Source: Algibacter pectinivorans (GTDB lineage Bacteria > Bacteroidota > Bacteroidia > Flavobacteriales > Flavobacteriaceae). Taken from it: a stretch of 64,000 nt of DNA. The position numbers were made by a program, and so were the translations under genes. The DNA lies in NCBI RefSeq assembly GCF_900112595.1, contig NZ_FOMI01000001.1, positions 310,001 to 374,000 of the forward strand. The letters are read 5' to 3'. The notes under the pieces were generated by a model. That model saw nothing but the letters and a program-made list of their open reading frames with translations. It was not told where the DNA came from and did no database searches. Below are positions 1-64,000 of this stretch, one piece after another (positions within the stretch are counted from its first letter, which is position 1; every line of letters starts with the position of its first letter).

Positions 1-540
1 TGTTGGGCCTACTTTACCTTCTATATATTTTTCGTTTTCGCGATCTAAACGAATATTTCGTACGGCCGTGCCTTGTTTTGCTACCATGCTAGACCCTTTA
101 ACTTTTAAATCTTTTATAAGCACTACCGAGTCGCCGTGTTGCAATACTACACCGTTTACATCTCTATGAACAAGCTGTTCTGGATCTGGTGCGCCCTCGC
201 CTGTTGCTTTAGCAAACTCTAATACCTCGTCTTCCAAATACATCATATCTAGTAGGTCTTGTGGCCAACCTTCTAGTCTTAAACGCGATAACATTCTCCA
301 TGCGGCTACTTTTACTGCTTCGTGCTCGCTCCACATACTATCGTTTAAACAACGCCAATGGTTAGCATCGGTGGTGTCTGGATTTTCAATTTGATCGACA
401 CAGGTTTTACAGGCTACTAACGATTTGTTTAGTGCCTCGTCCTTTTGTGGTAATAATGTATGAATTTGTAAATGCTCTACGTTTCCGCACAATTCGCATT
501 TGTTATCTGCTCTTTTATACAATGCTCTTTCTAAACTCAT
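1..540 (-). CDS. phnA: PhnA-family zinc-ribbon protein (3' end cut by window)
   Basis: I translated this frame by hand. It starts MSLERALYKRADNKCELCGN and stays open for 180 codons to the window edge. Two CxxC pairs (CELC near residue 15 and CKTC near residue 64) form a zinc ribbon. The C-terminal half contains the PhnA signature VVLIKDLKVKGSSM, followed by AVRNIRL. The family is named after the E. coli phosphonate cluster, but PhnA is not part of C-P lyase and its biochemical role is unclear. Long PhnA proteins of about 190 residues are usual in Bacteroidota, so only the last few residues should be missing. It is transcribed away from the next gene, with a hairpin between them. Confidence 0.85.
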   Translation of the reverse strand, partial: MSLERALYKRADNKCELCGNVEHLQIHTLLPQKDEALNKSLVACKTCVDQIENPDTTDANHWRCLNDSMWSEHEAVKVAAWRMLSRLRLEGWPQDLLDMMYLEDEVLEFAKATGEGAPDPEQLVHRDVNGVVLQHGDSVVLIKDLKVKGSSMVAKQGTAVRNIRLDRENEKYIEGKVGPT

Positions 541-651
541 AATGTTAAATTTGTAGTGCAATAATACAGCTTAATAGTAGCTTGTACAAGTTTGAGTTTA
601 GTACATTTTTAAAGTCCTAATATTAAGGTGGTCTTCAAATTATTATAAATA

Positions 652-680
652 AAAAAAGGACACCTTAGGCGTCCTTTTTA
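652..680 (-). terminator. Rho-independent terminator of the duplicated secreted protein gene
   Basis: AAAAAGGAC and GTCCTTTTT flank a loop of about 9 nt and make a stem with A/T-rich ends on both sides. It lies 28 nt after the stop of the minus-strand gene ending at 708 and could also work on the plus strand. Confidence 0.75.
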
Positions 681-707
681 TTAGGTTTAAAATGGTATAA
701 GAAATTA

Positions 708-1538
708 TTATTTCGACATATCGTGTATCCAGGTATATAAATAATCGCCATGAACACCCGTAAAATAACTTTGCCACGCTTTTATTTTTGCTTTATTGTC
801 TTCGTTATCTGGAAATGCAGCCTCCATAAGTTCATCGTCTCTATCAAACATTTTATCCAAATCGGCTAAAGAATCTAGAAAATAGGCTTCCATAAACTCG
901 GTTTTGTCTGAGCCCCAAGCATGCACATTAGGATAATAGGCTTTTATGTATTCGTTTTTCATGGTAAGTTTTTCATGGCCTTCTTTCCTTAACTTTTCAA
1001 ACTCCTCCATAGAGCCTTCTTCAGGAAAAGCAAAATGGCTTTTTCTAACATAACACAGCATATCTTTGGTTGGTTTTTCAGTCATGTATTTAACTCCCGA
1101 AATTGGCGCATAAATTTCATCGGAATGCTCGTTAGTGTAATAAGAGCTTATTTTTTTAAAAAATGCTTTTCTTTCGTCTTCATCTGGCCATGCTTCTTTT
1201 TCTAACTCGGCACTTCGTTTTGCAAACTTCCCTATATCATTCCATGATGCAAAATTATTTACCACCACTACCTCGGTGTTATCTTCGCTCATGTTATGCA
1301 TATACACAGAATGCCCCATGATATATTCATTTTTCATGATTACCTTTTCGAAATACTCTTTTTCTAAGGCTTTCCATTCGGATATTTTAAAATCTTTTTT
1401 ATTGGGGTTCCAATGGTTCATTGTTACCGTCATGTACTCTTGTTCTTTTTCCGTATCGTCTTGCGCGGAAACTACAAGTTGACCGAGTAATAGTGTAAGA
1501 ACAATTAATGCTGAGAATAATGGGTTGGCTTTTTTCAT
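708..1538 (-). CDS. Secreted protein made of two tandem ~115-residue repeats, function unknown
   Basis: The 276-residue protein begins with a signal peptide (hydrophobic stretch at residues 9-24, probable cleavage after VVSAQ), so it is exported to the periplasm or beyond. The mature part is an internal duplication. MKNEYI occurs at 68-73 and 193-198. WPDEDERKAFFKKISSYY at 117-134 aligns with FPDNEDNKAKIKAWQSYF at 242-259. Both matches have the same 125-residue offset, so the two halves align without gaps. The size and alternating beta/alpha appearance could fit a two-domain dimeric alpha/beta-barrel (NIPSNAP or antibiotic-monooxygenase-like), but I see no catalytic motif and this is a guess. 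It is transcribed alone. Confidence 0.8.
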   Translation of the reverse strand: MKKANPLFSALIVLTLLLGQLVVSAQDDTEKEQEYMTVTMNHWNPNKKDFKISEWKALEKEYFEKVIMKNEYIMGHSVYMHNMSEDNTEVVVVNNFASWNDIGKFAKRSAELEKEAWPDEDERKAFFKKISSYYTNEHSDEIYAPISGVKYMTEKPTKDMLCYVRKSHFAFPEEGSMEEFEKLRKEGHEKLTMKNEYIKAYYPNVHAWGSDKTEFMEAYFLDSLADLDKMFDRDDELMEAAFPDNEDNKAKIKAWQSYFTGVHGDYLYTWIHDMSK

Positions 1539-1678
1539 AATCTGTAAAAATTAAAGTTAATAATTTGTTGAAATTAAATACGCTTTAATATTCTTGGGAG
1601 TGCGATTATGCTAAAAATAAATACTTATGTAATTGAGAGATGGTAAATATATGCAAAAAACTATTGATTATCAAGAAT

Positions 1679-2044
1679 TTAACTAAGAAAAGTTTCGCGC
1701 ATTTTTTTGGTCATGCCTTTTATAACCATGGCATAGGAATGGTCTATTAACTCTAAAATAAGTTTAGGTTGCAATTCGCCTTCGTGAAGATACAGGGTGT
1801 TCCAGTGTTTTTTACTCATGTGAAACCCCGGGCGAATACTATTATAATCGGCACGTAATTCTTCCGAATATTCTGGATCTGCCTTTAAATTTATGGTGGT
1901 TTCGCCGGCCTCCCATTTTTTTAAACTTACTAAAGCAAACATTTTTCCTAACACCTTAAATACGAGTGTGTCCTCATCAAAAGGAAAATCTTCGATGGTG
2001 CCTTTTTTAGCTAAACAGTAATCTCGAATTTGTTCGATATTCAT
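1679..2044 (-). CDS. MmcQ/YjbR family protein
   Basis: The 121-residue protein matches the MmcQ/YjbR (CyaY-like fold) family along its full length: N-terminal MNIEQIRDYCLAKKGTIEDF, the central GKMFALVSLKKW strand pair, then RPGFHMSKKHWNTLYL and a C-terminal helix ending in GMTKKMRETFL. Members are described as double-wing DNA-binding proteins but their function is not established. Its start abuts the stop of the DUF4230 gene (TAAATG), so it is the last gene of the minus-strand operon that includes hemW. Confidence 0.85.
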   Translation of the reverse strand: MNIEQIRDYCLAKKGTIEDFPFDEDTLVFKVLGKMFALVSLKKWEAGETTINLKADPEYSEELRADYNSIRPGFHMSKKHWNTLYLHEGELQPKLILELIDHSYAMVIKGMTKKMRETFLS

Positions 2045-2653
2045 TTATTTAAGCTTTTTAGTCTCTTCTGTTCCAATTTCTAGGGCAGAATAATCTAATT
2101 TCCAACCAATAGTTTCAACAATAGTTTCTATTAGTAAAATGGTTTCTAAGGCTTCTTTTTGTGCTGCTTGAATAAGTCCGCTTTCTGGAATTTTATCTTT
2201 TATATGTAGTTTGGCCTCGTTGTGCAATCCGGTTAAATCGTTTGCCTCAAACCTATTAAAATAGCCGTCGGACTTATCATAATAATTTAAATTAGTTTCT
2301 ATGGATAGAATTTCTGGCTGCGGAAAATGTTTTAGTATTATTTTCTTTTTATCGGTATCGGCCTGTAAATCTATTTTTGATAAATCGTAACCAATATGGG
2401 CTTTAGCGTTAATTACTACTAATGCTTTTTTACGACTTGTAATGAGTTTTAAAAAGCGTTCTTTAACATCTTCGTAGTGATAAATTTCTGCAAAATCGCC
2501 TTCAACGGTTATAAACTTACACACCTTTTTTATCTTATCTAAAAGGATAGTAGATTGCGAATTAACAAGCTGTTTTTTCTTAATAGATTTTAAAACGGTA
2601 ACTACGCCTAGTGTTACCAAAACTGCAATAATAACGGCTAAAAAAATTTCCAT
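2045..2653 (-). CDS. DUF4230 membrane-anchored protein
   Basis: The 202-residue protein has an N-terminal transmembrane anchor (residues about 3-22) followed by a lysine-rich stop-transfer segment and an extracytoplasmic or cytoplasmic domain. The pattern GDFAEIYHYEDV, then KKALVVINAKAHIGYDLSKI, then KKIILKHFPQPEILSIE is that of DUF4230, a conserved family of unknown role. Its gene abuts both neighbours with TAAATG junctions (stop of the cyclase gene, start of the YjbR gene), so translation is probably coupled. Confidence 0.8.
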   Translation of the reverse strand: MEIFLAVIIAVLVTLGVVTVLKSIKKKQLVNSQSTILLDKIKKVCKFITVEGDFAEIYHYEDVKERFLKLITSRKKALVVINAKAHIGYDLSKIDLQADTDKKKIILKHFPQPEILSIETNLNYYDKSDGYFNRFEANDLTGLHNEAKLHIKDKIPESGLIQAAQKEALETILLIETIVETIGWKLDYSALEIGTEETKKLK

Positions 2654-3403
2654 TTAACTAATAACTTTGTATAATATGGGTTTACTTGGCGTAGCGTCAT
2701 TCTCGAACGGCGCTATTTGCAAATTTAAAAAATACTCACCGTCTTCTATTTTATTGGACACATAAATAAATTCGGTAATGGTAGCATCTAATCTTAATTT
2801 CCCTTTAGTATTCCAGAATTCTCGGTGTCCTAAAAGTTCGCCACCGTCTTTTTCTTTATCAATACTGGGTAAATCTATTAGCAAGTGCTTTATACCCTTT
2901 TCTACAAGAAACTTTACAGCATCAGCTTCAAGATACGGCCAATTTGTATTGGAGTATTGCCTAGAGTGTTTCTCGCGCGTATTTGGTATGGTTCGTATTA
3001 CAATAGCATCTCTTTTTTTATTTCCTAGAGCAAACTGCAATTGCTTTTTTGATATAATTTTATCTTCCCCATCGTTTTCGGGTGCCACCGTAACAACTTC
3101 AGCAAGAAAAAAGAAGGTTTTTAAATTTTGATTTATAGAGTGCACTTTTTCTGTAATATGTCCAGCACACTCGGTATGAGTGCCATGTGCATGTGGGTTA
3201 AACTGAATATTATTGAAATTAATATCTGCACCTTCACTTACAGCTGCTGTCCACTCGCCATCTTGTACGGGTTCAATTTTTGGCGCGTCCACATACCATG
3301 CATTCACATTTTTTTCTGATGAAATAAGTGGTATAGAAATATCCAAAGGTTTTGAAAAATCGATTTGAAGTTTTCTAGAGTTGTATTGAATCGTTGCAAT
3401 CAA
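2654..3403 (-). CDS. Cyclase-family metal-dependent hydrolase (kynurenine formamidase-like)
   Basis: The 249-residue protein carries the cyclase-family metal-binding signature HAHGTHTECAGHI at about residues 72-84, equivalent to HxGTHxD/E in kynurenine formamidases. The family hydrolyses N-formyl or lactone/cyclic substrates. A later segment (LLIDLPSIDKEKDGGELLGH) carries further conserved acidic and His residues. No tryptophan-degradation gene lies nearby, so I do not assign the kynurenine pathway. Its ATG overlaps the hemW stop by 4 nt, indicating translational coupling in the ruvC-hemW operon. Confidence 0.8.
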   Translation of the reverse strand: MIATIQYNSRKLQIDFSKPLDISIPLISSEKNVNAWYVDAPKIEPVQDGEWTAAVSEGADINFNNIQFNPHAHGTHTECAGHITEKVHSINQNLKTFFFLAEVVTVAPENDGEDKIISKKQLQFALGNKKRDAIVIRTIPNTREKHSRQYSNTNWPYLEADAVKFLVEKGIKHLLIDLPSIDKEKDGGELLGHREFWNTKGKLRLDATITEFIYVSNKIEDGEYFLNLQIAPFENDATPSKPILYKVIS

Positions 3404-4599
3404 GATAAGTTTATTTTAAAAAGGCTAGAGGCGATACCATCGCTAAGAAATTTACCTTTTTTTGTGGTTAATAATTTATTACCATCAATATACAATAAAT
3501 GTTCTTGAATATAAATTTCTGATTGTTTTAATAAATAGTTTTTATAAGTTTCGCCAAAATCATTCTCAATTTTTTCTAATGAAACACCCCAAACGGTTCT
3601 TAAACCCGTCATGATATATTCGTTGAATTTATCGGTTTTAGATAGGGTTTCTATTTCGTTAGGTAGTGTATTGTTTTGAATAGATTTTATATACTTTGTA
3701 TTGTTAGACACATTCCAACTACGCTGGTCACCATTAAAGGAGTGCGCCGAAGGACCAATACCCAAATAGGGTTTACCAAGCCAATAGGCCGAATTATTTT
3801 TACTAAAATACTCGGGTTTACCAAAGTTAGACAACTCGTAATTTACAAACCCTTCTGCTTCTAAAGTATCTACAAGGATATTAAATTGCTCTTGTGCCAA
3901 ATCATCGTCTACATTTGCAATAACACCTTTTTTAATAAAGGTTTCTAGGGCTGTTTTAGGTTCTACAGTTAAGGCATAACAAGAAATATGTGGCACATTA
4001 AAAGCTAATGCGGTTTCTATATTTTTAATCCAGGCTGCGTTGGTTAATCCTGGAATACCATAAATTAAATCGACAGAAATATTATCGAAATGTTTCGTGG
4101 CTTCATCTAAACATTTAAGCGCCTCTTTAACGTTGTGCGCGCGGTTCATGAGTTTTAAATCGCTTTCGTAAAACGACTGAATACCAATGCTTAATCGGTT
4201 TATCCTACTTTTTGCCAATTCTTGTATTACGCTATCAGATAAATCGTCTGGATTGGCTTCCAAAGTAATTTCTGGATGTTCAACAATGTTATAATATTTG
4301 TAAGCGGCATCTATTATAAAATCCAATTCATTGCAAGATAATAAACTTGGTGTTCCGCCTCCAAAGTAAATGGTTTCTATGTTTTGGTTTTCTAGCTCGT
4401 TTTTTCTAAGCTTTAATTCTTGTACCAAACACTGAATTAATGCTTCTTTCTTTTTTAAAGAGGTTGAAAAATGAAAATCGCAGTAGTGACAAGCTTGCTT
4501 GCAAAATGGTATGTGTATGTATATTGAAGCCGAAGCCCCTCCTAACCTCCCCGAAGGGGCGGAATTCGTACTCGTACCTTTAAGTTTATTTTTCACCAA
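3400..4599 (-). CDS. hemW: Radical SAM heme chaperone HemW with repeat-derived N-terminal extension
   Basis: HemW is a radical-SAM protein proposed to insert heme into respiratory targets. The 399-residue product has the HemW cluster motif in HIPFCKQACHYCDFHF (CxxxCxxC then F, about residues 30-45) and FGGGTPSLL downstream. Normal HemW proteins begin almost directly at the IYIHIPFC strand. Here about 25 residues precede it, including SAPSGRLGGAS, encoded by a palindromic repeat at 4532-4567. No other Met lies between the ATG and the core, so the repeat is probably translated. The C-terminal HNxxYW motif reads NNSAYW. The stop overlaps the cyclase start. Confidence 0.88.
   Translation of the reverse strand: MVKNKLKGTSTNSAPSGRLGGASASIYIHIPFCKQACHYCDFHFSTSLKKKEALIQCLVQELKLRKNELENQNIETIYFGGGTPSLLSCNELDFIIDAAYKYYNIVEHPEITLEANPDDLSDSVIQELAKSRINRLSIGIQSFYESDLKLMNRAHNVKEALKCLDEATKHFDNISVDLIYGIPGLTNAAWIKNIETALAFNVPHISCYALTVEPKTALETFIKKGVIANVDDDLAQEQFNILVDTLEAEGFVNYELSNFGKPEYFSKNNSAYWLGKPYLGIGPSAHSFNGDQRSWNVSNNTKYIKSIQNNTLPNEIETLSKTDKFNEYIMTGLRTVWGVSLEKIENDFGETYKNYLLKQSEIYIQEHLLYIDGNKLLTTKKGKFLSDGIASSLFKINLS
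4532..4567 (+). repeat. Palindromic repeat (GCCCC/CCTCCCC family) inside hemW
   Basis: On the plus strand GAAGCCCC is followed by TCCTAACC, then TCCCC-GAA-GGGGCGG, forming a GC-rich hairpin unlike the AT-rich surroundings. It resembles the elements at 21233-21267 and 21325-21356 and, more weakly, the one at 4711-4735. It is a multiple of three in effect and keeps the hemW frame open. Confidence 0.65.
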
Positions 4600-4666
4600 T
4601 TAAAATGTATTGAAATTAGGATTGAATTTTCTTTTAAACAAACAGCTTCCCTTGCAGAAACGATGG

Positions 4667-5272
4667 CTATTTAGTCTTCTTCCGAAGATCGACAATAGGA
4701 TTGTTTTTTCTTCCTCCTTTGGAGGTTTGAGGGCCTTTACTATTCTGCTTCACAAAAGCGTCCCAACCCGTATAACTCTTACCTAACTCAATTCGTCCAG
4801 AGTTATAAAAATGACAAACAGCTGCCGCTAATCCATCAGTTGAATCTAAGTTTTTGGGTAAGGTTTTTAACCCCAACATACTTTGAAGCATTTTGGCAAC
4901 TTGCTCTTTACTAGCATTTCCGTTTCCGGTAATAGCCATTTTAATTTTTTTAGGCAAGTATTCGGTAATAGGGATTTCTCTACTTAAACCGGCAGCCATA
5001 GCAACACCTTGCGCTCTACCCAATTTTAACATACTCTGTACGTTTTTACCAAAAAAGGGGGCTTCAATAGCTATTTCGTCTGGATTATGCGTATCAATAA
5101 GTTCGATAGTACGCTCAAAAATGAGTTTTAATTTTAAATAATGATCGCTATATTTTTTTAAATCCAATTCATTTAACTGCACAAAATGCATGGTTTTACC
5201 CACTACCTTTATAATGCCAAAACCCATAATGGTTGTGCCAGGGTCAATACCCAAAATAATTCTTTCTTTCAT
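4667..5272 (-). CDS. ruvC: Crossover junction endodeoxyribonuclease RuvC
   Basis: RuvC is the Holliday-junction resolvase that works with RuvAB. The product has the acidic catalytic residues in order: GIDPGTT near the N-terminus, [10 protein letters not shown] mid-protein and [10 protein letters not shown] towards the end. I start at the ATG at 5272 ([12 protein letters not shown]), which shares one base with the upstream stop (TAATG), instead of a longer frame that would overlap that gene. The 201-residue protein exceeds the usual length of about 180 through a basic tail with [11 protein letters not shown], encoded over a small palindrome (4711-4735) that looks like an inserted repeat. Confidence 0.93.
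4711..4735 (-). repeat. Palindromic repeat in the ruvC tail
   Basis: Read on the minus strand, GGCCCTCAAACCTCC-AAA-GGAGGAAG has the layout of the hemW element (CCC, spacer, CTCC, loop, GGAGG). It encodes GPQTSKGG in the C-terminal extension of RuvC. Similarity to the other copies is weaker, so membership is tentative. Confidence 0.4.
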
Positions 5273-5910
5273 TAATCTCCACAGTAATAACAACCACTTA
5301 GCGAAATAGACGCGCCAAAAGTTAGGGTTAAAATATCGCCATTAAACGATCCGAATCCGCTAGTAACAGGACTAAAATCCTTTGAAAAACCTTTAACATA
5401 TGAGGCATCCACATAAATTGACAGCTTATCGGAAACACCATAATGCAACTCGATTCCTGCCATAGCATTTAAATACGATGTTTTATTATTGCCATAATCG
5501 CCTAAAGGTTTTATCATGGTAAACCCAGGTCCGGCATGAACAAAAGCGCCCAGGTTATCTACAAAACTGGTAATTACCGAGGCATCGTATACCGCTTGCG
5601 CATTAATCCTGGTATAGTTTACTTTAAATTCTGGAGTATTATCGGCATTTGCAAAGCGATTATAGCCTAAATCTAATTTAACACCTAAACGTTGCTTAAA
5701 CATGTATTGCAGCCCTAAATTAATGGTTGGGAAATTTATAGAATTACTTTCAAAATCTTCTACAAACCCACTTGAAGACGGACTATTTACACCCAAAGCA
5801 AATTGCGCTTTAAAAGTACTTGTATCGCCTTGTGAAAAGCCAGAAAAGCTGTAGATTAAAAATGCTATAGCCAACCAAAAATTAGTATTCAATTTAAAAC
5901 TTGAGGTCAT
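5272..5910 (-). CDS. Outer-membrane beta-barrel protein
   Basis: The 212-residue protein has a signal peptide (hydrophobic [15 protein letters not shown], cleavage after FSQ near residue 27), followed by alternating amphipathic strands typical of an 8-stranded OmpA/OmpW-like barrel: [48 protein letters not shown] and a terminal [11 protein letters not shown] strand. It ends in an unusual GCYYCGD with two cysteines. The function is unknown. It is the first gene of the minus-strand ruvC-hemW operon and shares one base with the ruvC start. Confidence 0.75.
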
Positions 5911-5940
5911 GTGGTAATATTAATTTAATTTGCATCGCTA

Positions 5941-6915
5941 ATGATCCGTACGTTACCATACAAAACTAAACAATTCTTTTTTGTGCTTATTAAAATAAGC
6001 ATTGTAGTTGGTACTTTTTATTTTATTTACAATAAACTAACCCATAATACGGCATTAAGTTTTTCTGAATTTATCGATTTTTCAACAAAAAACGAGGTGT
6101 TTTCCTTAAAAAACATCATTTTTTTACTTCTTTTAAGCATATTTAACTGGTTTTTCGAAATTTTAAAATGGCAAACATTAGTAACTTTTATAAAAAAAAT
6201 CAGTTTTAAAACAGCCCTAAAACAAAGTTTAGGATCTTTAACAGCATCTTTACTTACACCTAACAGAATTGGAGAATACGGCGCAAAAGCCATGTATTAC
6301 AGTGCACATTTTAGAAAACGTGTTATGATGGTTAACCTTTTTAGTAATGTGTTACAAATGTGTGCAACCACCTTAATTGGTGCTATTGGATTTAGCCTGT
6401 TTATTTTACAATATAATCCAGATATAAACTATGTTAAACTGAGTAAATTTATAATCATTGTACTGTCTAGCCTTATTTTATTAGGTTTTGGGATTTCCAA
6501 AAGTAGGTTTAAAATTAAAGGCTTTTCGGTAAAAAAGCTTAAGCAGTTTATTTTAGAATTTCCTAAAAGCAAATTAGCTGTAGGTCTACTTTTATCTCTA
6601 CTACGTTATGCTATTTTTTCGTTCCAATTCTATTTCTTATTACATATTTTTAAAACAGAACTCAGCTATTTAAATGCCATGATTATTATTAGTTCTATGT
6701 ACTTAATAGCCTCTAGTATTCCATCTATATTTATATTCGATGTGGTAGTAAAGGGCAGTATTGCGGTTTATTTGTTTGCGTTTGCTGGCGTTAACGAATT
6801 GATAGTTTTATGCATAATTACCATCATGTGGTTGCTAAATTTTGCAATACCAAGTTTGTTTGGTAGTTACTATGTGCTTAGTTTTAGCCTTCCTAAAAAT
6901 AACGTACAATCATGA
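5941..6915 (+). CDS. Flippase-like membrane protein (lysylphosphatidylglycerol synthase TM region family)
   Basis: The 324-residue polytopic protein has about 8 hydrophobic helices and the family marker LTASLLTPNRIGEYGAKAMYY at roughly residues 97-117, which matches the SxxTPgRxGE motif of the LPG_synthase_TM (UPF0104) family. Members act as lipid flippases or are of unknown function. There is no lysyl-transferase domain, so it is not MprF. Its stop overlaps the start of the glycosyltransferase gene (ATGA), which suggests a joint role in making or moving a lipid-linked sugar. This is inferred from the pairing. Confidence 0.8.
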   Translation: MIRTLPYKTKQFFFVLIKISIVVGTFYFIYNKLTHNTALSFSEFIDFSTKNEVFSLKNIIFLLLLSIFNWFFEILKWQTLVTFIKKISFKTALKQSLGSLTASLLTPNRIGEYGAKAMYYSAHFRKRVMMVNLFSNVLQMCATTLIGAIGFSLFILQYNPDINYVKLSKFIIIVLSSLILLGFGISKSRFKIKGFSVKKLKQFILEFPKSKLAVGLLLSLLRYAIFSFQFYFLLHIFKTELSYLNAMIIISSMYLIASSIPSIFIFDVVVKGSIAVYLFAFAGVNELIVLCIITIMWLLNFAIPSLFGSYYVLSFSLPKNNVQS

Positions 6916-8054
6916 TTTTAATACTACTTTTTGTAACCCTAAGTTACCTGATTTTAATAGGTAGTTTTATTATTGGGTTTAATAAAGTATCTACGTTTAT
7001 TTTAGAGGACGTGCCTGCTAAAACTAAATTCTCGATAGTTATTCCGTTTAGAAATGAGGCAGAACATTTACCCCAATTATTACAATCTGTACTCGCATTA
7101 CACTACCCAAAACATCTTTTCGAAATTATTTTTGTTGATGACGACTCTAACGACAATTCGGTTACCATCATTCAAAACACCCTAAATTCAGAACAAACAC
7201 CCATAAACTCTAAGATTCACTTCCAACTCATTTCTAATCCTAAAAAATCGAATTCCCCTAAAAAAACAGCTATTACTTCAGCCATAAAAACAGCCAAACA
7301 CCCTTGGATTATTACCACCGATGCCGACTGCCAACTGCCTAAATTTTGGCTAGATAGTTTCAATGCGTATATCCTAAAACATAACCCAGTTTGCATTGCT
7401 GCACCAGTAACATATACAAGCACTAGTACCTTTTTAAACCACTTCCAAACGCTAGATATTTTAAGTTTACAAGGCGCTACCATTGGTGGTTTTGGCTTAA
7501 AAAAACGGTTTATGTGTAATGGCGCTAATTTTGCTTATAAAAAAGCAACGTTCAACGCCGTAAATGGTTTTAATGGCAATACTAAAATAGCCAGTGGCGA
7601 CGATATTTTCCTGCTAGAAAAAATAGCAAAAGCACAGCCCAACCTAGTACATTACCTAAAATGCCAAAAGGCCATTGTAAAAACACATGCACAACCCAAC
7701 TGGACACTTTTAATAGCACAACGTATGCGTTGGGCTGCAAAAACAAGTGCTTATAGTAATGTGTTTGGGAAACTAACAGGCTTAGTTGTTTTACTAACAA
7801 ATGCCTTAATACTTATGGGCTTAATACTCGCCATTATAGCTATAATAAACTTTAAAACTTTGTTTTACATGGGGTTTATTAAGTTTAATATCGATTTTTA
7901 TTTACTGTATATAACCGCTTCGTTTTACAAGCAAAAAGCTATTTTAAAAAGTTATATATTAGGGTTTTTAGTCTATCCCTTTTTTAGCGTTTATGTGGCT
8001 TGTATCTCCATGTTTTCTGGCTATACATGGAAAGGCAGACAATTTAAAAAATAA
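6912..8054 (+). CDS. Family 2 glycosyltransferase, membrane-anchored
   Basis: The 380-residue protein has an N-terminal transmembrane helix, then a GT2 (GT-A fold) domain: FSIVIPFRNEAEHLP, the nucleotide-binding IIFVDDDSND and the DxD-like TTDADCQLP. A QRMRWAAKTS segment at about residue 262 resembles the (Q/R)xxRW acceptor motif of processive GT2 enzymes. Two or three C-terminal membrane helices follow. The donor and acceptor sugars cannot be read from sequence. It is translationally coupled to the flippase-like gene upstream. Confidence 0.88.
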   Translation: MILILLFVTLSYLILIGSFIIGFNKVSTFILEDVPAKTKFSIVIPFRNEAEHLPQLLQSVLALHYPKHLFEIIFVDDDSNDNSVTIIQNTLNSEQTPINSKIHFQLISNPKKSNSPKKTAITSAIKTAKHPWIITTDADCQLPKFWLDSFNAYILKHNPVCIAAPVTYTSTSTFLNHFQTLDILSLQGATIGGFGLKKRFMCNGANFAYKKATFNAVNGFNGNTKIASGDDIFLLEKIAKAQPNLVHYLKCQKAIVKTHAQPNWTLLIAQRMRWAAKTSAYSNVFGKLTGLVVLLTNALILMGLILAIIAIINFKTLFYMGFIKFNIDFYLLYITASFYKQKAILKSYILGFLVYPFFSVYVACISMFSGYTWKGRQFKK

Positions 8055-8074
8055 ATTTAGTAGCTTTAGTTTCT

Positions 8075-8809
8075 ATGAACATCTTTAATAAAACCTCCAA
8101 TCCGGCATTTACCAATTACTTTTTTGGCACCAAAAACACATCTGGCAAAACCATGTCGGTTAGTGGTATTTTTATTAAATCCATGCTATCCATTGCAATA
8201 ATTGTTATTATTTCCATTGGTATGTGGAAGCTTCACAGCAACGGTCAATCCATTAAGTGGTACTCCATTGGCGGCATGCTTGCAGCCATTGTAATAAGCA
8301 TTGTTATTTCGGTACGCCAACATTGGGCACACGTTTTAGTTCCCCTTTACGCCATAGCCAAAGGCTTTTTTTTAGGTGCCGCAACGGTATACGCACATGC
8401 ACAATTTCCAAATTTACCATACCAAGCCATAGGCATAACCGTGGTAACATTTATCGTTATGCTACTGCTTTATCAAACCCGCATTATTGTAGTAACAAAA
8501 AAACTACGAAGCGTTATTATTACAGCCGTAACCAGCATTTTTATAATTTATCTAATATCCTGGATATTAGGCTTTTTTGGTATTAAAGTATTTATTTGGG
8601 GCATTTCTTGGCCAGCCATAATTTTCAATATTCTAGCAGCCGTTTTCGCGTCCCTTTCGCTCCTTCTCGATTTCGATTATATAGAACGCCACAAAAACAG
8701 ATCGCCAAAATACAAGGAGTGGCTAGCCACTTGGGGCCTACTTGTAACCTTAGTTTGGCTGTATCTGGAAGTATTAAGACTCATGCGTAAACTAGCCATT
8801 AAGTTTTAA
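8075..8809 (+). CDS. Bax inhibitor-1 / YccA family membrane protein
   Basis: The 244-residue protein opens with the family start SNPAFTNYFF and has seven predicted membrane helices. The sixth and seventh region LLLDFDYIERHKNRSPKYKEWLATWGLLVTL contains the conserved acidic-rich segment of bacterial Bax-inhibitor/YetJ-like proteins, some of which are pH-dependent calcium leak channels. It is 20 nt downstream of the glycosyltransferase gene and may be cotranscribed. A dispersed repeat starts only 4 nt after its stop codon. Confidence 0.85.
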   Translation: MNIFNKTSNPAFTNYFFGTKNTSGKTMSVSGIFIKSMLSIAIIVIISIGMWKLHSNGQSIKWYSIGGMLAAIVISIVISVRQHWAHVLVPLYAIAKGFFLGAATVYAHAQFPNLPYQAIGITVVTFIVMLLLYQTRIIVVTKKLRSVIITAVTSIFIIYLISWILGFFGIKVFIWGISWPAIIFNILAAVFASLSLLLDFDYIERHKNRSPKYKEWLATWGLLVTLVWLYLEVLRLMRKLAIKF

Positions 8810-8812
8810 TTT

Positions 8813-8924
8813 GGGCGTTACCACACCCTTCGTCTGCGCTCAGGGCAAGCGGTCGGGCTTTCCACTGCAAGTCCTCGCACTTCCTCCGTCAGGCTGTGGG
8901 CTTTCCATTTCAATCCCTAACGCA
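8813..8924 (+). repeat. Dispersed inverted-end element, copy A
   Basis: It begins GGGCGTTACC and ends AATCCCTAACGCA, with GCGTTA/TAACGC as terminal inverted repeats. Inside are GGTCGGGCTTTCC, AAGTCCTCGCACTTCC and a second GGGCTTTCC. It has about 20 extra bases after the first arm compared with copies E and F. It lies between two convergent genes. Confidence 0.8.
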
Positions 8925-8987
8925 GCAATCCGCCAAGGCCATTTTAAATCAAAAAATTAGTGATAATTAAAAAAGCCGTTGCAAAAC

Positions 8988-9464
8988 CTAATTTACATGT
9001 ATAACTATAGGCAATTTAAATTCTGTAGTAACCTGTTGTCCGCGTTTAATAGCCGGAAATATTTTAGGCAAAACATCAAGACTTTGGTTTAATAGTTCTT
9101 TTATATTCGGAATTTCATAATAAGTAAGCGAATCAATTTTAGCCTCTAACAAGCTTAAATTGCCAGTATTAGACACCTGAAAATTCAACATTAGCGTATC
9201 ATTAATATCTTGAGTCACCACAATACGCTCCTCTTGCAAGTAGTTAGTAATATGCTGTGTAATTGTTGTTTGAAAACACAAGGTTCTTTCTGCCTTAGAG
9301 CTAGACGAATCGCATACCGAAAAACTTGGGTATTCATCAACATCTTTCCAATTAAACGTTTCTAATTCCTCTTTAAGAATCGCTTCAGAAGATGTTTTCT
9401 TCACATTAAAATACTCGCATGATGTGAGTGATAAAATGACTATTAAAACCAATAATTTCCTCAT
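8988..9464 (-). CDS. Lipoprotein with divergent TonB-C-like domain
   Basis: The 158-residue protein has a lipoprotein signal (MRKLLVLIVILSLTSC, lipidated Cys16). The mature part matches the two C-terminal domains of the M56 protein encoded just upstream: DEYPSFSVC with a second Cys about 15 residues later, then ITQHITNYL, a two-strand segment and a final KLPIVIHV strand equivalent to PYSLPIIFQ. The basic GKxVxVPY region is changed to RGQQVTTEFKLP. It is probably an envelope protein functionally linked to the BlaI/M56 pair, although a hairpin separates the transcripts. The function is unknown. Confidence 0.6.
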   Translation of the reverse strand: MRKLLVLIVILSLTSCEYFNVKKTSSEAILKEELETFNWKDVDEYPSFSVCDSSSSKAERTLCFQTTITQHITNYLQEERIVVTQDINDTLMLNFQVSNTGNLSLLEAKIDSLTYYEIPNIKELLNQSLDVLPKIFPAIKRGQQVTTEFKLPIVIHVN

Positions 9465-9523
9465 GTATTTTATCTGAAACCGAAAAATACAATTTTTTTA
9501 GGTTTTTTGTAATCTAAAAAAGA

Positions 9524-9549
9524 AAAACCGAAGCCTTAACTTCGGTTTT
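9524..9549 (-). terminator. Terminator hairpin after the M56 gene
   Basis: AAAACCGAAG and CTTCGGTTTT form a 10-bp stem with a 6-nt loop, 45 nt downstream of the M56 gene stop and upstream of the lipoprotein start. The A/T flanks on both sides make it potentially bidirectional. Confidence 0.75.
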
Positions 9550-9594
9550 AAACAGTATTACTTGAAATATAATTGAAATTCGAATTATTTATCC

Positions 9595-11607
9595 TTAAAC
9601 TTGAAAAATAATAGGAAGCGAATACGGAACTACAACCTGTTTGCCATCAACCTTTCCTGGTATCATTTTAGGTAATAACTTTACAACTCTTATAGCCTCT
9701 GCCTCTAGCTCTGGATGTGCTGCTCTAGAGCGAATATCTATAACACGACCATGTTCATCAATTTTAAAAATAACGTGAATACGTTGTTTTCCATTTAACC
9801 CTAATTTATGTGCTAATTTTGTATTAAAATGTTTAGAGACATGCGTTGTTATACCCTTATCTAAGCACGCTTTTTTCTCTTCGTTACTTAAAGCATTATC
9901 ACAAGATTCAAAATTTGGCACTTCATCTAGATGTGCTATAGCTACATCCTTATTTAATGGGACTTCATTGAGTAGTACCGTATCTTCTTTTTTGTTTTGC
10001 ACATCGCTACCTTGAAAAATAATAGGTAAGGAATAAGGCACATTAACCTGCTTCCCTTTATGTTCACCTGGTTTAAATCTAGGTAGCGTTTTAACAACGC
10101 GTATAGCTTCTTTTTCTAGCTCGGGATGTTCCGATCTAGAACGCACACCAACAACATCTCCATCAACACTTATTTTAAAAATAACATTAATACGCTGTTT
10201 CCCTTTTAAATTAAGACTATCGGCTAGCTTAGTATTAAAGTTTTTATTAATATGCATTGCAATGTTTTTCGACATACATTTTTTTTGTTCCTCTACTGTT
10301 AAATCTTCGCAACCTGGAAAAACAGGAACTTGGTCTATAATACCAAAAGGAACATCTAAATGTTTTATAATATCGGCAAAAAACGGATCTTCAAATCCGT
10401 TATCACTTGTAAAAACAAGTAACTTTTTTATTTCTAGGTCTTCGTTTTCATTGATATCACCTTGTACTTGAATTTGCTTAAAAACCTCAGCTATTTTTTT
10501 AGTTAAATCAGTTTGCGAGCCTTTAGTGGTGTAATCTTGAATGTCTTTTACCAAAGCTTGATTAAAGCCTTCGCCTTTAACTGCATCTAAAAGCAGTTTA
10601 AGTCCTCTTTCTTCTGCTTCGTTTACATCTCCTTGTATTTCAATTTGATGCTTTAAGGCTTTTACTTTAGTAATTAATGGTGTTTTCTGCTGGATCTCCT
10701 CATTGCTGGTATTACCTATTGTGGTAGCGGGATTAGTTTCCATACACGACGTATAAACCAACATGGCTATTAGCATAGGTATTAACAAGGCATACTTAAA
10801 TAACTTGACCTGTTTTGATTTCGATTTTTGTAACATAATGATTCGTTTTTTGATTAATGATTGTTTAAAAAATGGATTGATGAATGAAATATTTTTGGTA
10901 TCGAAAACTTGAGACAATAAATTTTGATAATATTGATTTTTATTTTGATTCTTAACTACTTGTGCATCGGCAATATATTCATGCAAGGACATTATTCTAT
11001 TTTGATAGATATAGGTTAAAGGATTAAACCAAAATGCAATGCGTAGCAGCTCAAAAAACAATAAATCTAGAGTATGTTTTTGTTTTACATGAACCATTTC
11101 ATGCTTTAAAACCGTATCTCTATTAGTTTTGTTAAGCAGTGCTCCTAAAAAAATATAATTAAAAAAAGAAAAGGCCATATCGCTTTTTAACACACTAACA
11201 ATAAACACATTACCGTATTTACACTTAGGGTTTTTAAAAAGTAATTTTAGTAGTTTTATTAATTTAAAAATAAAAATACATGTTGCTATTCCTGTGCCTA
11301 AATAAAACAGAAGTTCCCAACTCCAAAACGATTGCTGTTTTAATATTATGCCTTCCAAAGGAATTGGATTTACAGGGTGTTGCGATGCGCTCCCAATAAA
11401 AATTTCTGGTAAATTAATGATGTAATCTTGAGAAAGGATGTTCTTAAAACTAGGCACCTTAATAAACGGAAGTATTAAGGGCATTATAGCTGTAATTAAC
11501 AAATACGCTCTATTCCAATTAAAAAAGGTTTCCTTTTTTAAAAACAAATCGTAAATAATTAAAAAGAACAACTGAAAAGCAACAACCTGTATAATGTAGT
11601 GTAACAT
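9595..11607 (-). CDS. BlaR1-like M56 metallopeptidase with duplicated TonB-like C-terminal domains
   Basis: The 670-residue membrane protein has N-terminal helices and the M56 zinc-protease motif HEMVH at residues 169-173, as in BlaR1/MecR1 sensor proteases. A further helix at about 271-290 precedes the extracytoplasmic part. That part has two copies of a ~45-residue module (QIEIQGDVNEAEER and QIQVQGDINENEDLE) and then two copies of a ~105-residue TonB-C-like domain, each running from VPxFxxC to VPYSLPIIFQ. It follows blaI by 2 nt. By analogy it senses an envelope signal and triggers loss of the BlaI repressor. There is no penicillin-binding domain, so a beta-lactam role is not implied. Confidence 0.85.
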   Translation of the reverse strand: MLHYIIQVVAFQLFFLIIYDLFLKKETFFNWNRAYLLITAIMPLILPFIKVPSFKNILSQDYIINLPEIFIGSASQHPVNPIPLEGIILKQQSFWSWELLFYLGTGIATCIFIFKLIKLLKLLFKNPKCKYGNVFIVSVLKSDMAFSFFNYIFLGALLNKTNRDTVLKHEMVHVKQKHTLDLLFFELLRIAFWFNPLTYIYQNRIMSLHEYIADAQVVKNQNKNQYYQNLLSQVFDTKNISFINPFFKQSLIKKRIIMLQKSKSKQVKLFKYALLIPMLIAMLVYTSCMETNPATTIGNTSNEEIQQKTPLITKVKALKHQIEIQGDVNEAEERGLKLLLDAVKGEGFNQALVKDIQDYTTKGSQTDLTKKIAEVFKQIQVQGDINENEDLEIKKLLVFTSDNGFEDPFFADIIKHLDVPFGIIDQVPVFPGCEDLTVEEQKKCMSKNIAMHINKNFNTKLADSLNLKGKQRINVIFKISVDGDVVGVRSRSEHPELEKEAIRVVKTLPRFKPGEHKGKQVNVPYSLPIIFQGSDVQNKKEDTVLLNEVPLNKDVAIAHLDEVPNFESCDNALSNEEKKACLDKGITTHVSKHFNTKLAHKLGLNGKQRIHVIFKIDEHGRVIDIRSRAAHPELEAEAIRVVKLLPKMIPGKVDGKQVVVPYSLPIIFQV

Positions 11608-11609
11608 AA

Positions 11610-11972
11610 CTAAGATTCGTTTTTATTAATCTCTTTAAGCACAGACTCTAAGTCTTTAATATTCATATCATTTTTCTTTACAAAAAACGACACCATACTT
11701 TTAAAAGAACCTTGAAAATAATTATCAACCAATTTATTTATAGATTGATTACTATACTCTTGCTTCTCCAACAATGGAAAATACACATGGCCTTTCCCTT
11801 CTTTTTCATAATCGACAAAACCCTTACTCTCAAGAATTCTAACTATTGTAGATACTGTGTTATATGCAGGTTTAGGCTCCGGAAATTCTTCTATTATAGC
11901 TTTTACATTGGCCTTTTTTAATTGCCAAAGTATTTGCATAATATCCTCTTCTGCCTTAGTAAGTTGTTTCAT
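11610..11972 (-). CDS. BlaI/MecI/CopY family transcriptional repressor
   Basis: The 120-residue protein starts MKQLTKAEEDIMQILWQLKKA, the family hallmark, and continues with the winged helix (EPKPAYNTVSTIVRILESKGFVDYEK) and a C-terminal dimerisation region (FFVKKNDMNIKDLESVLKEI). Repressors of this type bind palindromes in their own promoter and are inactivated by proteolysis by the cognate M56 protein, which is encoded 2 nt downstream. Four palindromes in the 85 nt upstream of its start are likely operators. Confidence 0.93.
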   Translation of the reverse strand: MKQLTKAEEDIMQILWQLKKANVKAIIEEFPEPKPAYNTVSTIVRILESKGFVDYEKEGKGHVYFPLLEKQEYSNQSINKLVDNYFQGSFKSMVSFFVKKNDMNIKDLESVLKEINKNES

Positions 11973-11986
11973 AATTAGTACTAATT
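11973..11986. promoter_or_regulatory. Palindrome abutting the blaI start
   Basis: AATTAGTACTAATT is a perfect 14-bp palindrome directly before the blaI ATG. It contains TTAGT/ACTAA half-sites in the opposite arrangement to the three AACTAA-N4-TTAGTT sites upstream. Confidence 0.5.
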
Positions 11987-11995
11987 TATTTATTC

Positions 11996-12055
11996 AACTA
12001 AATTCTTAGTTCTACAAATTTAACTAAAAATTTAGTTCAAACTAATTTTTTAGTT
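11996..12055. promoter_or_regulatory. Three AACTAA-N4-TTAGTT operator-like palindromes
   Basis: The sites are 11996-12011, 12022-12037 and 12040-12055. All have six-base arms identical in every copy, with different 4-nt spacers (ATTC, AAAT, TTTT). They lie between blaI and the divergent DUF456 gene. BlaI-type repressors bind short dyads near their own promoter, so these are the probable operators and could also control the DUF456 gene. Confidence 0.75.
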
Positions 12056-12113
12056 AAAAAATGTAACATTTGGCACGATTTTTAATCTAAACAATATATA
12101 ACTTAAACATTTT

Positions 12114-12617
12114 ATGGATATTATTTTAATCATTATTGCTGCGCTACTTATGTTTTTAGGCATTATTGGCAGCTTTTTACCTATTTTACCAGGACCATTA
12201 ACTAGTTGGATTGGACTTTTGGTACTTTACTTTACCGAGGCTATTCCTCTAGACAAAACCTTTTTAATTATAACCTTTGCCATAGCTGTATTTATTTGGA
12301 TTTTAGATTATATTATTCCTGCTATTGGCACAAAACGCTTTGGTGGTACTAAATATGGTATGATAGGCACTACAATTGGTTTAATTGTTGGCTTAATAGC
12401 TCCTATTCCTGGAGGAATTATAATTGGTCCTTTTTTAGGTGCACTACTAGGAGAGCTTATTAATAAAAGTGATGGTAAAACAGCAACAAAAGCAGCCTTT
12501 GGATCTTTTATAGGCTTTTTAACTTCAACCTTTATAAAGTTTGTAGTGGCTATAATTTACCTTGGGTTATTTATTGGCGTTCTTTGGGATTACCGTTATG
12601 CCTTATTTCAGGTCTAA
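12114..12617 (+). CDS. DUF456 family membrane protein
   Basis: The 167-residue protein is almost entirely hydrophobic with glycine-rich helices: LLMFLGIIGSFLPILPGP near the N-terminus and GTTIGLIVGLIAPIPGGIII followed by GPFLGALLGELI in the middle. This tandem arrangement is characteristic of DUF456, a family of unknown function in the inner membrane. It is transcribed divergently from blaI, with the operator-like array between the two starts, so it may belong to the same regulon. Confidence 0.85.
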   Translation: MDIILIIIAALLMFLGIIGSFLPILPGPLTSWIGLLVLYFTEAIPLDKTFLIITFAIAVFIWILDYIIPAIGTKRFGGTKYGMIGTTIGLIVGLIAPIPGGIIIGPFLGALLGELINKSDGKTATKAAFGSFIGFLTSTFIKFVVAIIYLGLFIGVLWDYRYALFQV

Positions 12618-12624
12618 AAAGAAG

Positions 12625-12657
12625 AAACCCTGTGGGTCTCTCACCTCCACAGGGTTT
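12625..12657 (+). terminator. Terminator hairpin after DUF456 gene
   Basis: AAACCCTGTGG and CCACAGGGTTT make an 11-bp stem with an 11-nt loop, 8 nt after the stop codon. There is no long T tract afterwards, so termination efficiency is uncertain. Confidence 0.65.
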
Positions 12658-12868
12658 ATGTAAATTGCTATTATCAACAAAAAATTGAGGGTATAATATA
12701 ATTTTATGAAGTGTTGATATACAAATATACTCAGAACTATCGTGTTTGGATTACGGGAAACCCGCAACTATTTTACGGACATCTAGTAATCCCTAGTAAT
12801 ATCAATGGTTTCGAGAGTAAAAAAAAATTGCTTTTTTTTATTTTTTTTTATTCCCTTTAAAATAACTG

Positions 12869-13543
12869 TTAAATAAACCCCTTTTTTCTAGCTTCGTCTA
12901 TCAAGGTTTCATCTTGACCATCTCGAACTTCAAAAATTTCTCTAAGATGCTTTTTCCTTTTTTCTATGGCGCTCAAAGAAATATCTAAATGAGATACTAA
13001 ATTTTTAGTTTTTATACCTTGTGAGAGCAAATGTAGAATTTTACGATTCTTATCGTCTATTATTATATCTGTAGCAATTGTTTTTCTTAAATGGCTATTT
13101 ACCGTGCCGCTATAAAAAGGCGGGTTATATAAAACGGCCTGAAAAGCACTAGCTAACTCTCTAGAAGTTAAATCGCTTTTAATTAAAAACCCTTCTGGAT
13201 CTATTGTTTTAATAATATTATGAATCCTAAAAGACTCATTAAACATGGTTAGAACAATAATTTTTGCATTAGGCAACACCTTTCTAGCATATTCAGCTAA
13301 GTCCTCACCAGAGCTCATAGAACCATCGGTAGAGGGAGGTAAACTAATATCAACAAATAAAACGTTATATGGTAGCTGCAAACTTATAGATTTATCCATA
13401 AGTTTAACCGCTTCATCACAATTATTTGCAATATCAATGGTTAACTCTTGTTTGCTTTTTTTAGTAAATTGCAATGTGTTTTGATACCCTTCGATAATCA
13501 TCGGGTGATCATCAATCATTAAAATTTTAATTTTTTCGGTCAT
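12869..13543 (-). CDS. NarL/FixJ-type response regulator
   Basis: The 224-residue protein has a receiver domain with acidic pair D11-D12 and phosphoacceptor D65 (VLFVDISLP), then a LuxR-type helix-turn-helix near residues 165-210 (LHLLSQGIKTKNLVSHLDIS, followed by AIEKRKKHLREIF). The receiver has a short insertion after the phosphoacceptor (PPSTDGSMSSGEDLAEY). It follows the histidine kinase gene by 2 nt and is its evident partner. The DNA targets are unknown. The small lipoprotein upstream of the kinase is a candidate. Confidence 0.9.
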   Translation of the reverse strand: MTEKIKILMIDDHPMIIEGYQNTLQFTKKSKQELTIDIANNCDEAVKLMDKSISLQLPYNVLFVDISLPPSTDGSMSSGEDLAEYARKVLPNAKIIVLTMFNESFRIHNIIKTIDPEGFLIKSDLTSRELASAFQAVLYNPPFYSGTVNSHLRKTIATDIIIDDKNRKILHLLSQGIKTKNLVSHLDISLSAIEKRKKHLREIFEVRDGQDETLIDEARKKGFI

Positions 13544-13545
13544 AG

Positions 13546-15372
13546 TTAGGTTTGGAGTATCGGAGCCTCAATAACTACTTGAGTTCCCGTGTTTTTTGTA
13601 GATGTTATGTTTATAGTTCCATTCAATTCTTTAATTCTAGAATTCATGTTTTTTAAGCCAATACCTGATTTTGCGCGGTTAATATCAAAACCAGATCCAT
13701 TATCCTTAATCGTTAAGCAAATTACATTATTTTTTAATTTAAAGCTAATTATTACTACACTTGCTTTCGCGTGTTTGTAGATATTGTGAAGTGTTTCTTG
13801 TATTATTCTATACATATGAATTTTCATTTTATTCCCCACAAAATCCCATGAAATATCGTCATCAAGTATTAATTTATAGTCCAAATTATAGGTTAAAGTT
13901 TGAGTTTCTACTAAGGTCCTAATAATATCTGAAAAACCAGAGCCAGACACAAAATCGGTACTTAATTCATGTGACACTTTTCTAATATCATCTTCAATTA
14001 TTTTTAATTCTTTAATATATTCCTCTCTAGTTTTCATAGCTTCTTTGCTAGTATTCATATTTAGGCTATCTAAACTTAAACGAGTACCAAATAAACGTCC
14101 TAAAATACCGTCATGAAGTTCTTGAGAGATTTTTTTCTTTTCTAAATCTCTAGCTTCCTCTACACTTTCATTTTGAGATAGCATAAGATTATAAATTTCC
14201 TCATTTGATTCCTGCTGCTTTTGTTTAAACTGTAACTCCCTATTCCTATTTCTTTGACCTATAGCAATGTAAAGTAAGACGGAAGCTAAAACAACAACTA
14301 TAGATATGATTAAAAGCCACATCCGTTCTTTAGCAATCTGAATATTTTGTTGTTCTATTTTATTTGTTTCGTATTTAATCCTGGCAAATTTATCGCGTTT
14401 TAGTCTTTCGCTTAAAGCTAAACTATCACTAAGTTTTATATAATCTTTTAAGAATTTAATGGATCTATTACCTGTTTCTATTTCTGATATTAATAAAAGA
14501 GACTTTAATAAATCGTCGTTATTGTAGGCCTCGGCAATACCTTTTGCTCTATAAGCATAATGTTTAGCTGAATCTTTTTTATTAAAGTCATTGTAATACT
14601 CTGCTAAATGTTGAAGAATAATTATAGAGTTATAAGTATCGTTAGTACTATCGCAAATCTTTAAAGCTTTTAGATATAATCCCGGAAGTTGTTTTAAATC
14701 TTTAGACAGGTAGAGTGTATTTGCATAGTTTCCTAAAGCTAAAATGTGTACATCTGGATGCTTATTTAGTAATTTACTATTCGATAAAATTTTCTGATAG
14801 CCCTTTAGCGCTAGTTTGTATTGCTTTGCATTTTTATAGGTAAATGCAATATTATTTTCTGAAAGCCCTATACTCCTTTCAAAATCGCCTTCTAAATCCC
14901 GTTTTAATTCTAGGGCCCTTTTATGATATTTTATAGACTCTTCATACAGTCCGAGTTCATTAAAAACAATACCTAAATTATTATTAATATATGCCTTATA
15001 TCTTTTTACATCATTAGTTTCATTTAAACTTTCTAGTATTGTTAAGGCCTCAATGGAAGTCGACTCACTACCTGTATAGTCCTTATCATAAGTTTGGCAT
15101 ACTGCAATGCCATGAAGCGTTGCTGCTGTTTCATATTTAAAATTGTAATTTCTAAATATCTGTTCGGATTTATAGAAATAAAAATAAGCACTATCACTTA
15201 ACAAATACTTTCGGTAAAGCTCACCGATTTTGTAATGCTGTCTGGCCGCAAAAATAGAATCTGTTAATTTATTATCTGATAGTATTTTTTTTATAGAATC
15301 GATTTTTTTTGTTACAAGTACGGTTTGAGCTTGTATTCCAAAAAAACACCATAGTAGCAAGCAATATCGCAT
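13546..15372 (-). CDS. TPR-containing sensor histidine kinase (HisKA_3 type)
   Basis: I start at ATG 15372 (MRYCLLLWCFFGIQAQ, a signal peptide) instead of a TTG four codons upstream. The order is periplasmic tetratricopeptide repeats (about 40-320; for example YINNNLGIVFNELGLYEESI), one transmembrane helix (about 351-371), a coiled-coil linker, the HisKA_3 motif ELHDGILGRL with His420, and a C-terminal HATPase (GSGFDI, GIGLKNMNSRI). This is the DegS/NarX-like architecture in which extracytoplasmic TPRs sense an unknown signal. The response regulator gene follows after 2 nt. Confidence 0.9.
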   Translation of the reverse strand: MRYCLLLWCFFGIQAQTVLVTKKIDSIKKILSDNKLTDSIFAARQHYKIGELYRKYLLSDSAYFYFYKSEQIFRNYNFKYETAATLHGIAVCQTYDKDYTGSESTSIEALTILESLNETNDVKRYKAYINNNLGIVFNELGLYEESIKYHKRALELKRDLEGDFERSIGLSENNIAFTYKNAKQYKLALKGYQKILSNSKLLNKHPDVHILALGNYANTLYLSKDLKQLPGLYLKALKICDSTNDTYNSIIILQHLAEYYNDFNKKDSAKHYAYRAKGIAEAYNNDDLLKSLLLISEIETGNRSIKFLKDYIKLSDSLALSERLKRDKFARIKYETNKIEQQNIQIAKERMWLLIISIVVVLASVLLYIAIGQRNRNRELQFKQKQQESNEEIYNLMLSQNESVEEARDLEKKKISQELHDGILGRLFGTRLSLDSLNMNTSKEAMKTREEYIKELKIIEDDIRKVSHELSTDFVSGSGFSDIIRTLVETQTLTYNLDYKLILDDDISWDFVGNKMKIHMYRIIQETLHNIYKHAKASVVIISFKLKNNVICLTIKDNGSGFDINRAKSGIGLKNMNSRIKELNGTINITSTKNTGTQVVIEAPILQT

Positions 15373-15460
15373 TAAATTTTTCAACTAAAAGTAGTTTCAT
15401 TAAGTCTATTTTCAAATGTATTTATAATTTTTCAATTTTCAACTACTAGGATTAAAGTAT

Positions 15461-15490
15461 AAAAAAGCCCCAAATATTATATTTGAGGCT
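15461..15490 (-). terminator. Terminator of the small lipoprotein gene
   Basis: On the minus strand AGCCTCAAATAT and ATATTTGGGGCT pair with one G-T wobble and are followed by TTTTTT. It lies 22 nt after the stop at 15513. Confidence 0.75.
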
Positions 15491-15512
15491 GATAATGCAT
15501 TTTGATCTTGCC

Positions 15513-15662
15513 TTAATCTTGACCTTGACCTCCTGTATAAGGTACTGGTTGTTCTGTATTGTCACCAACTTGTAAATCATCTTCTGTTAAATCTTGTTTA
15601 GTACAAGAAGATAAAAATGTAAAAAAAAGTGCTGTAATTAAAGTAATTTTTAGGGTTTTCAT
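15513..15662 (-). CDS. Small (49-residue) putative lipoprotein
   Basis: A longer in-frame ORF exists, but the ATG at 15662 gives a clean lipoprotein: MKTLKITLITALFFTFLSSC with lipidated Cys20, then a short acidic mature peptide ending YTGGQGQD. It has its own terminator. Such tiny lipoproteins are common in this clade and usually unassigned. It is encoded just upstream of the TPR kinase gene on the same strand, which may indicate regulation by or signalling to that system (inference only). Confidence 0.55.
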   Translation of the reverse strand: MKTLKITLITALFFTFLSSCTKQDLTEDDLQVGDNTEQPVPYTGGQGQD

Positions 15663-15995
15663 ATATTCAAATTTTAAGGTTATAAGATGATATTTATTAA
15701 AAAAACAGTAGTTAATAATAAAATTCTTACTAAATTTTATTAAAATACACCCGAACACGACCGATGTACTACGATTCTGAAAATAAATTTATTGAGGGAA
15801 CTGACTTAAAAAGTCTATATGGATTAATTCTACTTAATTGAACTTAGGGAAATTAGGTCGCTCTATCAAGGAAGACGAAAATATGCTATGAAGTACATTT
15901 AAGCCTAATTTTTATTGAAAAAAAATGAAATATTCGATGAAATGCATTAAATTTTATCGACGAAATGCATAAAAATCCGATGTATGGGTATTTAC
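15663..15995. other. 333-nt intergenic region with a 23-nt-spaced direct repeat
   Basis: This is the upstream region of the small lipoprotein gene. No credible ORF or RNA gene was seen. The only structure is a pair of 18-nt direct repeats, TCGAtGAAATGCATtAAA at 15934-15951 and TCGAcGAAATGCATaAAA at 15957-15974 (16 of 18 identical). ATGCAT within them is itself a palindrome. They could be activator binding sites or leftover repeats. Confidence 0.5.
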
Positions 15996-17000
15996 TTACA
16001 GCGTGGAACTGTTTTTTATTAAGCTAGTTTTAATGATTTTTGTCTTTACATCGACTTCTAACCCCTTGTTTTGCATTCGATTAATAAGGAGTTCGGCAGC
16101 TTGTGCGCCTATCACTTTTGCATGCTGCCTAATAGTCGTTAATCGAGGAATTGTATGATTAGAATCCGACTTACTCGCAAAAGCTATTACAGAAATATCT
16201 TTAGGCACCTTTAAACCCAGATTAACTGCTGTATTAAGCGCTATAATTCCAGAAGAACTCTCGGCAGCTATAACGCCTTCAATATTTTTATTTTTCTTAT
16301 AAAAGGATTTTATTTTTTTAGCAGTTTCGTCTTTTTTCTTAATTTTTAAAACCAAAGGCTCTAGAACTCCGGTCTCCAAAATAGCCTTATTGTAACCTCG
16401 TTCTCTTAATTTACCAACACTAATATCATTAATATTGCTTATAAAAACAATTTTGTTTCTACCCTCTGCTATTAAGCTTTTGGTAGCGTTGTACGTGGCG
16501 TCAAAATCGTCCACTATTACTTTATCGCACATAACATCATGGGCAACTCTATCGAACATAACAATAGGTAAGCCCTGTTTAATAGTGTTTTTAAAATGCT
16601 CTACCTCATTATTCATTTGCGACTCTTGCGACACAGATAATATAAAACCATCAACACTACCATTAGCCAAAAACTGCAGACTTTCTTTTTCTTTGGCTAA
16701 CGACTCGTTAGATATGCATGTAATAATATTATAACCGTGTTTTGAAGCTTCTCTTTCAATACCAAAAAGCACTTTGGCCAAAAAACGATTAAGTATATTA
16801 GGAATTATAACACCAATGGTTTTAGTTTTATTATTTTTTAAACTTAAAGCAACTTTATTTGGTCTGTAGTTATACAAGTTGGCTAATTCCTTAACGCGTC
16901 TTACTGTTTCTTCACCAATTTCCTCGCTATTATTCAAAGCCTTAGAAACCGTTGATATAGATACATTTAATTCTTTTGCCAGCTGTTTTAGTGTAACCAT
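15996..17000 (-). CDS. LacI-family transcriptional regulator
   Basis: The 334-residue protein has the LacI HTH at residues 2-55 (VTLKQLAKELNVSISTVSKA, hinge region NYRPNKVALSL) followed by a periplasmic-binding-protein-like effector domain (KTIGVIIPNILNRF, DGFILSVSQE, PIVMFDR, then PRLTTIRQHAKVIGAQAAELL). Effectors in this family are usually sugars or nucleosides. It is divergent from a TonB-dependent receptor gene 219 nt away, its likely target. A palindrome at 17039-17059 in between is a candidate operator. Confidence 0.93.
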   Translation of the reverse strand: MVTLKQLAKELNVSISTVSKALNNSEEIGEETVRRVKELANLYNYRPNKVALSLKNNKTKTIGVIIPNILNRFLAKVLFGIEREASKHGYNIITCISNESLAKEKESLQFLANGSVDGFILSVSQESQMNNEVEHFKNTIKQGLPIVMFDRVAHDVMCDKVIVDDFDATYNATKSLIAEGRNKIVFISNINDISVGKLRERGYNKAILETGVLEPLVLKIKKKDETAKKIKSFYKKNKNIEGVIAAESSSGIIALNTAVNLGLKVPKDISVIAFASKSDSNHTIPRLTTIRQHAKVIGAQAAELLINRMQNKGLEVDVKTKIIKTSLIKNSSTL

Positions 17001-17038
17001 ATAATTTATTAAGATAAAATAGCAATTTACAAAATTAG

Positions 17039-17059
17039 TACTTGTAAACCGTTCAAGTA
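17039..17059. promoter_or_regulatory. Candidate LacI-type operator
   Basis: TACTTG and CAAGTA form 6-bp arms around TAAACCGTT. The AAACCGTT core resembles the AAACGTTT centre of LacI/GalR operators. It sits 39 nt upstream of the lacI-family start and 160 nt upstream of the receptor start. Confidence 0.5.
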
Positions 17060-17219
17060 AAAATAAGTTTTAAATATATTCATTTTTAAAACACAACCCA
17101 CATAATGCACTATACATTTTTCAATATCTGTATTAAAAATCTAATTATTAGCTTAATTTTGCAAAAGTATTACAAACATAAACAAAACCAAATTTCACTA
17201 AATTAATTTCAAAAACTTG

Positions 17220-19727
17220 ATGCAAACAAGAATTTTTACTCTGCTATTAATTTTCTTTTTTACAACCCAATTAATACAAGCTCAAATTACAGGAAAAATT
17301 ATCGATGCCGACAGCAACGAACCTTTAGAATATGCCACGGCAGCACTATATAACACCGAAGGAAATTTAATTACTGGTGTAATAACAAACACTGAAGGCA
17401 TTTTTAACCTCGAGAACATAAAAGCTGGAACTTATACTATTAACGCATCTTTTATGGGATATACCTCATTAAAAACGGATGCTATAAAGGTTAACAAAAA
17501 AGGAGAAACTATAAATTTAGGTACTCTAAAATTAACTTTAGGCAGTCAATTAAACGAAGTTCTTATAAAAGCCGAACGATCTGCTGTGGTGCATAAAATT
17601 GACCGCCAAGTTTTCAATACTAAAACCTATCAAAATAGCGAAGGTGGCAACGCCGTTGATGTTATAAAAAACCTTCCATCGGTAACTGTTGATGGCCAAG
17701 GCGAAATAAGTGTTCGTGGCAGCAAAGGGTTTACAGTATTGGTTAACGGAAAACCAACCCAAGGCGATGCCAGTGCCATTTTAGCACAATTACCAGCAAA
17801 TGCGCTTGAAACTATAGAACTTATTACGGCACCTTCTGCCAAATATGATCCAGAAGGTAAAGGTGGTATTTTAAATATAAAAACAAAAAAAGGCGCCATT
17901 AATGGTACTTTTGCCCAAGTAAACCTGCGCGGAGGCTTACCTTCAATTGAAGACTATGATACAAAAGTTCCTGCCCAACGTTATGGAATAGATGCTACCA
18001 TAAATAAACGTACAGACAAATGGAACTTTTCTTTAGGAGCAAGTTACCAACGAAACGACAAAACAGGACGTCGAGAAGGCGAAATGTTTATTATTAACCA
18101 ACCCGAAAATAAAACTACTTTTTTACCATCGGATGGCGAACGTAGTTTTGATGATATTAGCTATAACGGGCGTTTAAACTTAGATTTTACGCCTAACGAA
18201 AACAATGAATTTTCATTTGGCCTATTTGCCGGTAAACACACCAAAGAGCGTCTTGCCGATATTGTATACTACGACAATCACGCTGTTTCACCTATTGGAA
18301 GTAACAACAGACTTTACACTTTTGAATATTACAACCACAACTTAAGAGTTAGAAAAGGTGATTTTGCCTTAGGTAGTATAGACTATGCCCATACATTTAC
18401 CAACGACTCTAAATTATCAACGTCCTTTTTATATGAATATACCTTTTTAGGAGGACCAACAGAAAATGATAACTTAGGACATCCTGATAACAGTATTATA
18501 TATCAACAAGAATATAACACAAACGATAATCCGTTATATGGCACACGTTTTAATCTTGATTACCAATGGAAACCTTTTACTTTTGGAACTCTTGAAACAG
18601 GCTACCAATACCGCGATATAGACCATACAGGTGAGTTTGTGTATGAGCGCGATGGCATTTTAGTACCAGAATTTTCTAGCGATATAGAATTAAAAAGAAA
18701 AATACATTCGGGTTATGCACAACTAACCGCTAAAAAAGACAAATGGGATTATGCCGCTGGTGTACGCGTAGAGTCTATGGACAGAACGTATACCGAAGCC
18801 TTAAAAAGCGAAACAACACCCAATGTTTACAAATACGACTTTGTAAAATTATTTCCTTCTGCCTCCTTACAATATACTGTAAACGACAAAACAAAACTTA
18901 AAGCTGCCTACAGTAAACGAGTAGAGCGCACAACCACATTAAAAATGAATAGCTTCGCAGAGCGCGAACACTCCGAAGTTTTCGAGCAAGGCGATAACAC
19001 CTTATTACCAGAATTTATAGATTTAGCCGAAGTTGGTATTACTAAAAAAATAAAAGGAGGTAACTCCATTTATGCTACCGCTTATTTTAGACACGTTGAT
19101 AACGTAATAAATCGTGTAAATACTTTGGCTTACGAAGCTTCGGGAGAAGTTATTGATAGTATTATAAACCGTGTATATTCTAACGTAGGTAAAAGTAACG
19201 CTATTGGATTAGAGTTTGGAGCAACACTTAAACCAACAAAAAACTGGACCAATAATATAGGTGCAAACATTTATAATTATGCTATTGATGGAGTCTTGAA
19301 TTTTAACCACAGAGATGGCGTTGAAAGAACTTACAATATAGATAGCAAATCGACTATTTACTCTCTTAATTTAAACTCTACCTATTCGTTTTGGGATAAT
19401 GCTTCGGTACAGTTTACCTTCAATTATCTATCCGACAGAAACACGGCAATGGGCGAAGACTCAAGGTTTTACTCACCCAACCTAACGTTCAAAAAAACGT
19501 TTATGGACAACCGTTTATCGGCTACCTTGCAATGGCAAAATATAGACATGGGATTGCTTAACACTAACGAACAACGCATAACCACCTCTAGGTCTAATCA
19601 ATTTTACACAACTACCAATTATGTTTACGAAGTTGATATGATTACTTTAAATCTATCGTACACATTTAATACCGTAAAAAATAAATCAAAATTTATAGAT
19701 AGTGAATTTGGTAAGCGCGAATTTTAG
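17220..19727 (+). CDS. TonB-dependent receptor (outer membrane beta-barrel family 3)
   Basis: I use ATG 17220 instead of the TTG one codon earlier. The 835-residue protein has a signal peptide (cleavage after LIQAQ), a carboxypeptidase-regulatory-like domain (ITGKIIDADSNEPLEYATAA), a plug (GGNAVDVIKNLPSVTVDGQG, then VRGSKGFTVLVNGKPTQGD) and a C-terminal beta-barrel of the OMP_b-brl_3 type ending NLSYTFNTVKNKSKFID. It would import a ligand across the outer membrane using TonB energy. No SusD partner is adjacent, so a Sus-type glycan system is not supported. The divergent LacI-type gene suggests effector-controlled expression. Confidence 0.9.
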   Translation: MQTRIFTLLLIFFFTTQLIQAQITGKIIDADSNEPLEYATAALYNTEGNLITGVITNTEGIFNLENIKAGTYTINASFMGYTSLKTDAIKVNKKGETINLGTLKLTLGSQLNEVLIKAERSAVVHKIDRQVFNTKTYQNSEGGNAVDVIKNLPSVTVDGQGEISVRGSKGFTVLVNGKPTQGDASAILAQLPANALETIELITAPSAKYDPEGKGGILNIKTKKGAINGTFAQVNLRGGLPSIEDYDTKVPAQRYGIDATINKRTDKWNFSLGASYQRNDKTGRREGEMFIINQPENKTTFLPSDGERSFDDISYNGRLNLDFTPNENNEFSFGLFAGKHTKERLADIVYYDNHAVSPIGSNNRLYTFEYYNHNLRVRKGDFALGSIDYAHTFTNDSKLSTSFLYEYTFLGGPTENDNLGHPDNSIIYQQEYNTNDNPLYGTRFNLDYQWKPFTFGTLETGYQYRDIDHTGEFVYERDGILVPEFSSDIELKRKIHSGYAQLTAKKDKWDYAAGVRVESMDRTYTEALKSETTPNVYKYDFVKLFPSASLQYTVNDKTKLKAAYSKRVERTTTLKMNSFAEREHSEVFEQGDNTLLPEFIDLAEVGITKKIKGGNSIYATAYFRHVDNVINRVNTLAYEASGEVIDSIINRVYSNVGKSNAIGLEFGATLKPTKNWTNNIGANIYNYAIDGVLNFNHRDGVERTYNIDSKSTIYSLNLNSTYSFWDNASVQFTFNYLSDRNTAMGEDSRFYSPNLTFKKTFMDNRLSATLQWQNIDMGLLNTNEQRITTSRSNQFYTTTNYVYEVDMITLNLSYTFNTVKNKSKFIDSEFGKREF

Positions 19728-19748
19728 TAAGTAGAAACTCGTATAAAA

Positions 19749-19791
19749 CAAAAAAAAGAGCCTTAAATACTTATAAGACCCTCTTTTTTTT
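19749..19791 (+). terminator. Terminator of the TonB-dependent receptor gene
   Basis: AAAAAAGAG and CTCTTTTTT with an inner CTTA/TAAG pairing and a small internal loop, followed by a T-rich run, 22 nt after the receptor stop. Confidence 0.75.
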
Positions 19792-19969
19792 CTTGATTAA
19801 TAGCACTTATTAGACACTACTGTTTTTATAAAGTCACATCTTCAAATAAAAATATCTTCGCTAATACATTTAGTTTATCGGATTGATTATTAATCTTCTA
19901 GAAAGAATGTTTTAGGTTTAAAAACTTTCCTAAAACAAAAAAGCATCCCCATCTTCTTCACAGAAAAAA

Positions 19970-20032
19970 GGAAAGCTTTCCATTGGAATACCAAATTACT
20001 TTGGTATAACTACATCACGCTTTTGGCGTGAT
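19970..20032. other. Cluster of three adjacent hairpins, unexplained
   Basis: The cluster consists of GGAAAGCTTTCC (19970-19981, perfect palindrome), ATACCAAA-TTAC-TTTGGTAT (19988-20007) and ATCACGC-TTTTG-GCGTGAT (20014-20032). TTGG at 19983-19986 can also pair with the CCAA inside the second hairpin, giving an alternative fold. It is in the 571-nt gap between the receptor gene and the DUF58 gene, next to tRNA-Asp. The remainder of the gap (19792-19969) shows nothing recognisable. Confidence 0.5.
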
Positions 20033-20058
20033 CAACACAACGTCGTTATAATTACCAA

Positions 20059-20092
20059 AAAAAGCCCTAATTTCTCAGAGCTTTCTTTTTGC
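20059..20092 (-). terminator. Terminator of tRNA-Asp
   Basis: On the minus strand AAAGCTCT and AGGGCTTT pair around a GAGAAATT loop and are followed by TTTTTT, about 10 nt after the tRNA 3' end. Confidence 0.75.
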
Positions 20093-20100
20093 AATTTTTG

Positions 20101-20174
20101 CGGTCTGGACGGGACTCGAACCCGCGACCTTCGCCGTGACAGGGCGACATTCTAACCAACTGAACTACCAGACC
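20101..20174 (-). tRNA. tRNA-Asp (anticodon GTC)
   Basis: On the minus strand the acceptor stem GGTCTGG pairs with CCAGACC. The D-arm GTTCAGTTGGTTAGAAT, anticodon arm CGCC-CTGTCAC-GGCG with GTC, and T-arm with GGTTCGAGTCCC fold into a standard cloverleaf with discriminator G. The terminal CCA is not encoded (CA only follows). A matching promoter lies 19 nt upstream and a terminator directly downstream, so it is a single-gene transcript. Confidence 0.97.
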
Positions 20175-20192
20175 GTTGCATTATTGCGAGTG

Positions 20193-20223
20193 CAAAGATA
20201 ACCGCCTTTTTCAATTCCCCAAA
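20193..20223 (-). promoter_or_regulatory. Promoter of tRNA-Asp (-33 TTTG, -7 TATCTTTG)
   Basis: On the minus strand TTTG (20220-20223) and TATCTTTG (20193-20200) are separated by 19 nt. This matches the known Bacteroidota consensus TTTG...TAnnTTTG, and it lies at the right distance from the tRNA 5' end at 20174. Confidence 0.8.
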
Positions 20224-20298
20224 CCTTTTTTAAACTTTTTTTAAAAAAATTTTAAAAAAATTTTAAAAAAAATAGTTTCTCCTTTTTAAAAATATAGG

Positions 20299-21228
20299 TT
20301 ATCGAAATTTTTGGCGCTCTACCATGTACGTTGTGAGGATGTTATTAAAATTTTCATTAATATCGGCCTCAACATACTTTATTTTGTATTGCGCGCATTT
20401 TAATTTTAAAGCTTCAAAATAAGCGCTTACTGCTTTGGTATAACTTTCTTTTATAGAATCGGCATACAAATTTATATACGCTCCGGTTTCAACATCTATA
20501 AAACGCTTAGGCTTATTGTCGAAATCAAAATTAAGCTCGTTTTTCTTATCAAACACATGGAAAAGCACCACTTCGTGCTTATTGTACTTTAAGTGCCTTA
20601 ATGCTTCAAATAATCGTGCATCATCTTCGGTAGTTTGAAACATATCGGTAAACAAAAACACCAAAGAGCGCCTATGCATCTTTTCTGCAATTTCATGCAA
20701 ATACTTATAGGTTTCGGTTTGTTTATTTAACGGCTTAGACACTACTGCCTCACTTAAATGACTCAAAAGCATTTGGTGGTGGCGTTCACTGCCCTTTTCT
20801 GGCGCATAATAGTCATATTTATCACTATAAATACTCAAACCAACAGCATCGCGTTGCCTTTTTAAAATTTGCATTAAAGAGGCCGCTGCCAAAGCCGAAA
20901 AACTAATCTTGTTTAAACTATTAATAGAAAACGTATCCAACTTCGGGTAATGCATCGAGCTGCTATTATCTAGTATAATGTGGCACCGTAAATTGGTTTC
21001 ATCATCATAGCGTTTCGTGTACAACTTATCTGTTTTAGCAAATAACTTCCAGTCTATATGACGCGTACTTTCACCTTGATTATAAATTTTATGCTCTGCA
21101 AACTCCGCCGAAAACCCATGAAACGGACTTTTATGCATACCAGAAATAAAACCTTCAACCACCTGTTTTGCAAGTAGCTCAAGATTTCTAAAACCTTCTG
21201 CTTTATTAAGTTCGTTTTGTAAGTTCAT
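20299..21228 (-). CDS. DUF58 domain protein (VWA-like, MoxR-associated family)
   Basis: I start at ATG 21228 (MNLQNELNKAEGFRNLELLA). The frame stays open 30 codons further upstream but runs through a palindromic repeat. The 309-residue protein has the DUF58 core: VVEGFISGMHKSPFHGFSAEF and STRHIDWKLFAKTDKLYTKR, and a von Willebrand A-like fold with the MIDAS-like LDNSSSM and LVFLFTDMFQT. DUF58 proteins usually partner MoxR-type AAA+ ATPases in envelope or aerotolerance (Bat) operons. No MoxR gene is adjacent here. Confidence 0.88.
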   Translation of the reverse strand: MNLQNELNKAEGFRNLELLAKQVVEGFISGMHKSPFHGFSAEFAEHKIYNQGESTRHIDWKLFAKTDKLYTKRYDDETNLRCHIILDNSSSMHYPKLDTFSINSLNKISFSALAAASLMQILKRQRDAVGLSIYSDKYDYYAPEKGSERHHQMLLSHLSEAVVSKPLNKQTETYKYLHEIAEKMHRRSLVFLFTDMFQTTEDDARLFEALRHLKYNKHEVVLFHVFDKKNELNFDFDNKPKRFIDVETGAYINLYADSIKESYTKAVSAYFEALKLKCAQYKIKYVEADINENFNNILTTYMVERQKFR

Positions 21229-21232
21229 ATGG

Positions 21233-21267
21233 AAGCCCCACCTAGCCTCCCCAAACGGGGAGGAACA
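21233..21267 (+). repeat. Palindromic repeat (GCCCC/CCTCCCC family), left copy of inverted pair
   Basis: AAGCCCCACCTAGCC is followed by TCCCC-AAAC-GGGGAGGAAC. It aligns with the hemW element with a few changes. It sits immediately upstream of the DUF58 start and is inverted relative to the copy at 21325-21356, 57 nt away. Confidence 0.65.
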
Positions 21268-21324
21268 CTCATGAGGAAAATTATTATTATAAAATCTATT
21301 AATTACTCTCATTTTCATAAGAGT

Positions 21325-21356
21325 AAGGGTTCCCCCATCTGGGGGCTAGGGGCTTA
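21325..21356 (-). repeat. Palindromic repeat, right copy of inverted pair, overlapping clpP stop
   Basis: On the minus strand TAAGCCCCTA is followed by GCCCCC-AGAT-GGGGGAACC. The initial TAA is the clpP stop codon. It is a shorter variant of the same family as the hemW and DUF58 elements. Confidence 0.6.
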
Positions 21357-21896
21357 TATCACCCCATCAACAATACCGTAAGCCACAGATTCCTCTGCAC
21401 CCATCCAATGGTCGCGGTTAAAATCTTTAATTACCTTATCGTAATCTTGTCCGCAATTTTCGGCCAAAATCTTAGCACTTAATTCTTTAGTTTTTATAAT
21501 TTCTTGAGCCGTAATTTCAATATCACTAGCTTGCCCACGAGCACCACCACTAGGTTGATGAATCATAACACGCGCATGCGGCTGTATAAAACGTTTTCCT
21601 TTAGCACCAACCGATAATAAAATAGACCCCATAGAAGCTGCCAACCCAGTACAAATTGTAGACACATCGCTATTTAAAGATTTTATGCAATCGTACATGG
21701 CAAAACCCGAAGTTACATAACCACCTGGGCTATTAATGTACAACTGGATATCCTTAGTCTCTAAGGCATCCAAATAAAGCAACCTATCAATTACATGTTT
21801 AGCAGATTTATCGTCCACCTGACCCCACAAAAACACTTTGCGTTCCTCAATCAATTTGCTATCAATAGCATCTTGTACTTTTATCGTTTTACTCAT
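21354..21896 (-). CDS. clpP: ClpP-family serine protease
   Basis: The 180-residue product is the Clp protease proteolytic subunit family. Its catalytic Ser is in GLAASMGS, His in RVMIHQPSGG and Asp in FNRDHWMGAEE. The INSPGGYVTSG segment is also typical. It is shorter than the usual 190-205 residues at both ends, lacking most of the N-terminal axial-loop segment and ending at GIVDGVI where many ClpP continue for a few residues. The stop codon coincides with the edge of a palindromic repeat. No clpX is adjacent. It may be a secondary paralogue. Confidence 0.85.
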   Translation of the reverse strand: MSKTIKVQDAIDSKLIEERKVFLWGQVDDKSAKHVIDRLLYLDALETKDIQLYINSPGGYVTSGFAMYDCIKSLNSDVSTICTGLAASMGSILLSVGAKGKRFIQPHARVMIHQPSGGARGQASDIEITAQEIIKTKELSAKILAENCGQDYDKVIKDFNRDHWMGAEESVAYGIVDGVI

Positions 21897-21922
21897 AATT
21901 CTTATTTAATTTGCATCTAAAA

Positions 21923-21958
21923 TAAAAAAAAGGTTCACCATTACGGCAAACCTTTTTA
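21923..21958 (-). terminator. Terminator of trxA
   Basis: On the minus strand AAAAAGGTTTGCC and GGTGAACCTTTTT pair (with wobbles) around a short loop and end in a T run, 21 nt after the trxA stop and before the clpP start. Confidence 0.7.
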
Positions 21959-21978
21959 AGTTTCTTTTTATTTATCTA

Positions 21979-22296
21979 CTACAAAAGACCTTCAATGGCA
22001 TCTGTATAGGCTTTTTTAGGAGCAACACCAACTTGACGACCAACAACCTCACCGTTTTGAAACACTAAAACTGTAGGTATGTTACGCACACCATATTTAG
22101 CAGCAAACTCTTGGTTAGCATCAACATCTACCTTACCAACAACAGCTTTACCTTCATATTCCTCGCTAATTTGCTCAATAATAGGTCCAACCATTCTACA
22201 AGGTCCACACCATGCAGCCCAAAAATCAACCAAAACTGGCTTGTCACTCTTTAATACTTCTTCTTCAAATGTCGCATCTGTTATTTCTAATGCCAT
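21979..22296 (-). CDS. trxA: Thioredoxin
   Basis: The 105-residue protein has the canonical thioredoxin active site WCGPC at residues 29-33 in VLVDFWAAWCGPCRMVGPII, the cis-proline loop in VRNIPTVLVF and the terminal helix AYTDAIEGLL. It has no signal peptide, so it acts as a cytoplasmic disulfide reductant. It lies downstream of dnaE on the same strand but is separated by 281 nt containing a dispersed repeat, so it is probably transcribed separately. Confidence 0.95.
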   Translation of the reverse strand: MALEITDATFEEEVLKSDKPVLVDFWAAWCGPCRMVGPIIEQISEEYEGKAVVGKVDVDANQEFAAKYGVRNIPTVLVFQNGEVVGRQVGVAPKKAYTDAIEGLL

Positions 22297-22426
22297 AATA
22301 TTTATATTTTAATAAGTTTTTAATTCGTTTTAATAACACAAATTTAGTCAAAAAAAAACCGAAAGCTTACAAACCACCAATTTGTTTTACCTATAACGCT
22401 ATTGGCTAGCTTTATTTAATTTTATT

Positions 22427-22506
22427 GGGCGCATCCCAAGGGTCGGGCTTTCACTACTCGCACCTCCTACGTCGGGCGCTCAAACATGCCGTTCAATCCC
22501 TTGCGC
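22427..22506 (+). repeat. Dispersed inverted-end element, copy B
   Basis: It begins GGGCGCATCCCAAGGGTCGGGCTTTC and ends CAATCCCTTGCGC. The ends pair as GCGCA/TGCGC, a different but still complementary version of GCGTTA/TAACGC. The interior is shorter than in copies A, E and F (CTCGCACCTCCTACGTCGGGC retained). It lies between dnaE and trxA. Confidence 0.7.
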
Positions 22507-22577
22507 GGGTGCAAAGCTTTAAATTACAATTTTAGTGTAATATAAAAATGAAGTTTTTAAAAACTTAATAAAAACCA

Positions 22578-25500
22578 TTAATTTAACTTAAACTTCACAT
22601 CTTGAGCCTCTAACTCGCTTATAAGTTCCTGGCAAACCTTTACTTTTTGTCGCCTGCTAGACATATTAAGCTTTATTTTTTCTCGCATATCATACACCAA
22701 AAAATTTAAGGCTTGGTTACCTGGGTGCATGTTTATTAATTCTTTTAAGGCCGTTATTTTTTGCTCATCTATATCTTTAATATTCAGCTGTATCGATAAC
22801 TTTTTGGCATAATTCTCCATAACATCATGCAGCAACTGGAAACTATTAAACTGCAACCTGGGGTCGCTTTTCTTTCCTGTATCTTTATTAACCCAACCCT
22901 CTCGAATAAAAGCTTTTACAAATACAAAACTGTTTTGTAACAAAAAGTGTCTAAATTTTAAATACTCCTCACCAAACACTCTAAACTCAAAGCTATCGGT
23001 ATAATCTTCAATAGTAAACATTGCCCATCCTTTACCTTGTTTACTTACACGGTGTTGCACATCGGTAACAACCCCGCCAAAAACCAACTCTCTATTTACG
23101 TAAGGCTCTAACGTATTAAACATACCTACGGTAGCATTACAAAAGGTTTTCATTTCGGTTTTAAAATCGTCCAACGGATGTCCAGAAATATAAACCCCAA
23201 CAACCTCGCGCTCTTTACTAAGTTTCTCCATGGTTCCCCACTCCTCGCAAGGCGGCACTTCGGGCTCTGCAAATTGCACATTACTTTGCTCACCAAACAT
23301 ATCTATCTGTGCCGAATTCTCGTTCTCTTTATACTTTTGAGCAAATTTTATAGCCTTTTCTAAAAAGGTAATACCATCGCCATCATCATGAAAATACTGC
23401 GCCCGATGCACATCGCTTAAACCATCAAAACCACCAGCTAAAGCCAAATTTTCAAAAGCTCTTTTATTGGCTGCTCTTAAATCTATTCGTTTTGCAAAAT
23501 CAAAAATAGATTTATAAGGTCCGCCCTCTTCTCTATTTTCTACAATAGTTATAACCGCACCATGACCAACACCTTTTATAGCACCCATACCAAAGCGTAC
23601 CGCATTATCTTTATTTACCGAAAACTTGTAAAACGATTCGTTTACATCTGGTCCCAAAACATCAAGCTTCATACGTTTACATTCTTCCATAAAAAATGTA
23701 ACCTGCTTAATATCGTTCATGTTATTCGATAATACAGCCGCCATATATTCGGCAGGATAGTGCGCTTTTAAATAAGCCGTTTGGTAAGCAATCCACGCAT
23801 AACATGTGGAGTGCGATTTATTAAAGGCGTAACTAGCAAAGGCTTCCCAATCTTTCCAAACTTTCTCCAGAATTTTAGCATCGTGACCTTTGGCACTAGC
23901 CTGCTCGATAAATTTAGGTTTCATTTTATCAAGTACGGCAATTTGCTTTTTACCCATCGCCTTACGCAGTACATCGGCTTCACCTTTTGTAAAATCTGCT
24001 AAACTTTGCGACAGTAACATTACCTGCTCTTGGTAAACCGTAATACCGTAAGTTTCCTTTAGGTATTCCTCCATGGCTGGTAAATCGTATTCTATATCTT
24101 CATCCCCATGTTTTCTTCTAACAAAACTCGGTATATACTCCATTGGCCCTGGTCTATACAAGGCATTCATGGCAATTAAATCTTCAAAAACGGTAGGTTT
24201 TAAATCGCGAAGGTGTTTCTGCATCCCAGGAGATTCATACTGGAACACACCAACGGTTTCCCCTCTCTGGAACAGCTCATACGTCTTTTCATCGTCCAAC
24301 GGAAAGGTTTCCGGGTCGAGTAAAATATCGTGCTTCGCTTTTACAATTTTAACAGTATCTTTAATTAAGGTTAGCGTTTTTAACCCTAAGAAATCCATTT
24401 TAAGCAACCCCGCATCTTCCACTACCGAGTTGTCAAACTGGGTAACATACAAATCGGAATCTTTAGCTAAAGACACCGGAACGAATTTGGTAATATCGTC
24501 TGGGGTTATAATAACACCACAGGCATGAATTCCGGTATTTCTTACCGAGCCTTCTAGTGTTCTTGCAAGATTTAAAGTTTCGGCTTGCAAATCGCTACCA
24601 TCGGCAATATTTAATAGTTCGTTGATTTTCTCTAAATCTTCAGCTCTAAATTTACTTCCTAATTCCTTTTCCGAAAGCCCAAAAATCTTACCGAGCTTAG
24701 ACATATTCGGTATTAATTTTGCAATCCTATCGGCATCAAACAAAGGCAAATCCAACACACGTGCGGTATCACGAATAGACGATTTTGCCGCCATGGTACC
24801 GTAAGTAATAATCTGTGCTACTTGATTGCTACCGTACTTATCAATAACGTAATCCATAACACGACTTCGGCCTTCATCATCAAAATCAATATCAATATCG
24901 GGCATACTTACACGATCCGGATTTAGGAAACGCTCAAAAAGCAAATCGTACTTTAAGGGATCTATATTGGTAATCCATAAACAATAAGCAGCTACCGATC
25001 CTGCCGCCGAACCACGCCCTGGCCCCACCGAAACATCCATTTTTCTGGCTTCCCGAATAAAATCTTCAACAATTAAGAAATACCCTGGATATCCTGTATT
25101 TTCAATAACACTTAACTCGAAATCTAAACGCTCGGTAACTTCCTCCGATAAAGGTTCTCCATACCGTTTTTTAGCGCCTTCGTACACTAAATGCTTTAAA
25201 TAGGCATTTTCTCCTCGTTTGCCACCGTCTACCTCATCTTCTTTATGTTTAAATTCTTCTGGAATATCAAATGCCGGTAATAAAACATCACGAGCCAATT
25301 GGTAGCCCTCAATTTTATCGACCACCTCTTGCACATTTATAATGGCCTCAGGAACATCCTTAAACAGTTCCTTCATGGCATCGGCCGATTTAAAATAATA
25401 CTCTTGGTTTGGTAACCCGTAGCGATATCCGCGTCCGCGTCCAATTGGAGTGGCCTGTTTTTCACCATCCTTAACACACAATAAAATATCGTGAGCATTG

Positions 25501-26966
25501 GCATCTTCTTGGTTTTGGTAATAGGTATTATTGGATGCTATAAGTTTAACATCATGTTTTTTAGCCAGTTTTATTAAGGTTGGGTTTACACGATCTTCAT
25601 CATCTTGATTATGGCGCATAAGCTCCACGTATAAATCATCGCCAAATTCTTCTTTCCACCAAATAAGCGCCTCTTCCGCTTGGTTTTCACCAACGTTTAA
25701 AACTTTACTAGGTACCTCGCCGTAAAGGTTTCCTGTTAATACTATAATGTCTTCTTTATACTGCTGAATCAACTTTTTATCAATTCTTGGCAAATAGTAA
25801 AACCCATCTACAAAGGCATGCGACGATAGTTTTGCTAGGTTATGATACCCATTTTTATTTTTGGCTAGCAGTACAATTTGATAGCCGTTATCTTTTCTAG
25901 ATTTATCTAAGTGATTTTCGCAAACAAAAAACTCGCAACCTATAATTGGCTTTATAGTTTTTACTTGGGTAGACTCACCATTTTCCTCTGCTTCGGCAAT
26001 TTTAGCTTCAGCTACTTTATTATGCTTATTTACAGCGTTTATAAAGTGAAAAGCTCCCATCATATTAGCATGATCGGTTAAAGCTACCGCTGGCATGTTA
26101 TACTTGGCTGCCGCCGCAACAATATCGGCAACTCCCATAGTAGATTGTAATACCGAAAACTGTGAATGATTGTGTAAATGCACAAAATCTACATCGGCTA
26201 AATCGGAAACATTTTGGCTAATTTCTTCCGAAGATATATCTACCTCTTGCGCCTTTTTTAAACGTGCATTAATTTTTGCACTTTCCTTTTTAAGATTGAT
26301 ATGCTTTAAACCAATAAGCTGAATAGTATCGGGATTTTCTTTTTTGAAATCCTCAAAATATTCAGGTTCCACATCTAGCTGTTCTTTGGTGTATTCGCCT
26401 AAACGAATTAACTCTAAAAAACAACGGGTTGTAGCTTCTACATCGGCAGTGGCGTTATGCGCTTCAGAAAAAGGTACGTTAAATAAAAACTCGTGCAACT
26501 CTGTTAAGGTAGGGAGTTTAAATTTTCCGTAGCGTCCACCAGGAATTTCACATAAATTGGCTGTATGCTCGGTACAGGTATCTAAAACAGGTAATTCTTG
26601 TAAAGGATTATCAACAGCACCACGAACAAATTCGGCACCCATAATATTTAAATCGAACTTTACATTTTGCCCTACTACAAATTTTGTTTTTCCTAAAGCG
26701 ATATTAAATTTCTCTAAAACCTCTGCTAAAGAAACCCCTTGCTCTTGTGCCAACTCTGTAGAAATACCATGAATTTTTTCTGCATCATACGGAATATTAA
26801 AACCTTCTGGCTTTACTAAATAATCCTGACTCTCAATACAGTTACCCATACCATCGTGCAGTTGCCATGCAATTTGAATACACCTAGGCCAATTATCGGT
26901 ATCTGTAATTGGTGCATCCCAACGTTTTGGTAATCCGGTAGTTTCGGTATCGAAAATTAAATACAT
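22578..26966 (-). CDS. dnaE: DNA polymerase III alpha subunit with fused N-terminal DnaQ-like exonuclease
   Basis: I start at ATG 26966 (MYLIFDTETTG), since the 38 extra codons upstream encode no domain. The 1462-residue replicase has a DEDD exonuclease domain (about 1-190, DTETTGLPKRW), then a PHP domain (HLHNHSQFSVLQS), the C-family polymerase core with catalytic acidic residues in MPDIDIDFDDEGR, an active-site FLGLKTLTL region and VYQEQVMLLS, a helix-hairpin segment and a C-terminal OB fold (LVFGGVVTDVQHRV). Proofreading and polymerisation on one chain is the usual flavobacterial arrangement. Confidence 0.95.
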   Translation of the reverse strand: MYLIFDTETTGLPKRWDAPITDTDNWPRCIQIAWQLHDGMGNCIESQDYLVKPEGFNIPYDAEKIHGISTELAQEQGVSLAEVLEKFNIALGKTKFVVGQNVKFDLNIMGAEFVRGAVDNPLQELPVLDTCTEHTANLCEIPGGRYGKFKLPTLTELHEFLFNVPFSEAHNATADVEATTRCFLELIRLGEYTKEQLDVEPEYFEDFKKENPDTIQLIGLKHINLKKESAKINARLKKAQEVDISSEEISQNVSDLADVDFVHLHNHSQFSVLQSTMGVADIVAAAAKYNMPAVALTDHANMMGAFHFINAVNKHNKVAEAKIAEAEENGESTQVKTIKPIIGCEFFVCENHLDKSRKDNGYQIVLLAKNKNGYHNLAKLSSHAFVDGFYYLPRIDKKLIQQYKEDIIVLTGNLYGEVPSKVLNVGENQAEEALIWWKEEFGDDLYVELMRHNQDDEDRVNPTLIKLAKKHDVKLIASNNTYYQNQEDANAHDILLCVKDGEKQATPIGRGRGYRYGLPNQEYYFKSADAMKELFKDVPEAIINVQEVVDKIEGYQLARDVLLPAFDIPEEFKHKEDEVDGGKRGENAYLKHLVYEGAKKRYGEPLSEEVTERLDFELSVIENTGYPGYFLIVEDFIREARKMDVSVGPGRGSAAGSVAAYCLWITNIDPLKYDLLFERFLNPDRVSMPDIDIDFDDEGRSRVMDYVIDKYGSNQVAQIITYGTMAAKSSIRDTARVLDLPLFDADRIAKLIPNMSKLGKIFGLSEKELGSKFRAEDLEKINELLNIADGSDLQAETLNLARTLEGSVRNTGIHACGVIITPDDITKFVPVSLAKDSDLYVTQFDNSVVEDAGLLKMDFLGLKTLTLIKDTVKIVKAKHDILLDPETFPLDDEKTYELFQRGETVGVFQYESPGMQKHLRDLKPTVFEDLIAMNALYRPGPMEYIPSFVRRKHGDEDIEYDLPAMEEYLKETYGITVYQEQVMLLSQSLADFTKGEADVLRKAMGKKQIAVLDKMKPKFIEQASAKGHDAKILEKVWKDWEAFASYAFNKSHSTCYAWIAYQTAYLKAHYPAEYMAAVLSNNMNDIKQVTFFMEECKRMKLDVLGPDVNESFYKFSVNKDNAVRFGMGAIKGVGHGAVITIVENREEGGPYKSIFDFAKRIDLRAANKRAFENLALAGGFDGLSDVHRAQYFHDDGDGITFLEKAIKFAQKYKENENSAQIDMFGEQSNVQFAEPEVPPCEEWGTMEKLSKEREVVGVYISGHPLDDFKTEMKTFCNATVGMFNTLEPYVNRELVFGGVVTDVQHRVSKQGKGWAMFTIEDYTDSFEFRVFGEEYLKFRHFLLQNSFVFVKAFIREGWVNKDTGKKSDPRLQFNSFQLLHDVMENYAKKLSIQLNIKDIDEQKITALKELINMHPGNQALNFLVYDMREKIKLNMSSRRQKVKVCQELISELEAQDVKFKLN

Positions 26967-27079
26967 AAAAACATGTTTATTTATTGATGTAACTATTCGT
27001 TTAGAGCAAAAAAACGAAGTGTATAAAAATACATAGAATTTAAACTTCCTTAAAGTGATTTTATAAAGAGTTGTAAACA

Positions 27080-27108
27080 AAAAAAACGGAACCCAATGGA
27101 TTCCGCTC
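27080..27108 (-). terminator. Terminator of the first DUF2383 gene
   Basis: On the minus strand CGGAATCC and GGGTTCCG pair around ATT, followed by TTTTTTTT. It is 26 nt after the DUF2383 stop and upstream of dnaE. Confidence 0.8.
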
Positions 27109-27133
27109 TTAACTAACCAAACTAACTATCATT

Positions 27134-27583
27134 TTATGATACTAACTCTTCATGTACTTTTTCTAAATTTATTGCTGCTTGAATTTCGTTGCGTTGTTTT
27201 AGCAACATAGAATCAATGGTTGGTGGCAATGTTTTTTCTTTTAAAATCTCGTTGTATTCCTCCAAACTTGCTTCCTCACCTCTAATGGCTTCTTGTAAAA
27301 TAGCTTCTTCATCGTTAGAAGAAAATAGCGATTTTAAACTCATCCAGTTTCTGTGCATAGCACCTTTAAAACTACCTGAATCTTCTGGAATTTGACCGTA
27401 TCTAAGAATTTCGGTTCTTAAATTTTTAGCAAATTCGCTTCGCTCGCTAGCCCTACGTTTAAAAAATATTTTTAAAGTTGGACTTTCTACATTTTCAGCA
27501 GCGTTTAGATACCCTTTTTCGGCATCATAATTTTTTACTAATAATTCATTTAATTTACTTGAAATTTCTTCTGTGTACTTCAT
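27134..27583 (-). CDS. DUF2383 (PA2169-like) four-helix-bundle protein, first copy
   Basis: The 149-residue protein is all helical and matches the DUF2383/ferritin-like family: LNELLVKNYDAEKGYLNAAE, FFKRRASERSEFAKNL, GSFKGAMHRNWMSLKSLF and LQEAIRGEEASLEEYNEIL. Conserved Glu residues and the R-HR-WM segment are family hallmarks. Related proteins are often stress- or stationary-phase-induced, with unknown function. It has its own terminator. A second, more divergent copy lies at 30299-30754. Confidence 0.85.
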   Translation of the reverse strand: MKYTEEISSKLNELLVKNYDAEKGYLNAAENVESPTLKIFFKRRASERSEFAKNLRTEILRYGQIPEDSGSFKGAMHRNWMSLKSLFSSNDEEAILQEAIRGEEASLEEYNEILKEKTLPPTIDSMLLKQRNEIQAAINLEKVHEELVS

Positions 27584-27871
27584 AATATCGTTTTCATTTT
27601 AAATTTCATGTGCTTTATTTTAGTGTTCTCAAAGAACTCTTAAATTCCTTGGTTATTAATAAAATTATTAAACACAAATAAATAATTTCATTAACCATTT
27701 AATACCTTGTTTAAAGATGCATATTAGTGACATCGTTTACTCAAATATACGTCTAAACACGCCTTATGTCAAGCGATTTAACAGGCTTTGTGATGGATTT
27801 AAGAATCATTAACAATAAACCGCCGGAATTAACATAATTTATTATAATTTAGAACCATAAATTTTAACACT

Positions 27872-28939
27872 ATGCACTTTAAACATTTGGTTTTACTATT
27901 ACTCCCCTTCATTTTATTAAACTGTAAAGCAGACACCATTCCGCTGTATGTTGGCACCTATACCTCGGGTGACAGCGAAGGGATTTACAAATTTGATTTT
28001 AATACAGAAACTGGCAAACTATCTAATAGGCAATTAGCAGTCGCTGTAGAAAACCCATCATTTATTACATATTCGCCCAATAAAAAAATTATTTATGCAG
28101 TTGGCGAAGGACAGTCGAGTGCTATTACAGCTTTTAAACGTAATGACGATGGCAGTTTAACATTTATCAATTCTGAAAACAGCCAGGGCAAAGGCCCATG
28201 CCATGTAAACGTTAATGAATCTGGCAATAAAGCTGTAGTTTCAAATTATGTTGGTGGTACCGTTTCCATTCATTCTTTAAATGAAAACGGTGGTATAGAA
28301 AAAGCACCTCAAGTTTTTAATCATAATGAAGCGGGCCAAAAACCAGCTCATGCACACTCGGCACAATTTAGAAATGATGATTTATTTGTTTCCGATTTAG
28401 GAAGAAACAGATTGTATCATTACAAACTAAGCAATAACACCTATACATTAAAGTCTGAATCTATAGTTAAAATGGAAGGCAACCCAGGACCAAGGCATTT
28501 TTCTATTACCAAAGACGGCAATTTTATATACATTATAAACGAGTATGGCGGCTCTATAACTTCGGTTAAAAAAACAGATGGCGGTTTCGAGCAGATAGAC
28601 CACGATTCTACTCTAGATGAAAATTATAAAGGGCCAAACAAATGCGCCGATATTCATTTATCAAAAGACGAACGTTTTTTATATGGCTCTAATCGTGGCG
28701 AAAACTCGATAGCCGTTTTTAAACGCAATGTAAATACTGGCACCATAACCAAAATTCAAAATTGTAGCGTACATGGCGATTGGCCGCGTAATTTCACTAT
28801 AGATCCAACAGGGAAATTTCTACTTGTAGCTAACAAAAAAAGCAGTAATATTGCTGTTTTTAATATAGATCCTACAACAGGTAAACTATCATTTAACCAG
28901 GACTTTAAGGCTCCAGAACCTGTATGCTTATTGTTTTAA
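27872..28939 (+). CDS. Lactonase-family beta-propeller lipoprotein (6-phosphogluconolactonase-like)
   Basis: The 355-residue protein has a lipoprotein signal (Cys18 in LPFILLNCKA) and the seven-bladed lactonase propeller. The family start PLYVGTYTSGDSEGIYKF and later blades such as GPRHFSITKDGNFIYIINE and DWPRNFTIDPTGKFLLVANK are typical, with repeating FxxxxxGKFLLVAN-type strands. Cytoplasmic homologues (Pgl/YbhE) hydrolyse 6-phosphogluconolactone. The lipid anchor places this one in the envelope, so that substrate is unlikely and its role is open. Confidence 0.85.
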   Translation: MHFKHLVLLLLPFILLNCKADTIPLYVGTYTSGDSEGIYKFDFNTETGKLSNRQLAVAVENPSFITYSPNKKIIYAVGEGQSSAITAFKRNDDGSLTFINSENSQGKGPCHVNVNESGNKAVVSNYVGGTVSIHSLNENGGIEKAPQVFNHNEAGQKPAHAHSAQFRNDDLFVSDLGRNRLYHYKLSNNTYTLKSESIVKMEGNPGPRHFSITKDGNFIYIINEYGGSITSVKKTDGGFEQIDHDSTLDENYKGPNKCADIHLSKDERFLYGSNRGENSIAVFKRNVNTGTITKIQNCSVHGDWPRNFTIDPTGKFLLVANKKSSNIAVFNIDPTTGKLSFNQDFKAPEPVCLLF

Positions 28940-28980
28940 AATTCATTAAAAATAAAATACGAGTAATTAAATATTTATAT

Positions 28981-28988
28981 TATCTTTG
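28981..28988 (+). promoter_or_regulatory. -7 element of the rpsP promoter
   Basis: TATCTTTG, followed by CGCCC, matches the TAnnTTTG consensus 48 nt upstream of the rpsP ATG. No clear TTTG -33 element is visible at the expected distance. Confidence 0.6.
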
Positions 28989-29035
28989 CGCCCTTATTAA
29001 TAACCGAGGTCGAGAACCTCAAATAATTAATTATT

Positions 29036-29554
29036 ATGCCAGTAAAAATTAGATTACAAAGACATGGTAAAAAAGGGAAACCTTTTTACTGGATCGTAGC
29101 AGCTGATGCACGTTCAAAAAGAGACGGTAAATACTTAGAGAAATTAGGTATCTACAATCCAAACACAAACCCAGCAACTGTTGAATTAAACGTTGATGGC
29201 GCTGTAACGTGGTTACAGAATGGTGCACAACCAACTAATACCGCTAAGACTTTATTGTCTTACAAAGGTGCAATGCTAAAAAATCACCTAGCTGGTGGTG
29301 TTAGAAAAGGCGCTTTAACTGAAGAGCAAGCAGAAGCTAAATTTACTGCTTGGTTAGAAGAAAAAGAAGCTAAAATTCAAGCGAAAGCTGACGGTTTATC
29401 TGATGTAGAAGCAAAAGCGAAAGCTGATGCTCTTGCAGCTGAGAAAGCTGTTAACGAAGCAAGAATTGCTGCAGCTGCTCCTGCTCCTGTTGAGGAAGAA
29501 GCAACTGAAGACGCTCCTGCTGCTGAGGCTGAAGCTTCAAACGAAGAAGAATAA
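29036..29554 (+). CDS. rpsP: 30S ribosomal protein S16 with long C-terminal extension
   Basis: Residues 1-80 are bS16 (MPVKIRLQRHGKKGKPFYWI, YLEKLGIYNPNT, TVELNVDGAVTWLQNGAQPT), a small-subunit assembly protein. The 172-residue length is about twice that of E. coli S16. The extra C-terminal half is Ala/Glu/Lys-rich and probably helical, ending in an acidic Glu-rich tail. Long S16 tails are common in Bacteroidota. It is followed by a strong terminator and then rimM, the classic S16-RimM pairing. Confidence 0.95.
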   Translation: MPVKIRLQRHGKKGKPFYWIVAADARSKRDGKYLEKLGIYNPNTNPATVELNVDGAVTWLQNGAQPTNTAKTLLSYKGAMLKNHLAGGVRKGALTEEQAEAKFTAWLEEKEAKIQAKADGLSDVEAKAKADALAAEKAVNEARIAAAAPAPVEEEATEDAPAAEAEASNEEE

Positions 29555-29577
29555 AAAATCATTTTTTATACTTTTAA

Positions 29578-29607
29578 ACTCCGATAGCAATATCGGAGTT
29601 TTTTTTG
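29578..29607 (+). terminator. Strong terminator between rpsP and rimM
   Basis: ACTCCGATA-GCAA-TATCGGAGT is a perfect 9-bp stem followed by TTTTTTT, 24 nt after the rpsP stop. It would uncouple rimM from most rpsP transcription. Confidence 0.88.
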
Positions 29608-29701
29608 TTAAATAGTACTCGCAACAGCGGGAATCTCATTAACTTTAGAATTAAATTTGAAACCATTTCTGCACTCGCGGAAATGAAATAAATCACTTTC
29701 T

Positions 29702-30226
29702 ATGAAAAAAGAAGATTGTTTTTATTTGGGTAAAATTGTAAAAAAGTACAGTTTTAAAGGCGAAGTATTAGCTAAGTTAGATACCGACCAACCTGATATT
29801 TATGAAAATCTAGACGCTATATTTTTGGAGTTAAGAAATAATCTTGTTCCATTTTTTATTGAAAGTTCTCAATTACATAAATCGGAATTACTGCGTATAA
29901 AATTTGAAGATGTCGATACCGAAGCAGATGCCGATTCTATTATGAAAAGTGGTTTATACCTACCATTAGATTTACTTCCAAAACTTGAAGGAAATAAATT
30001 TTATTTCCATGAGGTTATTGGTTTTACTGTAACAGATAAAAACTTTGGTGATGTAGGAATTATAAAAGCTATTAACGACTCTACGGCACAATCGCTTTTT
30101 GAAATTGACAGTGATGGTACAGAAATTTTAATACCCATGAACGATGAGTTTATAATTAAAGTAGATCGAGACACTAAAACCATTTTAGTTGAAACACCAG
30201 AAGGCCTTATAGACTTATATTTATAA
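29702..30226 (+). CDS. rimM: Ribosome maturation factor RimM
   Basis: The 174-residue protein has the RimM N-terminal beta-barrel (FYLGKIVKKYSFKGEVLAKL) and C-terminal PRC-barrel (KFYFHEVIGFTVTDKNFGDV, then PMNDEFIIKVDRDTKTI and ETPEGLIDLYL). RimM helps 16S rRNA 3'-major domain maturation and binds S19. It follows rpsP as in most bacteria, but with 147 nt and a terminator between them. No trmD or rplS follows. The downstream gene is on the opposite strand. Confidence 0.95.
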   Translation: MKKEDCFYLGKIVKKYSFKGEVLAKLDTDQPDIYENLDAIFLELRNNLVPFFIESSQLHKSELLRIKFEDVDTEADADSIMKSGLYLPLDLLPKLEGNKFYFHEVIGFTVTDKNFGDVGIIKAINDSTAQSLFEIDSDGTEILIPMNDEFIIKVDRDTKTILVETPEGLIDLYL

Positions 30227-30241
30227 ACACCCCTTAACATG

Positions 30242-30273
30242 CAAAAAAGCAACCCTTTGGGTTGCTTTTTTTT
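30242..30273. terminator. Bidirectional terminator between rimM and DUF2383 gene
   Basis: AAAAAAGCAACCC-TTT-GGGTTGCTTTTTT is a near-perfect hairpin between the convergent ends of rimM and the second DUF2383 gene. Confidence 0.88.
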
Positions 30274-30298
30274 ATATCAATTATATAGAAACTTAATA

Positions 30299-30754
30299 CT
30301 ATGCAACAAGATTTTTTTCTACAATAATTGCATTTAAAGCATTTTGAATTTGTGCTTTTTGACCCTCCAATATTACTCTAGTAGAATGTGGTAAGTCCAT
30401 TATACCTAACAAATCATCATACTTCCCTATTGTCAATTCTTTTAACTTGCATATTTCTACATACAAATTAACTTTATCTTCAAACAGGAACAACCGTCTA
30501 AAATTCATCCACGTAACATAAAACCCGTTTTCTAATTTCCCATCAAACTTAAGTTCCATGTTGGCATTAATATTTTCAATTTCTACTATTAAATCTTTGC
30601 CAAATTCATTACGCTCAAGCCCACGTTCTTTAAAAAAGGTTTTTAATTCGGTATCGGTAACAGCGTTTAGTGCTTCTGTATAAATTTTTTCAACCTCATA
30701 ATTTAAGGTTAACAAATCGTTTAATCCTTTTAATAATTTTTCTGAGTACATCAT
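30299..30754 (-). CDS. DUF2383-like four-helix protein, second copy
   Basis: The 151-residue helical protein is paralogous to the one at 27134: LKGLNDLLTLNYEVEKIYTEA, TFFKERGLERNEFGKDLIVE and YVTWMNFRRLF align with LNELLVKNYDAEKGYLNAAE, FFKRRASERSEFAKNLRTE and HRNWMSLKSLF. It is more divergent in the third and fourth helices. The function is unknown. Either of two adjacent Met codons could be the start. It is monocistronic, with a terminator shared with rimM. Confidence 0.75.
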   Translation of the reverse strand: MMYSEKLLKGLNDLLTLNYEVEKIYTEALNAVTDTELKTFFKERGLERNEFGKDLIVEIENINANMELKFDGKLENGFYVTWMNFRRLFLFEDKVNLYVEICKLKELTIGKYDDLLGIMDLPHSTRVILEGQKAQIQNALNAIIVEKNLVA

Positions 30755-30890
30755 AACTTCTAAATAAAGGTTTTTACCTCTAACTCTAAAAGAACCAATA
30801 ATCGTATTTTATTTAACATAGTTTAATAAAATTTATAACACTTTAACACATTATTTCATACTATTGCCTAAAATTTTTAAAGAACCAATC

Positions 30891-31613
30891 ATGTTAAAAC
30901 CTTTTGTTTTTAAGGAATTTCAAGTAAATCATGACCAATGTGCCATGAAAATTGGTACCGATGGTGTTTTATTAGGAGCATGGACTTCGCTTAACAACCG
31001 GCCGTTTTCAGTTTTAGATATTGGAGCTGGAACTGGCGTATTAGCTTTAATGCTTGCCCAACGTAGTGATGCCGAAATTATTGATGCTATTGAAATTGAC
31101 GATAGTGCCTTTGAGCAATGTGTTGACAATTTTGAGCAATCGCCTTGGGGCGACCGCCTATTTTGTTACCATGCCTCATTAGCCGATTTTACTGAAGAAC
31201 TCGAAACCGAAGAAGACAAATACGATATTATTATATGCAACCCGCCTTTCTATTCTGAAGATTACAAAACCGATAATAACCAAAGAGATTTAGCCAGGTT
31301 TCAAGATGCTATGCCGTTTAATCACTTACTGGAGAGCGCCTCAAAATTACTCTCAGAAATTGGTGTGTTTTCAGTTGTAATACCTTTTAAAGAGTCCTCA
31401 AGTTTTATCCAATTAGCTTCAGAGTTCAACTTGTTTCCAAATAGAATTTTACACGTAAAAGGAAACCCTACCTCTGAAATTAAACGTGCTTTAATAGAAT
31501 TTTCGTTCCGCAGTAGCGAAACCACTATAGAGTCCTTAATTATTGAAACCGACCGACACCAATACACCGAAGCTTATATCAATTTAACTAAAGATTTCTA
31601 CCTAAAAATGTAA
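30891..31613 (+). CDS. trmN6: tRNA1(Val) (adenine37-N6)-methyltransferase family protein
   Basis: I use ATG 30891 (MLKPFVFKEFQVNHDQCAMK); an upstream TTG in frame is not needed. The 240-residue enzyme has the SAM-binding LDIGAGTGVLALMLAQ, the acidic IEID, and the N6-adenine methyltransferase signature NPPFY at residues 117-121. The opening FxVNHDQCAMKIGTDGVLLG is typical of YfiC/TrmN6, which modifies A37 of tRNA-Val. It is transcribed alone. Confidence 0.9.
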   Translation: MLKPFVFKEFQVNHDQCAMKIGTDGVLLGAWTSLNNRPFSVLDIGAGTGVLALMLAQRSDAEIIDAIEIDDSAFEQCVDNFEQSPWGDRLFCYHASLADFTEELETEEDKYDIIICNPPFYSEDYKTDNNQRDLARFQDAMPFNHLLESASKLLSEIGVFSVVIPFKESSSFIQLASEFNLFPNRILHVKGNPTSEIKRALIEFSFRSSETTIESLIIETDRHQYTEAYINLTKDFYLKM

Positions 31614-31713
31614 CAACATCTAGAAAGATTCTTTAAATTTGAGTTGTTATATTGATTTATTGATAAAAATAAAACCTGTTTACTAATAATTCTCATTTAA
31701 ACACTCTAGCATA

Positions 31714-32892
31714 ATGAAACCCGACTTATTTGAAGCTCCTGATTATTATAATTTAGATGAATTATTAACCGAAGAACATAAGTTGGTTAGAGACGCCGCC
31801 CGCGAATGGGTAAAACGCGACGTCTCACCCATTATTGAAGACTATGCCCAAAAGGCAGAGTTCCCTAAGCAAATTATAGAAGGTTTAGCAAATATTGGTG
31901 CTTTTGGACCTTACATACCAATGGAATATGGTGGTGCAGGTTTAGACCAAATTAGTTATGGTTTAATTATGCAAGAAATTGAGCGTGGCGATTCTGGGGT
32001 GCGCTCTACAGCATCGGTACAATCATCGTTAGCTATGTATCCTATTTGGAAATATGGTAACGAAGCACAACGCAGTAAATATTTACCAAAATTAGCTAGT
32101 GGCGAATGGATGGGTTGTTTTGGGTTAACCGAACCAGATCACGGCAGTAACCCTGGAGGTATGGTTACCAATTTTAAAGATAAAGGCGACCACTACTTGC
32201 TTAATGGTGCCAAAATGTGGATTAGCAATGCGCCATTTGCACAAGTTGCTGTGGTATGGGCTAAAGACGAAAGCGGACGCATTCATGGTCTTATTGTAGA
32301 ACGTGGAATGGAAGGTTTTACAACGCCAGAAACACACAACAAATGGTCGCTACGAGCATCGTCTACTGGCGAGCTTATTTTTGATAATGTAAAAGTACCT
32401 AAAGCGAATGTATTACCTAACAAATCTGGTTTAGGCGCACCGCTTGGTTGTCTAGATTCCGCACGTTTTGGTATCGCCTGGGGCGCTATTGGTGCGGCTA
32501 TGGATTGCTATGACACTGCTTTGCGTTACAGCAAAGAGCGTATGCAGTTTGGTAAACCTATTGGTCAATTTCAATTGCAACAAAAAAAGCTAGCCGAAAT
32601 GATTACCGAAATTACCAAAGCCCAACTCTTAGCTTGGAGACTTGGTGTAATGCGCGAAAATGGTACAGCAACCTCGGCACAAATATCTATGGCGAAACGC
32701 AATAATGTGGATATGGCTTTAAAAATTGCTCGCGATGCCAGACAAATGCTTGGTGGCATGGGTATTAGTGGCGAATATTCTATTATGCGACATATGATGA
32801 ATCTAGAAAGCGTAGTAACTTACGAGGGTACTCACGATATTCATTTGCTAATTACTGGACTTGATGTAACTGGATTAAATGCCTTTAAATAG
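31714..32892 (+). CDS. Acyl-CoA dehydrogenase, glutaryl-CoA dehydrogenase-like
   Basis: The 392-residue flavoenzyme has the acyl-CoA dehydrogenase order: N-terminal helices, the FAD-binding CFGLTEPDHGSNPGGM, the WISNAPFAQVAVVWAKD strand region, RMQFGKPIGQFQLQQKKLAE, and catalytic Glu371 in TYEGTHDIHLL. The RHMMNLESVVTYEGTHDIH end and ITGLDVTGLNAFK tail are closest to glutaryl-CoA dehydrogenase (oxidative decarboxylation of glutaryl-CoA to crotonyl-CoA in lysine/tryptophan catabolism). The saccharopine dehydrogenase at 56988 would fit a lysine route. Substrate specificity is inferred. Confidence 0.85.
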   Translation: MKPDLFEAPDYYNLDELLTEEHKLVRDAAREWVKRDVSPIIEDYAQKAEFPKQIIEGLANIGAFGPYIPMEYGGAGLDQISYGLIMQEIERGDSGVRSTASVQSSLAMYPIWKYGNEAQRSKYLPKLASGEWMGCFGLTEPDHGSNPGGMVTNFKDKGDHYLLNGAKMWISNAPFAQVAVVWAKDESGRIHGLIVERGMEGFTTPETHNKWSLRASSTGELIFDNVKVPKANVLPNKSGLGAPLGCLDSARFGIAWGAIGAAMDCYDTALRYSKERMQFGKPIGQFQLQQKKLAEMITEITKAQLLAWRLGVMRENGTATSAQISMAKRNNVDMALKIARDARQMLGGMGISGEYSIMRHMMNLESVVTYEGTHDIHLLITGLDVTGLNAFK

Positions 32893-32971
32893 AAAGTAGT
32901 AATTCATTCACAGCAACCATGAGATAAAACCAAGTAAAACATAGTTTCGTATATTTAGTAAAAAAGCGACT

Positions 32972-33733
32972 ATGAAACTTCAAGTATATTTTCTAACCTT
33001 TTTAATTACCACTTGTTTAAGCTGCTCTAGCGAACCTGTAAATTCGCAAGAACAAACACCACCAAAAGTTTTAACGCCTGTAGAAACCACAGAAGTTGAA
33101 GAAACAAACAATCCTGTAGGACCAGAAACTATAAAATATTTAGCTTTAGGAGATAGCTATACCATAGGCCAAAGTGTTTGCGAAACTTGTAGGTATCCTG
33201 AGATTTTAAAACGTGAAATTTTAAAAAATCTCGATTCTGTTTCTACCTTCGAGTTATCTGTTATTGCAACCACAGGATGGACAACCAATAACCTAATAAA
33301 CGCCATTGCAAACCAAAATCCAAAAACAGACTTCGATGTGGTTAGCCTTTTAATTGGGGTAAATAACCAGTATCAAAATATGGCTTTTAGTGTTTATGAG
33401 TCGGAATTTCCAAAATTAGTAAATACTGCCATTGCCAAAGCTAAAGGCAATAAAGAGCATGTTATTGTAATATCCATCCCAGACTACGCTTACACGCCTT
33501 TTGGACGAGGCAACACCAACATATCTGCTAGCTTAGACCGGTACAATACATTTGCTAAAAATTATTGCGACAGCAACAACATTAGCTATGTTAACATTAC
33601 AGATATAACTAGACAAGGGTTGGAAAATCCAAATTTAGTGGCTAACGATGGTTTACACCCATCGGAACTCGCCTATTCCATGTTTGTAGAGCGATTACTT
33701 CCTGTTGCCATCGAAAAATTAAAATTGGAATAA
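32972..33733 (+). CDS. SGNH/GDSL hydrolase lipoprotein
   Basis: The 253-residue protein has a lipoprotein signal (Cys in TTCLSCSS, residue 18), a low-complexity Thr/Glu/Pro linker to about residue 50, and an SGNH esterase domain: block I LALGDSYTIGQ with Ser62, block III-like LLIGVNNQYQ (Gly/Asn) and block V DGLHPSELAYSMF with Asp and His. It is a surface or periplasmic esterase or lipase of unknown substrate. It is transcribed alone or with the downstream phosphoesterase. Confidence 0.88.
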   Translation: MKLQVYFLTFLITTCLSCSSEPVNSQEQTPPKVLTPVETTEVEETNNPVGPETIKYLALGDSYTIGQSVCETCRYPEILKREILKNLDSVSTFELSVIATTGWTTNNLINAIANQNPKTDFDVVSLLIGVNNQYQNMAFSVYESEFPKLVNTAIAKAKGNKEHVIVISIPDYAYTPFGRGNTNISASLDRYNTFAKNYCDSNNISYVNITDITRQGLENPNLVANDGLHPSELAYSMFVERLLPVAIEKLKLE

Positions 33734-33782
33734 TCTCTAAAAAACAGTTTCAATAGAAAGGCATTTTGTTTACATTTACTGT

Positions 33783-34688
33783 ATGTTTTCATCCAAGAAA
33801 AGATTAGATAATGCCTATAAGAATGCTAAAATCATCGATTTTGATGATGATAGCAAGTTTATTCTGTTTAGTGATTGTCACCGAGGCGATAATAGTTTTG
33901 CCGACGATTTTGCCAATAACCGAAACATATACTTTCATGCCTTAAAGCATTATTATACCGAAGGGTTTCAATATTGCGAACTTGGAGATGGCGATGAGCT
34001 TTGGGAAAACCTATCGTTTAGTGCCATACTTAATGCGCACAAAAACGTGTATATGCTTATGAAAGAATTTCATAAAAAAGAGCGTTTACACATGATATGG
34101 GGCAATCATGATATGGTGTATAGAGACCCTAAATATGTTGAAAAACACCTATCCACCTATTTTGACCCAAAAGTAGGCGAAGATGTGGAGCTTTTTAAAA
34201 ATTTAAAGTACCACGAAGGTATAGTTTTAAAGCATTGCATGACTGGACAAGAATTGTTTTTAACCCATGGTCACCAAGCCGATTGGTGGAATTTCTTATT
34301 TTGGAAATGGAGCCGTTTTATGGTTCGAGTACTTTGGAAACCACTAAATGTAATGGGTATTGCAGACCCAACAAGTCCTGCAAAAAACTACACCGAACTA
34401 ATAAAGGTTGAGCGCCGCACGAAGCGCTGGATTACCGAAAACAATAATGTAATGACTATTGTTGGGCATACACACAGACCTCGCTTTCCGGAGCCTGGAG
34501 ACATTGCCTTTTTTAATGATGGTAGTTGTGTGCACCCAAGAAGCATAACGGGTATTGAAATTGAAAACGGCAAAATATCACTTATTAAATGGCAAATAGA
34601 TACTAACGATGATGGCGTCCTGCAAATTGTTAGAGTTTTGCTTGAAGGCCCAAGGAAATTGGCGGATTATAAAACAGCAAAAAACTAA
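33783..34688 (+). CDS. Calcineurin-like metallophosphoesterase
   Basis: The 301-residue protein carries the metallophosphoesterase metal-binding blocks in order: FSDCHRGDNSF (D-x-H), ELGDGDELWEN (GDxxE), MIWGNHDMVYR (GNHD), HGHQADWWN and VGHTHRPRFP (GHTH). There is no signal peptide, so it is cytoplasmic. The LpxH/YbbF-like block layout is present, but other families share it and I do not assign UDP-diacylglucosamine hydrolase. The downstream DUF1853 start abuts its stop (TAAATG), a coupled pair. Confidence 0.85.
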   Translation: MFSSKKRLDNAYKNAKIIDFDDDSKFILFSDCHRGDNSFADDFANNRNIYFHALKHYYTEGFQYCELGDGDELWENLSFSAILNAHKNVYMLMKEFHKKERLHMIWGNHDMVYRDPKYVEKHLSTYFDPKVGEDVELFKNLKYHEGIVLKHCMTGQELFLTHGHQADWWNFLFWKWSRFMVRVLWKPLNVMGIADPTSPAKNYTELIKVERRTKRWITENNNVMTIVGHTHRPRFPEPGDIAFFNDGSCVHPRSITGIEIENGKISLIKWQIDTNDDGVLQIVRVLLEGPRKLADYKTAKN

Positions 34689-35483
34689 ATGCTCCAAAAA
34701 AGATATGAAGGCTTTTTAAAAACACCTTGTTTATGGAAGGAAGATGATGTTTATGGTTTACAACAATTTAAAATTGATTATATATCTGAGCAAATTGATG
34801 TTGAAATTGACGACAATTTACGTCTTGGAAAATATGTTGAGCGCTTTGTGTCGTTTGAAATTGAGCAACAGCCAGATATTTCTGTTTTAGCTGAAAACAT
34901 ACAGATACAAGATGGCAAAACTACTTTAGGTGAAATAGATTGTTTACTTAAAAGAAATGGAAAGCCTATCCATTTGGAGGTTATTTACAAGTTCTATTTA
35001 TACGACAAATCTGTTGGCGATACGGAAATTGAACATTTTATTGGCCCGAACAGAAAGGATTCTTTAATTGAAAAGCTTACAAAATTACGAGAGAAACAAC
35101 TTCCTTTACTTTATACTGATGCTTGCAAACCATATTTAGATAAATTTGATTTAAAGGCTAAAGATATTACCCAAGAAGTGTATTTTAAGGCGCAGTTATT
35201 TGTACCTTTTGCTAAACAAGATACAGCGTTAAAAACCTTGAACCCAAATTGTGTTGTTGGCTTTTACATTAACCAAAATGATTTGGAGCGGTTTGAAGAT
35301 TGCAAATTCTTTATTCCTAATAAAAAAGATTGGTTGCTTGAACCACACACTTATGTAAATTGGTTAAGTTTTGATACTTTTAAAATAAATACTAAAAATT
35401 ATTTTGACGAGCAATTTTCTACGTTGTGCTGGGTAAAGTTTAAAACAGGTGAACTGAAAAAACTGTTTTTGGTTTGGTGGTGA
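34689..35483 (+). CDS. DUF1853 family protein
   Basis: The 264-residue protein matches DUF1853: an aromatic N-terminus (RYEGFLKTPCLWKEDDV), a central nuclease-like patch (GEIDCLLKRNGKPIHLEVIYKFYLY) resembling the E-D-ExK core of PD-(D/E)xK enzymes, and a C-terminal W-rich part (KKDWLLEPHTYVNWLSF). The family is of unknown function. The nuclease resemblance is my reading of the motif and not an established fact. It is translationally coupled to the phosphoesterase gene. Confidence 0.8.
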   Translation: MLQKRYEGFLKTPCLWKEDDVYGLQQFKIDYISEQIDVEIDDNLRLGKYVERFVSFEIEQQPDISVLAENIQIQDGKTTLGEIDCLLKRNGKPIHLEVIYKFYLYDKSVGDTEIEHFIGPNRKDSLIEKLTKLREKQLPLLYTDACKPYLDKFDLKAKDITQEVYFKAQLFVPFAKQDTALKTLNPNCVVGFYINQNDLERFEDCKFFIPNKKDWLLEPHTYVNWLSFDTFKINTKNYFDEQFSTLCWVKFKTGELKKLFLVWW

Positions 35484-35525
35484 TTATTGACTTTACTTAA
35501 AGGTATAACTTTAGCAAATACGCCC

Positions 35526-35613
35526 GCGTTAGGGATTGCAGCGGCATCCTTTTTTTGCTGCCATAAATGGCAAAAAAAGATATAGGGGAAAGCCCGACCC
35601 TTGTGGTAACGCC
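35526..35613 (-). repeat. Dispersed inverted-end element, copy C (hairpin variant)
   Basis: On the minus strand it begins GGCGTTACC, has AAGGGTCGGGCTTTCC, and ends AATCCCTAACGC, with GCGTTA/TAACGC ends. The interior differs from copies A, E and F: a hairpin of TTTTTTTGCCAT against ATGGCAGCAAAAAAA. It lies between convergent genes. Confidence 0.78.
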
Positions 35614-35645
35614 AAAAAAATTAACGCTAGAAATTACATTATAAG

Positions 35646-35665
35646 ATTCCTGCCTACGCAGGAAT
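35646..35665 (-). terminator. Small palindrome directly after the ferredoxin stop
   Basis: ATTCCTGC-CTAC-GCAGGAAT is a perfect 8-bp stem with a 4-nt loop, 1 nt from the stop codon. A sister hairpin is in the same place after glyS. It could act as a 3'-end or terminator hairpin, but no long T tract follows. Confidence 0.5.
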
Positions 35666-35666
35666 T

Positions 35667-35996
35667 TTAGCTTTCTGGTGCCAACTCGACCTCTAAACCT
35701 TCCATTTCTGGAGTAATTTGGATTTGGCAGCCTAAACGACTGTTATCCTTAACATCGAAGGCTTCCGATAACATGGCCTCTTCATCGTCGCCCATTTCTG
35801 GTAATTCGGTATCGCTTAACACGTAGCATTGACAAGACGCGCACATAGCCATACCACCGCAAACACCAATGGTGCCTTCGGGAGCAAGCTCGTAAGACCT
35901 TACAACCTCCATAAGATTCATGGCCATATCGGTTGGGGCAACTATATCGTGAGTTACTCCGTCTCTATCTGTGATTTTTATATTTACGTCTTCCAT
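35667..35996 (-). CDS. Adrenodoxin-type [2Fe-2S] ferredoxin
   Basis: The 109-residue protein has the [2Fe-2S] ligand pattern C-x5-C-x2-C in GVCGGMAMCASCQCYV (the first, second and third Cys) and the fourth Cys in SRLGCQIQI. The N-terminal ITDRDGVTHDIVAPTDMAMNLMEVV is the usual beta-grasp start. Adrenodoxin-type ferredoxins carry electrons for Fe-S assembly or oxygenases. NifU and Mrp genes lie close by on the same strand and fit an Fe-S cluster role, although it is a separate transcript. Confidence 0.92.
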   Translation of the reverse strand: MEDVNIKITDRDGVTHDIVAPTDMAMNLMEVVRSYELAPEGTIGVCGGMAMCASCQCYVLSDTELPEMGDDEEAMLSEAFDVKDNSRLGCQIQITPEMEGLEVELAPES

Positions 35997-36110
35997 TACT
36001 TTATTTTGTACTTATGCTAAATGCATGTCATAATTCGTGCCACAAATTTAAGACTTGCAAATTTATTTTTTAATGATTTTTTAGCTAATTTAAATTGTGG
36101 GCTAAAAAAT

Positions 36111-36152
36111 AAGGAATCATCAAAATTTTGCAATTTTAAGATTCCTTTTTTA
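36111..36152 (-). terminator. Terminator of the mrp-nifU operon
   Basis: AAGGAATC and GATTCCTT pair, with an inner AAAATT/AATTTT pairing in the long loop. On the minus strand it ends in an A/T-rich run. It lies 43 nt after the NifU stop. Confidence 0.65.
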
Positions 36153-36194
36153 TAAGATATTATGTTTTAATTGAAACTTTTGTAGTTATTTACA

Positions 36195-36437
36195 CTAAGC
36201 TTCAATATTAATAACTTGCTCTATTTGTGGTGCGTACTTTTTAATAGTCATTTCCACACCCGATTTTAGTGTCATTTGATTTACACTGCAACCTACACAT
36301 GCCCCTTTTAACTGTACTTTTACTAATTTATCGTCTTCAATAGACAGTAATGAGATATCGCCACCATCACTTTGCAGGAACGGACGAATTTCTTCTAGGG
36401 CGAATTCTACTTTTTCTCTTAGTTCTTCTGAGGTCAT
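36195..36437 (-). CDS. NifU C-terminal domain protein
   Basis: The 80-residue protein is a stand-alone NifU-like (Nfu) domain: IRPFLQSDGGDISLLSIEDD and the cluster-binding CxxC in KGACVGCSVNQMTLKSGVEM (Cys47 and Cys50). Nfu proteins carry [4Fe-4S] clusters to target enzymes. It is encoded 3 nt after mrp, forming a two-gene Fe-S carrier operon, and the ferredoxin gene follows. Confidence 0.93.
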   Translation of the reverse strand: MTSEELREKVEFALEEIRPFLQSDGGDISLLSIEDDKLVKVQLKGACVGCSVNQMTLKSGVEMTIKKYAPQIEQVINIEA

Positions 36438-36440
36438 AAT

Positions 36441-37580
36441 TTATTTTTTTACAGCTGAACAACCTGCCATAGTTGTAATTTTAATAGCTTCGGTTGGTGG
36501 TAAATCGTCATTTCGTCTTACAACTTCCTGCACAACATTTTGAGTTAATTTCTCGAATGCTTGCTCTAATGGTGTTGCTGTTTGTAATGCCGCCGGACGA
36601 CCAACATCGCCAGCTTCTCTTATGCTTTGCACTAAAGGCAACTCACCTAAAAACGGTACGTTTAAATCTTCGGCTAAATGTTTAGCACCTTCTTTACCGA
36701 ATATAAAATATTTATTATCGGGTAATTCAGCAGGTGTAAAGTATGCCATATTTTCTATAATTCCTAATACTGGCACATTTATACTGTCTTGCTGAAACAT
36801 AGCTACACCTTTTTTAGCATCGGCTAAAGCTACATTTTGCGGTGTACTAACTACTACAGCACCTGTAATTGGTAAAGATTGCATGATACTTAAATGAATA
36901 TCGCCTGTTCCTGGAGGTAAGTCTAGAAGCAAGAAATCTAATTCGCCCCAATGTGCATCAAAAATCATTTGATTTAATGCTTTTGCAGCCATTGGTCCAC
37001 GCCATACTACCGCCTGATCTGGTTTTGTAAAAAACCCAATCGATAATACTTTTACGCCATAATTTTCAATAGGTTTCATTTTAGATTTCCCTTCAATATT
37101 TACTGCTAATGGTTTCTCATTGGCTACATCAAACATTATTGGAATAGATGGCCCGTAAATATCAGCATCTAAAACACCTACTTTAAAGCCCATTTTAGCT
37201 AAAGTAACGGCTAAATTTGCTGTAACTGTAGATTTCCCTACACCACCTTTACCAGATGCTACGGCAACTATATTTTGAATTCCAGGAATTGGTTTTCCTT
37301 TAATAACATTTGCTTTTGGTTTTTCGGCTGGAGCCTCAACTTTTACGTTTACCGTAATTTTAGCTTTCTCATCAACCCTTTCGTGAATGGTTTTAAGAAT
37401 ATCAACCTCGGTACGCTTTTTAGCTTGTAGGCTTGGGTTTTGTATTGTAATATCAACTATGACCTCATCGCCAAAAGTGATGACGTTTTTTACCGCACCG
37501 CTCTCTACCATATTTTGTCCTTCACCAGGTACGGTAATGTTTTCGAGTGCTTTAAATATATCTTTTTTATCTAGTTTCAT
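36441..37580 (-). CDS. mrp: Mrp/NBP35-family ATP-binding Fe-S carrier
   Basis: The 379-residue protein has an N-terminal DUF59/MIP18-like domain (about 1-80), the deviant Walker A VASGKGGVGKSTVTANLA (110-118 core), LDADIYGPSIP, the switch LLLDLPPGTGD and ALADAKKGVAMF. Mrp/ApbC proteins deliver Fe-S clusters. The CxxC that normally follows ENMxxF is absent here: the segment reads NMAYFTPAELPDNKYFIFG. The only late Cys is in TTMAGCSAVKK at the extreme C-terminus. It is first in the mrp-nifU operon. Confidence 0.93.
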   Translation of the reverse strand: MKLDKKDIFKALENITVPGEGQNMVESGAVKNVITFGDEVIVDITIQNPSLQAKKRTEVDILKTIHERVDEKAKITVNVKVEAPAEKPKANVIKGKPIPGIQNIVAVASGKGGVGKSTVTANLAVTLAKMGFKVGVLDADIYGPSIPIMFDVANEKPLAVNIEGKSKMKPIENYGVKVLSIGFFTKPDQAVVWRGPMAAKALNQMIFDAHWGELDFLLLDLPPGTGDIHLSIMQSLPITGAVVVSTPQNVALADAKKGVAMFQQDSINVPVLGIIENMAYFTPAELPDNKYFIFGKEGAKHLAEDLNVPFLGELPLVQSIREAGDVGRPAALQTATPLEQAFEKLTQNVVQEVVRRNDDLPPTEAIKITTMAGCSAVKK

Positions 37581-37607
37581 TTCTTATAATCAGAATAATT
37601 CTAAGTG

Positions 37608-37615
37608 CAAAGATA
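37608..37615 (-). promoter_or_regulatory. -7 element of the mrp promoter
   Basis: TATCTTTG on the minus strand, 28 nt before the mrp ATG, matches the TAnnTTTG consensus. No clear TTTG -33 partner was found. Confidence 0.55.
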
Positions 37616-37897
37616 CGTAATAATGCTCGAAGACATGAACCCAACGTTAGAAGATTTATTGATAGGATTATTAACTTTAGTTATGATATATGTTTGAGTA
37701 ATAAGAAAGGCTTATTATATTTTAATTTAAAAATTATTGCATTTTTTTATAGTTATCTAAAAAAACGAAGATATGTAGTGCATTATCTACAATAATTAGA
37801 AAACACCGTTCATTGCAATTAAAACATTTTATCTTTACCGTATGCTAGATCTATGTAATAGCATAAAAAAAATCAAATATTAATTAAACTTTTTAAA
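37616..37897. other. Divergent intergenic region, no gene supported
   Basis: The gap between mrp and the lipoprotein gene is 317 nt. It holds the mrp -7 element and, near 37845, TATCTTTA that may serve the plus-strand lipoprotein gene. A 24-codon ORF at 37623-37697 is not convincing. No repeat or RNA gene was recognised. Confidence 0.4.
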
Positions 37898-38473
37898 ATG
37901 TTAATAAAAACACTTAAACGCGTAGTACTTTTATTTTTATTTTCTACCACAATTTTTAGTTGTGAGAGTAGTGACGACACATTAGATACTTCTGGAGAGT
38001 TACTAGGAGATTGGGAATTAGTTAGCTACATAAATGAAGGCAGCACATCTACAAATTTTCAAGGAACCCCTATAAATTATACCTTTTCTGGAAAAGCTAT
38101 AAACATTGATTACGTTCTTACCTTTAGCGAGAACCCAAATAAAGCAATTACTGAAAACAGTAGTTTTGATTTTGAAATTATATCCTCTTTTGATGGAACG
38201 AGCACAACAGAAACAAGCACAATAAACAATATTAACGCTGAAGCGGAATGGAGTAGAGATGGTAATGTTTTAACATTTTCTGAAGATTTTGGATCGTTTG
38301 ACACTAGCGACCTTGTTTTAGAAGACAAGCTTTCTGCTAACCCTGAATATATTATTGAAAAGCTTACTGCAACCACTTTAGTACTTACCACCGGTGTATC
38401 GGAACAAGTTAGCGATTCTGGTTTTGATGTAGATATTAGCGTTGATTTAAGATTAGAGTTTACTAGAATATAG
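37898..38473 (+). CDS. Lipocalin-like lipoprotein, function unknown
   Basis: The 191-residue protein has a lipoprotein signal ending at Cys22 (LFSTTIFSCESS), a short Ser/Asp linker, then GELLGDWELVSY, the common start of flavobacterial lipocalin-like domains. Alternating strands follow (NYTFSGKAINIDYVLTFSE, EWSRDGNVLTFSE, TATTLVLTTGVS, VDLRLEFTRI). The family binds unknown small ligands or has no assigned role. It is monocistronic with a strong terminator. Confidence 0.72.
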   Translation: MLIKTLKRVVLLFLFSTTIFSCESSDDTLDTSGELLGDWELVSYINEGSTSTNFQGTPINYTFSGKAINIDYVLTFSENPNKAITENSSFDFEIISSFDGTSTTETSTINNINAEAEWSRDGNVLTFSEDFGSFDTSDLVLEDKLSANPEYIIEKLTATTLVLTTGVSEQVSDSGFDVDISVDLRLEFTRI

Positions 38474-38491
38474 TGTCTACCGAACTTTTGA

Positions 38492-38528
38492 AAAAAACCG
38501 CCTAAAGTTTATTTAGGCGGTTTTTTTT
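38492..38528 (+). terminator. Terminator of the lipocalin-like gene
   Basis: AAAAACCGCCTAAA-GTTTA-TTTAGGCGGTTTTT is a strong hairpin with a T run, 18 nt after the stop. Confidence 0.9.
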
Positions 38529-38667
38529 ATGACAACTCTTTCCAATCGTATTACTTAAAGACAATATAACTTTTTAAAATTTTGGATGACGCAATATAAT
38601 TGTAACTAGAATTAAAAACGGTATAATTTATGTGCTTATTTCTTTTTAAATTTTTAAACACCAATTT

Positions 38668-39501
38668 ATGAAGCACATTACTCTCTATTTAATTACTATT
38701 ATTTTTAGCGTATCGAGCTACAGCCAAGGTAAAATTAGTGAAGCCGAAGACAGTTTAAAAAAATCTAAAAACACAAGTAGTAACAGCCAAACTCAAACTA
38801 CTTACGCAAACAACAATAGCACCTCGGATGGCAACTTTTTAAATGATGTTGTTGGCGGCTTATTTGTACAATTATTTGCTTACACCGCTTATGGTGTTGC
38901 CATTGAAAGTCCTTTTGAAAGCACACACCTAGCAAGTAATGCGTATTTAACTAAATATCCTTACAAGAATTCCGATAAAGGCAACTTCTCTTATAATTGG
39001 GATGAAGACTCCGAAATTTTTACCACCTCTATTTCCACTAGATATATTTTTGAAACCAATAGATTATATGGCAATCATTTAAATGCCGATATGCGTTTTT
39101 TTAAACGCATAGGTTTAGAGTTAGATTATTTACAACTTTGGGAAGAAAGCCCAAACTTTGGAAAAAACGCTTTAGCCATATACACGGCTTTAGCCAAATA
39201 TAATCGGGTACGTACCGAACGCTTTAATGCGTATTGGGGTTTAGGTGCTGCTTATATTGATGGCGATGTGGATGCATTAGGATTTACATACGGCCTAGGT
39301 GCCGAATGGTTTTTTGCTAAACCGTTTAGTTTGGCCTGTAATTTTAATCAGGTATTAGTTAACAATAACAGCGTTAATAAATTTAATGGCCTTTTAAATT
39401 ACCACAGAAAACAATATAAGTTTATTGGAGGCTACGAACACCTAAAAATTGGAAGTGTTGGCTTTAGTAATGTAAGCTTAGGTGTTGGCATTTCGCTTTA
39501 A
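38668..39501 (+). CDS. Exported beta-strand-rich protein, probable outer-membrane barrel
   Basis: The 277-residue protein has a signal peptide (cleavage after VSSYSQ), a Ser/Asn/Thr-rich linker to about residue 55, then a hydrophobic segment and repeated amphipathic strands: FTTSISTRYIF, MRFFKRIGLELDYLQL, RFNAYWGLGAAYIDG, TYGLGAEWFFAKPFSLACNF and a final NVSLGVGISL strand. This fits an outer-membrane barrel. I do not recognise the family. A 28-bp repeat starts 14 nt after its stop and marks the left edge of the fic region. Confidence 0.65.
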   Translation: MKHITLYLITIIFSVSSYSQGKISEAEDSLKKSKNTSSNSQTQTTYANNNSTSDGNFLNDVVGGLFVQLFAYTAYGVAIESPFESTHLASNAYLTKYPYKNSDKGNFSYNWDEDSEIFTTSISTRYIFETNRLYGNHLNADMRFFKRIGLELDYLQLWEESPNFGKNALAIYTALAKYNRVRTERFNAYWGLGAAYIDGDVDALGFTYGLGAEWFFAKPFSLACNFNQVLVNNNSVNKFNGLLNYHRKQYKFIGGYEHLKIGSVGFSNVSLGVGISL

Positions 39502-39515
39502 TTGAGACTTGTAAT

Positions 39516-39543
39516 TATTTGTAAATTTTACAAAAACTAGGAA
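39516..39543 (+). repeat. 28-bp direct repeat, left copy, flanking fic
   Basis: TATTTGTAAATTTTACAAAA followed by ACTAGGAA. It is 27 of 28 identical to 40995-41022 and contains the dyad TTGTAAA-T-TTTACAA. Confidence 0.8.
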
Positions 39544-39612
39544 ATAATTATATATTTTGTATATTTGATGATGTTTGTACATTTTTACTAAATTATTAAA
39601 TATTAGAGTGTT

Positions 39613-40950
39613 ATGATTGAAAAAGCTCCGAAAATAGAATTTGACAAAAATACAGAGAATATTCTTTGGATGCAATTACATAACAGACATTCTGAGATAA
39701 TAAAAAAAATAGAATTAGATTATTTATACTGGGACAAGATTAAATACTTAAACAAAGAACGGCAGCCATTATCAAATGAGTTTACTGAAATAGACCCTAA
39801 GTCTTTATGGAAAAGAGTAAAGTTAGAACGGGAATTAAATCATAAACTTGCTTATTCCATATCTTATAAGAATCATAGTTTTGACTTACTAAAGTACAAC
39901 ATAAATGAATACCTACAACAAAAACTCCATTACCTAGACTTTAACTTTGGAGCAGGGCTACAAAAAGAAAAACTACTATCAGATTTAGATAAAGATAGCT
40001 ATCTAAACAATGCCTTAATGGAAGAATCTATTTTTTCTTCCATGATTGAAGGCGCTACTACCACTCGAGTTAAGGCTAAAGATATGCTTAGAAAGAATAA
40101 AAAGCCCAAAAACAAGAGCGAGCAAATGATATTGAATAACTACAAGACAATTCAATATATTAGTGAACACCAAGACGACAATATTTCTATAGAAAAACTT
40201 TACGAAATTCATAGATTAGTTACAGAAAGTACTTTAGAAAGTGAAGATGTTGGTGTTTTTAGAAACAGTAATGAAGTTCATGTAATGAATGAACTTACCG
40301 GAGAAATTATACATACACCTCCAAATTTTGAAGAGCTTGATATCTTAATGAAATCATTTTGTGTATTTTTTAATAACAATCCTAAAGAAGACTTTATCCA
40401 TCCCATTATAAAAGGGAGCATACTACATTTTCTGATTGGCTACATTCATCCTTTTGTAGATGGAAATGGAAGAACAGCTCGCGCTATTTTTTATTGGTAT
40501 TTACTAAAAAACGGCTATTGGCTAACGGAATATTTATCTATTTCTAGAGTGATAATGAAAACCAAAGTACAATATGAAAAAGCATATATCTATACTGAAA
40601 TTGATGATATGGATGTTACTTATTTTATCCATTATCAAGTTAAAGTATTGGTGCGTGCGTTTGAAGAACTTAAAAACTATGTTGCTAATAAAAAGAAAGA
40701 ACAATCTAAACTTTCAAAATATTTACAACTTGGAAACATCAACGAAAGACAAGCCATCATTCTTCAAAAAATTGAAGAAGATGAAAACAGGTTTTTCAAC
40801 GTAAAAGAAATTGAAAACACATTTAACATTACTAACCAAACAGCAAGAACAGATATTGAAGAATTAGTTGACCAAGGATTTTTAAAAAAGGTACCAATTA
40901 ATAAAAAGACTTATAATTATTGGAAGGGTGATAAATTTGACAAAAACTAG
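39613..40950 (+). CDS. Fic-domain protein (class II, self-inhibited) with C-terminal winged helix
   Basis: Fic proteins transfer AMP or other nucleotide groups to target hydroxyls. The 445-residue protein has the inhibitory motif SSMIEGA at 142-148 (Glu146), placing it in the class with an N-terminal inhibitory helix. The active-site motif HPFVDGNGRTAR is at 279-290 and intact (His279). The C-terminal ~60 residues (NERQAIILQKI, then VKEIENTFNITNQTARTDIE) form a winged helix. The gene is bracketed by 28-bp direct repeats, and its stop codon lies in a third, degenerate copy. No antitoxin gene is adjacent. Confidence 0.93.
   Translation: MIEKAPKIEFDKNTENILWMQLHNRHSEIIKKIELDYLYWDKIKYLNKERQPLSNEFTEIDPKSLWKRVKLERELNHKLAYSISYKNHSFDLLKYNINEYLQQKLHYLDFNFGAGLQKEKLLSDLDKDSYLNNALMEESIFSSMIEGATTTRVKAKDMLRKNKKPKNKSEQMILNNYKTIQYISEHQDDNISIEKLYEIHRLVTESTLESEDVGVFRNSNEVHVMNELTGEIIHTPPNFEELDILMKSFCVFFNNNPKEDFIHPIIKGSILHFLIGYIHPFVDGNGRTARAIFYWYLLKNGYWLTEYLSISRVIMKTKVQYEKAYIYTEIDDMDVTYFIHYQVKVLVRAFEELKNYVANKKKEQSKLSKYLQLGNINERQAIILQKIEEDENRFFNVKEIENTFNITNQTARTDIEELVDQGFLKKVPINKKTYNYWKGDKFDKN
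40933..40950 (+). repeat. Degenerate partial copy of the fic-flanking repeat at the fic stop
   Basis: AAATTTGACAAAAACTAG matches AAATTTTACAAAAACTAG in the flanking repeats at 17 of 18 positions. The final TAG is the fic stop codon. Confidence 0.6.
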
Positions 40951-40994
40951 AATTAAATTCAGGAAATTTATTGACATCCAATTGGATTTACAAG

Positions 40995-41022
40995 TATTTG
41001 TGAATTTTACAAAAACTAGGAA
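40995..41022 (+). repeat. 28-bp direct repeat, right copy, flanking fic
   Basis: TATTTGTGAATTTTACAAAA followed by ACTAGGAA, one mismatch from 39516-39543. It ends 4 nt before the stop codon of the convergent alkyltransferase-like gene. Confidence 0.8.
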
Positions 41023-41026
41023 CTCA

Positions 41027-41356
41027 TTACAACTCCTTAGAAGGATCCCAATACACGGTTTCTAGGTTTTGAATTTGATTTTCTACAACAGTAATACCTT
41101 CGCTTTCTAGTAGTTGTTGCATGAGGTTTGTACCATCGAAATGATGCTTACCTGTAAGTAAGCCTTTTCTATTTACAACACGATGTGCTGGCACATCTTT
41201 ACCGTGCGAACCATTCATGGCATACCCTACCATTCTTGCACTTCGGGCAGCACCTAAATACTTAGCTATAGCGCCATAACTTGTAACACGACCGTAAGGA
41301 ATTAACTTAGCCACCTCATAAACTTTATCGAAAAAATTAAGGGTTTCTTGTTTCAT
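41027..41356 (-). CDS. Alkyltransferase-like protein (ATL), MGMT family without the active Cys
   Basis: The 109-residue protein matches the DNA-binding domain of O6-alkylguanine-DNA alkyltransferase: IPYGRVTSYGAIAKYLG (the HTH), RMVGYAMNGS (recognition helix region) and VPAHRVVNRKG. The catalytic PCHRV is PAHRV, with Ala57 in place of Cys, so it cannot accept the alkyl group. ATL proteins bind alkylated guanines and flag them for nucleotide excision repair. It is third in the trmB-lysE-ATL operon. Confidence 0.92.
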   Translation of the reverse strand: MKQETLNFFDKVYEVAKLIPYGRVTSYGAIAKYLGAARSARMVGYAMNGSHGKDVPAHRVVNRKGLLTGKHHFDGTNLMQQLLESEGITVVENQIQNLETVYWDPSKEL

Positions 41357-41359
41357 TCT

Positions 41360-41989
41360 TTAAAAATCTTGTATCATATTAATAATGGTTACAATAGAAA
41401 TAACCCCTGTAATTCCGCCAATAATACGGTTCATGTTTTTTTGAGAGGTAAAGGTTTTTCCTTTTATTTTATCGAAAAAGGAAATATACATATAAAGGGT
41501 TACAAATGTACCTGTAGCCGCCCCTACTACATAAGCCATAATACTAGTTTGCTCGAAAGTCATCCAACCAAAAGAGGCTAAAGTAATAGTCATATAGGCT
41601 TGATATGGTATAGGAAACACATTTATGGCCGATAAAAACATACCTTGAAAAAACCGACTATGTTTACTGCGCCTTTTTGGTTCCTTTTGCTGCTTAGGCT
41701 CAGATTTGGCTATAAATAAAAAGTAAATGGTTATTAATATAAAAATAACCAAAGCAACGGCTCGTAAAATGCCAATAACTTCTTGATGTTTGCTTAAATA
41801 ACGCGCAAAAATACTTGCTAAATAGGTTTGTATAAAAACTATAACACACACACCTATAGAAAACACAATACCTCTAACATGACCTTCTTTTAGGCTTATT
41901 TTTGCGGCTGTCATGTTTAACAACCCTGGCGGAATTACGCCAATCATTGCAAAAAATAATCCTAGAAAAAATATAAAGGTGATATTCAA
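41360..41989 (-). CDS. LysE-family membrane transporter
   Basis: The 209-residue protein has six predicted helices. Its N-terminus FFAMIGVIPPGLLNMTAAKISLKEG carries the LysE family signature (G-x-PG after the first helix), followed by a basic loop (KSEPKQQKEPKRRSKHSRFF) in the middle. LysE relatives export amino acids or metabolites. The substrate is unknown. It is coupled to trmB (2-nt gap) and to the ATL gene (3-nt gap). Confidence 0.82.
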   Translation of the reverse strand: MNITFIFFLGLFFAMIGVIPPGLLNMTAAKISLKEGHVRGIVFSIGVCVIVFIQTYLASIFARYLSKHQEVIGILRAVALVIFILITIYFLFIAKSEPKQQKEPKRRSKHSRFFQGMFLSAINVFPIPYQAYMTITLASFGWMTFEQTSIMAYVVGAATGTFVTLYMYISFFDKIKGKTFTSQKNMNRIIGGITGVISIVTIINMIQDF

Positions 41990-41991
41990 GC

Positions 41992-42666
41992 TTATTTTAT
42001 TTTGAATTTAATGTAGGTAATGGCTTTGTTTTGCTCTAAATATTGCGACTCGTAAAAGGTTTGAATGCTTGTAACTTCCTCTGGGCTTCCTTCTTGCTTA
42101 TACACATTGTGGTTAGCATAAAGCACTTCGTGCCCTGCACCATGCAACAAACCAAGCGTGTAACCATGCATAAATTCGCTATCGGTTTTTAGGTTAACCT
42201 CGCCTTCGGGTTTTAAAATTTGCTTGTAACGCTCTAAAAACGTAGCATTTGTCATGCGGTGTTTGGTACGCTTATATTTTATTTGCGGATCTGGGAAGGT
42301 TATCCAAATTTCGTCTACCTCGTTTTCGGCAAAGGCATGGTCTATTAACTCAATTTGTGTACGTAAAAATGCTACGTTAGGTATGTTTTCTTGAATGGCT
42401 GTTTTGGCTCCTCGCCAAAAACGAGCGCCTTTTATATCGATACCCACAAAGTTTTTATTAGGATATTTTTTTGCTAAAGCTACCGAATACTCGCCTTTAC
42501 CACAACCTAACTCTAAAACCAAAGGGTTATCGTTTTTAAAAACTTCTGCTCTCCAGTTGCCCTTGTGCTTAAAATTTGAGTTTACCAAATCTTCTCTTGT
42601 GGGTTGAACGACATTTGAAAACGTTTCGTTTTCTTTAAATCTTCTAAGTTTATTTTTACTTCCCAA
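41992..42666 (-). CDS. trmB: tRNA (guanine46-N7)-methyltransferase TrmB
   Basis: The 224-residue enzyme has the TrmB motifs PLVLELGCGKGEYSVALA (SAM site), FVGIDIKGARFWRGAKTA, DEIWITFPDPQIKYKRTKHR and LKTDSEFMHGYTL. It makes m7G46 in tRNA. The start is a TTG at 42666 (the product begins MGSKNKLRRFKENETF as in relatives), since no ATG is available nearby in frame. It is first in an operon with the transporter and ATL genes. Confidence 0.93.
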   Translation of the reverse strand: MGSKNKLRRFKENETFSNVVQPTREDLVNSNFKHKGNWRAEVFKNDNPLVLELGCGKGEYSVALAKKYPNKNFVGIDIKGARFWRGAKTAIQENIPNVAFLRTQIELIDHAFAENEVDEIWITFPDPQIKYKRTKHRMTNATFLERYKQILKPEGEVNLKTDSEFMHGYTLGLLHGAGHEVLYANHNVYKQEGSPEEVTSIQTFYESQYLEQNKAITYIKFKIK

Positions 42667-42895
42667 AGTGTATTAAGGATTTCTTGTTAGTATATAATTT
42701 TTGGTAAAAGTAGAGAATTTATTGGAACAAAAACGGCTACTTTAAATTCCTATATTATTGTTTGGTAAATATTTTACATTTTACCGCCTTGTTAATTTTA
42801 ATTGAAAAGGCTAAGGTTGATACTAAGGGAATTTCTTAATATTATAGAAATATACCTGAACCATTATATCTTTATCTTTGAACTTAGCAAATAAG

Positions 42896-42985
42896 TGCGT
42901 GAGGGATTGAAGCGGTATCCTTTTTTTGCTGCCACAAATGGCAAAAAAAGATTTAGCGTATAGCCCGACCCTTGGGGCACGCCCA
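42896..42985 (-). repeat. Dispersed inverted-end element, copy D (hairpin variant)
   Basis: On the minus strand it begins GGGCGTGCCCCAAGGGTCGGGCT and ends CAATCCCTCACGCA. The ends pair as GCGTG/CACGC, complementary but different from the GCGTTA copies. The interior hairpin (TTTTTTTGCCA against TGGCAGCAAAAAAA) is shared with copy C. It ends 11 nt before the downstream glycosyltransferase ATG. Confidence 0.8.
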
Positions 42986-42996
42986 TATAATTAGTT

Positions 42997-44049
42997 ATGA
43001 AAAAACGTATTTTAGTTGCGCCTTTAAATTGGGGTCTTGGGCATGCCACACGTTGCATTCCTATAATTAACGCCTTAATTAGTGCGGGTTTTGCGCCTAT
43101 AATTGCTAGCGATGGTGTGGCTTTATCGCTGTTGCGGAAGGAGTTTCCGAGTATTCCTACCATAGAGTTACCATCGTACAATGTAACATACTCTAAAAAC
43201 GGAAAACTTTTTAAGCTGAAATTACTTAAGGATTCGCCTAGACTTTTAAAAGCAATTAAGGCTGAAAAAAAAGCGATTAAGGCTATTGTTGAAAACAATG
43301 ATATTTACGGGATAATTTCGGATAATAGATTAGGGGTTAGACATAAAAATGTGCCGTCGGTTTTTATAACCCACCAACTGAATGTATTGAGTGGCAATAC
43401 GACTTGGTTGAGCACAAAAATGCACCAGAAAATTATAAAAAAGTTTGATGTTTGTTGGGTACCCGATGCTGCAGGCACTTTAAATTTGAGTGGTAAATTA
43501 GGGCATATTGATGCGTTTGATGTGCCTATAAAATATTTGGGACCGCTAAGTAGATTTACGAAAACGGACCCAGAAATTAAAAATGATATTTTGGTTTTAT
43601 TATCGGGCCCCGAACCACAGCGCACCTTGCTTGAAGAAAAATTACTTAACGAATTTGAGAACTTTACCGGTAAAGTGGTTTTTGTAAAAGGTGTGATGGA
43701 GCCAGAACAAAGCATACAGCTTTTGGACAACTTGACTATTTATAACTTTATGACCTCTAAATTATTAGAAAAGACCATAAATGAAAGTGCTTTGGTGGTA
43801 TCTAGATCGGGTTACACTACGGTAATGGATTTAGCTAAACTGAATAAGAAGGCTTTTTTTATACCTACACCAGGGCAGTTTGAGCAGGTATATTTAGCAA
43901 ACAGACTTAGCGAGATGCATTTGGTACCAACCTGCTCTCAAGATGACTTTACATTAGATAAATTGAATAACAACGGGAAGTATCTGGGCTTAACGGCTTT
44001 TGATTTTGATACGGATTATGCCGACTTGTTTTCGGTATTTAATAGCTAA
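42997..44049 (+). CDS. Glycosyltransferase, MurG/UGT-like (GT-B fold)
   Basis: The 350-residue protein starts MKKRILVAPLNWGLGHATRC, the glycine-rich acceptor-domain start of GT-B enzymes, and has a C-terminal donor half with VVSRSGYTTVMDLAKLNKKAFFIPTPGQFEQVYLANRL (the GxxE/Q-like nucleotide-sugar site). It is a conserved hypothetical glycosyltransferase in Bacteroidota. Donor and acceptor are unknown. There are no membrane helices. A dispersed repeat covers most of its 5' leader, an unusual context for translation initiation. Confidence 0.8.
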   Translation: MKKRILVAPLNWGLGHATRCIPIINALISAGFAPIIASDGVALSLLRKEFPSIPTIELPSYNVTYSKNGKLFKLKLLKDSPRLLKAIKAEKKAIKAIVENNDIYGIISDNRLGVRHKNVPSVFITHQLNVLSGNTTWLSTKMHQKIIKKFDVCWVPDAAGTLNLSGKLGHIDAFDVPIKYLGPLSRFTKTDPEIKNDILVLLSGPEPQRTLLEEKLLNEFENFTGKVVFVKGVMEPEQSIQLLDNLTIYNFMTSKLLEKTINESALVVSRSGYTTVMDLAKLNKKAFFIPTPGQFEQVYLANRLSEMHLVPTCSQDDFTLDKLNNNGKYLGLTAFDFDTDYADLFSVFNS

Positions 44050-44067
44050 TTTAAACGCTTGAGAAAC

Positions 44068-45108
44068 CTATGCTTTTTCTAAAGTAAACGAGAACTCGCT
44101 ACCCACACCAAACTCGCTCTCCACGTAAATTTTTTCGTGATGCGCCTCGATAATATGCTTTACTATTGAGAGCCCTAAACCAGAACCACCTTCTTTACGA
44201 GAGCCACTTTTATCTACACGGTAAAAACGCTCAAACAATCTTGGTATATGCTCTTTACTTATACCTTCGCCATTATCGGTTACACGAACAATAACTTTAT
44301 TTTTAATAAGGTTTTCTATACTTATCTCTGTGGTTCCCTTGTCACTACCATATTTAATAGAATTTACTACTAAATTGGCTAATACTTGTTGTATACGTTC
44401 TTTATCTGCATTTACCATAATTGGGCTTGGGTAGTCTCTATCGAAAATTAAAGTTATTTTTTTCTTGTGAGCCTTCATCTCTAACATATCAAATACGTTT
44501 TCTACAAGCTCTACAATATCAAAAACTTCCATATTTAAACTTAAATCACCAACTTCTAGTTTGGTAATCATGTCCAAGTCTTTTATTATATATCCTAATC
44601 TCTCAATTCCTTTACTAGCACGTTCTAGGTACTTTTCTCTAATATTTTTATCATCCATGGCCCCGTCAAGTAGGGTTAAAATATATCCTTGCACAGTAAA
44701 TAATGGCGTTTTTAACTCATGAGATACGTTACCCAAGAAATCTTTCCTATAGGCTTCTCTAACTTTTAATGTTTCTATTTCAAATTTTTTATCTTTAGCA
44801 AACTTATCTATTTCTTGAGTAAGTGTGCGCATATCTGTAGTAATAGCACCTCGAGATAAACTAGCAGATTCTAGAAGCGTTAAATCGTCGTAAATTTTTT
44901 TTACACGTTTATATATAAAACGCTCTACACTGTACTGAATAAATAAAAAAGAAAATAAAAAAACACCTATTGCGATAATTATTGGAAAACACCAAAGTAA
45001 ATGGAAATAAAAATACAAAAAAACACTCGTTAAGAGTGTTGTGTATATGGTTATAAATAGTGCTGTACGAGCTGCAAATCGGTATGATTTTTTAAACTTT
45101 GTCTTCAT
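44068..45108 (-). CDS. Sensor histidine kinase, PhoR-like
   Basis: The 346-residue kinase has two N-terminal membrane helices (about 15-60) with only a short loop between them, a coiled-coil linker, HisKA with His130 in NVSHELKTPLFTVQGY, and HATPase boxes VNSIKYG (N), RVTDNGEGIS (G1) and GGSGLGLSIVKHI (G2). The very short extracytoplasmic loop suggests that sensing occurs in the membrane or through partner proteins. It is encoded 2 nt after its response regulator gene. The PhoBR-like pair is core in this clade, but the signal is not proven to be phosphate. Confidence 0.92.
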   Translation of the reverse strand: MKTKFKKSYRFAARTALFITIYTTLLTSVFLYFYFHLLWCFPIIIAIGVFLFSFLFIQYSVERFIYKRVKKIYDDLTLLESASLSRGAITTDMRTLTQEIDKFAKDKKFEIETLKVREAYRKDFLGNVSHELKTPLFTVQGYILTLLDGAMDDKNIREKYLERASKGIERLGYIIKDLDMITKLEVGDLSLNMEVFDIVELVENVFDMLEMKAHKKKITLIFDRDYPSPIMVNADKERIQQVLANLVVNSIKYGSDKGTTEISIENLIKNKVIVRVTDNGEGISKEHIPRLFERFYRVDKSGSRKEGGSGLGLSIVKHIIEAHHEKIYVESEFGVGSEFSFTLEKA

Positions 45109-45110
45109 AT

Positions 45111-45791
45111 TTAATCTACGAACTTATAGCCTACACCTTTTATAGTTTTAAAGCTTTTATCGCCTAATTTTTCTCGAAGTTTTCTAATATGAACATCAAT
45201 GGTTCTTCCACCCACAACTACTTCGTTACCCCAAACAGAATCTAGAATTTCGTCTCTTTTAAATACTTTACCTGGTTTGGAAGCTAACAATGATAATAGT
45301 TCAAATTCTTTTCTAGGCAAAATAAGCTCTTCACCTTTAAATATAATTTTGTACTCGTCTCTATTAATAACTAAACTACCAACCTTTAAAGTATCGGCAA
45401 CCTCAACCTCTTTAAAGCGTCTTAAAAGCGCTTTAACTTTACTTATTAAAACTTTGGGCTTAATAGGCTTAGTAATATAGTCATCTGCACCGGCATCAAA
45501 GCCCGCTACTTGAGAGTAATCTTCTCCACGAGCAGTTAAAAACGCTACAATAGAATTTTTTAATTCCGGAATTTTTCTAATATTTTCGCAGGCCTCAATA
45601 CCATCCATTTCTGGCATCATTACATCTAGTATAATTAAATGCGGAAGATCACTTTTAGCTTTCCTAACACCATCCAATCCATTTTCTGCCGTAATAACTT
45701 GATATCCTTCATTGGATAAATTATAACCAACTATTTCTAAAATATCCGGCTCATCATCAACCAATAAAATTTTAATATCCTTGTTTTTCAT
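45111..45791 (-). CDS. OmpR/PhoB-family response regulator
   Basis: The 226-residue regulator has a receiver with the acidic pair in LVDDEPDI, phosphoacceptor Asp56 in IILDVMMPEMDG, the conserved Thr in VAFLTARGED and Lys in DYITKPIKP, and an OmpR winged helix (RKEFELLSLLASKPGKVF, GRTIDVHIRKLREKLG). It is cotranscribed with the kinase downstream. The promoter region is shared divergently with the T9SS-domain gene at 45986. Confidence 0.95.
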   Translation of the reverse strand: MKNKDIKILLVDDEPDILEIVGYNLSNEGYQVITAENGLDGVRKAKSDLPHLIILDVMMPEMDGIEACENIRKIPELKNSIVAFLTARGEDYSQVAGFDAGADDYITKPIKPKVLISKVKALLRRFKEVEVADTLKVGSLVINRDEYKIIFKGEELILPRKEFELLSLLASKPGKVFKRDEILDSVWGNEVVVGGRTIDVHIRKLREKLGDKSFKTIKGVGYKFVD

Positions 45792-45985
45792 TATAAAAAT
45801 AATTGTTTCTTGAAGTAAAGATAAAGCTAATAATATAAGTTTATAAAAATACTAAAATAAATAACAATTAGGTAACAATAGACTTACTTGGGGTTAACAT
45901 TTCGATAAATTACGCTAATCTTTAACACAATTTTGGCATCAATTTTGTAGTAATTTATTACTTTTATAAGACCAAATCGTATTAT

Positions 45986-46327
45986 ATGAAAAACGTTTAC
46001 TTTTTAATTTTATTTTTAAGCTTAGCGTGTTTTACCTCGCAACAACTCGGAGCTCAAGAGTATGCCCAAAACACAGATTCGCCTTCAAAAATTGAAGGTT
46101 TAAACATTTACCCTAACCCAGTAAGTGCAGCAAAGCCGTACATAAACATTAGTTCTAAACGTAGCCTTATTAAAAATATAGAAATTTTTGATGTGCTAGG
46201 AAAAAAGATTTTTGCCACAATTTTGGCCGGAAAAGAGTTAAACGTTTCTAACCTACAAAAAGGCGTTTACATTTTAAAAATTAGCGAAAATAACGTTAGC
46301 GAATCTAAAAAACTTGTAATTCGGTAA
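45986..46327 (+). CDS. Stand-alone T9SS type A sorting-domain protein
   Basis: The 113-residue protein has a signal peptide (LILFLSLACFTSQQLGAQ) and, after a linker of only about 15 residues, a complete type A C-terminal sorting domain: GLNIYPNPVS (41-46 core), IEIFDVLGKKIF, LNVSNLQKGVYILKI, and a terminal KLVIR. Such domains normally form the last 70-80 residues of large secreted enzymes and adhesins and direct transport through the T9SS. Here there is essentially no cargo domain. It has its own terminator. It may be a decoy, a modifier or a relic. Confidence 0.85.
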   Translation: MKNVYFLILFLSLACFTSQQLGAQEYAQNTDSPSKIEGLNIYPNPVSAAKPYINISSKRSLIKNIEIFDVLGKKIFATILAGKELNVSNLQKGVYILKISENNVSESKKLVIR

Positions 46328-46349
46328 TGCTTTAATTTAAAATATAACA

Positions 46350-46379
46350 AAGGCGTTGCTTAAAACAGCGCTTTTTTTG
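46350..46379 (+). terminator. Terminator of the T9SS-domain gene
   Basis: AGGCGTTG and CAGCGCTT pair with wobbles around CTTAAAA and are followed by TTTTTT, 23 nt after the stop. Confidence 0.75.
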
Positions 46380-46388
46380 TTCTGTTTT

Positions 46389-46478
46389 GGGCGTTACCCT
46401 ATAGGGTCGGGCTTTACAATACAAGTCCTCGCACTTCCTTCGTCAGGCTGTGGGCTTTCCTTTTCAATCCCTAACGCA
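46389..46478 (+). repeat. Dispersed inverted-end element, copy E
   Basis: It begins GGGCGTTACCCTATAGGGTC and ends CAATCCCTAACGCA, with ends GCGTTA/TAACGC. The interior (CAAGTCCTCGCACTTCCTTC, then GTCAGGCTGTGGGCTTTCC) is nearly that of copy A. It follows the terminator of the T9SS-domain gene. Confidence 0.82.
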
Positions 46479-46565
46479 AATTCCAACTAAATTTCAACAG
46501 TTCTACTTACATTAGAATACCCTATTAATAAATTGTATTACGTACTTTTGTTTCTTTGTTAAAGC

Positions 46566-47546
46566 ATGATAGATACACAATCCATATTTAATATTAAAAC
46601 CCAAACAGACTTTGAAGATATAGCACTTAAAATCTTCAAGTCTCAGTTTAATAACAATAAAGTTTACAGATCCTTTTGCGATTTATTGTATATACACCCT
46701 AGTGATGTAAAAACGCTTAAAGACATTCCGTTTTTACCCATTCAGTTTTTTAAAACGCGAGACGTTTTAAGCGATTGGGCACCCATACAAACCACATTTA
46801 CTAGCTCGGGCACTACAGGAACCGAAACCAGTAAGCACCATGTTACCAATTTAGAGGTTTACCAGCAAAGCTTTACAGAAGGCTTTCAAGACTTTTATGG
46901 CCCCATTGAAGACTTTGTAGTTTTAGGACTTTTACCATCGTATTTAGAACGCCAAGGATCGTCGTTAATATACATGGTAGATGCCATGATAAAAACCTCT
47001 AAATATCCTGAAAGTGGCTTTTACTTAAATAACCTTTCAGAATTAAAGGAGACTTTAATTACATTGGATGCAGCTGGTAAAAAAATTATTCTTATTGGTG
47101 TTTCGTTTGCCTTATTAGATTTAATTGAAACCTATCAATTTAATTTAAAAAACACCATTATCATGGAAACTGGTGGCATGAAAGGTCGTAGAAAGGAACT
47201 CATTAGAACCGAACTGCATAACAGGTTAAAAAAAGGTTTTGGAGTAAACCACATTCATAGCGAATATGGAATGACCGAACTTTTAAGTCAGGCCTACTCC
47301 AAAGGAAACGGTGTATTTAATTGTCCGCCCTGGATGCGCGTTTTAACTCGCGATACCGAAGATGCACTTACTATTCAAGATTCAGGAAAAGCGGGTGGTT
47401 TAAACATAATAGATTTAGCCAATATAAACTCCTGTTCCTTTATTGCTACGCAAGATTTAGGACGTGTAAATAGCGATAATTCCTTTGAAGTTATTGGACG
47501 TTTCGATAATTCTGATATTCGTGGTTGCAACCTTATGGTGCTTTAA
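46566..47546 (+). CDS. LuxE-like acyl-protein synthetase / acyltransferase
   Basis: The 326-residue protein matches the LuxE/PaaK adenylate-forming family: IPFLPIQFFKTRDVL, the phosphate-binding loop TFTSSGTTGTETSKHHV, LGLLPSYLERQGSSLIYMVD, METGGMKGRRKE and HSEYGMTELLSQAY. LuxE activates fatty acids as acyl-AMP in luminescent bacteria. The Bacteroidota relatives have no luciferase genes and an unknown acyl acceptor. No lux gene is nearby. The YHS-domain gene follows by 47 nt and may be cotranscribed. Confidence 0.85.
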   Translation: MIDTQSIFNIKTQTDFEDIALKIFKSQFNNNKVYRSFCDLLYIHPSDVKTLKDIPFLPIQFFKTRDVLSDWAPIQTTFTSSGTTGTETSKHHVTNLEVYQQSFTEGFQDFYGPIEDFVVLGLLPSYLERQGSSLIYMVDAMIKTSKYPESGFYLNNLSELKETLITLDAAGKKIILIGVSFALLDLIETYQFNLKNTIIMETGGMKGRRKELIRTELHNRLKKGFGVNHIHSEYGMTELLSQAYSKGNGVFNCPPWMRVLTRDTEDALTIQDSGKAGGLNIIDLANINSCSFIATQDLGRVNSDNSFEVIGRFDNSDIRGCNLMVL

Positions 47547-47593
47547 TTTGTAAGGTACTCCTAATTCTTAGACTTATTGTAAAACATATTTTT

Positions 47594-48040
47594 ATGAAAA
47601 GTTTAATTGCTCTACTTATATTAAGCATTACTACCGCAACGGCACAATCTATAGATTACAACTTAAAAAAAGGATTTATAGCTAATGGCTATGATGTTGT
47701 AGCTTATTTTAACAACAAAGCAATTGAGGGCAATGTAAAATTTACCACATCGTTTGATGGTGCCAATTACAAGTTTTCAAGCGAAGATAATTTAAAGGTC
47801 TTTAAAAAACATCCTGAAAAGTATATTCCAGAGTACGGTGGTTATTGTGCCTATGCCATTGGTGTAAAAGGCGATAAGGTTTCCATAAACCCAAAAACAT
47901 TTCAAATTAAAGAAGAAAAACTTTATCTCTTTTACAATGCTTGGGGCACCAATACTTTAGAATTATGGAAAAAAGAAGATGAAAATAAACTAAGAGAAAA
48001 AGCCGATAAAAACTGGCAGAAAATAAAATTTAAAAAATAA
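47594..48040 (+). CDS. Exported YHS-domain protein
   Basis: I start at ATG 47594. The 23 upstream codons of the frame overlap the previous gene and encode no domain. The 148-residue protein has a signal peptide (MKSLIALLILSITTATAQ) and a YHS domain: GYDVVAYFNNKAIEGNVKFT, YKFSSEDNLKVFKKHPEKYI and PEYGGYCAYAIGVKG, with a single Cys in the YHS core. YHS domains are associated with metal binding. The C-terminus is Lys/Glu-rich. It ends at a strong terminator. Confidence 0.88.
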   Translation: MKSLIALLILSITTATAQSIDYNLKKGFIANGYDVVAYFNNKAIEGNVKFTTSFDGANYKFSSEDNLKVFKKHPEKYIPEYGGYCAYAIGVKGDKVSINPKTFQIKEEKLYLFYNAWGTNTLELWKKEDENKLREKADKNWQKIKFKK

Positions 48041-48132
48041 TTACAAATCGTTGTAAGTTATTAAAAAGATTTAAGACTAAATTAATGCTAAGAAAAAGAA
48101 AAATTAGCTTTTTAGTTTGTTGGTTAATTATT

Positions 48133-48162
48133 AAGCCTGAGCTCTCACTCAGGCTTTTTTAT
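48133..48162 (+). terminator. Terminator between the YHS gene and tyrS
   Basis: AAGCCTGAG-CTCTCA-CTCAGGCTT is a perfect 9-bp stem followed by TTTTTATTTTT. It lies between convergent genes. Confidence 0.85.
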
Positions 48163-48166
48163 TTTT

Positions 48167-49462
48167 CTAAACAATTTGCAACACAAAATAGTTTTTCTTA
48201 CCACGCTGTAATAAAACAAACTTATTATTAATTAAGTCTTTATTCGTAATAATATAGTTATCTTCTACCTTTTCTTTATTTACAGAAATAGAGTTTTCTT
48301 TTAGTGCTCTTCTTGCTTCGCCATTCGATTTTAAAAACCCTCCTTTTTCAGCTAAAGCTGCAATAATATCTAATCCGTTTTCTATTTCAAATTTTTTAAT
48401 TTGCGTTTGTGGCACACCATCAAAAACATCTAAAAACGTTTGTTCGTTTAATTGCTTTAAATCTTCGCTAGTCGATTTTCCAAATAAAATACTACTGGCT
48501 TTAATCGCATTATCTAAATCTTCTTGAGAGTGCACCATTACAGTAATTTCTTCAGCTAAACGCTTTTGTAACACTCTTAAATGAGGTGCTTCTTTATGTG
48601 CTTCAATTAAGGCTATAATCTCTTCTTTTTCAAGAAACGTAAATATCTTAATGTATTTTTCGGCATCAATATCGCTAGTATTTAACCAATATTGGTAGAA
48701 TTTATAAGGTGATGTTCGCTTGGTATCTAACCAAATATTTCCACCTTCGGTCTTACCAAATTTAGTCCCATCTGCCTTTGTAATTAAAGGCCATGTTAAG
48801 GCATAGCCTTTACCAGCATCTACACGTCGTATCAATTCTGTACCTGTGGTAATATTTCCCCACTGGTCGCTACCGCCCATTTGCAGCGTACACTGCTTGT
48901 TTCGGTATAAATGCAAGAAATCATAACCTTGTACCAATTGGTAGGTAAACTCGGTAAAACTCATACCTACCGAAGACTCAGAGGACAAACGTTTTTTAAC
49001 AGAATCCTTCGCCATCATGTAATTTACGGTAATGTGCTTACCTACATCTCTAATAAATTCAAGAAATGAAAACTTTTTCATCCAATCGTAATTGTTAACA
49101 ATGATGGCTGCATTTTTGGCGTCGCTATCAAAATCTAAAAATCGAGACAATTGCTCTTTAATAGCATTTTGGTTATGCTCTAATGTTTTTTCATCTAGCA
49201 GATTACGCTCGGCAGATTTACCTGACGGATCTCCAATCATACCTGTAGCTCCACCAACAAGCGCAACTGGCTTATGTCCTGATAATTGAAAATGTCTTAA
49301 TCCCATAACACCTACCAAATGACCTATATGTAATGAATCGGCTGTTGGATCAATACCAACATACGCCAAACGCATAGACTCTAATAAATGCTCCTCGGTA
49401 CCTGGCATACTATCTTGTATCATGCCTCTCCAAGTTAATTCTTCAACAAAATTCTTTATCAT
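48167..49462 (-). CDS. tyrS: Tyrosyl-tRNA synthetase
   Basis: The 431-residue class I enzyme has LHIGH at residues 44-48 ([14 protein letters not shown]), the Tyr-recognition [12 protein letters not shown] and [12 protein letters not shown], the KMSKS-equivalent TKFGKTEGG around residue 230, and a C-terminal S4 RNA-binding domain ([20 protein letters not shown]). It charges tRNA-Tyr. It is monocistronic with a TATCTTTG promoter element close upstream. Confidence 0.97.
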
Positions 49463-49488
49463 TATTCTTAAATTTTTACAAAACTATG

Positions 49489-49496
49489 CAAAGATA
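49489..49496 (-). promoter_or_regulatory. -7 element of the tyrS promoter
   Basis: TATCTTTG on the minus strand, 27 nt before the tyrS ATG, matches TAnnTTTG. No clear -33 TTTG was found. Confidence 0.55.
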
Positions 49497-49549
49497 AAAA
49501 TACAAGTATAATTCCTTATGGATTATGAATAATTCTTTAATTTAGTTGC

Positions 49550-50551
49550 ATGATTTTAGTAACAGGAGGAACAGGACTAGTTGGAGCGCATTTACTATAT
49601 AAACTTGCTTCCGATAATAAGAAAGTAAGAGCTATTTACAGAAATGAGCAAAAGATTTCTAACACTAAAAATGTATTTTCATGCTACAATACTAATAGCG
49701 ACGCTTTATTTAATACTATAGAATGGGTACAAGCCGACCTTTTGGATGTTCCTGCACTAATGGACGCTTTTGCTGGAGTTACTAAAGTGTATCATTGCGC
49801 TGCATTTGTATCGTTTGAGCCCGATAAATACCAACTTTTACGAAAAACAAATATTGAAGGCACTGCAAATATTGTAAACCTTTGTATTTCTGGCAATATT
49901 GAAAAACTTTGTTATGTAAGTTCTATAGCCACTTTAGGCAGCACCCTAAATAATACGGAGATTACAGAAGACACCATTTGGAACCCTGAAGACGACAATA
50001 ACGTTTACGCCATTACAAAATATGGCGCCGAAATGGAGGTTTGGAGAGGCACACAAGAAGGTCTTGTTGCTGTAATTGTAAACCCAGGTGTTATTTTAGG
50101 CCCTGGCATTTGGCGTTATGGTACAGGCAATTTATTTAAAAAAGCTAAAAAAGGTTTTAAATACTATACTTCTGGCACTGTTGGAATAGTAGCTGTAGAT
50201 GATGTTGTTGATATTATGATTACCTTAATGCGTAGCGAAATTAAAAACGAACGTTTTATTTTGGTAGCAGAAACTTGGGCTTATAAATCATTTTTACATG
50301 CCTTGGCAACCGCTGTAAACGCAAAACCTCCTAAAAAACAAGCCAGTAAAAACCTATTAAATATAGCTTGGAGAATAGATTGGCTAAAACATAAATTAAC
50401 AGGTAAACGAAGACTTATTACGAAGCATTTAGCCAAATCGCTAACCACAGAAACGCATTATAGTAGTGCTAAAATAAAAACAGCTTTAAACTATAAATTT
50501 AAAGCTGTTGATAAAACTATTAAGGTTATTGGAAGTCTTTATCTGAAATAG
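49550..50551 (+). CDS. NAD-dependent epimerase/dehydratase (extended SDR)
   Basis: The 333-residue protein has the SDR nucleotide-binding motif VTGGTGLVGAHLLYKL at the N-terminus, VYHCAAFVSFEPD, LCYVSSIATLG (active Ser) and the YxxxK pair in YAITKYGAEMEV, with NPGVILGPG downstream. It is similar to the dihydroflavonol-4-reductase-like SDRs widespread in Bacteroidota. The substrate is unknown. Its 3' end overlaps the convergent DUF4296 gene by 26 nt. Confidence 0.9.
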   Translation: MILVTGGTGLVGAHLLYKLASDNKKVRAIYRNEQKISNTKNVFSCYNTNSDALFNTIEWVQADLLDVPALMDAFAGVTKVYHCAAFVSFEPDKYQLLRKTNIEGTANIVNLCISGNIEKLCYVSSIATLGSTLNNTEITEDTIWNPEDDNNVYAITKYGAEMEVWRGTQEGLVAVIVNPGVILGPGIWRYGTGNLFKKAKKGFKYYTSGTVGIVAVDDVVDIMITLMRSEIKNERFILVAETWAYKSFLHALATAVNAKPPKKQASKNLLNIAWRIDWLKHKLTGKRRLITKHLAKSLTTETHYSSAKIKTALNYKFKAVDKTIKVIGSLYLK

Positions 50552-51101
50552 GTTCTACCAAACCTTCTATTTCTTGAATACTTTCCTCTAACAACTTTGT
50601 TTCGTCTATTTCGCGAATCGTTTTCTTTTTTAGATCGCCTTCTAGCTTCTTAAAAATACTTTTATCAATTTGTTTTGTAGTTAAAGAATCACCATTAGCC
50701 TTTTTTTGTTTTGAAACCGCTTCCAAAGAATCGGCTTCTTTTTTCCACTCTTTAGCTTCTTGAGCTTTTAAAGCCTCTTTTAACACCTCTAAACTATCTG
50801 TTAATTTTGTATAAATATCTTCGTACTCTTCTACATAGTAGGCATAATAACTGTTACTTAAAGCAAACTGTAAACTATCAATATTATGCTTTTCATATAC
50901 GTAATTATTTAAGTCCAAACCTTCATCTCTCATTATTAATTTCTCTTTAGAATTAGCTGAGGTAATAAGTCTAGTATCAATTAAAATATCCACCATCTTC
51001 TCTTTAGAAATTAAATTTTTTGGCTTTTCAGGGCCTTTTAGGTTATTGCAAGACCATATTATACAAGGTATAAGGAAAAATAAAAATCGTTTTAAAATCA
51101 T
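50526..51101 (-). CDS. DUF4296 lipoprotein
   Basis: The 191-residue protein has a lipoprotein signal (IPCIIWSCNN, Cys18) and the DUF4296 domain: KPKNLISKEKMVDILIDTRL, LNNYVYEKHNIDSLQFALSN and YYAYYVEEYEDIYTKLTDSL. A long Lys/Glu-rich coiled-coil tail follows. The family is Bacteroidota-specific and uncharacterised. Its ATG overlaps the dihydroorotase stop by 4 nt. The same order (GT2, dihydroorotase, DUF4296) suggests an operon conserved for translation coupling, not for shared function. Confidence 0.85.
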   Translation of the reverse strand: MILKRFLFFLIPCIIWSCNNLKGPEKPKNLISKEKMVDILIDTRLITSANSKEKLIMRDEGLDLNNYVYEKHNIDSLQFALSNSYYAYYVEEYEDIYTKLTDSLEVLKEALKAQEAKEWKKEADSLEAVSKQKKANGDSLTTKQIDKSIFKKLEGDLKKKTIREIDETKLLEESIQEIEGLVEPISDKDFQ

Positions 51102-52438
51102 CTATTAAAAGTTAGGCGTTTTGCTGCTTTAACATTATTAAACTTGGCATTATGATACACTAACGTACCATTTAAAAATGTATGTGTAATTCTAGATTTA
51201 AAAGTAGCCCCTTCAAAAGGAGACCAACCGCATTTATATAAAATATTATCTTGCGTTACTGTCCATGGGTTATTTAAATCTACCAAAACTAAATCGGCAA
51301 AATAACCTTCTTTAATGTACCCTCTTTTTTCCACCTGGAATAATATGGAAGGATTATGGCACATTTTCTCCACTATTTTTTCTAAAGATATTTTTTCTTT
51401 ATGAAACATTTCTAACATAGCAGGTAAAGCATGTTGTACTAACGGCCCACCTGAAGGCGCACTCGTATAAACGTTTTTTTTCTCGTCCTTAGTATGTGGT
51501 GCGTGATCTGTTGCAATAACATCAATTCTGTCATCTAAAAGCGCTTCCCACAATTGGTCTCTATCATTTTTAGTTTTTACTGCCGGGTTCCACTTAATTA
51601 AGGTTCCTTTTTTATCGTAATCTTCATCAGAAAACCATAAGTGATGGATACAAACCTCTGCTGTAATTTTCTTTTCGGCTAAAGGAATTTTGTTCGTAAA
51701 TAAGCTTGTTTCCTTGCCAGTAGATAAATGGAACACATGTAATCTTGCTCCTGTTTTTTTAGCTAATTCTATGGCTTTAGATGAGGAAATATAGCAAGCT
51801 TCCTCGCTTCTAATTATTGGATGGTACTTTATAGGAATATCGTCTCCAAACTTTTCTATATGTTCCTTTAAATTACGTTTTATGGTCCCCTCATCTTCAC
51901 AGTGTACAGAAATAACCATATCGGTACTTTCGAAAATTTTCTCTAAAACTTCTGGGTTATCCACCAACATATTACCTGTAGACGAACCTAAAAACAGCTT
52001 TAAACCTGCTACTTTAGTTTTGTCTACCTTTAAAATCTCGTCTAAATTATCGTTAGTACCACCAAACATAAAAGAATAGTTGGCAGACGATGTTTTTGCT
52101 GCAACATCAAATTTTGCCTCAAGCTTTTCAATAGTAGTAGCTTGCGGGTTAGTATTTGGCATTTCAATAAAAGATGTAATACCACCAGCTATTGCTGCTC
52201 TAGATTCGGTTTCAATATTACCTTTGTGGGTTAAACCTGGCTCTCTAAAATGAACCTGATCGTCTATAACACCAGGTAAAAGATATTTTCCTTCAGCATC
52301 ATAAACTTGAACATCGGCAGATTTAGGACTAATAAACTCTCCTATTTGCTTAATATAGTCGCCTTCAATTAATACGTCGCCATTAAAAATAGCACCTTCA
52401 TTTACTATTTTAGCGTTCTTAATTAGTTTAGTTTTCAT
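51098..52438 (-). CDS. pyrC: Dihydroorotase
   Basis: The third step of pyrimidine synthesis. I start at Met 52438 (MKTKLIKNAKIVNEG); Met 52444 is also possible. The 446-residue amidohydrolase has VHFREPGLTHKGNIETESRA, FIEMPNTNPQ, HCEDEGTIKRN, RLHVFHLSTGKETSLF and VIATDHAPHTKDEKK. The first metal motif reads DDQVHFRE instead of the usual D-x-H-x-H, so Gln takes the first His position, as I recall for other Bacteroidota enzymes. The start overlaps the upstream glycosyltransferase gene. Confidence 0.92.
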   Translation of the reverse strand: MKTKLIKNAKIVNEGAIFNGDVLIEGDYIKQIGEFISPKSADVQVYDAEGKYLLPGVIDDQVHFREPGLTHKGNIETESRAAIAGGITSFIEMPNTNPQATTIEKLEAKFDVAAKTSSANYSFMFGGTNDNLDEILKVDKTKVAGLKLFLGSSTGNMLVDNPEVLEKIFESTDMVISVHCEDEGTIKRNLKEHIEKFGDDIPIKYHPIIRSEEACYISSSKAIELAKKTGARLHVFHLSTGKETSLFTNKIPLAEKKITAEVCIHHLWFSDEDYDKKGTLIKWNPAVKTKNDRDQLWEALLDDRIDVIATDHAPHTKDEKKNVYTSAPSGGPLVQHALPAMLEMFHKEKISLEKIVEKMCHNPSILFQVEKRGYIKEGYFADLVLVDLNNPWTVTQDNILYKCGWSPFEGATFKSRITHTFLNGTLVYHNAKFNNVKAAKRLTFNR

Positions 52439-53174
52439 TTGCATACGTTTCTCTTTTCTTAAATAAACTTTTTAATTTCATTGAGATAACCCCAAAAATA
52501 GCTTCAGAAATAATTCCTGAATGTAGTTTGGATTCTCCTAATGTTCTATCTGTAAATATTACAGGTACTTCTACAATTTTAAATCCTTTTAAATAAGCTT
52601 TAAATTTCATTTCTATTTGAAACGCATAGCCTATAAACTCTATAGTATTTAAGTCTATATTTTCTAAAACCTGTCGTTTGTAGCACACAAATCCTGCTGT
52701 GGTATCATGAATTTTCATACCTGTAATCAAACGCACATATTTTGATGCCCCATAAGACATTAACACTCTATTCATGGGCCAATTAACCACATTTACCCCT
52801 GTTTTATAACGTGATCCTACGGCTAAATCTGCGCCTTCAATATGGCATGCATGATACAATCTTAGAATATCTTTTGGGTTATGAGAAAAATCGGCATCCA
52901 TTTCAAAAATATAATCATAATTTTTAGATAAACTCCACTTAAAACCATGAATATAAGCGGTTCCTAAACCAGATTTCTCTTTTCTAACTTCTAAAAACAA
53001 TTTATCGCTAAATTCTTTTTGCAGTTCCTTAACCTTTAATGCTGTTAAATCTGGAGAATTATCATCAACAATAAGCACATGTAATATAGGCGATTGTGAA
53101 AATACAGCCCTAATTATGGCTTCTATATTTTCTACCTCATTATACGTTGGAATAATTACAACCGTTTTCGACAT
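52428..53174 (-). CDS. Dolichol-phosphate-mannose-synthase-like glycosyltransferase (GT2)
   Basis: The 248-residue GT2 enzyme begins KTVVIIPTYNEVENIE, has LIVDDNSPDLTA, the catalytic DADFSHNP, and GSRYKTGVNVVNWPMNR followed by DTTAGFVCYKRQVLE, the polyprenol-monophosphomannose synthase pattern. It transfers a sugar to a polyprenyl phosphate. It lacks the C-terminal membrane helices of eukaryotic-type DPM1 relatives. It is first in the operon with pyrC and DUF4296. Confidence 0.9.
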   Translation of the reverse strand: MSKTVVIIPTYNEVENIEAIIRAVFSQSPILHVLIVDDNSPDLTALKVKELQKEFSDKLFLEVRKEKSGLGTAYIHGFKWSLSKNYDYIFEMDADFSHNPKDILRLYHACHIEGADLAVGSRYKTGVNVVNWPMNRVLMSYGASKYVRLITGMKIHDTTAGFVCYKRQVLENIDLNTIEFIGYAFQIEMKFKAYLKGFKIVEVPVIFTDRTLGESKLHSGIISEAIFGVISMKLKSLFKKRETYANEN

Positions 53175-53288
53175 ATTCTTTTAGGACAATCTTTCTTATT
53201 TGACAAATGTACATTAATCGAGTTTTATTTATTTTAAATAATTCCTAATAATATTAACTAATATTAAAATTTATGATAATTTTATGGC

Positions 53289-53936
53289 ATGCTTAGACCT
53301 ATTGTTTCGAACGAAATATTTACTATCCTTTTAGTTATTAGTTTTATAACTGTGGCTATAGCAAAATTAACAGCCCCTAAACGTTTTGACGATTTTATTT
53401 TAATATTAGGAAACAACAAGTATTTAAAAATTTATTCTAGAGAACAAAAATTTTTTGACAAGTTTGATGCTTTACTGTTTTTTAACCTAATTATTTCGGT
53501 ATCCGTATTCTTCTTAATTATTTACAAACTTATTCTAGATGTACCCAATTTTTCTATCCAAACTATTTTAAAACTAGCTACTAGCCTTAGTATTTTTACA
53601 CTTATTAAAGTGCTTATGGAAAGATTAATTGGTAGTCTTTTAGAAGTAGATAAACTTATAGACAAATATATTTTTCAAAAAATAAGTTTTAAAAATTATT
53701 TAGGTCTAATATTACTTCCAATTAATGCCGTTTTAGTTTATAGCTTTACGCCTACGTTAACAATAATTTATGTTATTATTTCCTTAGTGCTAATTATTAA
53801 CACAATTGGTTTAATTAGTTCATTTAAAACGCATCAAAGTTTAATTAAAAACCACTTGTTTTATTTTATTTTGTATCTTTGCGCTCTCGAAATTGCACCC
53901 TATATCATTTTATATAAGGTATTTATTTCGAAATAA
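53289..53936 (+). CDS. DUF4271 membrane protein
   Basis: The 215-residue polytopic protein has about 6-7 hydrophobic helices and fits DUF4271, a Bacteroidota family that sits upstream of hemD in many genomes: LRPIVSNEIFTILLVISF, KRFDDFILILGNNKYLKIYS and CALEIAPYIILYKVF at the end. The function is unknown. A TATCTTTG promoter element for hemD is embedded in its last codons, and the hemD start is 24 nt downstream. Confidence 0.82.
   Translation: MLRPIVSNEIFTILLVISFITVAIAKLTAPKRFDDFILILGNNKYLKIYSREQKFFDKFDALLFFNLIISVSVFFLIIYKLILDVPNFSIQTILKLATSLSIFTLIKVLMERLIGSLLEVDKLIDKYIFQKISFKNYLGLILLPINAVLVYSFTPTLTIIYVIISLVLIINTIGLISSFKTHQSLIKNHLFYFILYLCALEIAPYIILYKVFISK
53874..53881 (+). promoter_or_regulatory. 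-7 element within the DUF4271 gene, likely for hemD
   Basis: TATCTTTG followed by CGC, 79 nt upstream of the hemD ATG and inside the end of the upstream gene. It matches TAnnTTTG. No -33 was confirmed. Confidence 0.45.
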
Positions 53937-53959
53937 AAGACAAAAAAACGCTAGCGCTT

Positions 53960-54709
53960 ATGAAAGTGAAAACCATTTTAGTATCTCAACCAGAACCTAA
54001 AATAGAGAACTCGCCCTACTTTGACTTACAAGAAAAGCAACGTGTAAAAATTGATTTTAGACCATTTATTCATGTTGAAGGTGTATCTGCCAAAGAGATT
54101 AGGCATCAAAAAATTGATTTAAGCGATTACACTGCCATTATTTTAACAAGTAGAAACGCTGTAGATCATTTTTTTAGAATTGCCGAAGAAATGCGTTTTA
54201 AAGTTCCAGACACCATGAAATACTTTTGTCAGTCTGAAGCTGTTGCTTACTACCTACAAAAATACGTAGTATACAGAAAACGTAAAATTTATGTTGGGAA
54301 ACGTACTTTTGCTGAATTATCGCCTTTAATTAAAAAATATAAAGACGAAAAATTCCTATTACCGAATACAGACAAGGTAAAACCTGCTGTTCCAGAAACA
54401 CTTGATGCTTTAGGCGTTAACTGGAAACAAGCAACGTTTTATAAAACTGTAGTTAGTGATCTTTCTGATTTAGCTAACGTATCCTACGATGTGTTAGTCT
54501 TTTTCAGTCCTTCTGGAATTGAATCTTTATTTCAAAATTTTCCAGATTTCAAACAAAACGACACTAGAATAGCTGTTTTTGGAAACACTACTATAAAAGC
54601 TGTTGAAGAAAAAGGGTTACGTGTGGATATTGCTGCTCCAACACCTGAAACACCTTCAATGACCATGGCGCTTCAAAAATATATTGAAAAAGCTAATAAA
54701 GGGAAATAA
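53960..54709 (+). CDS. hemD: Uroporphyrinogen-III synthase
   Basis: The 249-residue protein starts KVKTILVSQPEPKIENSPYF and has the two alternating alpha/beta domains of HemD: IDLSDYTAIILTSRNAVDHFF, FLLPNTDKVKPAVPETLDALG and DVLVFFSPSGIESLFQNFPDF with AVFGNTTIKAVEEKGLRV. HemD closes the hydroxymethylbilane ring in tetrapyrrole synthesis. HemD sequence is poorly conserved, so the call rests on this layout and on the DUF4271 neighbour. It ends at a strong bidirectional terminator. Confidence 0.87.
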   Translation: MKVKTILVSQPEPKIENSPYFDLQEKQRVKIDFRPFIHVEGVSAKEIRHQKIDLSDYTAIILTSRNAVDHFFRIAEEMRFKVPDTMKYFCQSEAVAYYLQKYVVYRKRKIYVGKRTFAELSPLIKKYKDEKFLLPNTDKVKPAVPETLDALGVNWKQATFYKTVVSDLSDLANVSYDVLVFFSPSGIESLFQNFPDFKQNDTRIAVFGNTTIKAVEEKGLRVDIAAPTPETPSMTMALQKYIEKANKGK

Positions 54710-54730
54710 GACTTTGTTTTATAACGCAAT

Positions 54731-54764
54731 AAAAAGGGAAGATTTTAAAAAATCTTCCCTTTTT
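54731..54764. terminator. Bidirectional terminator between hemD and pckA
   Basis: AAAAAGGGAAGATTTT pairs with AAAATCTTCCCTTTTT through 16 bp. It lies between convergent genes and has T tracts in both directions. Confidence 0.88.
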
Positions 54765-54810
54765 ACATTAAAGCTTGCGCCTTAATAAAAATAAAAAACA
54801 CTTAAATTAA

Positions 54811-56427
54811 TTAAAATGCATAGCGTTGTGGGCCACCACGTCTTATTTCTTCAGTGCAATGCGCTTCAAACTTTTTAAAATTTTCTCGAAAGGCATTGGT
54901 TAACTTAAAAGCTGTTGTATAATAGGCTTCATCATCATTCCACGTAGATCTTGGACTTAACACACTTGTTGGTACACCTGGGCAACTTCTTGGTTGGGCT
55001 ACACCAAATACCGAGTGAATGTGGTAATCATCATAATTATAAAGTCCTAAATCGCCATTTAAAACGGCATTAATCATGGCGCGCGTATACTTTAATTTCA
55101 TTCGTGTACCAACACCGTATGGACCACCAGTCCAACCCGTGTTTACTAGCCAAACATTAACACCAGCCTTAATCATTTTATCACTTAACATTTCGGCGTA
55201 CTTAGCAGGATGCAAAGGCATAAAAGGCGCTCCAAAACATGCCGAAAACGATGGCACAGGCTCTTTAACACCGGCTTCTGTTCCTGCTACTTTAGCGGTA
55301 TAACCCGATATAAAATGGTAAGCCGCTTGACTAGGTGTTAACTTAGAAATTGGAGGAATAACACCAAAAGCATCAGCCGTTAAAAAGAATATATTTTTTG
55401 GATTTTTACCTATAGACGGCACCTGTATATTTTCAATATGATGAATAGGGTAGCTTACTCGTGTATTCTGAGTTATAGAGGTATCGGCAAAGTCTACATC
55501 ACCCTTATCATTTAAAATAACATTTTCTAAAATAGCACCTTTTTTAATGGCGTCGAATATTTCAGGTTCGTTATCTCTAGATAAATTAATAACCTTAGCA
55601 TAACAACCACCTTCAAAATTAAATACGGTGTTTTCGTTTGTCCAACCGTGCTCATCATCGCCAATTAAACTTCTATTTGGATCTGTAGATAACGTTGTTT
55701 TTCCCGTACCCGATAAGCCAAAAAAGATAGCCGTATCACCATCCTTACCCACATTAGCACTACAATGCATAGGCATAGTGTTCTTAAAAACAGGAAGTAT
55801 AAAATTTAATGCCGAAAAAATACCTTTTTTAATTTCGCCGGTATAACCAGTACCACCAATTAAGGCTATTTTTTTTGTAAAATTTAAAATCGCAAAATTA
55901 TGTTGTCGGGTTCCATCTTCTTCGGCTACAGCCATAAAACCAGGTGCATTAACAATGGTCCATTCTGGATTAAAATCTTCTAGTTCCGCCTCGGTTGGGC
56001 GTAAAAACATGTTATATGCAAACTGATTACTCCAAGGATATTCATTTATAACACGAATTTTTAACTTATAATTTTCGTCTGCACAAGCATAGCAATCGCG
56101 AACAAACAATTCCTTTTCTGATAAATAATCGACAACCTTATTATATAATTTATCGAAAGCATGAGGTTCAAACGGAATATTGACATCGCCCCACCAAATC
56201 TTATCTTTAGTTACATCATCTTTAACTATAAATCGATCTTTTGGAGAACGCCCCGTAAATTCACCAGTATCAACCGCCAAAGCACCAGATGCAGCCTCTA
56301 CACCTAATCCTTTTGATACCGTAATATCATGCAATTCTTCGGGCGTTAATTGATAGTTTACATGGGCTTTTTTAATACCGTATTTTTCTAACGCAATCGT
56401 TTTCGTAACTTCACTGTTGTTTCCCAT
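54811..56427 (-). CDS. pckA: Phosphoenolpyruvate carboxykinase (ATP)
   Basis: The 538-residue enzyme converts oxaloacetate to phosphoenolpyruvate with ATP in gluconeogenesis. It has TGRSPKDRFIV, the oxaloacetate-site MHCSANVGKDGD, the kinase-2/P-loop FGLSGTGKTTLSTDPNR with IGDDEHGW, and TGGPYGVGTRM. The length is standard. DUF423 is encoded upstream on the same strand with a 61-nt gap. Confidence 0.97.
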   Translation of the reverse strand: MGNNSEVTKTIALEKYGIKKAHVNYQLTPEELHDITVSKGLGVEAASGALAVDTGEFTGRSPKDRFIVKDDVTKDKIWWGDVNIPFEPHAFDKLYNKVVDYLSEKELFVRDCYACADENYKLKIRVINEYPWSNQFAYNMFLRPTEAELEDFNPEWTIVNAPGFMAVAEEDGTRQHNFAILNFTKKIALIGGTGYTGEIKKGIFSALNFILPVFKNTMPMHCSANVGKDGDTAIFFGLSGTGKTTLSTDPNRSLIGDDEHGWTNENTVFNFEGGCYAKVINLSRDNEPEIFDAIKKGAILENVILNDKGDVDFADTSITQNTRVSYPIHHIENIQVPSIGKNPKNIFFLTADAFGVIPPISKLTPSQAAYHFISGYTAKVAGTEAGVKEPVPSFSACFGAPFMPLHPAKYAEMLSDKMIKAGVNVWLVNTGWTGGPYGVGTRMKLKYTRAMINAVLNGDLGLYNYDDYHIHSVFGVAQPRSCPGVPTSVLSPRSTWNDDEAYYTTAFKLTNAFRENFKKFEAHCTEEIRRGGPQRYAF

Positions 56428-56488
56428 AACTTGGTTCTAAATTATACTAAAACACAAAATAAAGACATTTTTTTCAAGCATCCTTAAA

Positions 56489-56887
56489 TTAATCGACTTT
56501 TTTCGAAGAAAAATTTAAAAAAGACCCTAACATAAAACACCACGCCATAATTAATAACAAACCACCAATTGGCGTTATAAAACCAATAGATTTAAAATTA
56601 AAACCAGATAAAGAATTTGTTGCCAATCCATAAATAGAACCCGAAAAAAACAAAACTCCTATAACCACCAAAAAGAAAATAATGCGCTTTGTTTTTTCCT
56701 TAATTAAAGGACTATGACCTATAAATAACAAAAACAATGCATGATACATTTGGTAACGCACCCCGGTTTCAAAAGTTTGTTGTGCCGTTTCAGGTATTAA
56801 TTCCTTTAAAGCATGTGCGCCAAAAGCCCCCAAAATAATACTTAAAACACCCAAAATAGCACCGGTAACCAATATTGTTTTATTCAT
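56489..56887 (-). CDS. DUF423 family membrane protein
   Basis: The 132-residue protein has four transmembrane helices and the family start ILGAFGAHALKELIPE followed by TFETGVRYQMYHALFLLFIG, the DUF423 (YgdD-like) signature. The function is unknown. It ends 61 nt before pckA on the same strand and is divergent from the saccharopine dehydrogenase gene. Confidence 0.9.
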   Translation of the reverse strand: MNKTILVTGAILGVLSIILGAFGAHALKELIPETAQQTFETGVRYQMYHALFLLFIGHSPLIKEKTKRIIFFLVVIGVLFFSGSIYGLATNSLSGFNFKSIGFITPIGGLLLIMAWCFMLGSFLNFSSKKVD

Positions 56888-56987
56888 CTTCCTTTAATTA
56901 TTCTTTAAAATTACACTTAATAATTAGTAAATTGGTACAATAAAATGCCAAAATAGCATATCTATAATCACAACAAATTTACTTAAT

Positions 56988-58352
56988 ATGCGAAAGATTT
57001 TAGTCATTGGTTCAGGAAAATCAACAGCTTACTTATTAAAATATCTTCTAGATAAATCGGTTTCCGAGAATTTATATATTACCGTAGGCGATTTAAATTT
57101 AGACCAGGCAAAATCCTTAATTGGCAGCCATAAAAACGCCAAAGCTCTCCTCTTAGATGTGTTTGATAGCCCATCAAGAACACTAGCTATTAAAGATGCA
57201 GATATTGTAATATCCATGCTTCCGGCCCGCTTTCATATTGAAGTTGCTAAAGATTGCATCACTTACAAAAAGCACATGGTTACGGCTAGTTACGTAAGTC
57301 CAGAAATGCAACATCTAGACCACGATGCCAAGGCCAACAATCTGGTTTTAATGAACGAAATTGGAGTCGACCCCGGAATAGACCACATGAGCGCAATGCA
57401 AGTTCTAGACCGCATTAGGGATAAAGGTGGCAAAATTATTTTGTTCGAGTCCTTTACAGGTGGATTAGTAGCTCCCGAAAGCGATAACAACCTATGGAAC
57501 TACAAATTTACTTGGAACCCTAGAAATGTTGTGGTTGCAGGTCAGGGTGGCGCCGCCAAATTTCTTCAAGAAGGTGCTTACAAGTACATTCCGTATAACC
57601 GATTATTTAGACGCACAGAATTTTTAGAAATTCCCAATTTTGGACGCTTTGAAGTGTATGCCAACCGCGACTCCCTAAAATACCAAAGCGTTTACGGTTT
57701 AGACCATGTTAAAACCCTATACCGTGGCACCATGCGTCGTGTAGGTTTTAGTCGTGCATGGCATATTTTTGCTACACTTGGAATGACCGATGATAGCTAC
57801 ACCATAGACGATAGCGAAAACATGAGTTATCGCGATTTTGTAAACGCCTTTCTGCCATACAGCCCCACAGATTCGGTCGAGTTAAAACTACGCCACCAAT
57901 TAAAAATCGATCAAGATGATATGGTTTGGGATAAACTCATAGAACTCGATATTTTTAACCCTAATAAACCCGTAGAACTCAAAAAAGCAACTCCGGCACA
58001 AATACTTCAAAAAATATTAATGGACAGCTGGACCCTATCAAAAACCGACAAAGACATGATCGTTATGTATCATAAATTCGGTTACGAACTACACGGAAAA
58101 CAACATCAAATAGACGCCAATATGGTTGTACTTGGCGAAGACCAAACCTATACCGCTATGGCAAAAACGGTGGGCTTACCCGTTGCCATTGCCACACTTG
58201 CCATTTTAAATGGCAAAATAAAAACTCCAGGTGTTCAAATACCTATCACTAAAGAAGTCTATAACCCCATTTTAAAAGAACTCGAAAACTACGGTATTAG
58301 GTTTCAAGAAAAAGAAGTTCCTTATTTAGGCTACAACCCATTAAATATTTAG
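56988..58352 (+). CDS. Saccharopine dehydrogenase family protein
   Basis: The 454-residue protein has the Rossmann start ILVIGSGKSTAYLLKYLLD, DADIVISMLPARFH, VTASYVSPEMQHLDHDAK and NEIGVDPGIDHMSAMQ with ITKEVYNPIL near the C-terminus. This is the LYS9-type saccharopine reductase/dehydrogenase fold, which interconverts saccharopine with glutamate and 2-aminoadipate semialdehyde. The fused LKR domain of animal enzymes is absent. The Lrp-family gene downstream and a glutaryl-CoA dehydrogenase elsewhere in the window point to lysine catabolism (inferred). A dispersed repeat starts 5 nt after its stop. Confidence 0.88.
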   Translation: MRKILVIGSGKSTAYLLKYLLDKSVSENLYITVGDLNLDQAKSLIGSHKNAKALLLDVFDSPSRTLAIKDADIVISMLPARFHIEVAKDCITYKKHMVTASYVSPEMQHLDHDAKANNLVLMNEIGVDPGIDHMSAMQVLDRIRDKGGKIILFESFTGGLVAPESDNNLWNYKFTWNPRNVVVAGQGGAAKFLQEGAYKYIPYNRLFRRTEFLEIPNFGRFEVYANRDSLKYQSVYGLDHVKTLYRGTMRRVGFSRAWHIFATLGMTDDSYTIDDSENMSYRDFVNAFLPYSPTDSVELKLRHQLKIDQDDMVWDKLIELDIFNPNKPVELKKATPAQILQKILMDSWTLSKTDKDMIVMYHKFGYELHGKQHQIDANMVVLGEDQTYTAMAKTVGLPVAIATLAILNGKIKTPGVQIPITKEVYNPILKELENYGIRFQEKEVPYLGYNPLNI

Positions 58353-58357
58353 TATTT

Positions 58358-58446
58358 GGGCGTTTCCCAAGGGGTCGGGCTTTGCGTTGCAAGTCCTCGC
58401 ACCTCCTACGTCGGGCTGTGGGCTTTCCACTGCAATCCCTAACGCA
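58358..58446 (+). repeat. Dispersed inverted-end element, copy F
   Basis: It begins GGGCGTTTCCCAAGGGGTCG and ends CAATCCCTAACGCA, with ends GCGTT/AACGC. The interior (AAGTCCTCGCACCTCC, then GTCGGGCTGTGGGCTTTCC) matches copies A and E. Confidence 0.82.
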
Positions 58447-58510
58447 ATTTATAGTTTCAATTTAACATCAAATACTTACTTTTATGTTTTAGATTAACAC
58501 ATAATAGTAA

Positions 58511-58532
58511 AATTCCCTCCTTAACGGGAATT
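58511..58532. promoter_or_regulatory. Candidate Lrp-type operator upstream of the Lrp-family gene
   Basis: AATTCCC-TCCTTAAC-T-free spacer-GGGAATT is a 7-bp inverted repeat with an 8-nt spacer, centred 29 nt before the ATG. Lrp-family regulators often autoregulate through such dyads. There is no direct evidence for binding. Confidence 0.4.
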
Positions 58533-58550
58533 AAAAAACAAGTGCTTTTT

Positions 58551-59021
58551 ATGAAACAAAAAAACAAAGTAATTACTATAGATGGCATCGACAAAAAAAT
58601 ACTTCGAGCCTTAACTACAGATGCCAGAACACCAATTTTAGAAATTGCTAGAAACGTTGGCATATCTGGAGCGGCCATCCATCAACGTTTACGAAAACTG
58701 GAAAAATCTAAACTAATATCTGGTTCAAAATTTATAATAAACCCAGAAGTTTTAGGGTTTACAACCTTAGCCTTTGTTGGTATTTATCTGGATAAAGCCG
58801 CCAACACAGACGATGTGGTTAGAGCCTTAAAACGCATACCCGAAGTTTTAGAGTGCCACTACACCACTGGTAATTACAGTTTATTTATTAAACTTTTAAG
58901 TAAAGACAATGCCCACTTAATGCGTTTATTACACGAAAAAATTCAAACCATAACCGGCGTACAGCGCACGGAATCCTTAATATCTTTAGACCAGCAAATA
59001 AATAGGCAAGTGCATATTTAA
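58551..59021 (+). CDS. Lrp/AsnC-family transcriptional regulator
   Basis: I use ATG 58551 and not the GTG nine bases upstream. The 156-residue protein has the Lrp HTH (IDGIDKKILRALTTDARTPI, then EIARNVGISGAAIHQRLRKL) and the RAM ligand-binding domain (FVGIYLDKAANTDDVVRAL, then EVLECHYTTGNYSLFIKLLS). The adjacent saccharopine dehydrogenase gene suggests that it responds to lysine or a related amino acid. This is an inference from context. Confidence 0.93.
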   Translation: MKQKNKVITIDGIDKKILRALTTDARTPILEIARNVGISGAAIHQRLRKLEKSKLISGSKFIINPEVLGFTTLAFVGIYLDKAANTDDVVRALKRIPEVLECHYTTGNYSLFIKLLSKDNAHLMRLLHEKIQTITGVQRTESLISLDQQINRQVHI

Positions 59022-59080
59022 CAAACAGGCTTTAGCAAAAAAAGAGCCGTTTTACTTCAATTACGTGACTATGCGATGTT

Positions 59081-59530
59081 TTATTCACTTTGGTAAACCT
59101 TCGGATTGTGTTTCTCCATATAAATTTCAGGTTGCGGTAATTTTGTAAATCCATACTTTTCATAAAGCCATTCCGCTGTGCTTGTTAATAAAATCCAACG
59201 TCTTAAACCTTGTAATTCATTGTGTCCCATAATAACTTCCATAAGCCATTTACTCAACCCGAGTCCGCGATGCGCTTTCAAAATAAAAATATCCCCTATA
59301 TAGGCGATAGTAGAAAAATCAGAAATTACTCGTGCAAATCCAATTAAATTGTCTTCAAAATAGATACCAAAATTTAAAGAATTATTAATTGATTTTTCAA
59401 CTTTTTCGTAAGGTATTCCATTACTCCAACCCGACTCATTAGTTAAAAAATCATGAATTAATGCCACGTTCAACTTTTTTCTATCGGTTGAAATTACATA
59501 CCCATTTTTGTGGTTCTCTACAATTTCCAA
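59081..59530 (-). CDS. GNAT-family N-acetyltransferase
   Basis: The 149-residue protein has the GNAT core: FEDNLIGFARVISDFSTIAYIGDIFILKAHRGLGLSKWLMEVIM with the acetyl-CoA-binding R-G-x-G-L/S segment (HRGLGLSKWL), then RRWILLTSTAEWLYEKYGFT. The start is taken at a TTG (59530) because no ATG precedes the domain. A GTG a few codons in is also possible. The substrate is unknown. Confidence 0.85.
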   Translation of the reverse strand: MEIVENHKNGYVISTDRKKLNVALIHDFLTNESGWSNGIPYEKVEKSINNSLNFGIYFEDNLIGFARVISDFSTIAYIGDIFILKAHRGLGLSKWLMEVIMGHNELQGLRRWILLTSTAEWLYEKYGFTKLPQPEIYMEKHNPKVYQSE

Positions 59531-59625
59531 ATCCAGTTACGCTTTTTAATTAATACTATCCATCAACACATAAGGATATAACAAATACTTAGTTGTTGCC
59601 CTGTAAATATAATTAATTTATAACG

Positions 59626-59654
59626 CAAAAAACCCAAGCAATGCTTGGGTTTTT
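59626..59654 (-). terminator. Terminator of glyS
   Basis: AAAAACCCAAGC-AAT-GCTTGGGTTTTT is a perfect hairpin 32 nt after the glyS stop. It follows a smaller hairpin at 59665-59684. Confidence 0.88.
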
Positions 59655-59664
59655 AATTTATGAG

Positions 59665-59684
59665 ATTCCTGTTTTCACAGGAAT
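59665..59684 (-). repeat. Small palindrome directly after the glyS stop
   Basis: ATTCCTG-N6-CAGGAAT lies 1 nt from the glyS stop codon. Sequence and position match the hairpin after the ferredoxin gene at 35646-35665 (both continue as GAATCTYAT on the minus strand). Confidence 0.6.
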
Positions 59685-59685
59685 T

Positions 59686-61227
59686 TTACATTTTCATTAA
59701 CCAAGAACGCACATCTACTTCTTGCTTAATAATAGTACGTAAATCTTCAATTTTAACACGCTCTTGCTCCATAGAATCTCTATGACGAATCGTTACTGTG
59801 CCATCTTCTTTCGAGTCATGATCTACAGTAATACAAAACGGTGTTCCGTTGGCATCTTGTCTTCTGTAACGACGTCCTACGGCATCCTTTTCATCATAAA
59901 TAACATTAAAATCCCACTTTAGCTCTTCAACAATTTGTTTTGCTATTTCTGGCAAACCATCTTTTTTAACCAATGGTAAAATAGCGGCTTTTACTGGTGC
60001 TAAGACACTTGGTAATTTTAAAACGGTTCTTGTTGTTCCGTTTTCTAGTTCTTCTTCTTGTAAAGAGTTTGAAAAAACAGCTAAAAACATACGGTCTAAA
60101 CCAATGGATGTTTCTAAAACGTAAGGTGTATAACTTGCATTATCTTCATGATCGAAATATTGTAATTTCTTTCCAGAATGCTCTTCGTGTGCTATTAAAT
60201 CGAAATCGGTTCTAGAGTGAATCCCTTCTAATTCTTTAAAACCAAACGGGAATTTAAATTCTATATCGGCTGCGGCATCAGCATAATGCGCTAATTTCTC
60301 ATGGTCGTGAAAACGATAATTATCAGCCCCCATTCCTAGAGATAAATGCCATTTCATTCTGTGTTCTTTCCAGTAATCGTACCATTCTTTTTGAGTACCT
60401 GGTTTTATAAAAAACTGCATTTCCATTTGTTCAAACTCACGCATTCTAAAAATAAATTGTCTTGCAACAATTTCATTTCTAAAGGCTTTACCTGTTTGCG
60501 CTATTCCAAACGGAATTTTTAGTCGGCTTGTCTTCTGTACATTTAAAAAGTTAACAAAAATACCTTGTGCCGTTTCTGGACGCAAGTATAAATCCATCGC
60601 AGATTCTGCCGAAGCTCCTAACTTTGTTCCAAACATTAAGTTAAACTGCTTAACGTCTGTCCAGTTTTTACTTCCTGTTAATGGATCGGCAATTTCTAAC
60701 TCTTCAATAAGTGCTTTAACATCGGCTAAATCTTCGTTTTCTAGAGATTTTGCCATTCTAGAAAGAATTGAATTTATCTTTTCTTGGTAACCAACTACAC
60801 GTCCGTTAGTTGAAACAAATTCTTCTTTATTAAAGGCATCACCAAAACGTTTTTCGGCTTTTTTAACTTCCTTTTCAATTTTTGCTTCAATTTTAGCACA
60901 ATAATCTTCTATTAAAACATCTGCTCTGTAACGTTTTTTAGAATCTTTATTATCTATTAAAGGGTCGTTAAACGCATCGACGTGACCAGAAGCTTTCCAT
61001 GTGGTTGGATGCATGAATATTGCGGCATCAATACCTACAATATTTTCATTCATTTGCACCATGGCTTTCCACCAGTAGTCGCGTATATTTTTCTTTAGTT
61101 CTGCGCCGTTTTGTGCGTAATCGTATACTGCACTTAAACCGTCGTAAATCTCGCTACTTTGAAACACATATCCGTATTCCTTTGCATGCGAAATTACCTT
61201 CTTAAATTGATCATCTTGATTTGCCAT
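59686..61227 (-). CDS. glyS: Glycyl-tRNA synthetase (single-chain, class II)
   Basis: The 513-residue enzyme is the alpha2-type GlyRS: FKKVISHAKEYGYVFQSSEIYDG at the start, LRPETAQGIFVNFLNVQKTS (motif 1/2 region), FRNEIVARQFIFRMREFEQMEMQFF (motif 2) and ETSIGLDRMFLAVFSN (motif 3), then an anticodon-binding domain ending RTIIKQEVDVRSWL. It charges tRNA-Gly. It has its own promoter element and terminator. Confidence 0.97.
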   Translation of the reverse strand: MANQDDQFKKVISHAKEYGYVFQSSEIYDGLSAVYDYAQNGAELKKNIRDYWWKAMVQMNENIVGIDAAIFMHPTTWKASGHVDAFNDPLIDNKDSKKRYRADVLIEDYCAKIEAKIEKEVKKAEKRFGDAFNKEEFVSTNGRVVGYQEKINSILSRMAKSLENEDLADVKALIEELEIADPLTGSKNWTDVKQFNLMFGTKLGASAESAMDLYLRPETAQGIFVNFLNVQKTSRLKIPFGIAQTGKAFRNEIVARQFIFRMREFEQMEMQFFIKPGTQKEWYDYWKEHRMKWHLSLGMGADNYRFHDHEKLAHYADAAADIEFKFPFGFKELEGIHSRTDFDLIAHEEHSGKKLQYFDHEDNASYTPYVLETSIGLDRMFLAVFSNSLQEEELENGTTRTVLKLPSVLAPVKAAILPLVKKDGLPEIAKQIVEELKWDFNVIYDEKDAVGRRYRRQDANGTPFCITVDHDSKEDGTVTIRHRDSMEQERVKIEDLRTIIKQEVDVRSWLMKM

Positions 61228-61232
61228 AGGTG

Positions 61233-61240
61233 CAAAAATA
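61233..61240 (-). promoter_or_regulatory. -7 element of the glyS promoter
   Basis: TATTTTTG on the minus strand, just before the glyS ATG, matches TAnnTTTG. TTTG at 61256-61259 is 15 nt further upstream, slightly short for a -33 element. A very short leader would be implied. Confidence 0.4.
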
Positions 61241-61307
61241 AAAAACCGCTTAAAACAAACGTCATTTTGTTAAAAATAATTAAGTTTACAAGACTACATT
61301 TTTTATC

Positions 61308-61985
61308 ATGCTTAAATCTATAGTAAATTTATTCTTCCCTAAAGTATGCTACGCATGCCATAATTTACTAAGTGATAATGAGAAAACCATCTGTTTGGAC
61401 TGCCGACACGACCTACCCATTACCAATTTTCATTTTGATAATAACGATAGCGTAAAAAAGGTGCTTTACGGTCGTGCCCAAGTGGAAAATGGCACTGCTT
61501 TATTCCGGTTTGAAAAGAAAGGCCATGTGCAACGCCTTATCCACAACCTAAAATACCGAAAGCATGAGCATATTGGGTTTGTTTTAGGAAATTGGTTGGG
61601 TGGCGAATTAAAAACACTAGAAGCTTACCAAGATATTGATATCGTTATTCCGGTACCATTACATAAAAACAAATTAAAAACAAGAGGTTTTAATCAAGTT
61701 GCTAAATTTGGACAACAAATAGCAGAAACGCTTAATGCTCAATATGTGGATGATGTGCTGCTAAAAGTAACTAACACCAAATCGCAGGTTACTAAAAAAC
61801 GTTTTGCGCGTTGGACCAACGACAATCAACTATTTACACTTAAAAATCCACGAAAAATTGAAAACAAACATATTTTAATTGTGGACGACCTTATAACCAC
61901 AGGTGCCACACTAGAAGCTTGCATTTTGGTTTTAAACGAAGCTAAAAACATAAAAATAAGTATTGCTGCCATGGCAATAGCATAA
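61308..61985 (+). CDS. comF: ComF-family phosphoribosyltransferase-like protein
   Basis: The 225-residue protein has an N-terminal zinc finger (CYAC at Cys14 and Cys17, CLDC at Cys29 and Cys32), the ComF middle (RFEKKGHVQRLIHNLKYR, VIPVPLHKNKLKTRGFNQ) and the PRTase loop ILIVDDLITTGATLEA. ComF is a late competence protein needed for uptake or processing of transforming DNA in several bacteria. It is divergent from glyS. There are no other competence genes in the window. Confidence 0.93.
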   Translation: MLKSIVNLFFPKVCYACHNLLSDNEKTICLDCRHDLPITNFHFDNNDSVKKVLYGRAQVENGTALFRFEKKGHVQRLIHNLKYRKHEHIGFVLGNWLGGELKTLEAYQDIDIVIPVPLHKNKLKTRGFNQVAKFGQQIAETLNAQYVDDVLLKVTNTKSQVTKKRFARWTNDNQLFTLKNPRKIENKHILIVDDLITTGATLEACILVLNEAKNIKISIAAMAIA

Positions 61986-62047
61986 ATATATTATCGTTAT
62001 ATTTTTTAACCGAATTCATGTACTTTTGCTAAAAATTTAAGTTGTTG

Positions 62048-63652
62048 ATGAATAAGACCCTTTCAAATTTTATTTTCGCCTTAATTATTGGCTTAGTTAT
62101 TATTAGTTGTGCTAATCGTGGAACGCCACAAGGTGGTCCAAAAGATGAAACACCTCCTAGAATTGTAAAATCTGAACCAGAAAATTATTCAACCAACTTT
62201 AAAGGCGATGAAATTAAGGTGTACTTTGACGAGTACATTAAAATAAAAGACATTAAAAAACAGCTTATTATCTCGCCACCAATGAATACGCCACCAGACG
62301 TTTCACCTTTAAGTGGCGGAAGTAAATATATTACCATTAAAATTTACGACACCTTACAACCTAATACCACTTACGCTTTTAATTTTGGAAATAGTATAAC
62401 AGATAACAACGAAGGCAACCCGTATCCATATTACCGTTACGTCCTATCTACTGGCGATTATATTGATTCGCTATCTGTAAAAGGCAACATTGTTGACGCC
62501 TTAAAAAAGAAGCCAGAAACTTTTGTAAATGTAGCCTTATACGAAGTAGATTCTACCTTTAGAGACTCTGTGGTTTATAAAGCTGCTCCAAAATATATTA
62601 CAAATACTTTAGATAGTATTACTACCTTTTCTATAGATAACTTAAAACCTGGCAAGTATTTATTAATGGCTTTAAAGGATGGTAATGGCGATAATAAGTT
62701 TCAACAAAAAACCGATCAAATAGCATTTCATAAAAATTATATTGAAGTGCCTACCGACTCATTATACACCTTACGCCTTTTTAACGAAACGTTAGATTTT
62801 AAAGCAACTAGACCGCGTTTAATTGCCGGCGAAAAAATTGCTTTTGGTTTTGAAGGTGATTATAATGGTATGCAAATAGACCTACTCTCTGACACGCCTT
62901 CGGATTTTGAATACCGCATTACCAAAGACCCCACAAAAGATTCGTTAAACTATTGGTACAAACCTAAATTTGAAACCGATTCTTTACTGTTTAAAGTTAG
63001 CAATACCGATTACGAAAAAGAGTTTACTGTTAGACTGAGTAAAAAAGATAAAGACACTTTAGTTATTGGAGCCTCGCCTTCTGGTAATATTGATTATGAC
63101 GAAGATTTTAAAATAGCAGGTAGCACGCCACTTACAAAAATGGATGTTTCGAAGATTAGCATGATAGATAAAGACTCTACAATTGTAAGCTTTAAAACTG
63201 ATTTTGATACGCTAAACAATGCCTATTTATTTAAGTTTGATAAAACTGAAGACAACAACTATAAAATTAAAATTCTTCCTGAGGCCTTTGAAGATTTTTA
63301 TGGCGACAAAAATAAGGACACTTTAAATTTAAGTTTAAGAACTAAAAAAGCTTCCGATTTTGGTTATGTGAGATTTACCATTGTAAATGCTACATACCCA
63401 CTTATTATTCAATTAACTGATAAAAAAGGAGAGGTTAAAGAAGAACGCTATGCCACCGAAGCTGGTACTGTAGACTTTTTAAACATAGCTGCAGGGATGT
63501 ATTCTATACGCGTTGTTCATGATGCCAATAGCAACGGCATGTACGATACGGGGAACTACCTAAAAAAGATTCAACCAGAAAAAATTAGTCATTTTCAAGA
63601 AATTGAAATTAGAGCAGATTGGGGAATTCAAGAAACACTTACGTTTAAGTAA
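62048..63652 (+). CDS. Ig-like (SbsA-type) domain lipoprotein
   Basis: I use ATG 62048. The 534-residue protein has a lipoprotein signal (Cys21 in LVIISCANRG) followed by GTPQGGPKDETPP, a start seen across Bacteroidota, and an N-terminal SbsA-Ig-like domain (PRIVKSEPENYSTNFKGDEI, VYFDEYIKIKDIKKQLIISP). Long beta-rich repeats follow, including a carboxypeptidase-regulatory-like stretch near NIAAGMYSIRVVHDANSNG. It is envelope-associated, probably structural. The 3' end overlaps the convergent amidohydrolase gene by 8 nt. Confidence 0.85.
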   Translation: MNKTLSNFIFALIIGLVIISCANRGTPQGGPKDETPPRIVKSEPENYSTNFKGDEIKVYFDEYIKIKDIKKQLIISPPMNTPPDVSPLSGGSKYITIKIYDTLQPNTTYAFNFGNSITDNNEGNPYPYYRYVLSTGDYIDSLSVKGNIVDALKKKPETFVNVALYEVDSTFRDSVVYKAAPKYITNTLDSITTFSIDNLKPGKYLLMALKDGNGDNKFQQKTDQIAFHKNYIEVPTDSLYTLRLFNETLDFKATRPRLIAGEKIAFGFEGDYNGMQIDLLSDTPSDFEYRITKDPTKDSLNYWYKPKFETDSLLFKVSNTDYEKEFTVRLSKKDKDTLVIGASPSGNIDYDEDFKIAGSTPLTKMDVSKISMIDKDSTIVSFKTDFDTLNNAYLFKFDKTEDNNYKIKILPEAFEDFYGDKNKDTLNLSLRTKKASDFGYVRFTIVNATYPLIIQLTDKKGEVKEERYATEAGTVDFLNIAAGMYSIRVVHDANSNGMYDTGNYLKKIQPEKISHFQEIEIRADWGIQETLTFK

Positions 63653-64000
63653 TTTTAAATTGATCTTTATCGTTTAAAAATTTAAGCTTGTTTCTGTAGG
63701 CTTCCACATGTCGTTTTTCGAGTGTAGCGATTTTTATAGTGTCCTTATTTGGAGCACAGGTTACTAATGGCTCTCCAAGCACATCATACACCGCCGAATG
63801 ACCAGAATACACAGCGTTTACACCATCAACTCCAACCCTGTTAACACCAACGCAATAGCTCATATTTTCTATGGCACGCGCCTTTAATAAAGTATCCCAA
63901 GCAGAAACTCTGGGTTTTGGCCAATTGGCAACGTAAAGGAGCACATCATAATCTTCGGTATTTCGCGCCCAAACAGGAAAACGCAAATCGTAACAAATTA
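63645..64000 (-). CDS. Nitrilase-family amidohydrolase, C-terminal part (5' end outside window)
   Basis: The frame is open to the window edge. The visible part starts ICYDLRFPVWARN, whose Cys is the nitrilase catalytic nucleophile (Glu and Lys lie outside). It continues through VLLYVANWPKPRVSAWDTLL, AIENMSYCVGVNRVGVDG, YSGHSAVYDVLGEPL and a final KLKFLNDKDQF. This is the omega-amidase (YafV/Nit2) subgroup, which hydrolyses alpha-keto-glutaramate or similar omega-amides. About 118 residues are visible. Confidence 0.88.
   Translation of the reverse strand, partial: ICYDLRFPVWARNTEDYDVLLYVANWPKPRVSAWDTLLKARAIENMSYCVGVNRVGVDGVNAVYSGHSAVYDVLGEPLVTCAPNKDTIKIATLEKRHVEAYRNKLKFLNDKDQFKIT

Follow-up and report, generated by a model that had tools for sequence, protein, structure and literature searches.

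Six dispersed elements in this stretch of Algibacter pectinivorans DNA raise the question of what keeps their ends complementary. The stretch analysed as a whole, 64,000 nucleotides, is called the window. The six lie where the sequence-only reading had placed them, and their printed sequences pair as it had claimed: GCGTTA with TAACGC in elements A, C and E, GCGTT with AACGC in F, GCGCA with TGCGC in B, and GCGTG with CACGC in D. Two details need correction: A has AAGCGGTCGGGCT instead of GGGTCGGGCT, and the GGGCG start ascribed to all six fails for C, which starts with TTGGCG. The placement of all six outside genes agrees with the ORF listing, provided that the 144-aa ORF around D (42864-43298, minus strand), which itself overlaps a glycosyltransferase gene, is taken as spurious.

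Judged by sequence and covariance-model matches, the six elements are copies of a known family of structured repeats, Flavo-1 (Rfam RF01705). On the Flavo-1 strand, which for A, C, D and F is opposite to the one on which the elements were first described, they can fold into a three-way junction in which a basal helix, P1, encloses two further helices, P2 and P3. The "terminal inverted repeats" of the sequence-only reading do pair, but they are P1 of this junction, and P2 and P3 had been overlooked. P2 has the form GGG-A-TT ... AA-G-CCC and carries a distal hairpin; its base is NNG/CNN, followed by TT/AA or TA/TA and then the hairpin. P3 is GACC..GG. The core P2 hairpin and its internal loops are common to Rfam Flavo-1 and the elements here. 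The Rfam model covers neither P1 nor P3, which most copies listed here add; many also have another P2 interior and score under the Rfam cut-off. The family is known, and the long form with P1 and P3 is new.

Flavo-1 was listed for Bacteroidetes as a probable RNA that is probably not a cis-regulator (Weinberg et al. 2010, PMC2864571), and Rfam types it as Gene; sRNA. The passages on Flavo-1 that were read give no function for it, and no account of the P1/P3 extension or of conservation in place was seen in the main texts searched. Among the listed accounts of flavobacterial dispersed or palindromic repeats, including passages of PMC12306157 and PMC6006769, nothing was seen that matches these elements.

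The gathering score of RF01705 is 42 bits, which C (55.4 bits at 35509-35603) and D (55.1 bits at 42882-42974) exceed. A (29.0 bits) and F (31 bits) fall below it, and B and E have no Rfam Flavo-1 match at E <= 1. These four join the family through R1, a covariance model made from 30 copies of this genome, with C and D included and A, B, E and F excluded. A covariance model had been proposed as a check on the six, and R1 recovers all of them, with E-values from 2.7e-6 (B) to 1.7e-18 (E). The features in the window are as follows.

8815..8923, minus strand: element A, Flavo-1 long form (P1-P2-P3-P1'); R1 79.7 bits, E 2.7e-15, outside the training set; between convergent genes, BaxI-like (plus strand) and a 158-aa gene (minus strand) that has no match in Pfam.
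8827..8844, no strand assigned: palindromic hairpin CCTTCGTCTGCGCTCAGG, an addition to the P3 tip of A, found by pattern search.
22429..22506, minus strand: element B, with a divergent interior and P1 GCGCAA/ATGCGC; R1 39.1 bits, E 2.7e-6, outside the training set; between a DNA polymerase III alpha gene and a thioredoxin gene, both on the minus strand.
35526..35612, plus strand: element C, with the canonical T-rich P2 hairpin and convergent flanking genes; R1 91.9 bits, in the training set.
42897..42982, plus strand: element D, P1 GCGTGA/GCACGC; R1 81.2 bits, in the training set.
46391..46477, minus strand: element E; R1 94.2 bits, E 1.7e-18, outside the training set.
58360..58445, minus strand: element F; R1 91.1 bits, outside the training set; between saccharopine dehydrogenase-like and AsnC-like regulator genes, both on the plus strand, and antisense to both.

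The family is abundant. R1 has at least 122 matches at E <= 0.01 in this genome (150 of 914 candidates scored) and at least 139 in the close relative G004, and both counts are lower bounds because 150 candidates were scored per genome. The Rfam model finds 77 matches at E <= 1 in this genome, 24 of them over the cut-off. That loose threshold also gives matches in 5 of 14 control genomes, none over the cut-off. At least one Flavo-1 over the cut-off is present in 31 of 60 genomes, our own included, versus none of the 14 controls.

The case for structure rests on covariation, because single-copy folds are not unusually stable: folded singly, on either strand and with DNA energies, the six have z-scores from -2.02 to 1.10. 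The proposal that the ends are preserved in folded form is supported: end pairing covaries genome-wide above both shuffled and swapped controls. The 25 copies with a 5' end other than GCGTTA have 124 Watson-Crick pairs among their 150 end pairs, a number that none of 5,000 arm swaps reached (110 at most). When only a downstream anchor was used to place the 3' arm of P1, 47 of 70 copies pair at five or six of the six positions, and in 16 of the remaining 23 the arm is misplaced because the anchor lies inside an inserted hairpin. Among these 70 copies, position 4 of P1 is T-A in 41, C-G in 12, G-C in one and A-T in one, and position 5 is T-A in 43, A-T in six and G-C in four.

P2 gives a similar picture. 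The 76 frames counted come from the 77 Flavo-1 matches, with copy A in the window left out, and their cores were chosen without using pairing; 695 of 760 cells are Watson-Crick. Eight of the ten P2 pairs lie above each of the 1,000 shuffles; the remaining two are almost invariant, in part because their letters are fixed by the search pattern. The two variable base pairs of P2, tallied in a frame chosen by pairing, are GG/CC in 53 copies, AG/CT in seven, GC/GC in six, CC/GG in two, CT/AG in two and GT/AC in one, with 5 of 76 unpaired or misread. On the Flavo-1 strand the P2 mismatches comprise 25 G.U, 4 A.C and 36 others, and this excess of G.U over A.C points to the Flavo-1 strand as the one that folds. 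The excess is absent at fixed sites: A, F and B together have one G.U and three A.C (one of those three comes from misreading a frame), and D has two G.U and no A.C; related copies are not independent.

Covariation is also visible in alignments. Alignment A2 consists of 30 of 40 frames, the 40 having been kept from the 76 for a short P3 and parseable arms; 89.9% of its cells are paired, compared with 76.3% after shuffling, and in 15 pairs both sides have changed. The count of further pair types is not raised in A2, as 225 of 500 shuffles reach it. Ten frames were left out, eight with a broken, poorly paired or insert-misread 3' arm and two with a different interior. The P1 counts in A2 (at pair 4, T-A 20, C-G 8, two gaps and no mixed pairs) therefore lean to pairing because frames with bad 3' arms were dropped, a lean that the 76-copy P2 count and the anchor-located P1 test avoid. 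In loci of other species, 93.8% of cells are paired versus 77.1% when shuffled, and 19 matches from such loci have a covariation score of 0.389 versus 0.146, both in alignments fitted to the model.

The elements occupy sites that are common to species at roughly 71-89% DNA identity, rather than being freshly scattered. At A, B and F, orientation and junction recur in congeners and the tips differ. In the species with a readable frame, G004 left out, the 25 junction positions at site A have a mean identity of 0.97, versus 0.58 in the 50-nt outer flank (seven species); at site B the flank has 0.81 and the junction 0.94, and at site F the flank (0.87) is nearly as conserved as the junction (0.91). 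P1 at site B is GCGCAA in all six frames read, out of ten species. At site D, our own sequence and 29 of 80 loci yielded nine orthologous frames, in which P1 pairs 1-5 are paired in 45 of 45 cells (44 Watson-Crick, one G.U) and the P1 type is GCGTGA in six, GCGTTA in two and GCGCGA in one; such site-frame comparisons lean to pairing because the best-pairing frame was picked. Which type of P1 a copy has depends largely on its site.

Occupancy varies between lineages. Of 80 site-D loci in other genomes, 8 have an R1 element, which stops 11-14 nt short of the gene; four further loci (L086, L088, L091 and L094), read by eye and unscored, keep the three-arm fold with other sequences, and many others have none. 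In the window, D sits between the directly read, promoter-like box TATCTTTG and the start codon of the glycosyltransferase gene at 42997-44049. Site E holds an R1 element only in our genome, L084 and L095, the region being compact in most others listed, and it looks like a lineage-specific gain. At site C the interiors differ between our genome, L084 and L097, and L095 is empty. By reading, A is absent in G001, F in G009 and B in G002. The copies at A, F, B and C are thus dispensable in G001, G009, G002 and L095, respectively.

The tips turn over even between close relatives. Most of the interior of F is unlike its counterpart in G004, and the extra P3 hairpin of A is missing from the orthologous site there (L165). 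Four of our copies (L027, L271, L269 and L278) carry hairpin modules absent in G004 among 17 orthologous pairs, which are those with an orthologue among the fetched loci from the best 30 of 139 G004 copies; these pairs set no direction, gain or loss, because the best scorers lack inserts by selection. The palindrome CTGCCTNCCNGCAGG occurs at 29 distinct places in this genome (40 strand matches), 18 of them in, or at most 60 nt from, a listed element. The other eleven were read by eye: ten are in altered or truncated elements or at a solitary 3' end, six of these ten being supported by R1 at E <= 0.1, and one lies outside elements. Two positions account for most places of CTGCCTNCCNGCAGG, one in the 3' arm of P1 and one on the 3' side of P2, a pattern suggestive of movement from copy to copy and not of general insertion. 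CTTCGNCTNCGCTCAGG, a second palindrome, is present at nine places; by reading, seven of these are in elements. At one locus of this genome (L355, C12:126500-126850) there is a solitary element 3' end (GGTAAC, palindrome, GCGCCC) with the rest of the element missing.

Because sites, orientation and junction recur and tips differ, we suggest that constraint in place is combined with exchange between copies. Based on these results, we favor, with a probability of about 0.6, the explanation that the elements are long-form Flavo-1 copies whose junction is held by selection at each site, whose tips are exchanged and whose folded strand acts in place. More than 100 model matches are present in each of the two genomes counted, and most placed copies are intergenic. 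Selection would maintain the junction site by site, and gene conversion or a similar copying process would move tips between copies. With less certainty, each element would act where it lies as a folded strand; our guess is that this strand is probably RNA, which seems likelier than single-stranded DNA. New sites would arise rarely, apparently not through the Y1/RAYT transposases sampled. A broader generalization is tentative and we would not yet bet on it: more than 100 three-way-junction elements, each paired at its own site, might evolve their tips by exchange and gain of nested palindromes, independently of known REP transposases, with a strand-specific folded form working at each site. 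Our results recast Flavo-1, published in 2010 as a probable RNA, as an abundant repeat with a junction kept per site and tips that turn over. They extend its structure by two helices, argue against a RAYT explanation and provide concrete loci for functional work, for example site D upstream of a glycosyltransferase gene.

The most serious competitor, possible although we consider it rather unlikely, is that these are structure-dependent mobile DNAs moved by some other factor, and that old sites stay conserved through gene conversion by active copies and not through a local function. The likeness of common junction sequences could be maintained by gene conversion alone, with no selection acting. 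Copy number, mixed orientation, the restricted distribution of the site E element and the nested palindromes in the tips are all consistent with mobility, and 28 of the 29 places of CTGCCTNCCNGCAGG are in or at an element or remnant (ten by eye). However, homogenization should erase P1 types that deviate from the consensus, yet at B and D such types are retained across species; in addition, neither a target duplication nor a clean empty junction was seen. MITEs have one terminal sequence that a transposase recognizes, together with target duplications; in our elements the ends vary but covary, and no duplications were seen at insertion junctions that were placed approximately. BOX, ERIC and similar structured repeats, which are modular, intergenic and foldable, resemble our elements by description.

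Templated correction of quasi-palindromes during replication could make the arms complementary without any selection for structure, and it would give two-sided changes without one-sided intermediates, as at P1 pair 4 in A2. We regard this as improbable. The P1 arms lie approximately 60-150 nt apart, G.U intermediates are present in P2, and the conservation of place is left unexplained.

The sequence-only reading had favored non-autonomous DNA of the REP/RAYT kind, in which folded ends guide a Y1 transposase (TnpA-REP) and the element is copied through single-stranded DNA. REP/RAYT systems, with subclass 2.6 in Bacteroidetes, resemble our elements in having many intergenic structured copies per genome, and the conserved structure would fit. 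They differ from what we see: here there is a three-way junction, copies stay in place between species and no transposase is convincingly bracketed. This explanation is not supported and is, in our judgment, slightly less probable still than templated correction. As had been noted, there is no transposase in the window, at least of the Y1 type, the two PF01797 matches of the genome lying elsewhere. One (L076:2619-6464, on C17) comprises residues 639-744 of an Eco57I-like restriction-modification methylase beside an Abi_2 gene. The other (L077:3173-4741, on C12) is N-terminal to coproporphyrinogen III oxidase (Pfam Coprogen_oxidas, residues 227-521); long frames like it, with a Y1 match, are also present in G001, G008 and G009.

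A Y1 gene flanked by the same ends had been proposed as something to look for, and no convincing case was found in this genome or in the stretches sampled from relatives; the sample, 42 Y1 stretches in all, is not exhaustive, and some stretches are cut by contig ends. Elements occur in only four Y1 stretches: L076, L326 (2.4 kb from the Y1 gene), L335 (outside the own repeats of that RAYT) and, weakly, L346 (18.1 bits, E 0.078). The nearest case to bracketing is L076, where the Y1-domain gene has a strong R1 match 144 bp upstream and, some 1.2 kb past its end and beyond the Abi_2 gene, a weak second match (22 bits, E 0.017); this is not convincing bracketing. Five genomes carry 13-32 Flavo-1 matches with no PF01797 match (G005, G007, G012, G014 and G026; completeness is 92% for G005 and 80% for G012). 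Two of nine congeners are among them, G005 with 25 and G007 with 32 Flavo-1 matches, neither having a PF01797 match at E <= 0.001.

RAYT-like genes in the sample (L335:763-1448, L318, L342 and L343), with motifs such as NHVH/NHLH and YVNNNP/YIHQNP, carry inverted repeats of their own, such as CGCTACCGC.. and CCAGCTAGCGCGGATT.., which are unlike our elements as judged by eye and by the absence of R1 or Rfam matches there. These repeats are candidates for the atypical repeats of RAYT subclass 2.6, which is reported, in the accessible part of PMC6006769, to have such repeats and to lack the GT[AG]G foot. In the aligned copies that we read there is no 5' GT[AG]G foot at the hairpin base, P1 beginning with GC. 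Replication-strand bias is likewise not seen: the G-rich strand carries 37 versus 28 of the 65 copies with usable skew (p 0.32), and heterogeneity per contig has p 0.25 over nine contigs, with skew taken from sampled fragments. The Y1 stretches also contain matches to Acido-Lenti-1 RNA, at L035:1944-1988 (35.5 bits, cut-off 37) and L321:2028-2073 (39.4 bits).

Integron attC sites were also considered. Their ends follow the order RYYYAAC ... GTTRRRY. By reading, GTT-bearing copies of our elements have GTT at the start and AAC at the end whichever strand is taken, which is the wrong order, and attC was rejected.

Among 94 copies in Flavo-1 orientation, which are part of all copies, 85 could be placed relative to genes: where the two neighbors are co-directional, 32 copies run antisense and 18 sense to them, and 19 lie between convergent and 16 between divergent genes. 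Five others are inside short ORFs and four at edges. This mixed orientation argues against a simple UTR role. In Flavobacterium psychrophilum, Flavo-1 matches are described as indistinctly sense or antisense, with many outside transcribed regions (PMC9723704). Together with the mixed orientation, these transcript data from the literature weigh most against a plain role as RNA. Dedicated promoters were not apparent: TAnnTTTG is found in the 75 nt upstream of 8 of 70 copies versus downstream of 4 of 70. In 22 of 70 copies P1 has a TTAGC-like box upstream, at a distance of at most 30 nt, compared with 5 of 70 for a control stretch.

The elements lie close to stop codons, at a median of 18 nt where the stop faces the 3' end of the element (32 antisense copies), a tendency that may amount to no more than promoter avoidance. 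If the elements were ordinary intrinsic terminators or hairpins of 3' UTRs, this closeness would be accounted for, but that is the least credible explanation, given that no run of U was read after the fold, whichever the orientation, that 16 of 85 copies lie between divergent genes and that element E, antisense to both of its plus-strand neighbors, is directly downstream of a separate terminator-like hairpin (identified by eye). Both arms of that hairpin (window 46350-46385), read with orthologues, change between species with pairing kept. Lastly, the window contains an S16-Flavobacteria ribosomal protein leader at 28996-29031 (Rfam RF03138, 59.2 bits).
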